DNA of 64,000 nt, taken from assembly GCF_963675165.1 (NCBI RefSeq), contig NC_087377.1, positions 4,650,042 to 4,714,041 of the forward strand. The letters run 5' to 3'. The notes under the pieces were generated by a model. The model did not search any database. It was given only the letters and a program-made list of their open reading frames with translations, and was not told where the DNA came from. Within the stretch, counting starts at the first letter, position 1. Every line of letters starts with the position of its first letter. The translations under genes and the position numbers were made by a program. This DNA is from Halichondria panicea (lineage: Eukaryota; Porifera; Demospongiae; Suberitida; Halichondriidae). This document shows positions 1-64,000 of this stretch, piece by piece.

Positions 1-2495
1 TCCCTATAATTGAAATCATGCAGCCCTGCCCATCTTTTCACACGTGGCTGCAAATCAATAATCAGAGCAGCACCGTGAAGCGTTTCACTTTGGCTTTGTC
101 TCAGCTAGTTAGTCTCAGCTAGCTAGCTACCTCAAACAAAGAAGACCAAGACTTAAGTTCTAGATCTAGTATCAATCCTGAATGCTCCAGTATTCTCAGA
201 CTCAGCTCTAAGCACAACTTTATTCAGGAAGTGTACAAGTTTAGAACAATCTCAGCCACATGAAACCTCTCAGGTAAATGACATTTAATTGTTGCTCAGC
301 TAGACTAGCAATACACAATTGGCACCTGCATGCCTAGTATGTTACGTCTATAGCTAGCTAGCTTCTCACAAACATGTAAAAAAAGTCATGAACAATAGTC
401 AATAACAGTAGGTGTGCCCCAATCAAGAGGGTGTGGCACCGGAAGTGGGCGTGACAAAAAATTTCGCGGCGCTATCGCGCCGCTGATTTTTCTGCAGAAA
501 CCCCTGTCTCAAAAGTCTGGCTACGCCCCTGATAATTATAGTGACATTGTGTTATTACAAAATTGCTGTGTACCACGGTAGACTGGGTAGTGCCTCCTAA
601 TGAACTCAAACGATGAGCCCAAAGCATGGAGGCCACCTCACCTCTTAGTGCGGTTAACCCATCGGTTACGCCTATGCCGATGCAAAGTCCCCTTTGATGG
701 GAGGCACCCAACGACGAGCCTCCTAGTGCGGTTAACCAATCTTTAATAGTGCCTTTGCTCACCTCCTAGTGCGGCCGGTTAATCATCATCCTTAATAGAT
801 TAGGAAATATCTTTCATTCATTCAAGGTTGCCCGTAATCACGTGATCGGGAGCTGCTACGAGTTCAACAGCATTGGACTCCGGTTCCCATGAACTTAATC
901 TTTAATGGTATAGTTATTATTTAGTTTATTCTGTGGTGGAGGGGAGAAATTTAACGGCCTTGCCGTTACGAGTTCATTTGTTTTGTCTCAAGCTGCTTGC
1001 ATGTAGCATGCATGGCAAACAACATTTATTTTATGAGTTACATGGCCAAAATTTTGTCAACTACTTTTCAAAAAAAGTTTAGACTCTGGTTTAAACTTTG
1101 TGTGGATAACACCTCTTCGTTCATTCAATGTATTAACTGCTGCTTCCAATAATTATGCCGGTTGTAACCAGGACTGGGGCGTCGCATTTCACTTTCATTT
1201 TTAGAACGAGTTTATGCTTACAGCAAAGGTAAAAACAGAAAATAGCCAGAATAAAAGCTAATACAACAGAACAAGTCACTTTGTTTGTTATCTCCTCTGT
1301 ATGATACTCATGCCCACCCACCAGTAGCAGTTCCGAGTCATGGATGACAAGGGTATATAGTAAGAGGTGGGTGTGTTAAACGTAAATCCTCCTATGACAA
1401 CAGTTTTATAATTCGTCGCTCAGCTAGAGTTTTCATGTCGCACAGGGTTTTATAGTTCTCATCCCATTTCTTATAATTACAGTGCCCATGCACTGCAATG
1501 GCATCATAGCTACTAATGCTAGTTCTGAATTCAATTTTAGTTTCTTCGTGTATAGTTAATTGACCCCTTCTTTCTTCCTGACACCTGACGTCTTCTGGAG
1601 GCCCCAACAACTAGTTACTCGTAGCTACGTACCCTGTGAGCTCCTGCTGTTTTGATATTATAGGGTATTGTAGAACGTCCGTATGAATATTCTTCCAGTG
1701 TTTTAAATAGCCGCTTCCATGCAGTTGTGCACCCAGTCCAGTTTACTTCACATTTCTGAAATTAAATTCCAATTCAATGAATGTACACACCCAACTTGCT
1801 CACACTCACAGGGCAACTTAAGTGAATATCTTGTTGCCTAATTCTCGTGTGGAGAGAGATGTCAGGTCTGTAATGTTGTAGACATGTAGATTACAAACTA
1901 ACACCTTGGAATATAATTATAATAATTATACCTTTTCCTTAGTGACACCTGACCCCTATAGTAACTCCTGAATAGAATGAAGGCATCCCTATTTATGCAT
2001 TTATTTCTTTAGCATGCAAGTATTAAATAACTTACTAACATTATGATTGGCATAAAATTAAGCATAAAATGAATGGTTAACATAGCAAAAAAGGTGGGTT
2101 TCTATATACAATACGTACCATGCACCCTTAATAGGTTGCCTAGCTAGCTCGCTCTATAATATAGAATTGTTCGTAAACAATAGTTACAATTAACACATAG
2201 AAAATCATATACATTTGGCAGTACCTGTAGTTTGTATACAGGGCATCATCATTGACACTGCAGGCAACCTTCATCAAGCCTGCATGCCCTTTCACTGAAT
2301 GGGACCATGTTGCAGTCTAACTCTTGACAGTAGAGGTTTAGTAGTACGAGGGGAAGTCCCTGGGAAAAGCCCTTGAATACAGAAAGAGGATGTTGCAGTT
2401 TGCTGTGGTTTACCACAATAATCTATAGTTGTAAGGGGCGACAAGACAAGACAAGACAAGACAAGACAAGAGTTGTGCGTTTGAACAAAGCTTCA
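1..2495. other. Upstream non-coding region with old repeat pieces
   Basis: No gene can be supported here. A motif close to CTCCTAGTGCGGTTAACC recurs near 642, 718 and 760, so positions 590-800 look like a decayed short repeat. A GACAA pentamer repeats about six times at 2440-2470. Two minus-strand open frames lie at 1133-1321 (62 codons with one hydrophobic stretch of about 16 residues) and 1392-1610. Neither has a recognisable domain or clear splice context, so neither is called. The last 25 bases before the first ATG match the leader of the paralogous gene at 52.2 kb. Confidence 0.5.
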
Positions 2496-2694
2496 ATGGC
2501 TGAACCAGACCCAGAGTGAGTGAACATGTAGACTATAATCAACTGACTCTATAGTGCTACCTTTCATTGCATAGACCACTGCCTGAAGGTTGGGAGGAGG
2601 CACAGGATGATAATGGACGTACCTACTATCTAGACCACACTTCCAGACGTTCACAATGGGATCGACCAATCAGTGAACAGGACACACGGCAAAG
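2496..2694 (+). CDS. Exons 1-2: start and WW domain
   Basis: Exon 1 (2496-2515) begins at ATG in a CTTCAATGG context and ends at donor GTGAGT. Exon 2 (2575-2694) continues in phase and encodes one WW domain: a PLPEGWEE start, then GRTYYLDH, then a second tryptophan in SQWDRP. WW domains bind proline-rich or phospho-Ser/Thr-Pro ligands. The start is supported by the paralogue at 52242, which has the same leader and a similar seven-residue first exon. The paralogue lacks the WW exon. Confidence 0.85.
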
Positions 2695-2926
2695 GTGTGT
2701 ATACCTGATGATTCTTAGGAGGTATACTTGCCAACTACTTAATTTTGCATTTCTTAACGTCATTATGATGTACAGTTTAGCAGAAAAATGTTGTGGTTAC
2801 TTTTCAAAAGCGCGCCTTATTTCCCCCTCTATATTAAATCCTTAATGACACCACCTGATTGTTATAGTGTGGAGCTTATAAATGCTCACACGAGCTTATT
2901 AAAGTACATTGTATACACCCACACAC

Positions 2927-2965
<39 letters not shown>

Positions 2966-5900
2966 TATGCACACACACCATACACACACCCACACACACA
3001 CACACCTACACACATCACACAGGAGACTGGAAAAAGCAATTTGTTGAATTGCATGTCACACACGCACACCTACCTACAAAATGTACCTATACCCACACAC
3101 ACATGCACACACTATGCAGTGTTCAGGAGCAGCTGGCCAGGGATCTGTGGGAGGCTGTAGACAATAAGGATGTCAGCAAAGTGAGGTCCGTTTTGGGACA
3201 GGGGGCCAACCCCAATCACCAGCTCTACTGGAGTAAGGAGTGGAGTGCCAAGTATGGACGCCCTCCAGTACACCAAGCATGCGTGAGGGGCTACCTGGAG
3301 ATCACTAGAGCACTCGTTAGTGGTGGAGCTGATATTGAGAAATTGAGTGGTGGAGTATTATTGACTGCATTTTACTATGCGTGTTGGAGAGGACATATGG
3401 AGATTATGGTGTACCTGTCGCAAGAGGTGAAGTGTCGTATTGGTAAGTGTGTGTCAGTCGCGTAGTGTTCATAGCGAGCCCAACAAGAATGTTTTTATAG
3501 ATTGTTTAATTTCCTAGATTACAAAACATGCATGTGTTGATGTAATGTTGATTGTAATAATAATTGTTTTTTCAAGTAATTTCTCATTTCCCACAATCCT
3601 TGATACTGTGTACACGCACATAATTATCTCACCGAGCTGGGATAATTACTGACCAGCACGGAGAAGCTTAATACTGCATGGTGTATTTATTATCATAATT
3701 AACTTCATTTTGAATACTATACAAACCTTTTAGTTGAGTCGTCATTGTGTGCATGTCATCACTTCTCTGAGGTTATATTATCACCACATACAGATGTGAG
3801 GGACAAGAGCAACCGAACACCACTGCATAATGCTTGTGTGGGAGGACGTATACAAGTTGTAAAATACCTTGTGGAGGTACTCAAGGTTGATGTTGGTGAG
3901 TCATTTTTGTAGTGGGTACCATTTCATTAGATCCTCTGATTGGAAATGAATTAATCAGTGTACCTGTATGTATCATCATGTAGTCATAATTATAATTATG
4001 GTAACTGTAATACAATACATACACGATACTAATATAATAATAATAGGCATCCTGTACTCAATAAGTATCTGATTGTGCTGATTGTGCATGCACGGTAATG
4101 GTCAATGCTGTTAGTACTACTACAAGATCTCTGTCCCTCACCTGTCCAGATGTGACTGATGATGCTGGCAGGACTCCTCTTGACTGGGCAGTACTGTATA
4201 GTCGCACTGAAGTTGTTGAATATCTCCAGTCTCTGCAGCCCTCCACTCCTGAACCAGGTATGTGTCACTAGAAATCCCATACCTAATTTCCACACACATA
4301 GATGTATGAAGTTCAAACTTGGCACACGAATAGAGCAAGCCATGCCGGTTCCATTGATACCTTCATTGTTTTTGTAGGACAAAATTAATGGTTGTGGTAC
4401 AAGTACGTGTTTTGTAGACCCCCAATAATACCGGCGTGGAATGTGGTATATACCAGGGCACACGGTACATGGGGAGGAAAGTGGATCAATTTACCCCCCC
4501 CACATAATTTTAGGGATATCCCCCTCGCTAACTTTCCCCCACCCCCTAATATTTGCATTAGATACTACGTTCCTAGGGATTAATTATAGCAGTAAACTGT
4601 AAACCCAAGCCCGATTGTTTGAAGTTCTGGTACCGGTAGCCACAAAAAACGACATAGAATAGATAACAATAGATGCATGTACTTAAAGTTTGGTAACATT
4701 ATAGATACTTGTACACAAGTCTGCTTGTTTAGACTTACTCTGTGCCTTTGACAAAGGTTTGCTCCCATACACTGTTTGGCTATGGCCATTTAAATAACAT
4801 GCAGTTGCTTCAGTATCGTTGAAGATTATTCATCAAGCCATCAGATAGGCTTCTGTTTATATTCAGCTCCTCTCCTATAATGACTGTGTGGAATTCAATC
4901 AACAATAATACTCAGGTATATTAAGGACTGGGACCTTCAATTATTGCTGAATTAGCTAAAACGCAGCCACGCCCACGATTTTTAATATGTTTTGTGTGTA
5001 AAAATTTTGTGCAGCTACTGATCTTTTTTAGTTCTAAAAACGGTGTTCTAAACCTTCCTTTTAGCTCTTAATTCTTAGTGTAGTAGGTAGTTCAAAGGCT
5101 TAAGCAAACATATCCGCTGGGAGAGAGCATCATGTTCTATTTAGAGTAAGTTATTAGCCTATAAAAATAAAAATGTCACTTATTGTCAGCTGTAAGACTA
5201 AGTTTTGTGCAAAATCTCACCTTTGGCCAAAGAAGTGGCTCTCTCCCAGCAGATATGTCTGCTTAAGCCTTTGAACTACCTACTACACTAAGAATTAAGA
5301 GCTAAAAGGAAGGTTTAGAACACCGTTTTTAGAACTAAAAAAGATCAGTAGCTGCACAAAATTTTTACACACAAAACATATTAAAAATCGTGGGCGTGGC
5401 TGCGTTTTAGCTGATTCAGCAATAATTGAAGGTCCCAGTCCTTAATATACCTGAGTAACTTAGTTATACCTCTTCACCTCTTCACCTCTTCATGCACGTC
5501 TGAGCGAAAGCAACAACAACGGCGAGAGGCATTAGCACAGCGCAGCTTGCTTGTAGTAGTATCTCTAGTCTCAGTTTAGACTCTTGCGTATATATAGCAA
5601 AATCTGTTGCTATTCCACTCAGTATAATAAAAGCACAGGTGCCGGTGCCTCAGTGGAGATGCCGGTTACTAGTGTAGGGAAGCTATTTTTAGGTGCCAGA
5701 GTTTCACTGCCAACAGCCATGTGTTATTATTTTTAACTTTAGAATCCTTTTTAATGGTCGATCATTATTTTTTTTCATGCAACTTCCATCGAGGCCATAG
5801 CAATTTTATTTGATACTGCATGCTTCTCGTTTAAATGTTGCCCATGCAGCACATAATTGTATTAGCCCTCTTCTCTTTGTACGCTATAATTATAGCTACT

Positions 5901-8900
5901 CAGGTGCATTAAGGACTGGGACCAACATAAAAAAGACATTTATAAGAGGCACTTCAACCTGCTGCTGTTTACTGTGTATATTAATCTGTGTAAAACTTTT
6001 ATGATGAAATGAAACACTGGCTTCCATTCTCTAGGAAAATATTAAAATGAAGCCCCGCCCACTAATTGATCAGTGGGGGTGGTCCGTTTTGTCAAAGCAC
6101 TATTTCACTTTTCTATTGAAAAATCGGCGTTTAAACACTAAGTCTACTAGCTATTGCTGCTGCTCATTATACTTAGTTCTATCTAAGCTAACAACTCACT
6201 CTAGCGCTTAGCCCTCCTGGTCTTTGCAAGGGAGAAATAACAGAAAGTTGTTTGATGTAGCAGTCTCATCTTGGATAGTAGGCTTCCCAGGGACACAGTC
6301 AACAATTTTTTGACAAAGTACAAGGATAAATCAGCTAAGGAAGGCTTATGAAGTCATCTATTGCCTCGCAAGCTTTACTAGAGGGTGTTTTAAACGCCGA
6401 CTAAGTCACTTCTCTAAACTAGCTGAATTACTGCAAAATGAAAAGGGAGTGGTACGTTGAAGTAATGAACGCGTGGGCGGAACCATGGCGACCGAGTGGG
6501 CGGGGCTTATAATTTGCAAATTCAGCAATAATTGAAGGTCCCAGTCCTTAATGCACCTGAGTATAGCTAGCTTTAGACAGAAGTTAGGTTAGCCTCGATT
6601 CCAGGCCGATTAATCTAGAATTTTGGGAATCCCCTTTTTTCTTTCTCTCATCTATTTTCTATCTTTGTACATCAACTTAGCTCTCTATTGCATTGTTCCA
6701 GAAGGCTTTCACACTAGAGTGAAGCCAGAAGAGGCTTTCATCTACCTCTATGACGGTTGTATGGTCACCTTGGATCAGTACAGGCTATATGGGAGCCTCA
6801 AACTGCTACTTGCGAAGACAACCCGGCCTATATATATAGGACCATTCTAGACGTAGATGAGAGCCTCTTCTGTTTTAAAACTAGTGTTCAAGCCTTCTAG
6901 ACCAACGCAATAAACGACATAAGCCACAGCTTCACAGAACTCAGTCATAGAGATAAATTATTACGAAACATATTCTTAGTAAACGGACTAATTTCCTGTG
7001 TAATTTACTAAGGTTTTACGTTCGTAGTAAGATTACCCATAATTTATTCTGGGTAATTTGAAGCGCATGCGCACTATCACCCCTGCAATAGGTACCAGGC
7101 CGTATTTTAATCGGCCTTGAATCGAGGCTAAGGTTATAGGTTTGTTACAGCTGCTCTTCACAGCTGCCTACATGTAGACTGTCACTAAGGTTATTGTTAG
7201 ATGGGCGTGGTCAGTCCATTATACTGATATCAGACCCTTTTCCTTGGAGGTGAAGTGGACGTGGGGACGAGGATAGCTAAAGCACCACCCACCTCCGTAG
7301 TGATTGCATTGCATGAACTCACTTTTACCTGTTTTGTGAGTTAGTGCTGCCTCCGTTGTGAATAGCAGTGCTGTCGGGTAGTAAGTAGTGGTATTTTGAC
7401 GTACCGTATATCTTCTAATTTATCGGACACTTCTAATTACCCCGGACACTCTTTTGGGCAATTTTCGCTGTTCTAATACAATGGACACTCCAGTGCTTTA
7501 ATATTACATTCGTTCTAAATAATCCGGACAATACCTTGAAAACAATTCATAGACGGCAAGTAAGACTTAGGGTGGCAGTTAGATAGCTTTGAGTACAGTG
7601 CAACAACCAAAGAGAGTAGATTTTTTTTTATATTATTATTTTTCACATTTTGTGACATATCTTCTGAAGTATAGGTGATATGATCTATTTGAGTGCAGGT
7701 ACTGAAAGTTCAACTATTGGCGCTTCCATTGGACCACCACTTGTTACATCATATGACATCATCACTATGAAATGGCTGTCTAAAGATGTGTACCTCCGAA
7801 AATATGTTAGGAATAGAAGTAGCTTATTTGTTTGAGTTAAGATCTGAAATTTGTTGTGTATGTACCTGAGTATATAGCTCATCTTTTGAGCTTCAACAGA
7901 AGTCTGGGCTACTAGTAAGTTCTGAGAAATACTGCATTTTGTTGTTTTTTGGTGGCAAATATGTTAGGAATACAACTTTCGATTTTATGCTAGTTAAGGT
8001 CTGATTTTTGAGAAGGATGTACTACAATAGTGTAAAATTCATTTGCACTAACTTACAGGAGCTAGACAAGTCTCTTCTTTGCTAGAGCGGCCCTTCTTGT
8101 CAAAAATGGTGATTTTGCTCCGTTTTGCTACTTTTGCTGACGTATGCAATGATATTCATTGATTTGTGACATCACAAATCATATTGTTGTTATTTGCTAC
8201 ATCCAAAGGTCATGTGATGTCTACCTGCAAATGGTATTGGTCATTCTGTGTCACAGGGGCGTGGCAATTGAGCCTTATACGTAGGCAAATCACCCCAAAA
8301 GTCATAAAAAGCACTGTTTTTGACAAGATGGGCCGCTCTAGCAAAGAAGAGGCTAGCCTAACTCCTGTAAGTTAGTACAGATGAAAAGTACACTATTGTA
8401 GTACATGCTGCTCAAAAATCAGACCTTAACTAATATAAAATCGAAAGTTGTATTCCTAACATATTTGCCACCAAAAAACAACAAAATGCAGTATTTCTCA
8501 GAACTTACTAGTAGCCCAGACTTCTGTTGAAGCTCAAAAGATGAGCAATATACTCAGGTACATGCACAACAAATTTCAGATCTTAACTCAACAAAATAAG
8601 CTACTTCTATTCCTAACATATTTTCGGAAGTACACATCTTCAGACAGCCATTTTATACTGATGATGTCATGTGATGTAACAGGTGGTGGTCCAATGGAAG
8701 CGCCAATAGTTGAACTTTAAGTACCTGCACTCAAATAGATCATATCACTTTTACTTTAAAAGATATGCCACAAAATGTAAAAAATGTGTACCAAAAAAAA
8801 AATCTACTCTCTTTGGTTGTTGCACTGTAGCTAGTTTTAGATAGCTAGTGCAACTATTCAGTTGCACACTGTTCTATTAAACTTAGCTAGCTCGCATGCA

Positions 8901-11900
8901 GTTACTTGCTTGTTCTAATTATTCCGGACACTTTGCATGCTCTATAAAAATCTGTTCCAATTATACCCGGACAATTTCCAAAATAATTATTTTTTACTGT
9001 CCGATAAATTAGAAGATATACGGTAACCTTAAAGCACCACCCATGCACCTCCCTATTGATGGCATTGCTCTCACTTTTGACTTATTTGTGGTATTTTGTG
9101 GTATGAATTCTAGAGGGTTAGTGCTGCATCCGTTGTGAATTTGTTGCTTCGTGGCAACATGTTATGCTATGTTATGCTCAAATGTCATTGGTTGCTACTA
9201 GGAACCCAGTATATGACGCATGCAAGACTATTGCGCAATCAGCATTAAGTTGATTATAATATTACACACTATAATTATCAGCATTAAGTTGATTATAACG
9301 TGATGCCCTTGTGATGTACTGCTTAATACCGTACTCTACCAAGATTACGCCCACGTCCGAAATTACGCCCACCCCCACTTTTGAGTGAAAGTTCCTGCAT
9401 AGGCTAATTTGCCTCGAGAATTAATACGCTCATCAGGAAGTGATGCATTTGTCAGTGAGCAAGTTGTCAAAAAAGGTTTATTATTGGTTAGCTCTGAATA
9501 ATTATAGCTAGATATAATTATAGCTAGATATAGTTAGATCCTATTTGCAAGTGTAAGAGACAAGGACAATCTTCTCTGAATCTCTGTTGAAGACTCTGAC
9601 AGTGACAAGGAACAACCTTCTGATGCAGAATCTTGACTCTTTATACCTAGCTACTTTACCCATGCATTTACCGTTGTTGTATGTTGATGTATTCATTGTA
9701 TTTCAAGAGCTGGCAGGCCTCAGACACAGACAGAGAAGAATAGTTTCTCAATGATTGGGCTTAATTTTGAGGCAAACACCTAGGTGGGCTTAATTTCGAG
9801 ACAAAACTACTGTTTTCGAAATTAAGCCCATGCCACCTGTAGCTGCTGTGTAGCATGCAATTAGGGTGGGCGTAATCTCAGTAGAGTACGGTACAACTCT
9901 TGCTCTCGTGCTCTAGTTGTATTAGCGTACATCCCTTGTGCATGAGTAATAACATATACAGCAGCCGTCAGAATAAAGTTCCTGTACCGTTTGCATGGCA
10001 CGTCACGTTGTCGTTTTTACGCAAACAGAAAATGTCTTGTCAACTGGAATTGTAGGCCTGATGTTTGTATGTAAACTATGCAAATGTTACATGTGTGTGT
10101 CTGCGTGATTTCAGATGGTGGAGGAGCAGAACATCCTGACGAGTTTTCTCTTGAACCTGGACAGGTAATTAAGACCTGAATGTTCTGTGCAGGGCTGTGG
10201 ATGTTTGTTAACTGTGTAAACCAGTCTATTGTCATGCAGATTATTGTCTTATACACTAGAGTCATGTACTTTCCTTTGTTATGTGCACTGTACCATCATA
10301 AAGCGAGTAACTGCTCATCTTGTTAGGAAGTCCAAGGTTTTACATTTATTATTGAATTGTACATTCGATGATGATAAATGGGTATTCTGCTTTGTTGTGT
10401 AGATTATGGAGGTGATAGCAGAAGAGGAGGAGGGATGGAGGCTCAACAATAAGGAGGGGGTCTTCCCAAGTACCCTTATAGAATCCACTCCGGTACCAGC
10501 CGAGCCTCCACCAGAACCAGGTCAGAACTTGACATTGCACGCACACACACACACACACTGTACTATGCATGGGTGGTTTTCTGTATCATTTGTAGTGCCT
10601 AAGTCAATATTCTCCTGATATATATGTCATTCACCTTCTTATATAATAGTGCGCACAGAGGAGCCCCCAAATTAACAGCCTCCAATGGGTCATAAGCTCT
10701 TCCCCTCAATAAATATTATTGCATAGCTGGTTGAGTATACAAAGGGCTCAGCTGAGAACACCAGAACTTTTCCGAGGGCACATATGCCAGTATGTATTTA
10801 TTTTATGTTTCTTAATTATTGTCAGCTGTGTCAACATCTGGTTGTGTTTGTAGGCACTCCATTGACTGAGGAAGACTCTGATGCTCTAGAAAAGCTGCTC
10901 CTAGACAACAAAATCTCTTTGACTGGTGAAAGGACATATGAGGCAGTTGAACGCCACCTTCGTGAGCTCGGACACGAAGAACTAGCTGCCAACCTGAGGG
11001 CAAACCTCGACAAAGGTGGGTAGTAGTTAGTAAGAGCTGTGGGTAGTAGTAGGTGGGTTGCTGTATTGAAGTTATACTCACCTGTGTTGAATATTGCATT
11101 GCATGAAGCCTCTCAAGATGAAAGGGACAACAGCGATAACTTTCGTGTTGATCAAATTAATAATGTACTATTATTAGAGTTGAATAGCACAAGGGCATAC
11201 CGGCCGTGGTAGTCATTCTTTTGTATTCCTTAGAAAACCACATGTAATGACATAACTAATTTGATACTATAAATAACCACAACAATAAAAATTATGTTGC
11301 AAGTGCAGTATCTGGATGCAGTAGTTAATAGGTTGCATGGTGGTGCGTTAGGTAAACACTGCCGACCATGTGTGTGCATGTACAGTATCAGAGGAGGTGG
11401 ATGGGTGCCTCGATTTAGCTCTGCATTAGCGTTGAGCATTATCCGTCCTCGCTCAATGTTACAGCAGAGGTTAATTGCTATTTCGAGTGCTCTGCATGGT
11501 ACCATATATGCTTGATCGGAGTCCACTCTTGTATCCACTCTCAAATACTAGCCTCCCTTGCTAGCAAAATGACATATTTAGTAGCCATTCTCAAATAGTA
11601 GCCTCAGTGAACTTTGCCTCTATTTCTGCATGCACGTGGCAGCCATTAGTATTAATACTAGCAGCTAGCTATACATGTATCTAGGTACAGCTTGTCACAA
11701 ACTTTCTCATGGCAGCAGCAGGGTTCGAGTTTATGCAGGTGAAAATAACTTTTGATGACATAATAAACGCCTGTCTCGAATTCTATAGCCTCCTCTGCTA
11801 GTAAAATAAACATTTAGTAGCCGCGGCCTCTGATCAAACATAATAATTATGTGATAATAATTATGTGATACTATAATTAATTATGATATCATTTTATAGG

Positions 11901-14900
11901 TATCACACGTTATGTGGAAATATCGTGTCTGCCAGAAGGCGTAGCGCGAAATTTTCGAGGCTTTCGTGGATTGGCCTCTAAAAGTATTTTGTTGTACAAT
12001 ATTCGTGGAATGACTGCTTACCGAAAGCCACGTCTTTAAAATAATATTTACACGTTATAATAGATACAGTAGACACTCGTGACCTTGCAGCTTGGGGAAA
12101 TAGCCGCTGCTTAAAAATGACCTTACCTCGAATCTAATGACTAATTTTGCGGTTCTTGTCTCGAGGATAATGAAGGATAACGATGTTCTCTATTTAAGTG
12201 TAATTTATTTTAAACCACACCCAAAACGTCATATCCGGCCGTAATACACATACAAAATTACATTGAAAACCTAGTTTGGGACAGCCAGCACTGGCCGGTA
12301 AATGGAATAGCGAGTGGCTGTACTTTAGGGTGAGTTTTGTGCAGAAAACATATAGCTAGCATTCCGTGCCAAGCCAAATGGCCGGTATATCGAGGTGGCC
12401 GTACTTCAGAGGGTCGGAATAGCGAGAGTCTACTGTAATTATAATTAAAGAACAATTTTCGTGGACTTAATTTTCGTGTAGGATTGCTAATTAACCCACG
12501 AAATCCGCGAAAATTAAGCCCCTCGAAAATTTTGCGCTATACGGTAATACACAATTATCATATACTGTACTTGTATTGAGATATTGCACGTTGGGATAGA
12601 ATTACTACAATAATATAATGATGCTTTTTATCGTTTTTAAATGAGCTGCCATGCATTGCTGTTCCATTTTTACGCCAGTGGTTCAACGACTGTTTTGAAA
12701 CGCAACAGATAAATCATTCTGACGGCTATTATGTAGTTTAGTATAGAACCAAGAACCCAAATTACACTGTTCGGTTTGTCTCTAAGGTGGCGCCTTTATT
12801 ATTATTTTACAGTATGTTAATTTTCTGTTTGAATTGTGTCACCTAGTAAATGCTGTTTCCCTGCAGTTATCAAATCGCAGCGACGATACCTCAATAGACT
12901 CATGACTCTAATGGTCGATAAAGAAACAATCGATATATGCACTCTGAAACTGTGTCTCGTTGGTCCGCCTCACGTTGGGAAAACAACCACACTCAATCGT
13001 CTACTGCAAGTGTACGAAAACATTCAATCAGCTGGAGACAAGGCGAAACATGCAAGCACTCTACTAGCTACACTACAAAAAAAATTAATCAATTTAACAA
13101 TTTTTTTAATGGTCAAAACAATTGAAACTGAGGTGACATTTATTAATGTAGCTTTAACGAAGTACAAAAAGCGTCAATTCAACTTTTATGTAATAATTAT
13201 AACAACTATTTAAAAATACTTATAAGTATTAATGTATAAATGTAGTTTTAACATTATTATTGCTAGGTTAAAACTATTGTGTTTTATTGTCAAATCTACT
13301 TAAGCCATACATTAAAACAACCATTAAGAAAATACTTATTATAATAAATAAGACTCATTATAGCTAAATAAATTCCTAAAACAACGATTTACAAATGAAT
13401 CGGTATAACAATTATTATTCAATTCAATAAATAACATGTTAATACAAAAATAGTGATAGGAAACGTTCGTGACAACTGAGTGAGACAATGGTATACAATG
13501 TTAAATTAGAAGGACAGTTTTAAATTAATTAGCCCAAGGAATAGTTCTTCTTGGTGTTACATACTGGACTCACAAGTATAGCAGACCGATCACTCTTGAC
13601 CACGCAGAGTCCACCTATAATAGTAAATACATCATTGTTATTGATATTAATTATTACCGTGTATTATCAATCACCGAGAGGATAATTATCCAACAATGAC
13701 GCCACTTCTATCCATTCGTCTGTTTGTTTCGTTTGTTCTCGCATGTCAAGCTTGCCAGTTTAAGGAATTTCTGTAGGAAAAAGTATATGCTTAGAGGTAT
13801 ATTGACAGTGACAGTGTTCACCAGAAAACTAGACACTTTATGTTTGTCCCTCACCTCTCACAGAAGTATCATCATCCACTTGGTGTAGTTACAGTCATAC
13901 CTATTAAAGCCTTATAATTATACTGTTGAGAACATTTCATGTCTGTCCCTCACCTCTCACAGAACTAAAAGTATCATCATCCACTTGGTGTAGTCACAGT
14001 CATACCTATTAAAGTCTTATAATTATACTGTTGAGAACACTTCATGTCTGTCCCTCACCTCTCACAGAAGTATCATCACAGTCAGATTTATAGCAGCAAA
14101 TGTCCAGCATATAGAAAGGGTAATCGTCTTCTCTTTTCTTGGAGCACATGGTTTCACAGCTCTAGATCTACTGAGCATGCGCAATCTTAGACTTAGCATA
14201 GCCACGCCCACAATTTCATTTTAGTTTCTAGGTCCTCTAATATCTATGGTTCTATGCAAACTTGTACATTTCCTTACAATGTTCATGACTGTATATAATT
14301 TCACATCACTCATGCTATTATAAATGGATTGTTAAAAATATTGATTGTATATAATTATATGTGTGCCTGTGTTAGAACAAATTAATATTATTATTGTTAA
14401 ATCTAAATTTATATACTGTATTCTAACATGCTGCATGATAGAGTTTCAAATATAATTTAATCAAAATGAGTTTGTTAGTTTGATTTAAGATATGAATAAT
14501 AGATTCCATGTAAATTATTGTAGAAATAAAAGACATTGTGTGATTCTACAATATTTTAAGTTAAAACCACATATACTGATTATTTTAACGTTGTCTTTTT
14601 ATTTTACTAAATATTAAGTTGATTCAACTGTTTAAGAATAGTGTTAAAACGACTATGCAATGTAGTTTCAAACAAAATTTTTTGCAGTGTAACTGCATCC
14701 AGGTTATGGCGTTGATTAATGAAGATGAGTGGATATCTTCCAAGAATGTTGATGAAGAAGCCAAGATGATATTTGGTTATCTATGTGGCAATTTAACTCT
14801 CGATGAAATAGATATACCCAAGGAGGAAACGACAAAGGCAGAAAGTGGTCAAAGATTGGTAGCACATTCTAGTGATGAACACACCGCCCCCATCATCAGC

Positions 14901-17900
14901 CGGAGTGAAGAAACAGAAGTCAACACACAAACCGTACAAGATGCCACACCTACTGACTCTGAGGATAAAGCCGCTGTAGCCCACCAAAACAAACTAGCAC
15001 AAGTAATTCTTCGACTACAAAAACTGATAAAGAGCGGAAACTACTCCAAAATGGCCAAATGTCTTGGGAACACCTTGCTAAACATCAACGATGTCGGAGG
15101 CCAACCAGAATTCCTAGAAATGCTACCAGCCCTAAGCAATGGTCCTGCCATGTATCTAGTGTTCTTGGATCTGAGCAAGGAACTTGACAAGCCCTACAAT
15201 ATTCCCTTCAGTCGAGACGGCAAAGTCATTACTCCTTATAAATCAATGCACACAGTGAAAACCGCAGTCTCTCAAATCCTCTCATCCATTGCTAGCGTGC
15301 GTCACATGTCGGAAATTTCAAAGCCTCTCTTAAAAACTCCTCAGTTGAAAGACAAATTTGAAGCTTTTCTCACTGTCCCTCCAGTGGCAGCCCTAATAGG
15401 CACCCACAAAGATAAGCTTGGTGGAGACTCAACAGATGGTCCAGAAAAAGAACGATTGACCAGAGACAAAATGGTGGAGATAAACGCAGCATTGAAGCCC
15501 ATCACCAAAACTTTCGAGAACATTTTAGTTTTTCCTAAGTGTGGTGAACTAGAACATTCTGTGACTGGTTTAATTAAGAACTAGAACATTCCGTGGTAAA
15601 GGACCAGAACTTTATGTGTTAAGAACCTTCCAGAGGTTCAGTATTCTAGAACTTTGTGGGTGTTGTAGAACAATCTAGATCTTTGGTGCATGTGTCTGTA
15701 TAAAATAGCTAGAGAAGGAGTTATGTTGAGTTCTGTTCTCATGTTAAAGTTATAGAAGACTCTTATTTACTTGGATCGTGTTCTGTTTAAGTCAACTGCG
15801 AGCCTTGGCGCAGCCGGGGGCGCATGACAATTGGTGGCAGCGGTGGGATAGTCGAAGACAGTGGTTTTTCGAGACCCACAAATTTGAGAAGCGAATGGTA
15901 GATCTGTATGTCGGTGACAAGGACTGGCAGAATCTACAACCTAGGAGAATCGGTGAACGAAACAGAACAAGACGTGGAGAGTGACCAAGCTGTAATAACG
16001 ATGGCAGAGACAGGAACTGGAGTGACTGAACTTCTACAGATGCTGCTGGAAGATCGCCGGAGCCGTGACGAGGCAGAAACGGAAAGGGCCAGAGCAAGAG
16101 AAGAAGAGAACAGACAACGAGAGCGAGAACGAGCAGAAGAACAGGAACGTAGAGAGAGAGAAAGTGAACAAAGAATGCAAATGATGCAAAGTCAGGTGGA
16201 GATGATGAGAAACTGGATGGACCTAAATCAGAGTCGAGAGGAGATCAAGGCGAAACGAGCGGAAGATCTACGACATTTGAACCTAGCCAAACTCACGGAA
16301 AACGAAGACATTGAGGCATACTTGACTACGTTTGAGCGACTGATGACAGCCTTTGAAGTGAAAGAAGAGCACTGGGCCCATAAGTTAGCGCCACAACTTA
16401 TGGGGAGAGCCCAGCAGGCCTTTGCTGCAATGGATGTAGAGAAAGCTAAGAACTATGAGGACGTGAAAAGAGCTATACTGCAACGCTATGATATTAGCGA
16501 AGAAACGTACCGCAAACGCTTCCGAACTACGAAGAAGGCCGAAGGGGAGGCGTACCTGGAGCTCGCAACAAAACTGAGAGACCTCCTGGAGAAATGGACA
16601 GCAGGCTGCACCACGATGGAAGCACTCAAGGAGAAAATTGTAGTGGAGCAACTGATGGAGGGGATGCCTAGAGACCTGAGAATTTGGTTGGGCGACCGAA
16701 AGCCCACTACCGGAGAAGAAGCGGGAAGACTGGCCGACAGCTATGTTCATTCCCGTCAACTCGATCCTAAGGAGTTACCGCCACGAGAGACTCGTCGGCC
16801 CAGCAGTGAGAGCGGAGCAACCAAAACGTGCCACTACTGCAAGATAAAGGGCCATATTGCCAAAGACTGTAGGAAGGCTATGGCTGATCGAATGACAGAG
16901 AAAGGACGGAGGGAGGCCAACAAAACAAAGATGGAATGGAACAAAATCAAATGCTACAACTGCCAAGAGACCGGACATATTGCCGCAAATTGCCCTAGCA
17001 AGTCAAATCTATTCACAGAAGAAACTGAATTGGTGTACATGAATGAGGACAAGTTGGAGAAGAAAATCAACCCCCAGATTACACGATCCGGCACAGTGGA
17101 GGGAAAAGCAGTAGACGAGATTGTCCTTGACACCGGTTGTGCCCGTTCGATGGTGAGAAGTGATCTGCTACCACAGAAGAAGCAACTAGGACGAGTTCGC
17201 ATCCGATGTGCTCACGGAGACGTTCGAGAATATCCACTCGTAAGTGTCGAAATTGGCCTCGGAGAAGGAAGACACCAAATCGAAGCAGCAATTTCAAAGA
17301 CCCTCCCAGTACCAGTGCTACTCGGACGAGATGTGGCAGGCCTACTCGAAATGTTACAGAATAAGGAAGGGACAGTTCGGACTGAAGAAGCCCTTGCCGT
17401 AATGACCAGAGCCCAGGCCAAGAAAAACGAAGAAGAAAGAGTGGAACTGGAGAAGATACAACAACAGGAGGGAATCAAACAGCCTACTACCACGTCCGAC
17501 ACATCCACTGATGAGATGCCTGATGACCAAGTGGCCAAGATGGTTCCAAACACTCCCAACACTCCTGATGACCAACAAGCCGAGATGCTAACGGACTTGG
17601 ACGTAACCGATGACCAAATTGCTGAGATGCCAATTGGCGCAGAGATGGACCCAGATCTTTTTCTCGAAGTAAAGAAACACCAGCAACTAACTAGGAGAGA
17701 GAAGAGGCAGCAGAGGCGTGAAGTGGCTCAAAACAAGCAGACACACCCCTTGGACCTGTCCCCCATTGAGTTGCGACGAATGCAGCAAGAAGATGTCACG
17801 CTTAAAGGTATTCGAGAAGCAATGAACGGTGCTACTGGAGCCAGCAAGATGGTCTTTCACGAAGAAAATGGACTGATTTATCGTCAATGGATCTCACCCC

Positions 17901-20900
17901 ATGGCGAAGACAGCAGCCCGATACAGCAGTTGGTGCTACCAGAGTCGTGCCGTAGCCTAGTGATGTCCCTTGCTCACCATATTCCAATGGCTGGCCACAT
18001 GGGGCAGCGAAAGACCGTAGAACGGATTCTCCAGCGGTTCTATTGGCCGACAGTATTCGAAGATGTGAAGAAGCTATGCCAATCGTGCGAAGAGTGTCAG
18101 AGGACATCAAAGGGGAAAAAGCAGCGTGTACCAATGATTCCCCTACCCATCATTCGAGAGCCGTTTGAACGTATTGCTATGGATATCGTGGGTCCTCTTC
18201 CTCGTAGCCGCACGGGAAACCGATACATCCTGGTGATTTGCGACTATAGTACAAGGTACCCAGAAACTGTCCCCCTACGAACCATAGATGCTGAGCACGT
18301 AGCCAAGGAGCTGATAATGTTTTTCTCAAGAGTAGGCATACCCCGAGAGATCCTGACTGATCAAGGAGCTAATTTCACATCTGGATTGCTAGCAGAGCTC
18401 TACCGCTTGTTGAAGATACAGCCGATCCAGACCAGCCCTTACCACCCTCAAACGGACGGATTAGTAGAACGCTTCAATCAAACCTTGAAGTCCATGCTTC
18501 GCAAAACCGCCAATGAAGAAGGAAAAGACTGGGACCAACTAATTCCGTATTTGCTGTTTGCCTACCGTGAAGTACCCCAGTCATCAACCGGATTTTCTCC
18601 CTTCGAACTAATGTATGGAAGGCAGGTGCGAGGACCTCTTGATGTGCTCAAAGAATCGTGGGAATCTAGCAAGAAGTCTACAGAGAGTGTCGTTTCTTAT
18701 GTCCTGACGATTCAAGAAAAACTCGCCAAGATGTCGGAGCTAGCTTGTGAGAATCTGAAGAAGGCCCAAACAACCCAAAAGAAGTGGTATGATCGAAATG
18801 CACGAGAGAGGCAGCTGCAGGTAGAGGACAACGTACTAGTCCTTCTACCTTCCTCGACCAACAAACTCCTAGCGAAGTGGCAAGGTCCCTACCCCGTGAA
18901 GAAAGTGATTTCACCGGTGACATATGAAGTGGACATGTTCGATCACAAGAAGCGGAGAAGAGTCTTCCACATCAACATGTTGCGAAAGTGGAATACCCCC
19001 ACGATCCCAAACCTCTTGGCGGAGGAAGAGAGAGGAGAATTAACGGATGAACTCCCGTTGTGGAAAGAAAGTGACGGTATCACCAAGAAGATTGTCATGG
19101 ACAAGCGACTGGAAAAGACCCAACAGTATGACCTCCGTCAGCTAACCAACGAATTCGTAGAAGCTATGCGAGACACCCCAGGACGGACAGCAATCATTGA
19201 GCACGACATTGAAACCGGAACGGCACGCCCAATCAGGTTGCCTCCTTACCGCTTACCTCATGCCTATCGAGAGACAGTGAAGAAAGAAATTGCGGAAATG
19301 CTAGAACATGGAGTGATCGAGCCTTCGACAAGTGAATGGTCAGCCCCTATTGTATTGGTGAAGAAGAAAGATGGTACTATGCGATTCTGCGTTGACTATC
19401 GACGTCTAAATGGAGTTTCTGAGGCAGATGCATACCCAATGCCCCGCATTGACGAGATGATCGACAGACTAGGCCAAGCTAAGTACATCACCACTTTGGA
19501 TCTGACAAAAGGATACTGGCAGGTACCCCTCACCAAGAAAGCCCAGACGAAGACGGCATTTGTAACCCCTTTTGGTCTTTATCACTTCAATGTTATACCA
19601 TTTGGCTTGCAAGGCGCACCGGCAACTTTCCAGAGGCTAATGGACCGGGTACTGCAAGGACTGGAAGAATATGCTGCAGCATACCTAGATGATGTTGTAA
19701 TCTACAGCTCCAATTGGAAGGACCACCTCTACCATTTACGTCAGGTGCTGGAGCGGATCCAAGATGCCGGCCTAACCATGAAGCTCAGCAAATGTCAGTT
19801 TGGGATGGCCCACTGTATATACCTAGGCCATGTCGTTGGGAGTGGAGTGGTGAAACCAGAGGAAACAAAACTAGAGGCAATGATGGAATTTCCAAGACCA
19901 AAAACGAAAAAAGAAGTGCGTTGTTTCCTTGGATTAACTGGATATTACAGGAGGTTTATCCCGGATTTCGCCTCCATTGCCGCCCCCCTGTCCGACCTCA
20001 CCCGAAAGAATTTACCCTCAACAGTAATATGGACACCAGCTTGTGAGACAGCATTCCAGACCCTGAAGAAGCAGATGTTGTCACAGCCGATATTGCACAA
20101 TCCAGACTTTTCGAGAGCCTTTGTCCTCCAAACCGATGCATCCCAGCGAGGTGTAGGGGCAGTCCTCAGCCAAACTGATGGGGATGGCGCTGAACACCCA
20201 GTAGGATATTTTAGCCGAAAACTCCTTAACCGAGAAGAACACTACTCGACCGTGGAGAAGGAGTGCCTGGCAATTAAACTCGCTGTTGAAGCTTTCCGAG
20301 TCTACCTCCTAGGACGACCCTTTGTAATCCAGACGGACCATCACTCCCTGGAATGGATGGAGCGAATGAAAGAGAACAACAATCGTCTCATCCGATGGAG
20401 CCTGGCCTTGCAACCATTCAACTTTTCTGTCCGCTATCGGAAGGGCAAAGACAACCAAAACGCAGACGCCCTCTCCCGATTGCCTATTTCTCACCCCGAC
20501 ATGAATGTCGCAGGAGAAGGGGAGAGGAATGTGGTGAACTAGAACATTCTGTGACTGGTTTAATTAAGAACTAGAACATTCCGTGGTAAAGGACCAGAAC
20601 TTTATGTGTTAAGAACCTTCCAGAGGTTCAGTATTCTAGAACTTTGTGGGTGTTGTAGAACAATCTAGATCTTTGGTGCATGTGTCTGTATAAAATAGCT
20701 AGAGAAGGAGTTATGTTGAGTTCTGTTCTCATGTTAAAGTTATAGAAGACTCTTATTTACTTGGATCGTGTTCTGTTTAAGTCAACTGCGAGCCTTGGCG
20801 CAGCCGGGGGCGCATGACACTAAGCAAGAAAATGAGGCTTCTGATGACACATCTGATAAAGATGCAAATTGCTCTTCGGGCAGGATGTCCTTTTTTGCCC

Positions 20901-22073
20901 TCGATAACGATAAAGGCACAGAGAATGCTGAAATTTCTCCATTACGTGGCTTAATGAATAAACTATTTTACTCTCGCTTCGGCAAAACCTCTCTTCCAAT
21001 ACCCAAAAATTGGCTTGTACTAGGAATTATTCTCCGAAAGGAATATCAAATTGCCACAGTAGCAGATTGCATTGAAATAGGCAAAAGGTTAGAGATGGAT
21101 GAAGAAGAAACCACAATCTGCCTCCTCTACCTTCATAGTATAGGATCGATCCTGTACTATACAGATGTTCCCGATGATGATGATCCACGCTGGCTCCTCA
21201 AAGGTCACGTCATCTGCTTACCTCAAGTGATCTTCGATAGCATAAGCCAACTGATAATCGTTTCAATGCAGGTTGTTCATGATGGAGGCCTCGACACTGA
21301 GTTTGTGAGAGCAGAATTGATCAGGAAAGGTCAGTTCTCACTAGAGGCCGTCAAGAGACATTGCAAATTAGATGTTGAAGTTTCCAAAAAACTGAAAAAC
21401 AATTTACTGATACCGTCTGGACCGCTTATGAAACTTCTCAAGTACCTCAACCTTCTCTCTGAGATCACACACAAAGATGGTGGTGAACGAATCACGTACC
21501 TCATGCCGGCTATCTTGAAGTGTGCTTCACAAGAGGAGCTGACCAACCCACCTCAGCCAGACACCAACAACCCAGAACCACTCCACATCACATTCAGCTT
21601 TGGTTACGTACCAACAGGAGTCTTCTGTGGGCTCATCACTCGACTAGTTTCCCAAGGCCCTCATGGAATTCTCGGATTGACGTGGGAATTGGTGGAAGAT
21701 GGCGTCAAACGAAATTGTGTATCGTTTTCTGTCGATGATGTTCATACGGTTACACTACTCTCCCACGAAAAGAGCTACGAAATTCGAATCTCTCGAGACG
21801 ACCCTGACACCTCTCTTCATGACCTCTGTGGATATGTGCTGTCAGCAATCCTCTACACTCTCAAGTGCCTGTTCCAGCATCTGGTGATGCATATTGCATT
21901 CCAATGTCCCTGTTCCAAGGATTGTACTGAGCGCAGCGTCAACCATCTGTGTGCTCTCTCTAGCAAATCACGAATCAGGTTTATCTGTGAGGCTTCCAAG
22001 AAAGCAGTTGGTCTCAAATCAGAACAGCAAGTCTGGCTTGGAAAGGTGTGTGTGTGTGTGTGTGCGTGTGTGT

Positions 22074-22156
<83 letters not shown>

Positions 22157-23581
22157 CGTGCGTGCGTACGTTAGGTACTGTATGTAATCTGCTCTGTTAA
22201 TACATGATACAACAAGCCTTCGTTGTTTATTGGCTTAGTTCTACTGTTTACTTTTCACTTGTTTGTCTCGTCCATGCATACATACATGTACAGCACGTGT
22301 GTCTAGGAAGCAGGACGGAACTAGAGGTGCTAAAGTTTGCTGAGGATGGTTTCTCCTTCCACTGGAGCAAAGAGGGCTCCAGACGTCAGATCAAGACAAC
22401 TGATGATCAGCCCAACACTGTGAGCTTCCGGAGTGTGAGAGAGGAGGACTTTGGTCACTACCAGTGTGAGGTGAAGGATGCAGCTGCTGGGAAAGTGCTC
22501 CTCACTCTCTACACAGCTCTCTACAAACACCAGTCAAGTCAGTTATCTAACCTCAAGTATCCCCGTTGTCCTTGATCCCATTTATCACATACTAAGTTCT
22601 GTGATTTCTACTTATTACATAACCAGTGTACACACAGTGTTTACTTCCTCTGCCCCACAATCACAACAGAACTCTTACAACTGCCCAATTCACATTAATT
22701 TAGTGTGTAGCTTTTCATTAGCTAGGGGGCCACTTGTGTCAGTGTGTGCATTACATTAACTATCGTATAGCGGGTAATTTTCGAGGGGTAAAATATTCGT
22801 TATTTCCGTGGGCACTGACTTCCTCCCTATAAAAAAAGTTTACTGGAACGCATGCCGGGCAGTACAGGCAATAAAGTCAGCGACATTTTTACAGACAAAA
22901 ATCACTGTTTTCGATTTGTCAATGAATGCCATGGATTTTTACCCCACGAATATTACCCACTATCTATCTTACTTCCAATAAACAAAGTTCTATCAGATCA
23001 TAATTCCATGTATCATAATCGGAAACCTTCAGTCTGGAAAATACATGATCTTGATTCCTACAGGCCTGGCATTTCCCATTAATATACACATTGCTATAAT
23101 TATCGTAATTATTGTGCATTTTCAGATGCTTACTGTATTATGCAGTTCGTCATAAAACTGGTAATTTTCAATGCAATATGTACTTGTGTGTGTGTGTGTA
23201 GGATCGTCACAAGAGGAGCATCCTAGCAGAAACCAAACAGTAGAAATTGCACAACAACGGTCGTCGGTTCTGACTGGAGATGATATTCTAACAATTTGTG
23301 AGAATCTGAGAAGTGCCAGCAAAGATTGGTTCAACTTGGGACTGGCTCTCGGGGTGAAGTTTTACGAGTTGGAAAATATTCGAGATCGAAGCACAGATAA
23401 TGTGTGCCGCCTAACGATGATAGTAGCCAAGCGTCTTGAAGTAACTCATCCACCGATGACATGGCCTTACATATGTGAATGTCTAAGGAAGCCTACTGTT
23501 GCACGTAACGATGTAGCCGAGGAAATTGAAGACAAGTATGTGAGGACAGCAATTGCAGTTGCTCATAGTGCCACCAATTGA
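2496..23581 (+). CDS. WW-ankyrin-SH3-ROC-COR-Ig-Death protein, split by two transposons
   Basis: A multi-exon signalling gene. Exons read from splice sites and phase: 2496-2515, 2575-2694, 3120-3442, 3794-3895, 4150-4257, 10115-10164, 10403-10520, 10854-11015, 12867 to 22045 (one coding exon broken by two insertions), 22294-22537 and 23202-23581. All junctions are GT-AG and phase-compatible. Domains in order: WW, about three ankyrin repeats, an SH3-like module, a short helical module, a ROC GTPase, COR, an Ig-like domain and a Death domain ending at TGA 23581. ROCO proteins are multidomain GTPases, often joined to ankyrin repeats and sometimes to Death domains, and act in cytosolic signalling. 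The Ig-like fold is unusual in such a chain. As written, the DNA element (13071-14689) and the LTR element (15540-20819) put stops inside the GTPase exon, so this allele probably makes truncated protein unless the insertions are removed or spliced. The frame resumes exactly after each one. Confidence 0.8.
2905..3040. repeat. (CA)n microsatellite in intron 2
   Basis: An almost pure CA/CAC tract just upstream of the first ankyrin exon, with more CA-rich sequence to 3117. Open frames across it are repeat artefacts. Confidence 0.9.
3120..4257 (+). CDS. Exons 3-5: ankyrin repeats
   Basis: Three exons (3120-3442, 3794-3895, 4150-4257) read in phase. They show the ankyrin pattern: [58 protein letters not shown] and [18 protein letters not shown]. 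Each later exon starts with an Asp-Val pair after a split codon, so the repeats have a one-exon-per-repeat layout. Ankyrin repeats mediate protein binding. The first ankyrin exon is closely matched by 52502-52812 in the paralogue. Confidence 0.85.
4911..5455. mobile_element. Palindromic foldback element, family 1, copy A
   Basis: A 545 bp element with very long inverted arms (about 215 bp each, near-perfect) around a roughly 110 bp centre. The ends read CTCAGGTATATTAAGGACTG and its complement, and TA lies directly outside both ends. No coding capacity, so it is a non-autonomous foldback or MITE-like element in intron 5. Confidence 0.85.
5899..6561. mobile_element. Inverted-repeat element, family 1, copy B
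   Basis: Ends CTCAGGTGCATTAAGGACTG match family 1 copy A apart from two bases, with flanking TA on both sides. The 663 bp interior differs from copy A and has no convincing gene. It is probably a non-autonomous relative moved by the same transposase. Confidence 0.8.
6589..7131. mobile_element. Inverted-repeat element with TAGCCTCGATTC ends
   Basis: Ends TTAGCCTCGATTCCAGGCCG and its near complement (one mismatch) bound about 540 bp. The 75-codon open frame at 6623-6850 lies inside and has no family I can name. Short relatives with the same CCTCGATCCCAGGCC end occur near 25207, 55665, 57212 and 63688, so this is a dispersed family. Confidence 0.7.
7404..9023. mobile_element. TA-flanked inverted-repeat element hosting a nested palindrome
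   Basis: The left end CCGTATATCTTCTAATTTAT and its right complement are flanked by TA. Without the nested element at 7596-8827 it is about 390 bp, typical of a MITE. It carries repeated TCTAATTNNCCGGACA-like words near both ends. Confidence 0.8.
7596..8827. mobile_element. Nested 1.2 kb palindromic element with CAGTGCAACAACC ends
   Basis: The arms are about 500 bp each and largely complementary, with a short unpaired centre near 8100-8330. Terminal CAGTGCAACAACC is flanked by TA on both sides. CAGT-type ends with TA duplications fit the Tc1/mariner superfamily, but no transposase is present. It sits inside the element at 7404-9023, so it is younger than that element. Confidence 0.85.
9329..9891. 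mobile_element. TA-flanked inverted-repeat element, CCGTACTCTAC ends
   Basis: Ends CCGTACTCTACCAAGATTAC and complement (CCGTACTCTACTGAGATTAC), TA outside both, about 563 bp, non-coding. It contains internal inverted words of the type GGGCTTAATTTCGA. Confidence 0.8.
10115..10520 (+). CDS. Exons 6-7: SH3-like module
   Basis: Exons 10115-10164 and 10403-10520 join in phase. They give an SH3-like core: [20 protein letters not shown], then [16 protein letters not shown], then a Pro/Glu-rich linker. This matches the middle and end of SH3 (acidic RT loop, single Trp, G-x-FP-S-x-LIE). The usual first strand (ALYDY) is not encoded in these exons. It may be missing or lie in an undetected exon in the 5.9 kb intron before it. 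SH3 domains bind proline-rich peptides. Confidence 0.7.
10854..11015 (+). CDS. Exon 8: conserved helical module of unknown role
   Basis: A 54-codon exon starting [20 protein letters not shown] and ending [10 protein letters not shown]. It is predicted to be mostly helical and leucine-rich. The paralogue exon 54222-54392 is nearly identical but has three extra codons (KGF) in the loop. I do not recognise a named family. A conserved exon that keeps its phase in both copies suggests a real module, placed directly before the GTPase. Confidence 0.75.
11938..12545. mobile_element. Inverted-repeat element with TAGCGCGAAATTTTCGAGG ends, interrupted
   Basis: The left end TAGCGCGAAATTTTCGAGG and the right end CCTCGAAAATTTTGCGCTAT are inverted copies. 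The same family occurs at about 51703-51939. A second element (12067-12435) is nested inside it. Confidence 0.7.
12067..12435. mobile_element. Nested MITE with CAGTAGACACTCG ends
   Basis: Ends CAGTAGACACTCG and CGAGAGTCTACTG are inverted with one mismatch, and TA flanks both. It is 369 bp, non-coding, and inserted in the older element at 11938-12545. Confidence 0.8.
12867..13070 (+). CDS. First part of the ROC GTPase exon (P-loop)
   Basis: The acceptor CTGCAG precedes 12867 and the phase fits exon 8. The product contains [20 protein letters not shown], a G1 (Walker A) loop GPPHVGKTT at about 12962-12988 typical of ROC GTPases of ROCO proteins. It is followed by a helix and AKHASTLLA. Coding sequence is cut at TA 13069-13070 by the DNA element. 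Across the element the words STLLA and NCIQVMALI are contiguous once a single TA is kept. Confidence 0.85.
13071..14689. mobile_element. 1.6 kb AT-rich DNA element inserted in the GTPase exon
   Basis: The left end CACTACAAAAAAAATT pairs with the right end (complement CACTGCAAAAAATTTT), and TA is duplicated at 13069-13070 and 14690-14691. The host reading frame resumes exactly after the second TA. The interior has no transposase. It is AT-rich and holds a tandem block of about 2.3 units of roughly 106 bp at 13837-14080 (CTGTCCCTCACCTCTCACAG repeated). TA duplication fits a Tc1/mariner-like mechanism; the family is not identified. The right end also forms a good 3' splice site (TTTTTTGCAG), so splicing of part of the element is possible. 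Confidence 0.85.
14690..15539 (+). CDS. Second part of the ROC GTPase
   Basis: Reads in frame from the DNA-element junction to the LTR insertion. It has a G3-like DVGGQPE at about 15090 and the G4-like GTHKDK at about 15399, both matching ROC domains. A low-complexity Ser/Thr/Glu linker lies at about 14820-14980. The frame runs into the 5' LTR and stops at 15584, so the remaining part of the protein is lost on this allele unless the retrotransposon is absent. Confidence 0.85.
15540..15829 (+). repeat. 5' LTR
   Basis: 290 bp, identical to the 3' LTR. It has a TATAAAA box at 15699-15705 as the likely promoter core. The first bases, TGTGGTGAACTAG, supply the stop codon of the polyprotein in the 3' copy. 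Confidence 0.95.
15832..15849 (+). other. Primer-binding site, complementary to tRNA-Leu 3' end
   Basis: TGGTGGCAGCGGTGGGAT starts two bases after the LTR. Its complement ends in CCACCGCTGCCACCA, the 3' end expected of a metazoan leucine tRNA (AAG/TAG type) plus CCA. The match is from general knowledge of tRNA sequences, not a search. Confidence 0.8.
15908..20542 (+). CDS. Gag-Pol polyprotein (capsid, PR, integrase, RT, RNase H)
   Basis: A 1544-residue frame. An ATG at residue 32 (nucleotide 16001) is an equally good start. Order: a charged coiled coil at about 40-110; a capsid region whose end (about 195-280) resembles SCAN domains; two CCHC zinc knuckles at Cys308 and Cys349; an aspartic protease DTG at 408-410; integrase with His691/His697 and Cys727/Cys730, then Asp759, Asp818 and Glu854 (DD35E); a GPY-like motif near 992; reverse transcriptase with YLDD at 1259-1262; and RNase H beginning at Asp1410 and ending in NADALSRLP. 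Integrase before RT is the Gmr1 arrangement, opposite to ordinary Ty3/gypsy. All catalytic residues seem present. The stop codon lies inside the 3' LTR. Confidence 0.93.
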   Translation: MSVTRTGRIYNLGESVNETEQDVESDQAVITMAETGTGVTELLQMLLEDRRSRDEAETERARAREEENRQRERERAEEQERRERESEQRMQMMQSQVEMMRNWMDLNQSREEIKAKRAEDLRHLNLAKLTENEDIEAYLTTFERLMTAFEVKEEHWAHKLAPQLMGRAQQAFAAMDVEKAKNYEDVKRAILQRYDISEETYRKRFRTTKKAEGEAYLELATKLRDLLEKWTAGCTTMEALKEKIVVEQLMEGMPRDLRIWLGDRKPTTGEEAGRLADSYVHSRQLDPKELPPRETRRPSSESGATKTCHYCKIKGHIAKDCRKAMADRMTEKGRREANKTKMEWNKIKCYNCQETGHIAANCPSKSNLFTEETELVYMNEDKLEKKINPQITRSGTVEGKAVDEIVLDTGCARSMVRSDLLPQKKQLGRVRIRCAHGDVREYPLVSVEIGLGEGRHQIEAAISKTLPVPVLLGRDVAGLLEMLQNKEGTVRTEEALAVMTRAQAKKNEEERVELEKIQQQEGIKQPTTTSDTSTDEMPDDQVAKMVPNTPNTPDDQQAEMLTDLDVTDDQIAEMPIGAEMDPDLFLEVKKHQQLTRREKRQQRREVAQNKQTHPLDLSPIELRRMQQEDVTLKGIREAMNGATGASKMVFHEENGLIYRQWISPHGEDSSPIQQLVLPESCRSLVMSLAHHIPMAGHMGQRKTVERILQRFYWPTVFEDVKKLCQSCEECQRTSKGKKQRVPMIPLPIIREPFERIAMDIVGPLPRSRTGNRYILVICDYSTRYPETVPLRTIDAEHVAKELIMFFSRVGIPREILTDQGANFTSGLLAELYRLLKIQPIQTSPYHPQTDGLVERFNQTLKSMLRKTANEEGKDWDQLIPYLLFAYREVPQSSTGFSPFELMYGRQVRGPLDVLKESWESSKKSTESVVSYVLTIQEKLAKMSELACENLKKAQTTQKKWYDRNARERQLQVEDNVLVLLPSSTNKLLAKWQGPYPVKKVISPVTYEVDMFDHKKRRRVFHINMLRKWNTPTIPNLLAEEERGELTDELPLWKESDGITKKIVMDKRLEKTQQYDLRQLTNEFVEAMRDTPGRTAIIEHDIETGTARPIRLPPYRLPHAYRETVKKEIAEMLEHGVIEPSTSEWSAPIVLVKKKDGTMRFCVDYRRLNGVSEADAYPMPRIDEMIDRLGQAKYITTLDLTKGYWQVPLTKKAQTKTAFVTPFGLYHFNVIPFGLQGAPATFQRLMDRVLQGLEEYAAAYLDDVVIYSSNWKDHLYHLRQVLERIQDAGLTMKLSKCQFGMAHCIYLGHVVGSGVVKPEETKLEAMMEFPRPKTKKEVRCFLGLTGYYRRFIPDFASIAAPLSDLTRKNLPSTVIWTPACETAFQTLKKQMLSQPILHNPDFSRAFVLQTDASQRGVGAVLSQTDGDGAEHPVGYFSRKLLNREEHYSTVEKECLAIKLAVEAFRVYLLGRPFVIQTDHHSLEWMERMKENNNRLIRWSLALQPFNFSVRYRKGKDNQNADALSRLPISHPDMNVAGEGERNVVN
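20513..20529 (+). other. Polypurine tract
   Basis: GGAGAAGGGGAGAGGAA lies immediately before the 3' LTR and is the expected plus-strand primer site. It overlaps the last codons of the polyprotein. Confidence 0.85.
20530..20819 (+). repeat. 3' LTR
   Basis: Identical to the 5' LTR, with a TATAAAA box at 20689-20695. Placed here, it could start transcription into the downstream COR, Ig and Death exons. Confidence 0.95.
20820..22045 (+). CDS. COR domain part of the ROCO gene
   Basis: Continues the host exon after the second CTAAG: the frame runs PK, then [12 protein letters not shown]. It contains COR-like segments: a winged-helix-like stretch ([20 protein letters not shown] through [13 protein letters not shown]), a hydrophobic [15 protein letters not shown], and a later [12 protein letters not shown] region. 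COR is the dimerisation module that follows ROC in ROCO proteins. The exon ends at 22045 before a (GT)n-rich donor region. Confidence 0.8.
22046..22170. repeat. (GT)n microsatellite at the 5' end of an intron
   Basis: A nearly pure GT tract of about 120 bp begins at the donor site itself, giving many alternative GT dinucleotides. Open frames over it are artefacts. Confidence 0.9.
22294..22537 (+). CDS. Ig-like domain exon
   Basis: The acceptor ACAG precedes 22294 and the donor is at 22538, both in phase with neighbouring exons. The product has an Ig-type F strand, [11 protein letters not shown] (D-x-G-x-Y-x-C), preceded by FSFHWSKEG, which supplies the core tryptophan. The cysteine expected before that tryptophan is not obvious, so a disulphide is doubtful. 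An Ig-like fold between COR and Death in a presumably cytosolic protein is uncommon. Confidence 0.7.
22764..22968. mobile_element. Short inverted-repeat element, TATAGCGGGTAATTTTCG type
   Basis: The left GTATAGCGGGTAATTTTCG and the right end CGAATATTACCCACTAT are inverted, with paired internal words (GGGGTAAAATATTCG and complement). It lies in the intron between the Ig and Death exons. Related ends occur at 42306 and 62676. Confidence 0.6.
23202..23581 (+). CDS. Last exon: Death domain
   Basis: Reads in phase from the Ig exon to TGA 23579-23581. The Death-domain pattern is clear: [20 protein letters not shown], then a Cys/Met helix, [15 protein letters not shown], and [10 protein letters not shown]. 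Death domains self-associate in receptor, apoptotic and NF-kB signalling complexes. A polyadenylation signal AATAAA follows at 23716-23721. Confidence 0.85.
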
Positions 23582-23715
23582 TCATGAGAACCTGACAAGG
23601 TACGTGTGTTTGTAATCTGATTGTAGTCTAATCTGATGTTTTGTTCTCTATAGCTTTGGTTGATTGTGCTGTGCTCATGCTTTCATACAGATACTGGAGT
23701 TGCTTAAAAGGGACA

Positions 23716-23721
23716 AATAAA
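23716..23721 (+). terminator. Polyadenylation signal
   Basis: AATAAA, 135 bp after the stop codon of the ROCO-Death gene, the first such hexamer downstream. Confidence 0.6.
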
Positions 23722-24000
23722 GATGTCAAGTAAAGAATCATGCAAGAATGTCAAGTAAAAAACTAACTCTGTGTTGACTATAAGTACTGACTATTATAAT
23801 GCTCTGTGCTCTGTGTTTGATTATACCACCTTCAAGTTTATAATCATTTCCAGCTTTCTAGTTTAGTGACCCTTTACCATTCTTGTTGGGTACGGATCAC
23901 TTCAGTTGCAGCTTCTTGTTAACCACATGGAGAGAGCTAGAGCTAGAGTGAGTGTCTGCAGGCATGAGCTGGAGGAGCACGCAGTCCAGTATTAGTGGAT

Positions 24001-24979
24001 ATGGTGGCTAGTCTGCAGAGGGAGCTGGACAATGCTAGGGTGAGTAGGTTTGCTTAGGAATATTAAGAAATACACATTGTTGACATGTTTCAATCAGCTT
24101 AGTAGTGATCCCACTCCCAAGTGTTGACATTCATGATCTAGTAGCATAATAATACATTAATCTTGATTTAATTAACAGCAGTGAATAATGATGTGGCTGA
24201 TCTTATCAGTACAATACAGAGTGTCCTTCAGTTATGTGTGTTTTAGTTAGTAGGCATTGCTTAGGAATAATAACAGTGTTATGTTGTTGTCATGATTGTG
24301 TGTTCCTTCCAGAGGGACTGAGTGTGGATCATCATTTGAGGGTAGTGAGGACAGCTGCCTGGGAGGTGAGGGGGACATGGCGTCCTGTGGGAGAGCAGTT
24401 GGGTGTCAATGAGGGGACACTAGATGTGAGTGCTCTGCTGTGTGTGTACTGAACACTGTATAGCAGTAGATGACTGTGTACTAATAGCCCTGTGCTCATA
24501 CAGTCAGGCATCATCAGTTAAGGAATGTGCCAGCAAGCAGTACTGCACTGATTGTCATAATTAGCCTGCATGTGCAAACCCATTATTAGCCTATAGCAGT
24601 AATTATCCTCATTCCTATAATCCTCTGTGTGCCTGTGGTGTCAGTGACTGTATAGCTGTAGTAGTGAAATTAGTAGTTCGCATGTACACCCACACACACC
24701 CACACACCCACACACACCCACCCACATACACACACACCCACACACCCACACACACACACACACACCCCACCCACACACACACACACACAGGCCATCAAGA
24801 GGGACTATCAGAATGAGTCTGGTGTGTGTTTCACTAAACTACTGGAGCAATGGTTGACAGGATCCACCCCCACCCCCACACTAGGAGCACTCATCCATGC
24901 ACTCAAGTCTCCTGTCATTAGTCGTGGAGACATTGCCCAACAGATGGAGTCTAAACTAACCAAGCTAGCTTCACAGTAA
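24001..24979 (+). CDS. Second Death-domain gene, partial or decayed
   Basis: Two exons, about 24314-24426 and 24791-24979, join into one Death domain: LRVVRTAAWEVRGTWRPVGE, QLGVNEGTLD, then AIKRDYQNESGVCFTKLLEQ, WLTGSTPTPTLGALIHALKS, DIAQQMESKL and a TAA stop at 24977-24979. Upstream, 24001-24040 (LQRELDNAR) and 23923-23990 (ERARARVSV, HELEEHA) look like coiled-coil exons, but their frames do not join cleanly. The 5' part may therefore be decayed or missing. A (CA)n tract at 24685-24790 precedes the last exon. Confidence 0.65.
24685..24790. repeat. (CA)n/(CCCACA)n microsatellite
   Basis: CA- and CCCA-rich tract running directly into the acceptor CACAG of the last Death-domain exon, so it doubles as the polypyrimidine-poor 3' end of that intron. 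Confidence 0.85.
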
Positions 24980-26530
24980 CAGCTCCACTGACTCCATATC
25001 ATGATAGTGACTCGTACATCTTTTATTGATCAGAAACAGCTAATTAATTTTTATGCTTTGTTTTGCTGGTTCCCACTCCTGCTAAGATTTTTGCATAAAA
25101 ATAATAATGCAGTCCATCAGCGTTATAATTATATAAAAGCGTATACAATTGCCATGGCAGTTTTATTCAGGTTGATTTTGTACATTAATGGCAGCATGCA
25201 TGATAGCTAGCCTCCATCCCAGGCCGAGATTTTGCTTTTATAACGGTTAGTTGTTTGCCTAACTGTTATAAAGCGAAAACTCGGCCTGGGATCGAGTGCA
25301 TGATAGCTAGCTGAAAAGGTCGTCAAGCTTCTGCATGATAATGGATAAAAGGGGAGGGGCTGGTCTATCTGTGTTGCAGAAACAGCGCGAGCATTATCCA
25401 GCCATGGAAAGATAGAGCTGGAGTCATTTGTAAGTTGAAACCGTACATCCGCATGTTCATCTTGTGTGTATCTTGTTCCAGCTATTGATTGGATTGTTCA
25501 CTCTCTGGCCTTTGAGTGTATTGGTGTTGCTTTGTTTGTTGAGAGTGGAAGGTTTCTGTTCTGGTATTCCTTGTGTCTCAGAAGTGTGGTGGCCCCTTAG
25601 GTGTGTAGGTCATGCAGCTTAATATTATACTTGCCAGCAAAGCGCACGTTAAATGCATGTATGCATGACTAAACTCTTGTCGACAATGCTTTTTATGTAC
25701 TGTTTTAAATACGCATGGCTAAGAGTATATTACCTGCAATGCATGGCCTTGAACCCTTTGGTGGTGGGGGGGAGGAGGGATGGTGTCCATAGCACTGAAG
25801 TAATCAATTAGAATGTGTGTGGAAGGTTCTTCTACAGTCGGGTCACAGGACAGCATCTTCTTGTTCTTGAAACAGTTGCCAAACCAGCCTTTGTGTGCAA
25901 TGATGGATTACTTATGGCATCCCAGTCTTTTGAGGGAGCACTCTGCTGTTAGTACCTGCCTAAAAGGAAAGCAGCACAGGATCCTGCCATAATTGGGAGT
26001 GCTCGTTATCATGCAGTTCCAATAGTTAGTTAGCTATAGGATCATTAGAATAGCTAGCTATAATAATTATAGTTAGACAACTGCTGCTTCTTGGCTTATA
26101 TACTAATCTGTTATGACGGCTTTTTTAGGATCTTAACTCGGTGCTACTGCACATGGAATTGGTAAGTTCAGGCTTTAACTAAACCCTATATATAGGTGTG
26201 CCAAGGGAACTGTAGCCTTTGACTGGATTAGGGAAGAGTAGTCTTGAGCACTTGTGCAAGCCTTGCATGCCAGGCTTGTTGCAACTGGAGTCGAAAAGGG
26301 CTTCAAGAGCAAGGAGGTGTTGTCTCTGTGAGCCTATACTGTTGTTGAACCATGCATCCCATGCACACATTCTGGTTGATTACTTCTCTGCTCAGTTAAT
26401 TGTACTCACAGTCACAGGGTCCCTTTAGTTTATTATGCCCTTATTGTATTAGTCCCTTGGGAAAGGAAACTACTGGAGACTACTGGTGGTGGTCCTTCTG
26501 TGGTTGATTTGATTGGTTGTTGTGGGGTTG
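24980..26530. other. Non-coding stretch before the large transposon
   Basis: No gene is supported. A short palindromic repeat lies at 25207-25300 (TAGCCTCCATCCCAGGCC with its complement, about 90 bp). Two exon-like bits with good splice sites (about 25410-25430 before GTAAGT, and 26130-26160 between TTTTTTAG and GTAAGT) are too short to judge. Low-complexity G-rich sequence occurs near 25765. Confidence 0.5.
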
Positions 26531-26538
26531 GGAAATTT

Positions 26539-26593
26539 GGTTGGTACTTGATAAAGACTCACGAATATAGCTGAGTCAGCAATAACTACAATA
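26539..26593 (+). repeat. Left terminal inverted repeat of the 14 kb transposon
   Basis: Matches the complement of 40474-40529 apart from two small gaps (GATA-AAGAC against GATATAAGAC, and CAAT-AACT against CAATAAACT). It contains the palindrome-like GCTGAGTCAGC. Confidence 0.9.
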
Positions 26594-26615
26594 ATAATTA
26601 TCTTTACTGTAATAC

Positions 26616-28640
26616 ATGGTTCCATGGTTCCTACTGTTCCAAGGTTCCATGGTTCCTACTGTTCCATGGTTCCAAGGTTCCACTGTCCCTACTGTTCCAT
26701 GGTTCCATGGTTCCTACTGTTCCATGGTTCCTACTGTTCCAAGGTTCCATGGTTCCTACTGTTCCATGGTTCCAAGGTTCCACTGTCCCTACTGTTCCAT
26801 GGTTCCATGGTTCCTACTGTTCCATGGTTCCTACTGTTCCAAGGTTCCATGGTTCCTACTGTTCCATGGTTCCAAGGTTCCACTGTCCCTACTGTTCCAT
26901 GGTTCCATGGTTCCTACTGTTCCATGGTTCCTACTGTTCCAAGGTTCCATGGTTCCTACTGTTCCATGGTTCCAAGGTTCCACTGTCCCTACTGTTCCAT
27001 GGTTCCATGGTTCCTACTGTTCCATGGTTCCTACTGTTCCATGGTTCCAAGGTTCCATGGTTATACTGTTCCATGGTTCCAAGGTTCCACTGTTCCTACT
27101 GTTCCATGGTTCCATGGTTCCACTGTTCCACTGTTCCATGGTTCCTACTGTTCCATGGTTCCATGGTTCCACTGTTCCACTGTTCCATGGTTCCTACTGT
27201 TCCATGGTTCCAAGGTTCCACTGTTCCTACTGTTCCATGGTTCCTACTGTTCCATGGTTCCAAGGTTCCATGGTTATACTGTTCCACGGTTCCAAGGTTC
27301 CACTGTTGCTACTGTTCCATGGTTCCTACTGTTCCATGGTTCCGTGGTTCCACTGTTCCTACTGTTCCATGGTTCCATGGTTCCAAGGTTCCAGTATTCC
27401 TACTGTTCCATGGTTCCAAGGTTCCACTGTTCCTACTATTCCATGGTTCCATAGTTCCACTGTTCCTACTGTTCCATGGTTCCTACTGTTCCATGGTTCC
27501 ATGGTTCCAAGGTTCCTACTGTTCCATGGTTCCTACTGTTCCATGGTTCCCACTGTTCCATGGTTCCCACTGTTCCATGGTTCCTACTGTTCCATGGTTC
27601 CCACTGTTCCATGGTTCCCACTGTTCCATGGTTCCTACTGTTCCATGGTTCCAAGGTTCCACTGTTCCTACTGTTCCATGGTTCCTACTGTTCCATGGTT
27701 CCAAGGTTCCATGGTTATACTGTTCCACGGTTCCAAGGTTCCACTGTTCCTACTGTTCCATGGTTCCATGGTTCCACTGTTCCTACTGTTCCATGGTTCC
27801 ATGGTTCCAAGGTTCCACTGTTCCTACTATTCCATGGTTCCATGGTTCCACTGTTCCTACTGTTCCATGGTTCCAAGGTTCCATGGTTTACTGTTCCATG
27901 GTTCCATGGTTCCACTGTTCCTACTGTTCCATGGTTCCAAGGTTCCACTGTCCTACTGTTCCATGGTTCCAAGGTTTCACTGTTCCTACTTTTCCATGGT
28001 TCCCAGGTTCCATGGTTCCTACTGTTCCATGGTTCCATGGTTCCAAGGTTCCACTGTTCCTACTGTTCCATGGTTCCAAGGTTCCATGGTTCCTACTGTT
28101 CCATGGTTCCAAGGTTCCATGGTTATACTGTTCCATGGTCCAAGGTTCCACTGTTCCTACTGTTCCATGGTTCCCACTGTTCCATGGTTCCTACTGTTCC
28201 ATGGTTCCCACTGTTCCATGGTTCCCACTGTTCCATGGTTCCCACTGTTTCATGGTTCCTACTGTTCCATATGGTTCCTTCCGTTCCATGGTTCCCACTG
28301 TTTCATGGTTCCTACTGTTCCATGGTTCCCTCCGTTCCACTGTTCCATCGTTCCTACTGTTCCATGGTTCCATGGTTCCAATTATGGTTCCCACTGTTCC
28401 ATGGTTCCCTCTCCGTTCCATGGTTCCGTCCGTTCCATGTTCCTACTGTTCTATGGCTCCTATACTGTTCCATGGTTCCTACTGTTCCATGGTTCCTACT
28501 GTTCCATAAATCCCACTGGTCCACTGTTCCATGCATGGTTCCTACTGTTCTGTGTTCCGTGCTGTTCCATTGTTCCATGGTTGTTCCAAGATTCCTACTG
28601 TTCCATGATTCCCACTGTTCCATGGCTCCTACTGTTAATG
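26616..28640. repeat. Left subterminal GTTCC minisatellite array
   Basis: About 2 kb of GTTCC spaced every 8-9 bp with variants CATG, AAGG, TACT and CACT between. The first 400 bp is a higher-order repeat of exactly 100 bp: the word CACTGTCCCT recurs at 26681, 26781, 26881 and 26981. The array decays toward the interior after about 28380. Long open frames here arise because the repeat lacks stops and are not genes. Confidence 0.95.
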
Positions 28641-29185
28641 TTCCATGCCACGTTCCATGGGTCCATCGGACCCTATACTGTCATGGTTCACTGTCCTGTG
28701 TCACACGGCATCATGTGGCATGGTTTCCACGCCATGCATGCACTTGGTTATTGTTGTGGATACATATTAACCACCATACATTACTGTGAGGGTTTAAATC
28801 CCTCCTTTTGGTGACCACAAACCACATGTTTGCACATGCTGGTTCATCTCCACATGTTTGCATGCTGGTTCTTGTAAGTATCTACATGATCTAGAATCCA
28901 GAGCTGTAAGTGTTGATCAATCAAGTTGTTGGAGGTGAGTTATTGATAGTTTTCAGTACATGTGCTATACTATTATTATAGGCTAGATTTAATAGAATCA
29001 TTGAGCCTCAGTCAAGTTTCCAGATTTCGTTGCCAGTGTCATCTATATGATATATATTATAGATATTCTAGAGACCCAGCAAGTTAATCAGAACTCAACA
29101 GAACTGGTGAGAGATTGCAATTATTATACAGCATGCTTGCATCCATTATGTAATAGATCAAGCTATATAAAAGGCCGGCCTGCAG
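28641..29185. other. Transposon interior, no gene seen
   Basis: Array remnants with no coding signal. A TATATAAAAGG box lies at 29164-29174, just before the short frame at 29186. Confidence 0.4.
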
Positions 29186-29424
29186 ATGGACGACAATGAC
29201 ATAATTATTAGCCCCAGTCAGCAGAGCACTTCAAGTAGATCCAGTACCGCGACAGTAAGTGGTGTGTGTATGTATACAGACGTATCTGCATTTATGCTGC
29301 ACTGAGCTTTCATATTAATTAATACATGCTGCATGCAGACGTCGACATCAAGTCAGCCAAGTCAGCGAAGTGAATTCTTTGTGAACTGGGAGGATGCCAG
29401 TGTCCATGTCGTGTTTGAAGAGTG
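29186..29424 (+). CDS. Possible small transposon protein, two exons
   Basis: Exon 29186-29254 (MDDNDIIISPSQQSTSSRSS, then TAT, then donor GTAAGT) joins in phase to 29339-29424 (TSTSSQPSQRSEFFVNWEDA through VHVVFEE, then a donor). The Ser/Gln-rich start followed by a WED..VHVVFEEW-like stretch looks coding. No later exon joins in phase: an open stretch at 29430-29531 (SNIKADFAIKLTGMIEAG) is in another frame. It may be a decayed gene or the 5' part of something spliced further. Confidence 0.35.
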
Positions 29425-29531
29425 GTGAGCACTCCAACATCAAAGCAGATTTCGCGATCAAGTTGACTGGCATGATCGAAGCCGGGTGTAACACTGCATG
29501 GGTACATGGCACTCATGAAGAGAAGGATTAA

Positions 29532-30066
29532 CATGCAAACAAAGTACGTTTTGCAGTCTAATTACATGCATGTAATGTACACGAGGTAGTACAAACAATA
29601 CAAACCAGATATCCAAATGGTGCAGGTAGTTGTACTCTGAACACCTATTGATTAGCTATAGAAGTTGTTATCCAACCATTTACAACTGAGTAGTAGAGTT
29701 AACCAGTAGTAGAGTAGTCAACAACACCCCTTGATCTGTGCACTGTGTATGTTTTGTGCATGTGCCCACTAGCCTTGATGCCCAATTATGCTCAAAATTT
29801 TGCCTATTAGTCTAGTCTCTAAGTCATGCAATTGTAGTCTTTAATTCTTACCAATTAGTCTTTAATTATTACCCAAAGTCTTTAATTATTACTCAAAATC
29901 ATCAACGAGAATTATACTGCAACATCACTGACGCTTCTATATAATCTTTTAAAGAACTATTATTGGTGAAAGAAATCTTAGAAAAGAGTCAACACTACGG
30001 TACTACTAGCACCTTCCATACGTATATACTCAGTAAGCCACTGCTATACTAGCCAGTCTAGCCACC
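29532..30066. other. Transposon interior, AT-rich spacer
   Basis: No gene seen. The word CTTTAATTNTTACC repeats three times near 29841-29890. The ATPase gene starts in a GCCACCATG context at the right edge. Confidence 0.4.
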
Positions 30067-33000
30067 ATGTGGACCATGTGGCGTAAAGGTAAACTATTAG
30101 CATTTTCATGCTTAGTGCTTCTATAAATACTTCCTACCTAAATTTGATAAAAATTGCTAATATTTTTTGCCCTTATTAGGCTGGCATAATGCTCAATGCT
30201 CCACTGCACCTATTCCACTTGATAAACCACATTTACATCTTCAACACCCACACATTTTGTGCTTTCACAATTTTTGTCACATGGAGGGAGGTCTTCAGGC
30301 TGACCATGCAGTATACCCCTGGAAGGATACTGACATGTGATTTGAACCCTAGAGTATCCTCAGAGTTTCAATGTTTCACTGACCTAAAGAAATCGATAAC
30401 ATACCTAGATAACCCAATATTGTGTTAATACAGTAAAGTTCCCACCATATTAAATAATTGTATTTATTTATTTGCATACAGGGAATGTTTCTTTACCCTG
30501 GATTCCGCTCAGTTTCGAAGCAAGTTCATGAATCAAATCAATAGCTCTTTTGGCAGTGGGGGAATGTCAATAGCACTCAATGAGCAACAGTTTTCTTCCT
30601 TCATACAACACCTTAAAAATGAAAGTGGCGCTGGGTTGCCAATCAAAAAAGCCGCTTGTGTGATTGGCCGGCAACCTTGTAACGAAGTGTGGGTGCTGGG
30701 AAAGGACTTGCAGGTATATAATAATTTCAGTGTATCTAAGTCTATAAATATGCTGGACTATAAGAAAACGGTTTCAAAGAAAATGGGTCCAAAGTTTAAG
30801 CTTGTTCTATTTGGAAAAACTAAACTGGTCATTTTATTTCAATCACTTAATTAACCATTGTTCCTCTCTCGGGAGATTTAATATTCTATGAATGGACCCG
30901 GCACACTGTATATTGCACAACCAAAAAATTGCACCTACACGACATTGTCAAGCATAAATGTATGCATTGACAGTATACTATTTTTTTGCTTTCTAAATAG
31001 ATTGATTCTGAAGGCAGACAAGTCCAGGTATCGGAGAGCAAGTACATGTGGTTAGATCACAGTGTTGTCGGAGAAGTCACCAACATTCCATCACGAGACC
31101 TGCTTCCAGTGATCAAACTTCCCCTGACCAACACAGGGCTAGCAATAAAACGCTTGGTTTCTGCTCTGAAGCTCACCATCAGACACAATTACTTCAGTTC
31201 ACTGCTGACAGTTGTTGGAGGGGTCATGGCCATGCATTACACCTATCTGGTCAAGGTGTATAAAGGATGCCCCATAGTGTATGCCGTTGGTCCTTCTGAG
31301 ACCGGAAAGTCTACATCAATTAGGGCTGCTCTTGCAATCTCTGGTTAGTATATCATGCATGCAATTTGTGATACTATTTCATCCCTACACTTGCAGGATG
31401 TTCTCAGGCGATGTATGTCAAGGGTTCCAATGCATTCTTTCTCGAAAGATCGGCGGTATCTTCCTTGCCGTATGCCATTGATGACCCCCCCAAGGCTAGG
31501 TCCAAGAACAACTCTGTGGATGTGAATGACCTCATTGTGGACTTGCACGATGGCTGCAAAACAGCAAACCTCAGGAGTGGGCCCCTGAAACCTATCTCGA
31601 TTCCATTGGTGGCATCCAACTTCAGCCAGAAGCAGGAAGATAGGTATACTATGTATATATATATAATTCAGGGTGTCATACAGGGGAAGGGGAAAGGGGG
31701 ATATCCCCCCTCTAGCTCCAACCCCCCCCCCCCCTAAAATTTGCATTCAGGTACTAGTTGGGGTCCATAGCTGGCAATTTTACATACTAACAGGGTAACA
31801 ATAACAGTTTACCTTTTTTTAGCAAGTTACTTATTTCCCCCTCTACTCAAAATCCTGTATGACACCTTATAATTATGTGTGATTTTCTACAATAGAGTAA
31901 CTACACGTACGTGCACCGTGTCCTTTGTCCTGCCCACCGTTGGGCCCACAACAATGGAGGAAGAGGAAAATTGGGCAGAATTGGATGACATCATTAGTGG
32001 AGGGGAGCTGTCATCATGTATCGGTTGGGCTATTTCTATCGGAGAATGCCCAACCCTGCAGGAAGAAGTAATGGCCATCAAAGACAAGCTTAGGCACTCG
32101 GTTGAGGGGAGAAAGTTAAAGAATTGGGCCATTCTTCTCTACTTTGTGAAGAAGGTGAAATAAATTATATATATCTCGTAAATGTTTAATTGTCGTTGCA
32201 CATTTATTAGCTTCTTTGTGTTGGCAATGAACATGAGGACGAGGAACCCCAAGAATTCCTAAACATTTTGGATTATGTCCGAGAAGGTGTGCGCTCCACA
32301 CAGTCACCGACCACTCTGCCGACTATTCTGGACCCAGACAGTGTGTTAAGCACAACATTAACCAACATTCTCAACTTCTGTCGCACCAAAAGTCTGAAAG
32401 ATGTAAGGACCTATGTTTTTTCCCTGTTTGGTTGGTATATTACTGTATGTGATGTGATGGGCCATACGCCACTACAGACTTATAATTGAAACTTTTGTGT
32501 ATACGTAATAGGTGAACGTGTTCGCTCGCTGTGGGTGCTATGTCCGGAAGCAAAATAATCAACGAAAGGAAGTTTTTGCTGTCGTACTTGAAGATGTAGG
32601 ATCTGCTCTTACGTATTCTCGAGCCGAAGTTAAACATATTGTGGAAACCTCGAATTATGGGACGTCGAGTTCCCACCGCTTCCTGCAGGGCACTCATGAT
32701 TCAAAGAAGAGAAGATGTCTAGCGTTTTATGTCGACAACATTCCTGAAAAGCTAAGAAGCAAACTGTTGGACGGTAACTGCCAGCTAGTTTTTTGCATGC
32801 ATGACAATTATATTGGGTTAACCCCTTTCAGTCACAACAAAGGAGTCGTACAACATTCATTGGAGCCTCGATGACGATGATGGTGTAGGTGAGTGCACTT
32901 ATAGCTAGGAGTTATTGCAATAACTGTTGCATTGTGACGTCCCCATAGTATTACTAGTTTGACTAACCTTTATTAGGCTGGTGGAAAGTATCTCGACCCT

Positions 33001-33761
33001 GTTGACATTATAATATCTCAAACTCTCACTACCGTGCAAGGTTCAGGGGTTGTAGCTAGGTGGTATATGTGTGCGAAGTGCCTGTCAAAATTGTTTGGAC
33101 TACGCCTGCAGCTTGTTTTTAACTATTTTCATCATAAAACACATAATTGAAGTGTATTATATGTATGTCATTATAATTATGACTGCATGCAGAGGATGGC
33201 AAGGATGATGATCCCCTCCCCCCCAGCCACAAGGAGGACGACGACCCCCTCACCCCCAGCGACAAGGAGGACGACGACCCCCTCCCCACCGATAGTGAGA
33301 AGAAAGACAATGATCCTCCCCCCAGTGACAAGGAGGACGACGACCCCATCCCCAGCTTAGGTGACAAGAAAGATGACGATCTTCCCCCCAGTGACAAGGA
33401 CGACGACGACCCCCTCTCCAGCGTGGGTGACACTAAAGATGACGATCTTCCCCCCAGTGACAAGGAGGACGACGACCCCCTCCCCAGCGTGGGTGACACT
33501 AAAGATGACGATCTTCCCCCCAGTGACAAGGAGGACGACGACCCCGTAGGTGACACTAAAGATGACGATCCCTCCCCCAACGACAACAATCCCCCCCCTA
33601 GCGAGAAGGCCAAACGTAAGAGAATCACTTCAGAATTCGAACCTGCTGCTGCTGCAAAGAAAAAACGTTTGGGGGAAGCAAGTCTCTTACGTGATGGCCT
33701 CGGGAAGTCGTACACACCCAAAAATCTGAAGAGGCGTACCCGCAACTCTAAAAAGAACTAA
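30067..33761 (+). CDS. Transposon P-loop ATPase (779 aa, ten exons)
   Basis: Exons 30067-30088, 30180-30336, 30482-30713, 31001-31343, 31397-31643, 31896-32154, 32211-32402, 32512-32773, 32832-32888 and 33193-33761. All GT-AG, all phase-compatible, total 2340 nt. The ATG has a strong GCCACC context. The N-terminal third has a His/Cys-rich segment (HILCFHNFCH). Walker A GPSETGKST begins at about residue 234. It is followed by an acidic motif (LPYAIDDP) and a polar strand ending in an Asn (IPLVASNF) that could be Walker B and sensor 1 of an AAA+/SF3-like or DUF927-like ATPase. The C-terminus has a KEDDDPLP-type acidic repeat and basic clusters (KAKRKR, KKKR) that look like nuclear signals. The exact family is not recognised. 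A role assisting transposition or replication is inference. Confidence 0.75.
33193..33600 (+). repeat. Coding minisatellite in the ATPase tail
   Basis: About 20 bp and 60 bp units (GACAAGGAGGACGACGACCC and relatives) repeat within the last exon, encoding Asp/Pro/Ser-rich repeats such as PPSDKEDDDP. Units near 33420-33540 are nearly identical, so copy number may vary between alleles. Confidence 0.85.
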
Positions 33762-34068
33762 CTGCCTTTGCATTGTCTGATTTCTAGTATTACGTGCAAC
33801 GTACCCCTTACTTTTGTTTGCTACAATGACATTCTTTATTGCTGGCTGATTCAGCGATAGTTTATCTATATGCAAAATATTATACGTACAACCCCTTTAT
33901 TATTATTATTGCTGGCTGATTCAGCGATAGTCCAGTATTATTCTTTACGTTAGGCTGTGTAATGTTCAAAAAATTTATGATCATAACAAAATGATTTTTC
34001 TCCTTACAATGTCTAGTAACTTTCAATATAGAGTCTATCAACACATTTTAAAACAAGCAATGTCCGGT
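33762..34068. other. Intergenic spacer between convergent transposon genes
   Basis: Holds two copies of TATTGCTGGCTGATTCAGCG (about 33838 and 33909), similar to the transposon end sequence TATTGCTGACTCAGC. A reverse-strand AATAAA (TTTATT at 33895) may end the transposase transcript. Confidence 0.55.
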
Positions 34069-36982
34069 TTACAATTGACCCTTCTTTAAATCATCATACT
34101 TAAGCTTACTTGCCACTTGAGATTCAGTTTTCGTAGGCAGTTTATGTTCGCAATAGGGAGCTATAGAGTAGTCCACCACATCATTGTATACTTTCTTTAT
34201 TTCTCCAACGTTTTTTTCTGTTGAAACAATTTCATACAATGTGATTGTCTCGAATTCAGACCACTGCCCTTTAGCCACGTCTTCGTTGCGATCCACAGCA
34301 AAACGTTTGCTGCTAGGTAAACTCATTTGTAAGTGATGTTTTCTACCCATCCTCTTAGCTGTTGTTGGTGATTCTGAAATAGGTTTCTTTCCATTTGGGT
34401 TGTGGCAATTTACACATTGACAATGTGAAGTACATTGCTGATTGTTTTTTAAACAGCAACACCTGGAAGCGTAAAATGGGCTGTTCTTGCAAGATGTGGA
34501 GCTAACTTTCTTGTTTGTCCCACATCTGCAGGAAATGTTAGTGCTGTTTTCTGTGTTTGCTGAAATTGGTGTATTTGCTGTGTTACTAACGAATGGTAGT
34601 GCAGCATCATAGTGTCCATTACCTAGAGAATTGTAGATCACGAATGCAGTAGCGCATGAATCTATGCTGCTTGTACATGTAGGCGTAACATAGGTAGTTG
34701 GAAGTCTGGTATCAGCCGAGAAAATCACAATAGAACACTGTAGACTATTAGCAATTGCAAGAGGCATTGCATTTCCCACGGGACTGATGTGAAAATTGGG
34801 CTGTAGAAATTTGTTGACCTCCGTCTCATAATCATCAACTAATGGGTCTATAAATGGTTCGTATTCAGCACGTCTACAACCAAGCATCTCAGTAACAAAC
34901 AATTGACGTAATTTCATAGCCAGGTTGCTGATATTTTCAGTTTCAATGCCATTGCTAATTCCCATGTTGCTGAGTATTAAATGCCACTCTTTCGATTGCG
35001 TTGCCACGTTTTTCGCAATGGCTGGGAAAAAACAGTTGCCGTCTCCTATTATAGGAGTGAAAATAAGCCCATTTGATTGCAATGTTTGACTTAGTTGTGA
35101 TTCTGAAGATACATCAGCAGAGCAGCCCTGTTCTAACCCACTGTTCGAAGCAAAAGGTTTAACAAGTTCTCCTAGCTTAACGAGACCCATGTACTTGAGT
35201 GACGTTAGGACGTGAAACTTTGTTAATGCATGTAGATAAATAACTTTTACCTCATCAAAATCAAACATGCAAGAGGATACATCAATCTCGCATTGGGTGT
35301 CAGTTTCTCGAGTTTCTCTGTCTTTGGGTAGTATTCCAATCGGTTGTAATGGCCCACAAGTAAGGTCATGTCTGAACCTACTGTTACAAATTGGTTCAGA
35401 CAAAGTCTTTGATTTCACTGTTTTGGCAGAGTTGTACGAATGAATTACAACTGTAAGTAGTGCATACGCTAAAAGAATACCAATTTTATTTCTATGTAAA
35501 ATTGAATTGATGTGATGGTGAAAGCGCTCATTACGATTTGTTCCTCCACCTATGGGAATATCACTTAAACAACCTTGAGATACATGCTTCTTTAGATTTG
35601 AAATAGCATGCATTGTCTCTTGCGTAAACACACCTAACCCCTTTTGATCCTTAACATTAATCCATTTGTTACTAAATGCCTCCATTTTGGACAGTATCAT
35701 AGCGGATCCAGGTGTTGAACATTTGCGTTTCACTTCGCTATCTCCATCAGTGCGGAATACCTGCGTTAGATCTTGTGTACATCTAAAATGAATATCACAC
35801 TTTCTGGATATTGTTCGTGTTATCCTCTGGACAGCATGGAATAGGTCCAACTTGACAGCAATGTCCATACCTAATACTGCCTGTATTTTTCTTCTTAGTT
35901 TACAACAGTCGTCAATGTATGCAGTTGTTAGGCCATGAGAGCGAGCTTTGAGGTTACGCAACAGTACCTCTATTGTATCAAAACTAGTCCCTCTAGTAAG
36001 TTGCCATGTTACAATTTGTCCACACTCATTCATTACTATAAAAAGGCTGTCATATTGATGTACCCATTTTCCATCATTTCGTACATATCCAATGTTTGCA
36101 GCAACCTTGAAAGTATGATCAAATGATATTGTACTTCCTAGTGGAATCTCACTTATTTCTCGTACATAAAGGTGCTCGTTCTGAAGAAACATAGCTAAAA
36201 AGCATTGTCTCAATATGTAGTCACTAGGGGTCTGTGAAAGGGGTATAGACCAAAAATCTGTTTCACTCACAGACTTTCCTAGTAGTAACTCGTGATTTCT
36301 GATCATGTCGCACACTTTTGCAAATGTAGTAAGTTTCTGCTCCATAATAACAGACTCAATGCTTTGAAATGTCATCCCTTTTATTACCAATGATGTGCAT
36401 GTGTCAATTAGAGAGGTAGTCATCCCAGTCCGTTTTAAAAGAATGAACGGCACAAGTGATGGTGATGGGAAGCGCCTAAGAATTAGCTCGTCATGAGCAA
36501 GCAGTCTGTGTTGGTTTGTGCACACATACACTGCACTTACCAAATACACAACATTATGCAAACCATGAATCACCCTTGGCTGAGCAGAAGAACTAGTACC
36601 ATCACACCAACGAGAATGCTGTGTTGGCAAATGACATTTTGGACAAAAAATTGAATGTGGAGGAAAAATCGAAGGGAAGGATACGTAAGGATTCCAAAAT
36701 ATTATCGATGGATTTTGAAGGAAGTGATCATTAGGAGATTCCGTATTACCAGGAAACGGGAACGGAACATTGATAACCACTCATGTAAACAGTCAGTTGC
36801 CTGACAGAATTATTATGATTAGAGATTAGTAGGTGACACTTATACATTTGTAAACACCAACCTTTAGAAATCTCCAACATCTCTTTGATTTGTTGTTGTA
36901 CATGCTCAGGTACAACTCCATTAACTTCTTGGACATGAGCCATGAGTACTAGATGTAGCAATATGAAACATATGGACAACAT
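34069..36982 (-). CDS. DDE-type transposase with OTU and CXC domains (about 943 aa)
   Basis: Exon 36862-36982 joins 34069-36779 on the minus strand through a GT-AG intron of 82 bp (codon split G/TG), giving 943 residues; a second ATG 13 residues in may be the real start. The N-terminal region has a zinc-like C-P-K-C/H cluster (FCPKCHLPTQHSRWC). Candidate catalytic acids in the joined model: Asp261 (SFDHTFK), Asp330/331 (YIDDCCKLR) and Glu458 (GGTNRNERFHHHIN). An OTU-type cysteine protease fold follows, with GDGNCFF (Asp620, Cys623) and a His at 763 (GNGHYDA). An MSL2/tesmin-like CXC cluster is at about 791-840 (CRCGTNKK ... RCCCLKNNQQC ... CQCVNC). OTU domains cleave ubiquitin; CXC domains bind DNA. 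The pairing resembles transposases of the KDZ or MULE type, but I cannot settle which. The frame is intact. Confidence 0.8.
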
Positions 36983-37074
36983 TGTTGACTATAGTTATCA
37001 AGCTTTTTTGTCTGTGGTTAGACAACTTAGAGGAGGGGCCAACACCATACATGGTTAGATCTACCCCCTAACCA

Positions 37075-40000
37075 CATAACCATGGAACGTGGAACAGTGG
37101 GAACAGTAGGAACCATGGAACAGTAGGAACCATGGAACGATGGAACAGTGGGAAGCATACAACGGTAGCGGGAACCATGGAACAGTAGGAACCATGGAAC
37201 GATGGAAAGAAGGGAACCATGGAACAGGGGAACAGAGGGAACATGGAACAGAGGGCACCATGGAACAGTGGAACGGAGGGAACCATGGAACAGTGGGAAC
37301 CATGGAACAGTGGAACGGAGGGAACCATGGAACGGAGGGAACCATGGAACGGAGGGAACCATGGAAAGTAGGAATCATGGAACCATGGAACCATGGAACG
37401 AAGGGAACAATGGAACGGTGGAACGGAGGGAACCATGGAACGGAGGGATACATGGAACGGTGGGAACCATTGAACGAGGTAACCATGGAACAGTGGAACG
37501 AAGGGAACCATGGAACAGTGGGAACCATAGAGCGATAGAACGGAGGGAACCGTGGAACAGTGGAACGGAGGGAACCATGGAACAGTGGGAACCATGAAAC
37601 AGAAGAACGGTGGGAATCATGGAACCTTGGAGCAATAGGAACCCTGGAACGGTGGGAACAGTAGGAACCATGGAACAGTAAACCATGGAACAGTAGGAAC
37701 CTTGGAACCATGGAACAGAGGGATACATGGAAGGGTGGGAACCATGGAACAGAAGAAAGGTGGGAACAGTAGGAACATTGGAACAGTAGGAACCATGGAA
37801 CAGTATAGGAGCTATGGAACCTTGGAACCATGGAACCATGGAACAGTAGGAACCTTGGAACCATGGAACAGCAGGAACCATGGAACACTGGAACAGTAGG
37901 AACCATGGAACCTTGGAACAGTAGGAACCATGGAACAGTAGGAACCATGGAACCATGGAACTATGAAACTGTGGAACCATGGAACGCTTGGAACTATGGA
38001 ACCATGGAACGCTTGGAACCATGGAACCATGGAACGCTTGGAACCACAACTAAGGAACCATGGAACTATGGAACGCTTGGAACCGTGGAACTATGGAACG
38101 CTTAACCATGGAACTGTGGAACCACGGAACGCTTGGAACTGTGGAACCTTGGAACCATAGAACTATGGAACCATGGAACGCTTGGAACCATGGAACGCTT
38201 GGAACTATGGAACCATGGAACTGTGGAACCATGGAACTATGGAACACTTAGAACCATGGAATTGTCGAACCGTGGAACCATGGAACTATGGAACCATGGA
38301 ACTGTGGAACCATGGAACTATGGAACGCTTGGAACCATGGAACCATGGAACTGTGGAACCATGGAACTATGGAACGCTTGGAACCATGGAACGCTTGGAA
38401 CTATGGAACTGTGGAACCGTGGAACCATAGAACTGGAACCATGGAACGCTTGGAACTATGGAACCATGGAACTGTGGAACCATGGAACTATGGAACGCTT
38501 GGAACCATGGAACTGTGGAACCGTGGAACCATGGAACTATGGAACCATGGAACTGTGGAACCATGGAACTGTGGAACGATGGAACTATGGAACGCTTGGA
38601 ACCATGGAACGCTTGGAACCATGGAACCATGAAACTGTGGAACCGTGGAACCATGGAACTGTGGAACCATGGAACTATGGAACGCTTGGAACCATGGAAC
38701 CGTGGAACTGTGGAACCATGGAACCATGGAACTATGGAACCATGGAACCATGGAACCGTGGAACCGTGGAACTGTGGAACCATGGAACTATGGAACGCTT
38801 GGAACCATGGAACGCTTGGAACCATGGAACCGTGGAACCGTGGAACTATGGAACCATGGAACTGTGGAACCGTGGAACCGTGGGACCGTGGAACCATGGA
38901 ACTATGGAACCATGGAACCATGGAACTGTGGAACCGTGGAACCATGGAACTATGGAACCATGGAACTGTGGAACCATGGAACTATGGAACGCTTGGAACC
39001 ATGGAACGCTTGGAACCATGGAACCATGGAACTGTGGAACCGTGGAACCATGGACCATGGAACTGTGGAACTGTGGAACCATGGAACTGTGGAACCATGG
39101 AATTATGGAACGCTTGGAACCATGGAACTGTGAAACCGTGGAACCATGGAACTATGGAACCATGGAACGCTTGGAACTATGGAACCATGGAACTGTGGAA
39201 CCATGGAACTATGGAACGCTTGGAACCATGGAACGCTTGGAACTATGGAACGCTTGGAACCATGGAACTGTGGAACCGTGGAACCATGGAACCGTGGAAC
39301 TGTGGAACCATGGAACTATGGAACGCTTGGAACCGAACCATGGAACTGTGGAACTATGGAACTATGGAACGCTTGGAACCATGGAACCGTGGAACTGTGG
39401 AACCATGGAACCATGGAACTATGGAACCATGGAACCATGGAACCGTGGAACCATGGAACTGTGGAACCATGGAACTATGGAACGCTTGGAACCATGGAAC
39501 GCTTGGAACCGTGGAACCGTGGAACCGTGGAACTATGGAACCATGGAACTGTGGAACTGTGGAACCGTGGAACCATGGAACTGTGGAACCATGGAACTAT
39601 GGAACGCTTGGAACCATGGAATCGTGGAACTGTGGAACCGTGGAACCATGGAACCGTGGAACCGTGGAACCGTGGAACTGTGGAACTGTGGAACCATGGA
39701 ACTATGGAACGCTTGGAACCATGGAACGCTTGGAACCATGGAACCATGGAACTGTGGAACCATGGAACTATGGAACGCTTGGAACCATGGAACCGTGGAA
39801 CTGTGGAACCATGGAACCATGGAACTATGGAACCGTGGAACCGTGGAACTGTGGAACCATGGAACTATGGAATGCTTGGAACCATGGAACGCTTGGAACC
39901 ATGGAACCGTGGAACCGTGGAACCGTGGAACTATGGAACCATGGAACCATGGAACTGTGGAACTGTGGAACCGTGGAACCATGGAACTGTGGAACCATGG

Positions 40001-40457
40001 AACTATGGAACGCTTGGAACCATGGAATCATGGAACTTTGGAACCGTGGAACCATGGAACCGTGGAACCGTGGAACTGTGGAACCATGGAACTATGGAAC
40101 GCTTGGAACCATGGAACGCTTGGAACCATGGAACGCTTGGAACCATGGAACGCTTGGAACCATGGAACCATGGAACTGTGGAACATGGAACTATGGAACG
40201 CTTGGAACTATGGAACGCTTGGAACCATGGAACCATAGAACTGTGGAACCGTGGAACCATGGAACTATGGAACCATGGAACCGTAGAACTGTGGAACCGT
40301 GGAACTATGGAACGCTTGGAACCATGGAACCGTGGAACTATGGAACCATGGAACCATGGAACTGTAGAACTGTGGAACCATGGAACTATGGAACCATGGA
40401 ACTGTGGAACTATGGAATGCTTGGAACCATGGAACTATAGAACCATGGAACACTAAG
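37075..40457. repeat. Right subterminal GGAAC minisatellite array
   Basis: About 3.4 kb of GGAAC every 8-9 bp, the reverse complement of the left array motif. The inner part (37080-37960) uses AGTAG and GGAGG spacers. The outer part is built from ATG GAACTATG GAACGCTTG and GTG spacers, a different composite unit. The many long open frames on both strands are repeat artefacts. Confidence 0.95.
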
Positions 40458-40473
40458 AACTACTACATGCTAT

Positions 40474-40529
40474 ATTGTAGTTTATTGCTGACTCAGCTAT
40501 ATTCGTGAGTCTTATATCAAGTACCAACC
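40474..40529 (-). repeat. Right terminal inverted repeat of the 14 kb transposon
   Basis: Inverted copy of 26539-26593, ending in TATCAAGTACCAACC directly before the second GGAAATTT at 40530-40537. Confidence 0.9.
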
Positions 40530-40537
40530 GGAAATTT

Positions 40538-42230
40538 TGTCTCTGCACAGTCTGGTTTGGTGATGATGTGTAATTTATAATTATTTGTCTGGTCAGAAGT
40601 GCATTCACTCCTGGTCTGGTATTATGATGATAATAATGATCTGAATTAATTGGTGGTCTTCGCTGTTGAATTGATTTGTTGTTGTGGGAATTTCTCATCT
40701 CTTCTCTGCACAGCACAAACAGCTATGGGTGTAATTTTGTTGTCTGGTGTTATAATTATGTATTGTGTGTGTATTGATAATACTAGGCTGATGGTTGTCA
40801 GCTGTGGTGGTGATAGGTTGGTATTGTATTGTGTGGAGTGGATGGTTTTGTTTGAACTGCTGCTCTCAATGTAACCATGCATTTGCTTGTTCTCTTGCAG
40901 CCACAATGCACACACACACAGCTCCTCCTACTAGCTACTGTACTAGTGTTCCATTCCCTCACTGCTTTTGTCTCCTCTCTCCCTCAGGTACAGACAAGCC
41001 ATGCTGCTCTGGGACCCAGGGAAGATTACTAACCTCATCACAGTATAAGGCCACTCCAAGTGATACTCTGGTTTCTGGTCCACCGCCCGCATCAGATTTT
41101 ATTCTTGGATTTCTATCTCATTATTGGATTTCTATCCCATTATTTCTACTACGCATGCGCACAATGGTCCATACGGTACAAAATAGTGTGATAATGATAT
41201 TCATTTTCAAAATAATGAGTTCATAAGGTGAAAAATTGATAATGACATAATGAGAAAAGCCGCCCGCCCGCATGCAATTAGAAAAACTTCAGGACCAGAA
41301 ACCAGAGTGTCACTTGGAGTGGCCTAATGTATTGCAGGTACTGAAGGGGGCGGGGCTTGACTGAAGATGTGGGGGAGGGGCTCAGATCTCAACACCCACT
41401 ACTATCATTTATTTGTGTCTCTTGAGTGGTGTGTGTGTGTGTAGATTGTCTTGTGTGCAGCTATGGAGACAATAAAGATAAGTATGGCTGGCTTCTATGG
41501 TGTGTAGGTCGATGTCTCTTCACAGCAAAAGATAAGTAGCTCAATTATCTCTCATGCTCTTTGTGTAGGTTGATTGTGTGTGGAGGAGCCACTGTAACAG
41601 CATACACACAGATGAGTAGCTAGCTATGTTGTGTGGCAAGTCTCTCATGCTCTCTGTGTAGGTTGATGGTTGTGTATATATGGATGGACAAGGCGATGCT
41701 TTGATGGTCTGGCACCTAACACTGAATGGCTGCTGTACTTGTTCCTTGGTCTATAATTTATAATTAATATGAAACAACGTAACATTATAATTTAATGTTT
41801 TGTAAGAACAAGAACAATAGTATATAGTTATGTAATAATAACAATTCATTATGATGTTAGAGAATCAAAGTTGACAAAACATTTATTTATCACAGTACTA
41901 TAATTATTGACAAATCCATTTTCCTTGTTTCCTTCTATCGAGAGGTAGGTACATAACTTCAGTCAATTACCATCTCCATCTCCATGGCAACTATAAGCAC
42001 GTTTAGACACCAACAACCTGGAAGAAGGAAATAATTACAATATCTGGATCTAATTAAAGGAACTTGCCCTAACATCTCTGTACAGCGTCCCTCATGATAC
42101 ATGCCAGGGGCTGGTGTTCAGTCCTGCACAAACACACAGTATATATACATCATTTATTGCACACGTCAATGATCATAATGTCCCACAAATTATCACCCAA
42201 ATTAATGCATATGTAATTATAGAGAAGTGA
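40538..42230. other. Non-coding flank with one inverted-repeat element
   Basis: Two similar direct segments (GAAATTTTGTCTCTGCACAG near 40531 and TTTCTCATCTCTTCTCTGCA near 40691) repeat about 160 bp apart. An element of about 280 bp with ends GGCCACTCCAAGTGATACTC and complement lies at 41049-41324. Three weak repeats of the type CTCATGCTCTNTGTGTAGGT occur at 41550-41660. No gene is supported. Confidence 0.5.
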
Positions 42231-44256
42231 ACACTAACTAACTCAAAACACCGTCACACATGCAAGGGGGGAGTACAGCGCATAAAAAACACTAACTATT
42301 CCAACTATCGTATAGCGGGTCATTTTCATGTCGCATTCAGCCCTCTCGCGGGAGCCTAAGACGTTTGCTAGCGCATTCAGCCAACTCGCGAGAGAGAGCC
42401 TAAGACTTTCGCTGGCGCATTCAGCGCACTCGCATAAACACAAGGGGGGAGTACAGCACGTAAAAAACAATAACTATTCCACTAAAAACACTGTCACACA
42501 AGGGGGGAGTACAACGCATAAAAAACATCCAACTATCGTATACCATTTGAAAGGTGTTTCTAAGCATTTAAAAAACCATAAAAATTTTCGACTTTCGATC
42601 CACAGAATTTAAGTTATGGCAGCTGAAAGATTCACGAATTAAACGGAAGGTGTCTTTCAACAGCCATAACAGTTGATCCAATGTCAAAAATTTTATAATA
42701 TTCCGAAAGCTTAGAAAAATACCTTTCAAATGACGTGTTTCAATCCAATATTTCATCCAGGCCCTTAATTTGTTATTTTTAGACCTCGGACCATGGGGAC
42801 TAAATTGGCAAATAATGTTATCTTTCAAATAAGTATGAACTTTGATGGTACCATTTGAAAGGTCTGTTTCTAAGCATTCAGAAAACCTAAGCTTTCGCTG
42901 GTGCATTCAGCGCACTTGCATAAAAAACACAAAACAAGGAGGTACAATGCAGCTGTTGTGAATGAACGTAAAACTATTGCTAGTGACAAAACACAGTCAC
43001 ACATGCAAGGGGGGAGTACAGCGCAAATAGCACAAACTACAAAACACAGTCACACATGCAAGGGGGGAGTACAGCGCAAAAAGCACAAACTACAAAACAC
43101 AGTCACACATGCAAGGGGGGAGTACAGCGCAAAAAAACACAAACTACAAAACACAGTCACACATGCAAGGGAGGAGTACAGCGCAAACTACAAAACACCG
43201 TCACACATGCAAGGGGGGAGTACAGCGCAAAAAGCACAAACTACAAAACACAGTCACACATGCAAAGGAGGAGTACAGCGTAAAAAGCACAAACTACAAA
43301 ACACCGTCACACATGCAAGGGGGGAGTACAGCGCAAAAACTACAAAACACAGTCACACATGCGAGGGGAGTACAGCGCAAAAAGCTCAAACTACAAAACA
43401 CAGTCACACATGCTAGGGGGGAGTACAGCGCAAAAAGCACAAATTATAAAACATAGTCACACATGCAAGGGGGGAGTACAGCGCAAAAAGGACAAACTAC
43501 AAAACACAGTCACACATGCAAAGGAGGAGTACAGCGCAAAAAGCACAAACTACAAAACACCGTCACACATGCAAGGGGGGAGTACAGCGCAAAAAATACA
43601 AACTACAAAACACAGTCACACATGCGAGGGGAGTACAGCGCAAAAAGCTCAAACTACAAAACACAGTCACACATGCAAGGGGGGAGTACAGCGCAAAAAG
43701 CACAAACTACAAAACACAGTCACACAAGCAAGGGGGAAGTACAGCGCAAAAAAACACAAACTACAAAACACAGTCACACATGCAAGGGAGGAGTAAAGCG
43801 CAAAAAGCATAAACTACAAAACACAGTCACACATGCAAGGGGGGATAGTACATCGCAAAAAGCACACAAACTACAAAACACAGTCACACATGCAAGAGAG
43901 GAGTACAGCGCAAAAAGCACAAACTACAAAACACCGTCACACATGCAAGGGGGGAGTACAGCGCAAAAAAACACAAACTACAAAACACAGTCACACATGC
44001 AAGAGGGGAGTACAGCGCAAAAAGCTCAAACTACAAAACACAGTCACACATGCATGCTAGGGGGGAGTACAGCGCAAAAAGCACAAACTACAAAACACAG
44101 TCACACATGCTAGGGGGGAGTACAGCGCAAAAAGCACAAACTACAAAACACAGTCACACATGCAAGGGGGAAGTACAGCGCAAAAAACACAAACTACAAA
44201 ACACAGTCACACATGCAAGGGGGAGTACAGCGCAAAAAGCACAAACTACAAAACGT
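42231..44256. repeat. 53 bp minisatellite array
   Basis: From about 42985 to 44256 a unit of roughly 53 bp (CACAGTCACACATGCAAGGG, then GGGAGTACAGCGC, then AAAAAGCACAAACTACAAAA) repeats about 24 times with small variants. Stray single units lie at 42245-42285, 42440 and 42485, and an unrelated 300 bp block at 42540-42890 separates them from the main array. Long open frames across it come from the repeat. Confidence 0.9.
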
Positions 44257-45429
44257 TTGGTTAGGGAAAGAGTCACACTCTGCACGTGGCAGTACTCACT
44301 GTTCCTTAGGTCGATTGTATTTTTATCTAACGCCCAATGGGTTGATCATCATCAGCATCCAACAGAGTGAACAACTGACCCTCACGAATCTAACAAGTGA
44401 GAGAACAATCAGACCACTCACTCACTAGTAGATAATTCCACAATAAAAATTATTATCTTAAACATAATTTTTCATTTCTTCAAATCAACTTGAGCTGCAA
44501 TAATTGATTGTGTATGTACAGTCTTGTAGCACTACTAAATACACACATTATCTTGGAAACTGTCACAAGTTATGGGGCTCTCAAACTTAGGCCTGATTTA
44601 ACACAACGCTTTCCCCATAAAATGTATAATTTAAGCAACTTTCCGGAGGTCATAACTTCACTAAAAAGCAATCAATATCAAAACTAAGAGAAGCATTCTG
44701 TAGCTCTAGACAAGGCCTATCACATGACATGCTCAGATCAAAGTTCTGGTGGGGGAAAGAGTCACACTCTGCACGCGGCAGTACTCACTATTTCTTAATT
44801 GTGTTCCTTTATCTGCAGTGCAAGACGTCCAATGGGTTGTACGCAAACTCCACAGTGTCACCTTGTAAGTCCTCCATCATATGTTGTCATAGCAACTGGT
44901 CACTGACTCCGCCCCTCTCGTGCTCTCCATCACTGTACGCAATGAAGTAACGGGTCAACAAATGTGCAGCAATGGATGCATTTGATACAGAAGCTGTATA
45001 GTTTGATCACTAGTAATGATATCTATTAGCAGATATTGAATGCCAGTCATCTAAAGCAGCCTATACACTATACTAGGTGGTCCACTTTTGATCATGACTA
45101 GCCAATCACTTGTACTCGTTGCGATGCTCTTTGCCTTGTGATCCATTGCTGCTGGTCTTTTGGAGGAGTATCCACCCGATATCCAGCCTTGTAGAAGCTC
45201 ATAGAGGGAAGGACAAGTGAATGCTTTTCCTCACCAGCAGTCTCCATCTTGTGTGTGTGTGTGAGCGTGTCTGGTAAAGGGTTATCAAATCTACAAAAGG
45301 AAACATATTTTGTCTAATGGTTTGACGATCCTTTACCCACTGGCCATGTGCTTCATTCATCAGTTCTAATACTCTGAGAGCACATCCATTGGAGTGGTCC
45401 TACTAGCTAGCACGGTGCACTGGACACAA
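44257..45429. other. Flank of the minisatellite with a duplicated segment
   Basis: The block GGGAAAGAGTCACACTCTGC, followed by a CAGTACTCACT stretch, occurs at 44266-44310 and again at 44753-44795, so a segment of about 80-100 bp is duplicated. No gene is supported. Confidence 0.5.
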
Positions 45430-46379
45430 TGGACCAACACTCTGACTCAGGGGAAAGGTGAGCGCTACCTTTAATATTACTAATTGATGACTTATTAATT
45501 TTCAGTAGAACTTTTATGTATAGTTGAGATTGTCCATGCAATTCTTTAGTTATTTGACTATCATTAATTTGCACAGCTTACTGCATACTGCAACAAGCTG
45601 AAATGGCTACAAACTCTCCTGCAATTCTGTGCACTTTGACCTCTGTGTTTGGTATCCCCCAGGTACAGGACGGACAGGACACCTCAACGGATTGTGTGTC
45701 TCTGGTGTCACTCCAGTGTCAGCAAGTACCGTTTCAGCTCAGGTGACAACTACCTATACTGTATAATCATGATTAGGTGATAATGCCTCTCAATGTGTTG
45801 CCCCCCCCAATTTGACTCTAATTTGACTCTTGAAGTGTTGTCCTCATACTGACTGGGGAATTAGACCTGGCCTTGCATATAGGGTGCCTGGGTGAGACTT
45901 CTCATAACTTGTTTAGGATACAACCTCATTGCTGTAGTAAACACGCCTAAGATGCCAAATTAATAAACGCTCTTTTGCAAAATGTACTAGCCGTCCTATA
46001 TAAGTATTGTCAGCCATTTTCCTCACACACCATCCCCCACACACATAAATTAACGATAATCTTCATATTGTGAAATTCTGTTGCAAGCGCAATCCACTGT
46101 ACAGTACCTACACCCCCTCACACACACACCACACACACAACACACACTAGGTGGCTTTGCTACATGGCGTCTTTGTGGTCAGAGCCAGTAATGGACGCAA
46201 GCTAGCTCTGAAGAGAGTGGCAGTGAACAATGATGCTGACCTCTACCTCACCAAACAAGAGATTGCTGTCACCAAGGCTCTGTCTGATTGCTCGTATTCT
46301 GTGACATACATTTCATCCATTACTAAGCAGATATCCAGTGATGTACACGAGGTCCTCATAGTAATGGAGTTATATACAG

Positions 46380-46856
46380 GTACCCCCTGAGTTATGTAGT
46401 GGTACCCCCTGAGTTATAGTGGTACCCCCTGAGTTATGTAGTTGTATACCCCCTGAGTTATAGTGGTACCCCCTGAATTATAGTGGTACCCCCTGAGTTA
46501 TGTAGTGGTATACCCCCTGAGTTATATACAGGTACCCCCTGAGTTATAGTGGTACCCCCTGAGTTATGTAGTGGTATACCCCCTGAGTTATGTAGTGGTA
46601 TACCCCCTGAGTTATATACAGGTACCCCCTGAGTTATGTAGTGGTACCCCCTGAGTTATAGTGGTACCCCCTGAATTATAGTGGTACCCCCTGAGTTATG
46701 TAGTGGTATACCCCCTGAGTTATATACAGGTACCCCCTGAATTATGTAGTGGTACCCCCTGAGTTATAGTGGTACCCCCTGAGTTATGTAGTGGTATACC
46801 CCCTGAGTTATGTAGTGGTATACCCCCTGAGTTATGTACAGGTACCCCCTGAGCCA
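46380..46856. repeat. Minisatellite copying a splice donor
   Basis: About 22 copies of a 20-24 bp unit (GGTACCCCCTGAGTTATAGT and longer variants) start exactly at the donor of the kinase exon ending 46379. Several units contain ATATACAGGTACCCC, the exon-intron junction itself, so the array multiplies the 5' splice site. Confidence 0.9.
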
Positions 46857-47555
46857 GGGATGTGTCGGTGCTGGTGGTTGGTACAAACCACATCTAGACA
46901 ACCACCTAGTTTACCACATGTTAGGCTTTAATTGGCTGCAATGAAAAAACCCGCAACTTCGAAAATGATTGGGGAAGAGCAGTACTAGGTATTATTGTTC
47001 AGTATCCTTTTAGAAAGTACACGTTGTTGACATGTTGCAATCAGCTTAGTAGTGATTCCCACTCCCTCTAATCAAGTGTTGACATTCTGTTATCTAGTAG
47101 TGAGAATCACTAACACTTATTGTAGCTAATTAGTGATAAATGGAAGTAATCTTGATATTATTATTATTATTTGTTCCTGTATAAATAGGTACTTCGGTGA
47201 TAGATTTGCTGAATCAGCGATTATCAGCGGGCACTCGACTGAGACAACGTGAAGTGTTGCATATCTTCTCTGATGTTGCCAAGGCCGTTGCTAGGCTACA
47301 CCATCGGGCAAAACCCATCATACATGTACATCGTGACCTCAAGGTCATTACAATTGAACCTCTTTGTAACGGACACGTTTGGGGAAAAAAATTTTGTCTG
47401 TGATATGATATCATAGTTGGCCTTTCTTGAGATGTGGCTCATAAGATGAGCTCCACTGTACATGTGTGTAGCATTCAATATAGCTCTATCCCATAGTGTA
47501 TATAGCTGTGATGTCACGGACAAATAAATATGTGATCTTATACTACTGCTATTAA

Positions 47556-49031
47556 CCCTTTAACCGTCAAGGGCCACGATCGTGGCCCGCAATAGTGACT
47601 TTTTTTGCGAAATTCTAATTCTGCGATACTTAGGAAGTAGCTCGAACTACGCACATCCCTGTATAGAGGAAGAGCTGTAGAATCACGTGCAATTTAGTCT
47701 AGAATTTTCCAAGCCACGTTGCTATGTTAAAATTTCATTAGCATCTTACCGCACGAAGTTTATAGCTATGGCTAGATTGTTTACTTGTGCCGATGTGCTT
47801 GAACAGCTTGAGGACAGCAATGGCGATGTCTCCTCTGGTGATGACAGTGCCTATGAAGGAGAGGGGATAGTAGGATACCTCCCAAAGGCTACCAGCTTTA
47901 TGCCAGACGCTGATGAACTGTCTGGGACTGAGGACATGCATGACATGGACCTAGACGCTAGACCAGGACGGTGAAAGACCAGGAGAGGGCTCACTGTGTG
48001 ACTCTGGCAAGTAGTATAGATCTAGTATAGCTAGAATATCAGTAGTGTAAGTATAGTATAGCTAAAATAGAACTAGTGTTCAAGCTGGCGCTGTGCTAAT
48101 GCCTCTCGCCATGATTTGCTTTCGCTCAAAAGTATAGAAGAGGAAAAAGTGTATAAAATAATCTGTCTAAAACTGAATTGCAATTGTATAATTATGGTAT
48201 CATTGTTGTGTTTTGTGGCTGCTTATACCAGGACCTCAAGGATCTAGGAAGCAACAAAGAAGAAGATTTTATTTTCAATTAATTATAAGCGGAAGTGCAT
48301 AATTATTTCATAAAGTTAGCTTATCTATATAAAGTCACTGAGAAGAAAAGACTTATTACATGCATCTATTGTTGTATTATGTGGCTTTAATACCAGGACC
48401 TCAAGAAAGAAGAAAATTGGATCTGTAGTTCATGCAGTGTATAATTATAATATTTAAGAAGAAAAGACTTGTGTACATGCATATTGTTATCTATAATAGT
48501 GTTTTGTGGCTTACCAGGCCCTCAAGAAAAATATGATTCTGCCAGGAGGATCTGGATCTGGGGAATGAGTGCGCATGCGCATTACATCCATAGGAATAAT
48601 TAAAGGGTGTGTCCAAAGAGATCAATTTCACAAAACAATGAACAGTCTTTATGTGAGCTTGTAAATTTCATAGATCGTTCACGGATAATTATAGTACATA
48701 TTGTACTTCAAATTGATATATCTTAGCACTGTTACATTCATATGATGTGAAAATCAAGATTAGTCAAGCCTCTATACCATATGATAGGCTGATCCATAAA
48801 AAAAAAAAATTTGGATTTTATCTCACCGCTGGCCGAGCATTTAAAATGATAAAAACGGGTGAGCGTAATAACCGTGGTTGTTATGGCAACACATGTTGCA
48901 CCATTTTATTCCTTGTTGTATGGGCATTCTATTGGTATATGGTTGTTAGGCATTTTATTGCTCTGGAAACCCGATAGAGAATTTACAGACATTTCACTTC
49001 ACTGTTAATTAAGAATCCGACGGTTAAAGGG
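47556..49031. mobile_element. Non-autonomous piggyBac-type element in a kinase intron
   Basis: Perfect 13 bp inverted ends CCCTTTAACCGTC, flanked by TTAA at 47552-47555 and 49032-49035, the signature of piggyBac elements. A frame at 47769-47972 starts MARLFTCADVLEQLEDSNGD and is acidic, like the start of piggyBac transposases. The catalytic region is absent, so this is an internally deleted copy. Three short related segments (GGACCTCAAG near 48232, 48398 and 48510) repeat inside. Confidence 0.85.
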
Positions 49032-49946
49032 TTAATATGCGAGCGGCTATCATAATAATTACATACTTTTGCATAGCACAGTAATATTGATTTGCGGCCT
49101 GTACAAATCCTATTGAAATTGCGGTGTTTATAATTATAATTATCGCATAATTATAAGACACATTATATACATGTGTTTATAGGACTACAGTGTATGCCAA
49201 CGTCCTCACCATTCATCTCCCCAATGTGTTGATTTGTGTGTGTACAGATTGAGAACATACTCCATGACTCTGTGCACGACACATACATACTCTGTGACTA
49301 TGGAAGCTGTTTACTCAAGAGCATGCACCCCGAGGTATGGTGTGTGGGTGGTGTGTGGGTGGGTGTGTGTGTGTGTGTGAGGAGTGGATGGTGTGGTGTG
49401 GTGTGGGAGGGTATGGTGTGTGGGTGTGTGAGGAGTGGATGGTAAATTGCAAAAAAATAAACAATTTGTTATATGCACTGTACTGTTAGCTGCTACATAT
49501 GTCTGTACCTACAGGAGATGGGGGCCACGGAATGTTCTGATGAGATCTCACGCTTCACCACAATACCTTATCGATCTCCAGAGATGGTCTCCGTATATCC
49601 TGGCAAAACCATCACCACCAAATCTGACATCTGAGTACGTACATTGTACAAATTTATTTACACACAACGTAATTATCGTAGGCTAACAATAATTAGTTAT
49701 ATGATACTCATTTGAAAGCTCTCAATGAGACAAATCTAATGGTACGCATATCATCACACCCTCACACAACACGCACCCGCCCACACACAGGCACTGAGCG
49801 TACTACTGTTTAAGCTGTGCTTCATGGATACTCCATTTGGTGACAACCCTCTAGCCATAGTCAGTGCTCAGTACAGAAGACTCTCCCTACACACAAGACC
49901 TGCACAACTTGACAGGTACATGTACACACACCCACACCCCACCCCC

Positions 49947-49981
<35 letters not shown>

Positions 49982-50154
49982 AGCCTTAAGTCCTAAGTGA
50001 CTGTATGTTGCTCTAATGGTACGTGTATTCTCCCCCTCTTTGTAGCGTATCTGTTGACCTCTGATCTTGAGCTGCGTCCCAGTATCTGGCAAGTGTCTGA
50101 GGTGGTGTCCAGGATCACAGGAACCACCAACCATGTCACTAATGTCTTTGTGAG

Positions 50155-50575
50155 TACCTTAGTGTTGGGTAGACCAACAATGGCTGTATTATAGAGGGTG
50201 GCCTGCTAACACAGGTCCAAACACATGCTATGGAGACTTTGAGACCCATTAACCTGGCTGTGTTATAGAGGGTGGCCTGCTAACACAGGTCCAAACACAT
50301 GCTATGGAGACTTTGAGGCCCATTAACCTGGCTGTATTATAGAGAGTGGTCTGCTAACACAGGTCCAAACACATGCTATGGAGACTTTGGGACCCATTAA
50401 CCTGGCTGTATTATAGAGGGTGGCCTGCTAACACAGGTCCAAACACATGCTATGGAGACTTTGGGGCCCATTAACCTGGCTGTATTATAGAGGGTGGCCA
50501 GCTAACACAGGTCCAAACACATGCTATGGACACTTTGGGGCCCATTAACCTGGCTGTATTATAGAGGGTGCTTAT
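50155..50575. repeat. 75-76 bp tandem repeat in a kinase intron
   Basis: About five and a half units of TGGCTGTATTATAGAGGGTG, GCCTGCTAACACAGGTCC and AAACACATGCTATGGAGAC with a few substitutions. A fragment of the unit recurs at 51284-51303. Confidence 0.9.
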
Positions 50576-51702
50576 TGATTATACATTGGTGACCTTGAGT
50601 GTTTAAATTTTATTTCACCATTATATAATTATACATGTCCACACAGCGTTCCCCTGGTCCACCCAATCCCCTCCCTTCTTCGAAAAAGACTCGTCCTGTT
50701 GCTAAGAAACCAACAAACCAATCAAAACCCTCCGTGACTATCACCCCCATCAACGCTACGAGGGCTATTGACACAGGGGTTACCACGACAACCATTTCAT
50801 CTCGAGATCGACCTCGCGGAATAGGTAACTGGTCTAGTCGCCAGGGCAACAACGAGTAACGAACCTGAAGCCATCCAATCAGAATGCAGGATTCCATAAA
50901 AGCGTAGACAGTGCTTTTGGTCATGACCCATTCACTCCACAAAGAATAGGATCAGACGACCACAGTGGTGAGTGGGTAGGTGGTGTGTGTGTGTGGGTGT
51001 GTGTGTATGTGTGTGTGTGTAGTGTTTTCCGTAATAGACTTTCTACTAGCTACCTAGAATGTTTTGTGATGGTTGATCAATTTGCTACAATAAAATTACT
51101 AGTAAATACACACAATCCTTGCCAGAACGGAATAGTTAGACTGCAAAAGGTCAAATTTTCGGCTCCTTCGTAGGTTTTTCACCAGCAAAATACTAGTAAG
51201 ACGGTACTTGCCTTATGTACAGAATGTTTATTGTGGTGACCCCTAGGCTGGGCAGAGGCTGACTCTGGGTCCCTTATTAAACCTGGCTGTATTATAGAGG
51301 GACTGTATATACTGCTTATTGAACCTCCCACCCTCTCACTCACCCACCCACACACACACACACACCTGCCCCCCCCCACACACCCACACACACACCTCAC
51401 AGACTGGCAGTCCATTTCCTACGGATGACTTTGGTACCACTTCATTTGACGGACGTTCCTCTACCCCACCCACTCATAATACTGCATGCTGACATTGCAA
51501 GACGAGATTTATTTGGAGCACCCCCCTTTAGAGAGGGTTCAAAGGTTACGCCGACAATGACAACTGTAGATCAATTTGGAGCAGTTCCTTTTAGCTGAAT
51601 TTTTATATTAATTTTAGTGTTTAGTATTATTATAAGTGTTGTTTTGTGTGTAGTAGGATCATAATTATGACTCCGACTATTGACTGTGTGCATAATATAC
51701 CT

Positions 51703-51939
51703 TATAGCGCGAAATTTTCGAGGGGCTTAATTTTCGCGGATTTCGTGGGTTAGAATTCTACAAAAAAATTAAGTCCACAAAAAGTGTTCTTTAATTAGAA
51801 TTACCTGCTATCATCAAAGATTTAAAGGCGTGGCTTCCGGTAAGCAGTCATTCCGCGAACATTGTGCAACGAAATGGTTTTTAGAGGCCAATCCACACTA
51901 GAAATATAAGTGCCTCAAAAATTTCGCGCTATACGGTAA
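51703..51939. mobile_element. Inverted-repeat element, TATAGCGCGAAATTTTCGAG family
   Basis: The left TTATAGCGCGAAATTTTCGA and the right AAATTTCGCGCTATACGG are inverted; about 237 bp, non-coding. It is the same family as 11938-12545 and uninterrupted here. Confidence 0.75.
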
Positions 51940-52241
51940 TATGTAATGCTTAACTTTACCGTATTGAAATACAGAAAGAGGGTGTGGCACTTTGCTTGTA
52001 CTAAGAATGGGGTAAGTGGCCGGAATGTAACACCTCTGAAAAAGGGGAGGATCTGAGCAATGATTATGTTTACTGAGAAACAAGGAAAGGGGCGAAATTG
52101 ACAGAGCAATGTTTGTGTGTTTGAACAAAGCTTCGATTGAAGTCACGTTTTTGTGGCCGGAAGGGCCCTTGATACGAGGTGGCACTTTGCTTTGTACTGA
52201 GAAACAAGGGGTGAATTTGACAGAGTTTGAACAAAGCTTCA

Positions 52242-55200
52242 ATGGCTACTGAACAAGACTCAGAGTGAGTGAACATGTAGACTATGATTACTACTCATGG
52301 TAGCACCTTGTGATTGCATGGAGGGAGGCTCATTCCATTAGTAGAGTCAGAGCAGGCTAGCTATGATCAGAGGTGGAACACTGTACAGCAAAGTGACAGC
52401 TGGATATGTGCATGGTGTCACTTGCATAAACTATATACTGACACATAATTTATCAAGTAATTCTCTGTATGACTGACCCCCCAACCATCTATTTTGTACA
52501 GTGCTCTAGCCGAGGACTTACACGAGGCTGTATGCAATAATGACGTCACCCAAGTTAGGTCCCTGTTGGGACAGGGGGCAGACCCCAACCACCAGCTCTA
52601 CTGGAGTGATGACGAGTGGGCGTTTAAGTTGCCTCCATTACACTATGCTTGCTATGAGGGCTACCTTGAGATTGTGAAGACACTTGTTACTCATGGAGCT
52701 CGTACTGATAAAGGTGATGGGAGTGACAACAGTACTCCACTTCACTGGGCATGCCGGGAAGGTCATAAAGAGATAGTGCAGTACTTGATCCAGGAGGTTA
52801 GATGCAGCACTGGTAAGTAGTCATTATAATTATTTGTAATTGTTTCTTATGGTATCTGAATTATATACATGTACTGTGTAGCAGTATCAATTTTATCAGT
52901 AATTTAATAATTATTTGCGATGTAGTAGTCGTAGTACTGGTAAGTAGTCGTTGTGTATGTGAAGTTTTCATACCATGCATACAGCGGAAAGTATAGTGTT
53001 ACATTTCAATTTCGAATAATTATTTGCAATGTACGTACACTTGTTTGAAATACATAAACATTTTGCTGTACGGTTGCCATAGTAATATCTGTTAAAAATA
53101 TATGTGTGGTAGTTGAACTGTGTTCCACAACAGATGTGAGGAATAATGATAACGAGACTTCTCTTCACTCTGCTTGTGCGGGAGGAAGTAAAGACCTGGT
53201 ACAGTATCTGGTGGAGGAAGTGAAGATGGATGTTGGTAAGATTTAGTGTGCTCTTCGGATATCTGTGTATTTCGTTCCCATGCTTCTCTAAGACAAAGAG
53301 TCTACTAACATAATTATTGGTACACCAATAGAGCAAGCCATGCCGGTTCCATTGATACCTTTTTTGTTTTCGTAGGACAAATGGTTGTGGTACAATCACG
53401 TGTTTTGTAGACCCCAATAATACCTGGAATGTTAGACAAAAAATGAGTATTCTACTTCTTAGCGTATAAATACTTGTAGTTGTGTAAACTGTTAGTAGAG
53501 GGTATGAATGTTCGCGGATGGACCTCTACAAAGGATTTTGCGGATTTTATTTTCGTGGTCTGAGTTCCAGCCTTCTGGCGCATGCTCACATCAACATGCA
53601 GCTGTACCTCCACACCGTTAGCAGGCCTAGAATGTGTGAATGTCCTCCACCTCTAGCAGAACGTTTGCTGTGCAGGCCATGGTCAAGTAGACGTAGCAAG
53701 CTAGCTGGCTCTACCGGCGTCCATGTCTCTCTATTCCTTTTTTATTATCGATAGGTGTGGTAATAATATTGAATACGCCTATACTATTCAATAAGATATA
53801 ACATTTCGTGGGTATAAATTTTCGCGATACAGGCTCAATCTGCAAAAACTGCAAACATTTATACCCTCGAAATATACGGTACATTACATGTGAGGAAAGT
53901 GGATCACTCCCATAATGTTAGGGATATTCCCCTGGCCCCACCCACTAACTTCTATATAATGTGCAGTCAATACTACAGTCATAGTTGTGTGACTGAGTAT
54001 GCAAAGACAACGTATATAAAGCCACCCAGAATTCACGGGGGCACATGTCCTATTTCCCCGTATAGTGTTCATTATAATATTTCTATTAAATCAGTAATTC
54101 TGATTGTCCTGGAGTGTTATAGCTGAAGTCACGTATCACTAGCCAATAATGCACAAATGTGACAGTATGTATTCATTTGGTGTTTCTTAAGCTATGTCAA
54201 CATTGCTGGTTGTGTTTGCAGGCACTCCATTGACTGAGGAAAACTCCGATGCTCTAGAAAAGATGCTCCTAGACAATAAAATCAAAGGATTTGCTTTGAC
54301 TGGTGAAAGGACATACAAGGCAGTTGAACGCCACCTTCAGGAGCTCGGACACAGAGAACTAGCAGCCAACCTGAGGGCAAACCTCGACAAAGGTGGGTAG
54401 TAGTTAGTAAGAGCTGTGGGTAGTAGTACAGTAGCCCTCATATAAAAGTTCTCGTTGTGTTTCAGTTGCACGTAACGTTCCGTTTTTACGGAGTCAGAAA
54501 ACGCTAACTAAACGATTGCGTATTATTCATAAACGCACCGTAATTACGTACACCGGTCTAGGAGAAAAAACGGGTGGAATTTGATGAGTTAGCAATAATA
54601 ATTTTTATTTATTCTGTACGTACTAAGCAAGCTACAAATGTACTAACTTCTCTAGTGTAATCCAGGGGCATACAAATAGCACTGGGAATACTGCAGAACT
54701 TACATGCAAGGCTGGAAGAAGTAGTAGCAAGTCAACCGGATCTCTCAGTCTGGAATCTTAGATACAGCTACATTATATTATGATCTGATTGTACTATTAC
54801 TTTTGTTGAACACTTCATTATAAATTATACACTATCGTATATACAATGTCCTGTATCATTAAAACATCATGTCAAATGAAGAATAACAAATTCATGTACA
54901 GTGCTATAAATATAAATATAAATGTTCAAACTGAATGTCAGTAATTATTCTAACTAGATCTAGCTCTCGCCTTGACCTTGCTTCTTAGGGATTCTGTACT
55001 TGCTCCGTAGCTGTTTGTGAAGGATGAGGATTCTTTGTTTAGTAGAACAGTTCACCAGCTTGATTTCTTGGAACACTATAGCCAGCTAGCTACGGAGCGA
55101 ATCATGCAGCTACACATGCGAACGTTATTTCAGAATTAAAACGGGTATTTCCATACCGTATTAAATTTTAATGAGCTGGCTTCCGTTTTCATTCCGTTTC

Positions 55201-58200
55201 TACGCGAACCGTTGTACGCAAATTGAACGGTACGGAACGGGAACTTTTATATGAGGGCTACTGTAGGTGGGTTGCTGTATTGAAGTTATACTTGCCTGTG
55301 TTGAATATTGCATTGCATGAAGCCCCTCAAGATAAAAGGAGGGACATAATATTTTAACACCATAACTTTCGTACTGTTGATCTAATCTGAAAAAGACTTT
55401 CAAATTAATGATGTGCTTATACTTATTTATAGATAAATAGCACGAGGGCATAACGTAATAACGAGACTTATATATTAGCCGTGGTTATATTGAGTTCATT
55501 CTTTTTGCATTCCCTAGGCCACATTTAATGATTTCATACCTAAATTGATACCACAATAAAAATTATGTTGTGAATGCAGTATCTTATAAAGGGTAATAGG
55601 TTGGTGGTGCATTAGGTAAACACTGCCGACCATGCGTGTGCATGTACAGTATCAGAGGAGGTGCTAGCCTCGATCCCAATTCTGCGCATGTGTCACATTT
55701 TTATTGTATTTGTGGTCGGCAAAAATATTCAATAATCGAAATTTGTACACAGAAAATGCACAGAGTGAGTACACAACAGAGCACATAGAGAGCTGCTTCA
55801 CAAGGGCCTAGGGAGTTGTCAGTTGTGCTGCAGCACGATTACAGTGACCCAGGGCAACTTCAGGATGATTGAATGCCTTCAAATTACGTTTCAAAAAGAT
55901 TTAGCAAGCTGCTGGACTTCTCTGATTCTAGGCCCCAACTCGTAACTCAGTTAAATTTTGCTTTAGAAAACGTAGATTCTCTTGATGCCTCTCAGCTACC
56001 CAACAACGCTCGAACGAGCAGGTCATACTCCAGTCCTGTGAGTATAGGACAGATAGCAGTGACGATAGTTTCACAGACCTGCATGAGGAAAAAGGAGTAT
56101 TACCAACCAAGCAGACCACCTCTAGAATCAATGGTTCTTACACACAGTAGAACAGAACCTCCTCAGAGACAAACACCAGCCAACAAGCCAGCCATAAAGA
56201 GATTGAATTTTAAATGTACCTTTGTTTGGGGTGGTGCCTACAAAAGATCAAAAGATTATCATGCAATCAATACACACACTAAATTGCCACATAATTATAA
56301 TTGAATTGCTATTAATAGGACCAAAAATTAGGAATGTACATGTAACACAGCACTAACTCACAAGCCAACAAACCGTATATTGAGAATGGCCATACACAAA
56401 GTACAGTACAAGGGTGCCAAATAATTATTAGAATCATAGACATAATTATGTATAGGCTCCCACAAGCAAACTTATACATGCAATGGCACTCATAGGCACA
56501 TATAAAGTAATTGTGATCCTACAACAAACTGGGAGTTCATAAAAAGATTTAACTTTGGGCACAGAATTACAATGCATATCACAGGCAAACACACAAGCCA
56601 AATAATAACAAATTGTGACCTAATCCTAGCTGGGGAGCATAACACAACCAACAAGCCTATTATGTTGGGAAGAAAATGTCCTTACACAAGTAGACAGTAC
56701 ACTCATAAACAGTACACTCATAAGCCACAAGCCTTTGCTTTCCCCTGAAAAGGTCAGAACATTATTATGCAATCAACCTCTGTACATGTACACAGTGAGC
56801 CTAATTGAGTAGTGAGCCTAATTGACCTTGGAAGCAGGCAGGAACTTCACACAAGCCTAGGCATAACTTTTGGCAGAGCACTGATATATTTAGCATGGTA
56901 TAAAGTACCTGCTTCTTGCAATTTACAGAGTACCTCTGACAATCTCCCTTCCTGTGTCGGGCCACAGGCACACACAGATACACGCAAGCGCGCGCGTGTG
57001 CACAGATACACATACACACACATACACCCGCGCGGGCACACATAACAGACACATACAGACACAGACACAGATACACACACACATACACCCGCGCGGGCAC
57101 ACATACAGACACACACACACGCACGCACGCACATAAAGATACACACACAAGTGCGCGCACGCACACACACACACACGCACACCACTTACTGTAAGCAGTT
57201 CCACTCCTGGCCTAGCCTCGATCCCAGGCCGCACTTCCCACTTCACTTAGGGAAGTGGGCCTGGTATCGACTGCTTGCACATGCGCTAATATCCCCCCGG
57301 TATCTGGGGGCTTGGAAACATCGTATATGCTCAGTAAAACTATAACATCACAACGAAAGGAAGTGGATTGAAGGAAGTAGATAGAAAGTTCGATTGAAGG
57401 TTTCTAGCCCATCGGATAGCATTCTCTGATAGCTACCCTTAGCCTGCTATGTTAACAAAAGACTCACAGCCTGCAACAATGTGGATGACGATCGTCTGAA
57501 AGGAGTGAAAGCTGATAGTCTACCTTGATCTTGCCAAACATGAACAAGACTTGATAGCATAGGGCCCACATAGGGCCCACACAAAAATATCTGACCTTAA
57601 CAAGCTTGACAAAGCTTTATACCTCTTCCCTTGTTGTTCAGTCTTCAGAATAATGTTTTCTAAGCTTCAGAGAAGAGAGAACCTTCAGCTAAGAGCCATT
57701 CCAATAATGATAAAACGGGAACTGACTTCTAGTACACGATAGTATACATATATAAATGTCACGAAAGTGAACGAGAATATCCATTCATCAGAATCTGATG
57801 AACGACTGATGCATGCTGCACAGACAACTAGTGCTGGTGTCATAGGCGCGAGTGACTCCCCCAAATAATGACTCCCGGTCACTCCTACCTAGTCACCAGT
57901 GACCCCCGGTCACTCATGCATGCCTAGGAATGAATGACTCCCCCCCGGTCACTAACTCCTCCTGGAAAAAAAATGACTCCCCCACAAATTGAGATTTCAG
58001 CGGATCGAGGGCTGCTAAGTAATCCTCAAAAGACTGTTGCCCATGCATGCATGCAGTGACTATACTAGTCTAGTATATACAATCAAGTTCATCACTGTTA
58101 TCTATGAGAGGCCTGTTACAAGTGTTTGTCTATAGCTAGCTGTTCCTTCACTTAGTCAGCAATATAATTTTGAAACAACAACATCCATCACAATAATTAT

Positions 58201-61200
58201 TACAGTGAAAATAACGAAAGCCTAAAAATTCTACAACTAGCTATATATATTCTCCAACTGAGTGGAGATACTATAATGATACCACGAGTTGAATATCATT
58301 TCATCGTAGGAGTCAGGGTGGAGACAAGGGCAGTATAATTAACAATGCTGGGAAATCTCAGGTCTCTTGCGACTATTCAGAGGTTAATTAAGAGGCATGC
58401 ATGTGGTACCTCCTCCCTATATGCTTGATTAGAGGCCGCTCTTGTATAAATGCCGCTCTCAAAAACCTTTGCTAGCATTTAGTAGCCGGTCTCAAATAGT
58501 AGCCTCAGTCTCTACAGTATTTCTGCACGTGGCAGCCATATTAATTCTAGCAGCTAGCTACATATAGCTAGGTATAGCAGCTTGTTAGTGCTTCCCAAAG
58601 GCTTTCTCATGGCATATTATTAGGCTTCATGGCACTGCATCAACAGCATGGATAGCCTTCACACAGCAAGTTATTAGTTATTTAATAGTGGAGTTAAAGC
58701 TTCGTTGTTGGATAAACGCAAGCAAAAACTGTGACATCTGTAGAAACTTCTCTGGGAGCTAGGTCGTATCGGCAGACGCCCTTTTCCCGGGAAATATTTT
58801 CTTCACCTACACACAGATTTATAAGTTCAATGGTGGCTCATGATGTCCGTTGCTGTACTAACTAGCCTAAATAAAGATATACTGAGGCTATCAAGACTAC
58901 AGATGCTACTCTAGACTTACCAGATCCAGGAACTTAGTCCATCTCATGCTCAAGAGCTTCTTCCTCAGATACTTCAGGCTATTTGTAGCTTTTTAGCTAG
59001 CTATTATCTCAGTTACTGTCCTTTCACTCAACAAGGCCATAAGCATCGATATTCTCACTGTCTAGCAGCTCTATAGAACCTCACTGAGTTGTACTACGAA
59101 AATCTTGAAGTACTTATCAAACGTCACTTTTCTTTCGATATTTCTGTACAAAGCCTACCTCAATGCAGCATATTAAAGATACTATGTGAAAGAGCAGCTC
59201 AATGTGCATGTGCTGGTACCTACAGTGTGGGCATACCTTCAACACAGCAGGCACAATAAATTTTTGAAAATTACCACTAGCGTGGCCATTATATGACGGC
59301 TTCAACGGGGAAAGGGTTAATAAGCATGTTCTCCACTCCACTACTAAACTCAAAAGTGTCAGCATGCCTCTAGCTTGAGTTGTATTAGCCTCTTACATGA
59401 GTAATAACATGATACAGTGGCCGTCAGAATAAAGTTTCCCGTACCATTGCATTCATGTATATAGCGTTGCTATTTTTGCGCAACAGAAAAACTCTAATTT
59501 TGATTGCACCTGTTGTATTCATAAATTTGTTGTACAATCATAAAAACTTGTGAAACTGTTACTGAATCAGCAATATCAGGACACAAAGAATCTGAGAACA
59601 ATGAAAGTAACTTCGTAGCTAGCCTATAATTACAGCCATGCATTGTAAAGCAAGTGTACATTATTATTAAATTTGAAGTGAAATGAACAAATATCCATGC
59701 GCTCCTGCTATGTATATAATACAGATGACTTGTTTTTTTATATGAACTGTGAGAAAGTTACTGTTACTGTACATACATAATTGTAGTTGGTACTTTTTCT
59801 AGGGAAGTACGCGAATCACACAAGGGTCGAGTATAATACCGTGTTTCAGTCTAGTATTATTCCTATTATTTCAGCCCTCAATGAATTCAAGTCTGAGCAA
59901 GCTCTTAATGAAGCCATGAAGGCTGGATTTGTCCGTGTGAACACTACCAATATCTTATTCTTTGGAATGGCAGGCACTGGTAAAACTTCCACTAAGCATC
60001 TCCTTCTGGGACTGCCTCCTCCTGTAGATAGAAATAGCACTCCATTAGCTAGCACAGCAGAGAGGATATGTATTAGACAAATTCGTGACACTACAAAGAT
60101 ACGAATGGAAACTCAAGAAGATTCCTCTAGAACATGGAAACCAGTATCTAGTGATGACCTACAACGCATTGTTGCTGATGCTATTAAATCTCATGTAACC
60201 AGCTCAGATTCTGAAGAATACGCTAACCCACAAGAACTCAGTATTGCTCTGAAGCAACTTGAACCTAGCAATGAATCCAGTACGCCAGTTGATGCAACTC
60301 CTTCGACTTCAAGAGCAACTAAACCATCAGTAGCTGGAGCAAAAATAACTCGTAGTAAACAAGAAAGAAAAAAGATTAAATTTCTTAGCACTGTTTCAAA
60401 TGTAATGGCGAATATTCAGCGATTTTCTGATGCTGATCGTACTGCCGTTCAAGAAAAGTTTGGATTTCATTGGATCTACATAATCGATAGCGGTGGGCAA
60501 CCACACTTTCATAATCTACTGCCTCTCTTCATGCCCAAGATTTCTGTAGCTTTGTACACTCTTCGTCTGTCTGATTGCCTAGATGATCATCCGCTAGTTG
60601 AATACTACAAGGACAATAAGCCAGTTGGTGAATGTTTCAAGTCACATCTCTCAGTTTTGGATAACTTTAAGTATCTCGTGCAGTCAATTCAATCTCACAG
60701 TGAAAACTGCAAGCTGGTATGCATTGGTACTCACAAAGACCATCAATCTGAATGCAAGGAAACATTATCCGACAAGAATAAAACGTTATTGAATTTTGCG
60801 GAGAAAGACTGCATTAAGAAGTTGACTATGTTTTTCAATTTGGGTATAACGAAAGAGATATTATTTCCTGTGGATTGCAAACACTGCGATTCTGACAGTC
60901 AGGAAGTGGCAAAGACAATTCGTGAATATGTTCACAAACTATCTCAAGAGCTGAATAATATTGAAATCAAGGTTCCTTTTTGGTGGTTTCTTTTGCAAAT
61001 TATTGTCGAGAAGGTTTCAAACGATGAAAACAGAAAAGTTTTAAGCAAGGATGAATGCGTAGAAATTGCAAAAGCATTACATAATTTTCACGAAGATGCA
61101 CTTTGTGAAGCTTTAAAATTCTTCCATGAGCATAACATATTTCACTACTATCCTGCCATTCTACCAAATGTTGTATTTTGTGATACTCAAGTGCTTCTCG

Positions 61201-62004
61201 ATAAAGTAACAGAGCTTGTCGAGTATGCTGCATACGTGCGAGCAAGTAATGGGTTTGGAACGTGGTTAGATTTTACCGATAAAGGAATTATTACAATTCA
61301 ACTTTTATCTGACAAAAATTTTGAAAAGCACTACGTCGATGAAATCTTTGCACCCACTCATCTCATTGAAATATTCAAGCACTTGTTGATAGCCACCCCA
61401 TTTCATTTATTCTCACAAGAAGTCGGGAAAGATAAGCGTTTCTATATGCCATCACTTCTATCCTTGCTCCCACCAACTCAAGTCAATGACAAACGAGCTG
61501 ATTTGCTTAAGACCGGTTTAATCCCACTTGTTTTGCACTTTAAAAGCAACTGGCAGTGCTGTGGAGTGTTTTGCTGTCTCCAAGTGTACCTGATTAAAGA
61601 ATGTGAATGGGAAATTGAAATGGAAGATCACCAGCCGAGTAGAAACTTTGTACAATTTGTTCATCGAGAGGAAGATTGTTTTATCACGCTAATTGACGGA
61701 TTTTCATTCCTCGAAATTCATTCCAGCAATAATCAAAAAGAAATGCTGTCGTTAATAAGCGAAAATATTTACTCTGGTCTTCGATCTGCTTACAAAGCCC
61801 TGAAATACACGTATGAGGATCCTGAAGTCACATTTCTGTGTCCTTTCATTTCGCAATCCATCTCTAGTCCAAGTCCCCAAGTGCCCCACCACCCAGCTCA
61901 TGTTCTGGTTGAGGATGATGTTATGAGGTGTACTCTATGCAAGACGACGTATGAGCTAAAAGACGGTCACAAAGATTGGCTCTCTCCTTGTTGTAAACTG
62001 GAAG
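52242..62004 (+). CDS. Paralogous ankyrin ROC-COR GTPase gene (3' end not seen)
   Basis: Exons 52242-52264, 52502-52812, 53134-53235, 54222-54392 and 59803-62004, all in phase. The leader and start match the first gene. Order: two or three ankyrin repeats ([57 protein letters not shown]), the helical module, then a large GTPase exon. That exon has G1 GMAGTGKTS at about 59963, G3-like [13 protein letters not shown] at about 60486, G4-like GTHKD at about 60726, and a COR-like winged helix ([20 protein letters not shown]). It ends with a Cys-rich stretch ([21 protein letters not shown]) before donor 62005. WW, SH3, Ig and Death exons are not found. Function in cytosolic signalling is inferred from the family. 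Confidence 0.8.
53498..53881. mobile_element. Imperfect inverted-repeat element
   Basis: GAGGGTATGAATGTTCGCGG on the left and CATTTATACCCTCGAAATAT on the right form an imperfect inverted pair in an intron of the paralogue. Non-coding. Confidence 0.5.
54429..55263. mobile_element. TA-flanked element with proven empty site
   Basis: Ends CAGTAGCCCTCATATAAAAG and complement, with TA on both sides, 835 bp, no coding. The equivalent intron of the first gene (around 11050) reads GTAGTAGGTGGGTTGCTG with no insert, so the exact pre-insertion site is visible in the window. Confidence 0.9.
55264..59802. other. Long intron of the paralogue, repeat-rich
   Basis: A 143-codon open frame at 55873-56304 (begins [20 protein letters not shown]) has no recognised domain and may be transposon-derived. 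A CA/CG-rich microsatellite with palindromic CACCCGCGCGGGCAC words lies at 56960-57180. A small repeat with TAGCCTCGATCCCAGGCC is at 57212-57275. A dispersed repeat at 58420-58620 resembles 11510-11690 and 62900-63130. GACTCCC-type short repeats occur at 57850-57990. Confidence 0.5.
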
Positions 62005-64000
62005 GTGAGGTCATAATAATAATATTGCATAATACTAATAACCACAATAAGTTGCAAATACAGTATCTTATAAAGGATGCAGTTATAAAGGTTGGTGGTG
62101 CATGGTGCATTAGGTGAAACAATAATATAGCGTCCCCTGACCATGGACTACCGTAGAAACTGGATTTATTAGCGCTTATTCGACTATAAGCGTATCTTTA
62201 TTTTAAGCTCATGGTCAACTGCAGGCTTTTTATACTCGAATTGAAGCGCTTTTCCAATTATGCGACGGTTATTAGTGAAATTTTAGAATTGATTCATCTA
62301 ATTTCGTTTATCTATGAGCTAGTTAGCTTGTACAGTGCAGGATAGCTATGGTGATATCCATCTGGAAGGACTCTCACATGCTGAGAGAATGTGAGACATG
62401 GATGAGGTCCTTTTATTCCAAGCTCCTGGTCAATATAAATGTTATTATAATAATATGAATTTCAATGATAATAGTGTGACATGATATAGATCCAGTTAGG
62501 GTTGCCTGCTTTCCTTGCTTGCTCACTTTCTAGCCAGCTTGCGAGTCAGCACTCATCACAGACACATCCGGTTGCTGGGTGGGGCTCGAAATGACTGCGC
62601 ATTCTCGAATATAAGCGTATAGAGCTCTGCTATTGACCCCAAAAGCGCATGCACAGTTTCTACGGTATGCATGTACCGTATAGGGGGTAATTTTCGGGTG
62701 GGCAATGTGGCTGAGCAATATTAATTTTAGTCACTTCGTCGATAATATTTTCGTGGTTGCTGCTTGCACTGCCGGTAAAGGTAGGCAAGGTCGCTTCGTT
62801 CGTGGGTAAGTGGTCAGAGCTCCAACCACGAAAACCACCAATATTATTTTTTTCCCCCGGAAATTACCAGCTATATACGGGTATAATTATGTGCATGTTT
62901 ATCTAGCAAAATGAAACATTTAGTAGCCATTCCCTCAGTGAACTTTGACTATAGCATATCTGGCAGCCATATAATTCTTAATACTAGCAGCTAGCTATTA
63001 GTGCTTCAAAAAGACTTTCTCATGGCAGAGTTAGTTTAGGTTACAACAAAATAATGTTGTTGGGGCTGATAAACGCCGCTCTTCAACAATGGCCTCTCTC
63101 GAATTGTGTATATATAGCCTCCTCTGCCTGCAAAATTAAACATTTAGTAGCCGCGGCCTCTGATCAAACATATAATTATACGGTATAATTATTATATTAT
63201 AGGAGTCACACGTTACAATTGTACTGAAAATAATTATCATGTCTGCCAGAAGGCATAATACACGATCATACATGTATAGTATGTGTTGATGAATATATAT
63301 ACCGTATAGGAATATATATATTCATGATCGATTGATTGGTTTACACTTATAAGATGTGCATGCATGCATGCAGTCATGCATATAATAATTATGATGTACT
63401 TAATAGGGGCGTTAAGCTTCGTCAAGCAATAACAGAACTTCTACCATTGGCTGCATGCATGGCTAGCTATAGCTGCACCCGGCTTTTATTCGAATTACGT
63501 GCTTACTGTAACAGCTGAAGTGATCCCGTACCAGGAACAATGGAAAAAGGTCACAAAAGTAGAAAGCTAGAGTGCATGGTTGTTACTTCTTTGCTTATCC
63601 TAATCCTATAGCCCCAGAACATTAGCAAGAGCCATGATTATATCTAAGACTCCTCTAAAATTCCATTCTCAAAAGTTTCTAGTATAGCCTCGTTCCCAGG
63701 CCTTACTTTTTCTTGCTGTTGTCATTTACGTCATGATTGCATGTGGGCTACATATCGCCCATGTTCATAAAAATCCTTGTGGATCACGCGATTTCCCGAA
63801 CCAGACCTTATACTTTTTCTTCCATTTCTTTCTTTGCTGCCTCATTTCGTCTATTCTTTTTTGCCTACCTTCTCTATTTATGCATAAACAAGTATTCTCC
63901 CACGCATTCAGAGTTAATACATTGTATAAGACTGTACTGTACTGAGGACTGTGCCGAGACACTGCCAAGGTGTAGCTTGGCCACCTCTGGTGGCAGTAGC
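62005..64000. other. Repeat-rich end of the window
   Basis: Contains a TA-flanked element at 62151-62665 (ends CCGTAGAAACTG, 515 bp) and another at about 62676-62880 (ends CCGTATAGGGGGTAAT and inexact complement). A dispersed repeat at 62900-63130 is shared with 11510-11850 and 58420-58680. A palindromic AT-rich stretch lies at 63290-63340. No further exon of the paralogue can be recognised. Confidence 0.5.

What the first reader, a model, noticed from the sequence alone, without database searches (positions are those of the whole stretch)
26531..40537. A complete 14 kb DNA transposon carrying an ATPase and a DDE-OTU-CXC transposase
The sequence shows matching ends (GGTTGGTACTTGATA and about 40 more bases), a perfect 8 bp target duplication GGAAATTT, two apparently intact spliced genes in convergent orientation, and inverted subterminal arrays. 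An animal transposon that pairs a transposase with its own P-loop ATPase is unusual, recalling in layout bacterial transposons that use an ATPase partner. Both genes being intact, and the exact duplication, suggest recent movement.
Basis: partly seen in the sequence, partly recalled or inferred. Interest (0 to 1): 0.9.

Follow-up and report, generated by a model that had tools for sequence, protein, structure and literature searches.

The report
Transposon with its own replication helicase
A 14,000-base jumping gene, in what is likely a sponge genome, carries beside its predicted DNA-cutting enzyme a second gene predicted to make a DNA-unwinding helicase like those of bacterial mobile islands, and seven further end-to-end elements in the same genome carry a relative of that gene beside a different predicted cutting enzyme, so such elements would likely help to copy themselves.

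Summary
The element spans 26539-40529, with ~48-bp inverted ends, an 8-bp duplication (GGAAATTT), kilobase inverted arrays and two convergent genes; uninterrupted relatives of the target repeat cross the joined flanks, so it is an insertion. Of 7 relatives seen with both ends, all gene-less by search, 5 have 7/8 or 8/8 duplications.

Correction: a conserved ATPase exon-2 segment is split over three frames here, so 'both genes intact' is not supported.

Likely mechanism (inferred): the transposase joins the ends; the helicase loads on the arrays and unwinds or replicates the intermediate, as in copy-out/paste-in. Open-access searches listed no equivalent.

The parts
26531..26538 (.). target site duplication, left copy (GGAAATTT)
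26539..26585 (+). terminal inverted repeat, left
26611..28760 (+). left subterminal array of short GTTCC/CCATGG units (outer limits approximate)
   Evidence: GTTCC 216, GGAAC 0
29186..29254 (+). ATPase gene, predicted exon 1
   Evidence: splice model
29339..29424 (+). ATPase gene, predicted exon 2; the region 29339-29530 matches one continuous segment of relatives but in three frames
30482..30713 (+). ATPase gene, predicted exon 3
31001..31343 (+). ATPase gene, predicted exon 4 (Walker A GPSETGKST)
31397..31643 (+). ATPase gene, predicted exon 5 (Walker B-like IDDP, sensor-like ASNF)
31896..32154 (+). ATPase gene, predicted exon 6
32211..32402 (+). ATPase gene, predicted exon 7
32512..32773 (+). 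ATPase gene, predicted exon 8
32832..32888 (+). ATPase gene, predicted exon 9
33193..33761 (+). ATPase gene, predicted exon 10 (acidic repeats, then a basic tail)
34069..36779 (-). transposase gene, main exon: DDE core, OTU domain, CXC; stop codon included; acceptor at 36779/36780 predicted by eye
   Evidence: open frame; residues; fold
36862..36982 (-). transposase gene, possible first exon (predicted by eye from splice signals; hydrophobic N-terminus as in relatives P0085, P0114, P0115)
   Evidence: not tested
37071..40465 (-). right subterminal array, inverted relative to the left one (outer limits approximate)
   Evidence: GGAAC 370, GTTCC 0
40482..40529 (-). terminal inverted repeat, right
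40530..40537 (.). target site duplication, right copy (GGAAATTT)

Best explanation
It is a 14-kb DNA transposon, bounded by inverted ends and an 8-bp target duplication, that encodes a transposase predicted to have an IS256/MULE-type DDE core and a second protein predicted to be a Cch/SaPI-Rep-type hexameric DNA helicase, which likely loads on the short-repeat arrays and unwinds or replicates the element while it moves. Shown here: boundaries, duplication, a target repeat that exists uninterrupted elsewhere, arrays, two genes, and the recurrence of ATPase relatives beside other transposases, including seven end-bounded elements that carry both genes. Predicted: both folds (the ATPase fold from a relative). 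Inferred and untested: the DDE core acts on the ends; the helicase assembles on the arrays as Rep-type helicases do on repeats of their origins; it opens a strand-transfer intermediate for host polymerases, which would make movement replicative (copy-out/paste-in-like). OTU would likely strip ubiquitin from the transposase or chromatin and CXC would likely bind DNA. In this copy the ATPase gene appears damaged in exon 2.
Against: 10 of 15 OTU-CXC and 4 of 14 MULE-B loci have no ATPase found within 10 kb, and 6 of 30 ATPase loci have no partner found (many of these are fragments). The DUF927 model finds nothing in this genome at E 1e-3; the window's own ATPase has no family hit above cut-off. 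The window ATPase gene looks damaged. The third ATPase group has an unusual Walker A. No unwinding, array binding or replication was tested. A profile comparison of the two transposases was not significant (probability 0.3%).
Confidence: 0.6

Rival explanations
1. The ATPase is a regulator of target choice or transposase assembly, as TnsC and MuB are in bacterial transposons (recalled), and does not unwind DNA.
For: It is a AAA-type P-loop protein that recurs beside transposases.
Against: The closest solved folds are replication helicases (Cch, SaPIBov1 Rep, MCM, poxvirus D5/E5). TnsC is not among the rows shown, which does not exclude it.
Confidence: 0.12
2. The ATPase is a passenger gene that rides in the elements without a part in movement.
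For: Many transposase loci have no ATPase found (10 of 15 and 4 of 14), and in the window copy the ATPase exon 2 is split over three frames.
Against: 7 of 7 end-paired copies of the second family keep it, and relatives sit beside three kinds of gene; a passenger would rarely recur so.
Confidence: 0.14
3. The helicase replicates an excised circular form of the element as an episome, apart from the transposition reaction itself.
For: The closest folds are replication helicases of excisable bacterial islands (PMC7581432 passages), and the arrays resemble origin repeats.
Against: No polymerase or primase domain was recognised in the two proteins; arrays sit at both ends, not at one site; no circle was looked for.
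Confidence: 0.1

Closest known systems
IS256 family (ISCth4) and eukaryotic MULE/MuDR transposons
   Different: adds OTU and CXC domains, a helicase-like partner gene and kilobase inverted arrays; no Pfam MULE match in the window protein
SCCmec Cch and SaPIBov1 Rep helicases (DUF927, MCM-like)
   Different: identity 10-13%; DUF927 model below cut-off for the window protein; sits in a spliced eukaryotic gene beside a DDE transposase instead of site-specific recombinases
Kolobok lineages with accessory enzymes (RecQ in KolobokH and others)
   Same: a eukaryotic DDE transposon lineage with a helicase (PMC9587614 passages)
   Different: RecQ lies downstream of the transposase domain there, duplications are 4-bp TTAA, and the helicase family differs
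KDZ transposons (Kyakuja-Dileera-Zisupton)
   Same: CxC5, a KDZ-associated cluster, lies beside ATPase relatives at 7 of 8 places
   Different: no KDZ domain match in the window transposase, and no KDZ row at those CxC5 places
Tn7-like transposons with TnsC
   Same: a transposase plus a separate ATPase gene (TnsC recalled, not from a call)
   Different: ATPase fold matches replication helicases best

Membership tests
MULE/MuDR superfamily (window transposase) | Pfam MULE or Transposase_mut domain above cut-off | tested here: not met
   no such hit for the window protein; Transposase_mut at 0.0036 in 1 of 45 relatives
MULE/MuDR superfamily (window transposase) | IS256/MULE-type DDE fold with DxxH motif | tested here: met
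   ISCth4 best solved match; D312 and H315 in 45 of 45
MULE/MuDR superfamily (window transposase) | place in a transposase tree | not tested
   no tree was built; profile comparison with the second family's transposase not significant
MULE/MuDR superfamily (second family) | Pfam MULE domain above cut-off | tested here: met
   PF10551 E 6.9e-11, 42.9 bits against 27.6, one exon of the C7 copy
MULE/MuDR superfamily (second family) | 9-bp target duplication | tested here: met
   9/9 in 5 of 7 end-paired copies, 8/8 in 1, none in 1
Cch/SaPI-Rep (DUF927) helicases | DUF927 match | tested here: inconclusive
   window protein no hit; 15 of 38 relatives at E <= 0.01, best 7.8e-7; 0 rows genome-wide with the family model
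Cch/SaPI-Rep (DUF927) helicases | overall fold | tested here: met
Cch/SaPI-Rep (DUF927) helicases | ATP-dependent unwinding and origin binding | not testable with these tools
   needs purified protein
KDZ/Zisupton (window transposase) | KDZ domain PF18758 | tested here: not met
   no KDZ hit in the window protein or among the families listed for 45 relatives
hAT or P elements (8-bp duplications too; recalled) | fold match to their transposases | tested here: inconclusive
   not among the rows shown, which ISCth4 and OTU proteins lead
Tn7-like TnsC | fold match to TnsC | tested here: inconclusive
   not among the rows shown, which is no exclusion

The most novel reading that the evidence does not exclude
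A new class of animal DNA transposons that replicate themselves: several transposases (OTU-CXC IS256-like, canonical MULE, CxC5/KDZ-associated) share one exchangeable replication module, a Cch/SaPI-Rep-type helicase that loads on iteron-like arrays at the element ends and copies the element out before it is pasted in.
Probability: 0.35. Interest if true: 0.95.

Novelty: new variant of a known kind. Interest (0 to 1): 0.85.

Why it matters
Whether and how eukaryotic MULE-type transposons copy themselves is an old question (recalled), and I know of no replication enzyme encoded by them. Here a helicase family known from bacterial islands appears as the repeated partner of at least two distinct transposases in one genome, with arrays that look like loading sites. 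The second family has seven end-paired copies, six with duplications and most of them nearly identical, which makes it directly testable which genes and arrays are needed and whether movement is replicative.

Tried and rejected
KDZ/Zisupton for the window transposase: no domain match. TnsC-like ATPase: not among the rows shown, which does not exclude it. Relatives in viral contigs: two scans confirmed none; genome contigs was not scanned. A protein search with the single spliced ATPase found none; an alignment of four relatives found 70. Profile comparison of the two transposases: not significant. The transposase at C1:5248812 and the ATPase at C1:5241740 (about 6 kb apart) were first taken as one element; no left array was found in C1:5238600-5254900, so that they share one element is not shown, though they are counted as neighbours. 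A duplication for the C7:2254075 copy was sought and not found. Published reports were sought (open-access PMC listings); no listed title or abstract describes this pairing. Repbase and subscription journals were not available.

Rows dropped or merged before counts: of 34 rows, 16 short-fragment rows, many of them pieces of the first 30 or so residues repeated elsewhere, were left out and the other 18 merged to 14 loci; the 28 rows were merged to 15 loci; ATPase rows were merged to 30 loci, several with weak E-values (the group beside CxC5 genes 1e-6 to 6e-4, except C13). One search gave earlier counts with other merging (6 of 16, 11 of 15, 16 of 23 ATPase loci). Alignment A1 used 44 of the 219 relatives (120 were listed) plus the window protein; A3 used 38 of 70.

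Full report
Observation. The window (G000:C1:4650042-4714041 of a 131-Mb, 39-contig genome) holds an element at 26539-40529 flanked by GGAAATTT on both sides. The ends match over about 48 bp with a short indel. Two inverted arrays of short units lie inside the ends (GTTCC 216 left and 0 right, GGAAC 0 and 370). The flanks joined with one duplication gave 40 rows in the genome; 38 cross the join (ten of them from base 3 to 161 of 161, 87-92% identical) and two are the window's own halves.

Copies. The end sequence has 25 matching rows, the window's own two included. Seven copies were seen with both ends (L033, L034, L035, L036, L038, L039, L040). They are 1.7-6.0 kb and largely filled by the arrays, and neither gene search lists a match at those places. 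Two of 7 have perfect 8-bp duplications (GAAAAACT, AGGATCTC), 3 of 7 have 7/8, 2 of 7 none, one of these with inverted, duplicated flanks. Ends and arrays thus seem enough in cis. A broken two-gene copy lies near C17:4.10 Mb, with remains of both genes in the same convergent order.

Recurrence. Seven ATPase loci (42-44% identical to the window protein) belong to a second element family. Within two groups compared on one strand (two and five loci) they are 97.9-99.9% identical over about 3.7-3.8 kb. Their neighbour on the other strand is a transposase with a Pfam MULE domain (6.9e-11, C7 copy); zinc-finger, SWIM-like and PHD-like motifs in its other frames are my reading by eye. Ends of about 125 bp gave 17 rows, 14 of which pair into 7 elements of 7.6-13.7 kb, and 7 of 7 bracket both genes. 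The one copy read in full (C7) has inverted arrays of another unit (GAGTCT 67 left and 0 right; AGACTC 0 and 54). Duplications are 9/9 in five copies, 8/8 in one, absent in one. This points to recent movement of elements carrying both genes. A third group of ATPases lies beside genes with CxC5, a KDZ-associated cysteine cluster (1.4e-11 at C13): 7 of 8 CxC5 loci are within 5.2 kb of an ATPase relative. No KDZ row lies there, so whether those genes are transposases is open. Overall, within 10 kb of one of 30 ATPase loci lie 5 of 15 OTU-CXC loci, 10 of 14 MULE-B loci and 7 of 8 CxC5 loci, about 0.005 being expected per locus; copies of one family are not independent, so the binomial values there are only a guide. 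Against: 10 of 15 and 4 of 14 transposase loci have no ATPase found, and 6 of 30 ATPase loci no partner.

Intactness. In P0168 and in the second family the ATPase N-terminal region is one continuous segment; in the window the matching sequence runs through three frames within 29339-29530, and the splice model skips part of it. The ATPase gene of this copy is likely damaged, while the transposase frame is open.

Mechanism. I infer that the transposase acts on the ends, that the arrays are loading sites, and that the helicase unwinds or replicates a strand-transfer intermediate; copy-out/paste-in elements need replication of a figure-eight (PMC7780238). Shown: anatomy, insertion, recurrence of the pair. 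Predicted: folds. Untested: unwinding, array binding, replicative movement, and the roles of OTU and CXC. Rivals: a TnsC-like regulator, a passenger gene, replication of an excised circle.

Novelty. Accessory enzymes in eukaryotic DDE transposons are known, for instance RecQ in KolobokH (PMC9587614, passages). Listings (open-access PMC) show no report of a Cch/Rep-type helicase in a eukaryotic DDE transposon; I read passages of PMC12730594, PMC7581432, PMC6431247, PMC7780238 and PMC9587614, and no whole paper.

Noticed in passing
window 33193-33761: The ATPase C-terminus holds tandem acidic repeats (KEDDDPLPPSD-like) followed by a basic, nuclear-signal-like tail.
   Followed up: no
window about 33836-33865 and 33901-33931: Between the two convergent genes the sequence TTATTGCTGGCTGATTCAGCGATAG-like occurs twice and resembles the inner part of the terminal repeat (by eye).
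   Followed up: no
window 36862-36982: The possible first exon of the transposase encodes a hydrophobic, signal-like N-terminus, also seen in relatives P0085, P0114 and P0115.
   Followed up: no
window flanks; C1:71252-982111: The element sits in a repeat with many copies in the first megabase of contig C1.
   Followed up: partly
L069; C1:16756802, C1:15661599, C13:4146414, C1:17164324: A third ATPase group of four nearly identical copies has an altered Walker A (GNVSLGKT).
   Followed up: partly
L029 6851-8606 (C1:5251851-5253606): A third array unit (CCTACATTA, 100 copies, one orientation) lies to the right of a 37%-identical transposase; no opposite array was seen in C1:5238600-5254900.
   Followed up: partly
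L062 2822-3559 (minus strand): RecQ-like helicase frames (by eye) lie next to the ATPase copy at C10:4195286.
   Followed up: no
L035, L036 (C13:2045382-2048312 and 2062705-2064395): Two gene-less copies share flanks, one with inverted flanks, which suggests an inverted duplication of the site.
   Followed up: no
genome-wide: 53 KDZ-domain rows, several nearly alike, suggest a separate expanded KDZ family.
   Followed up: no
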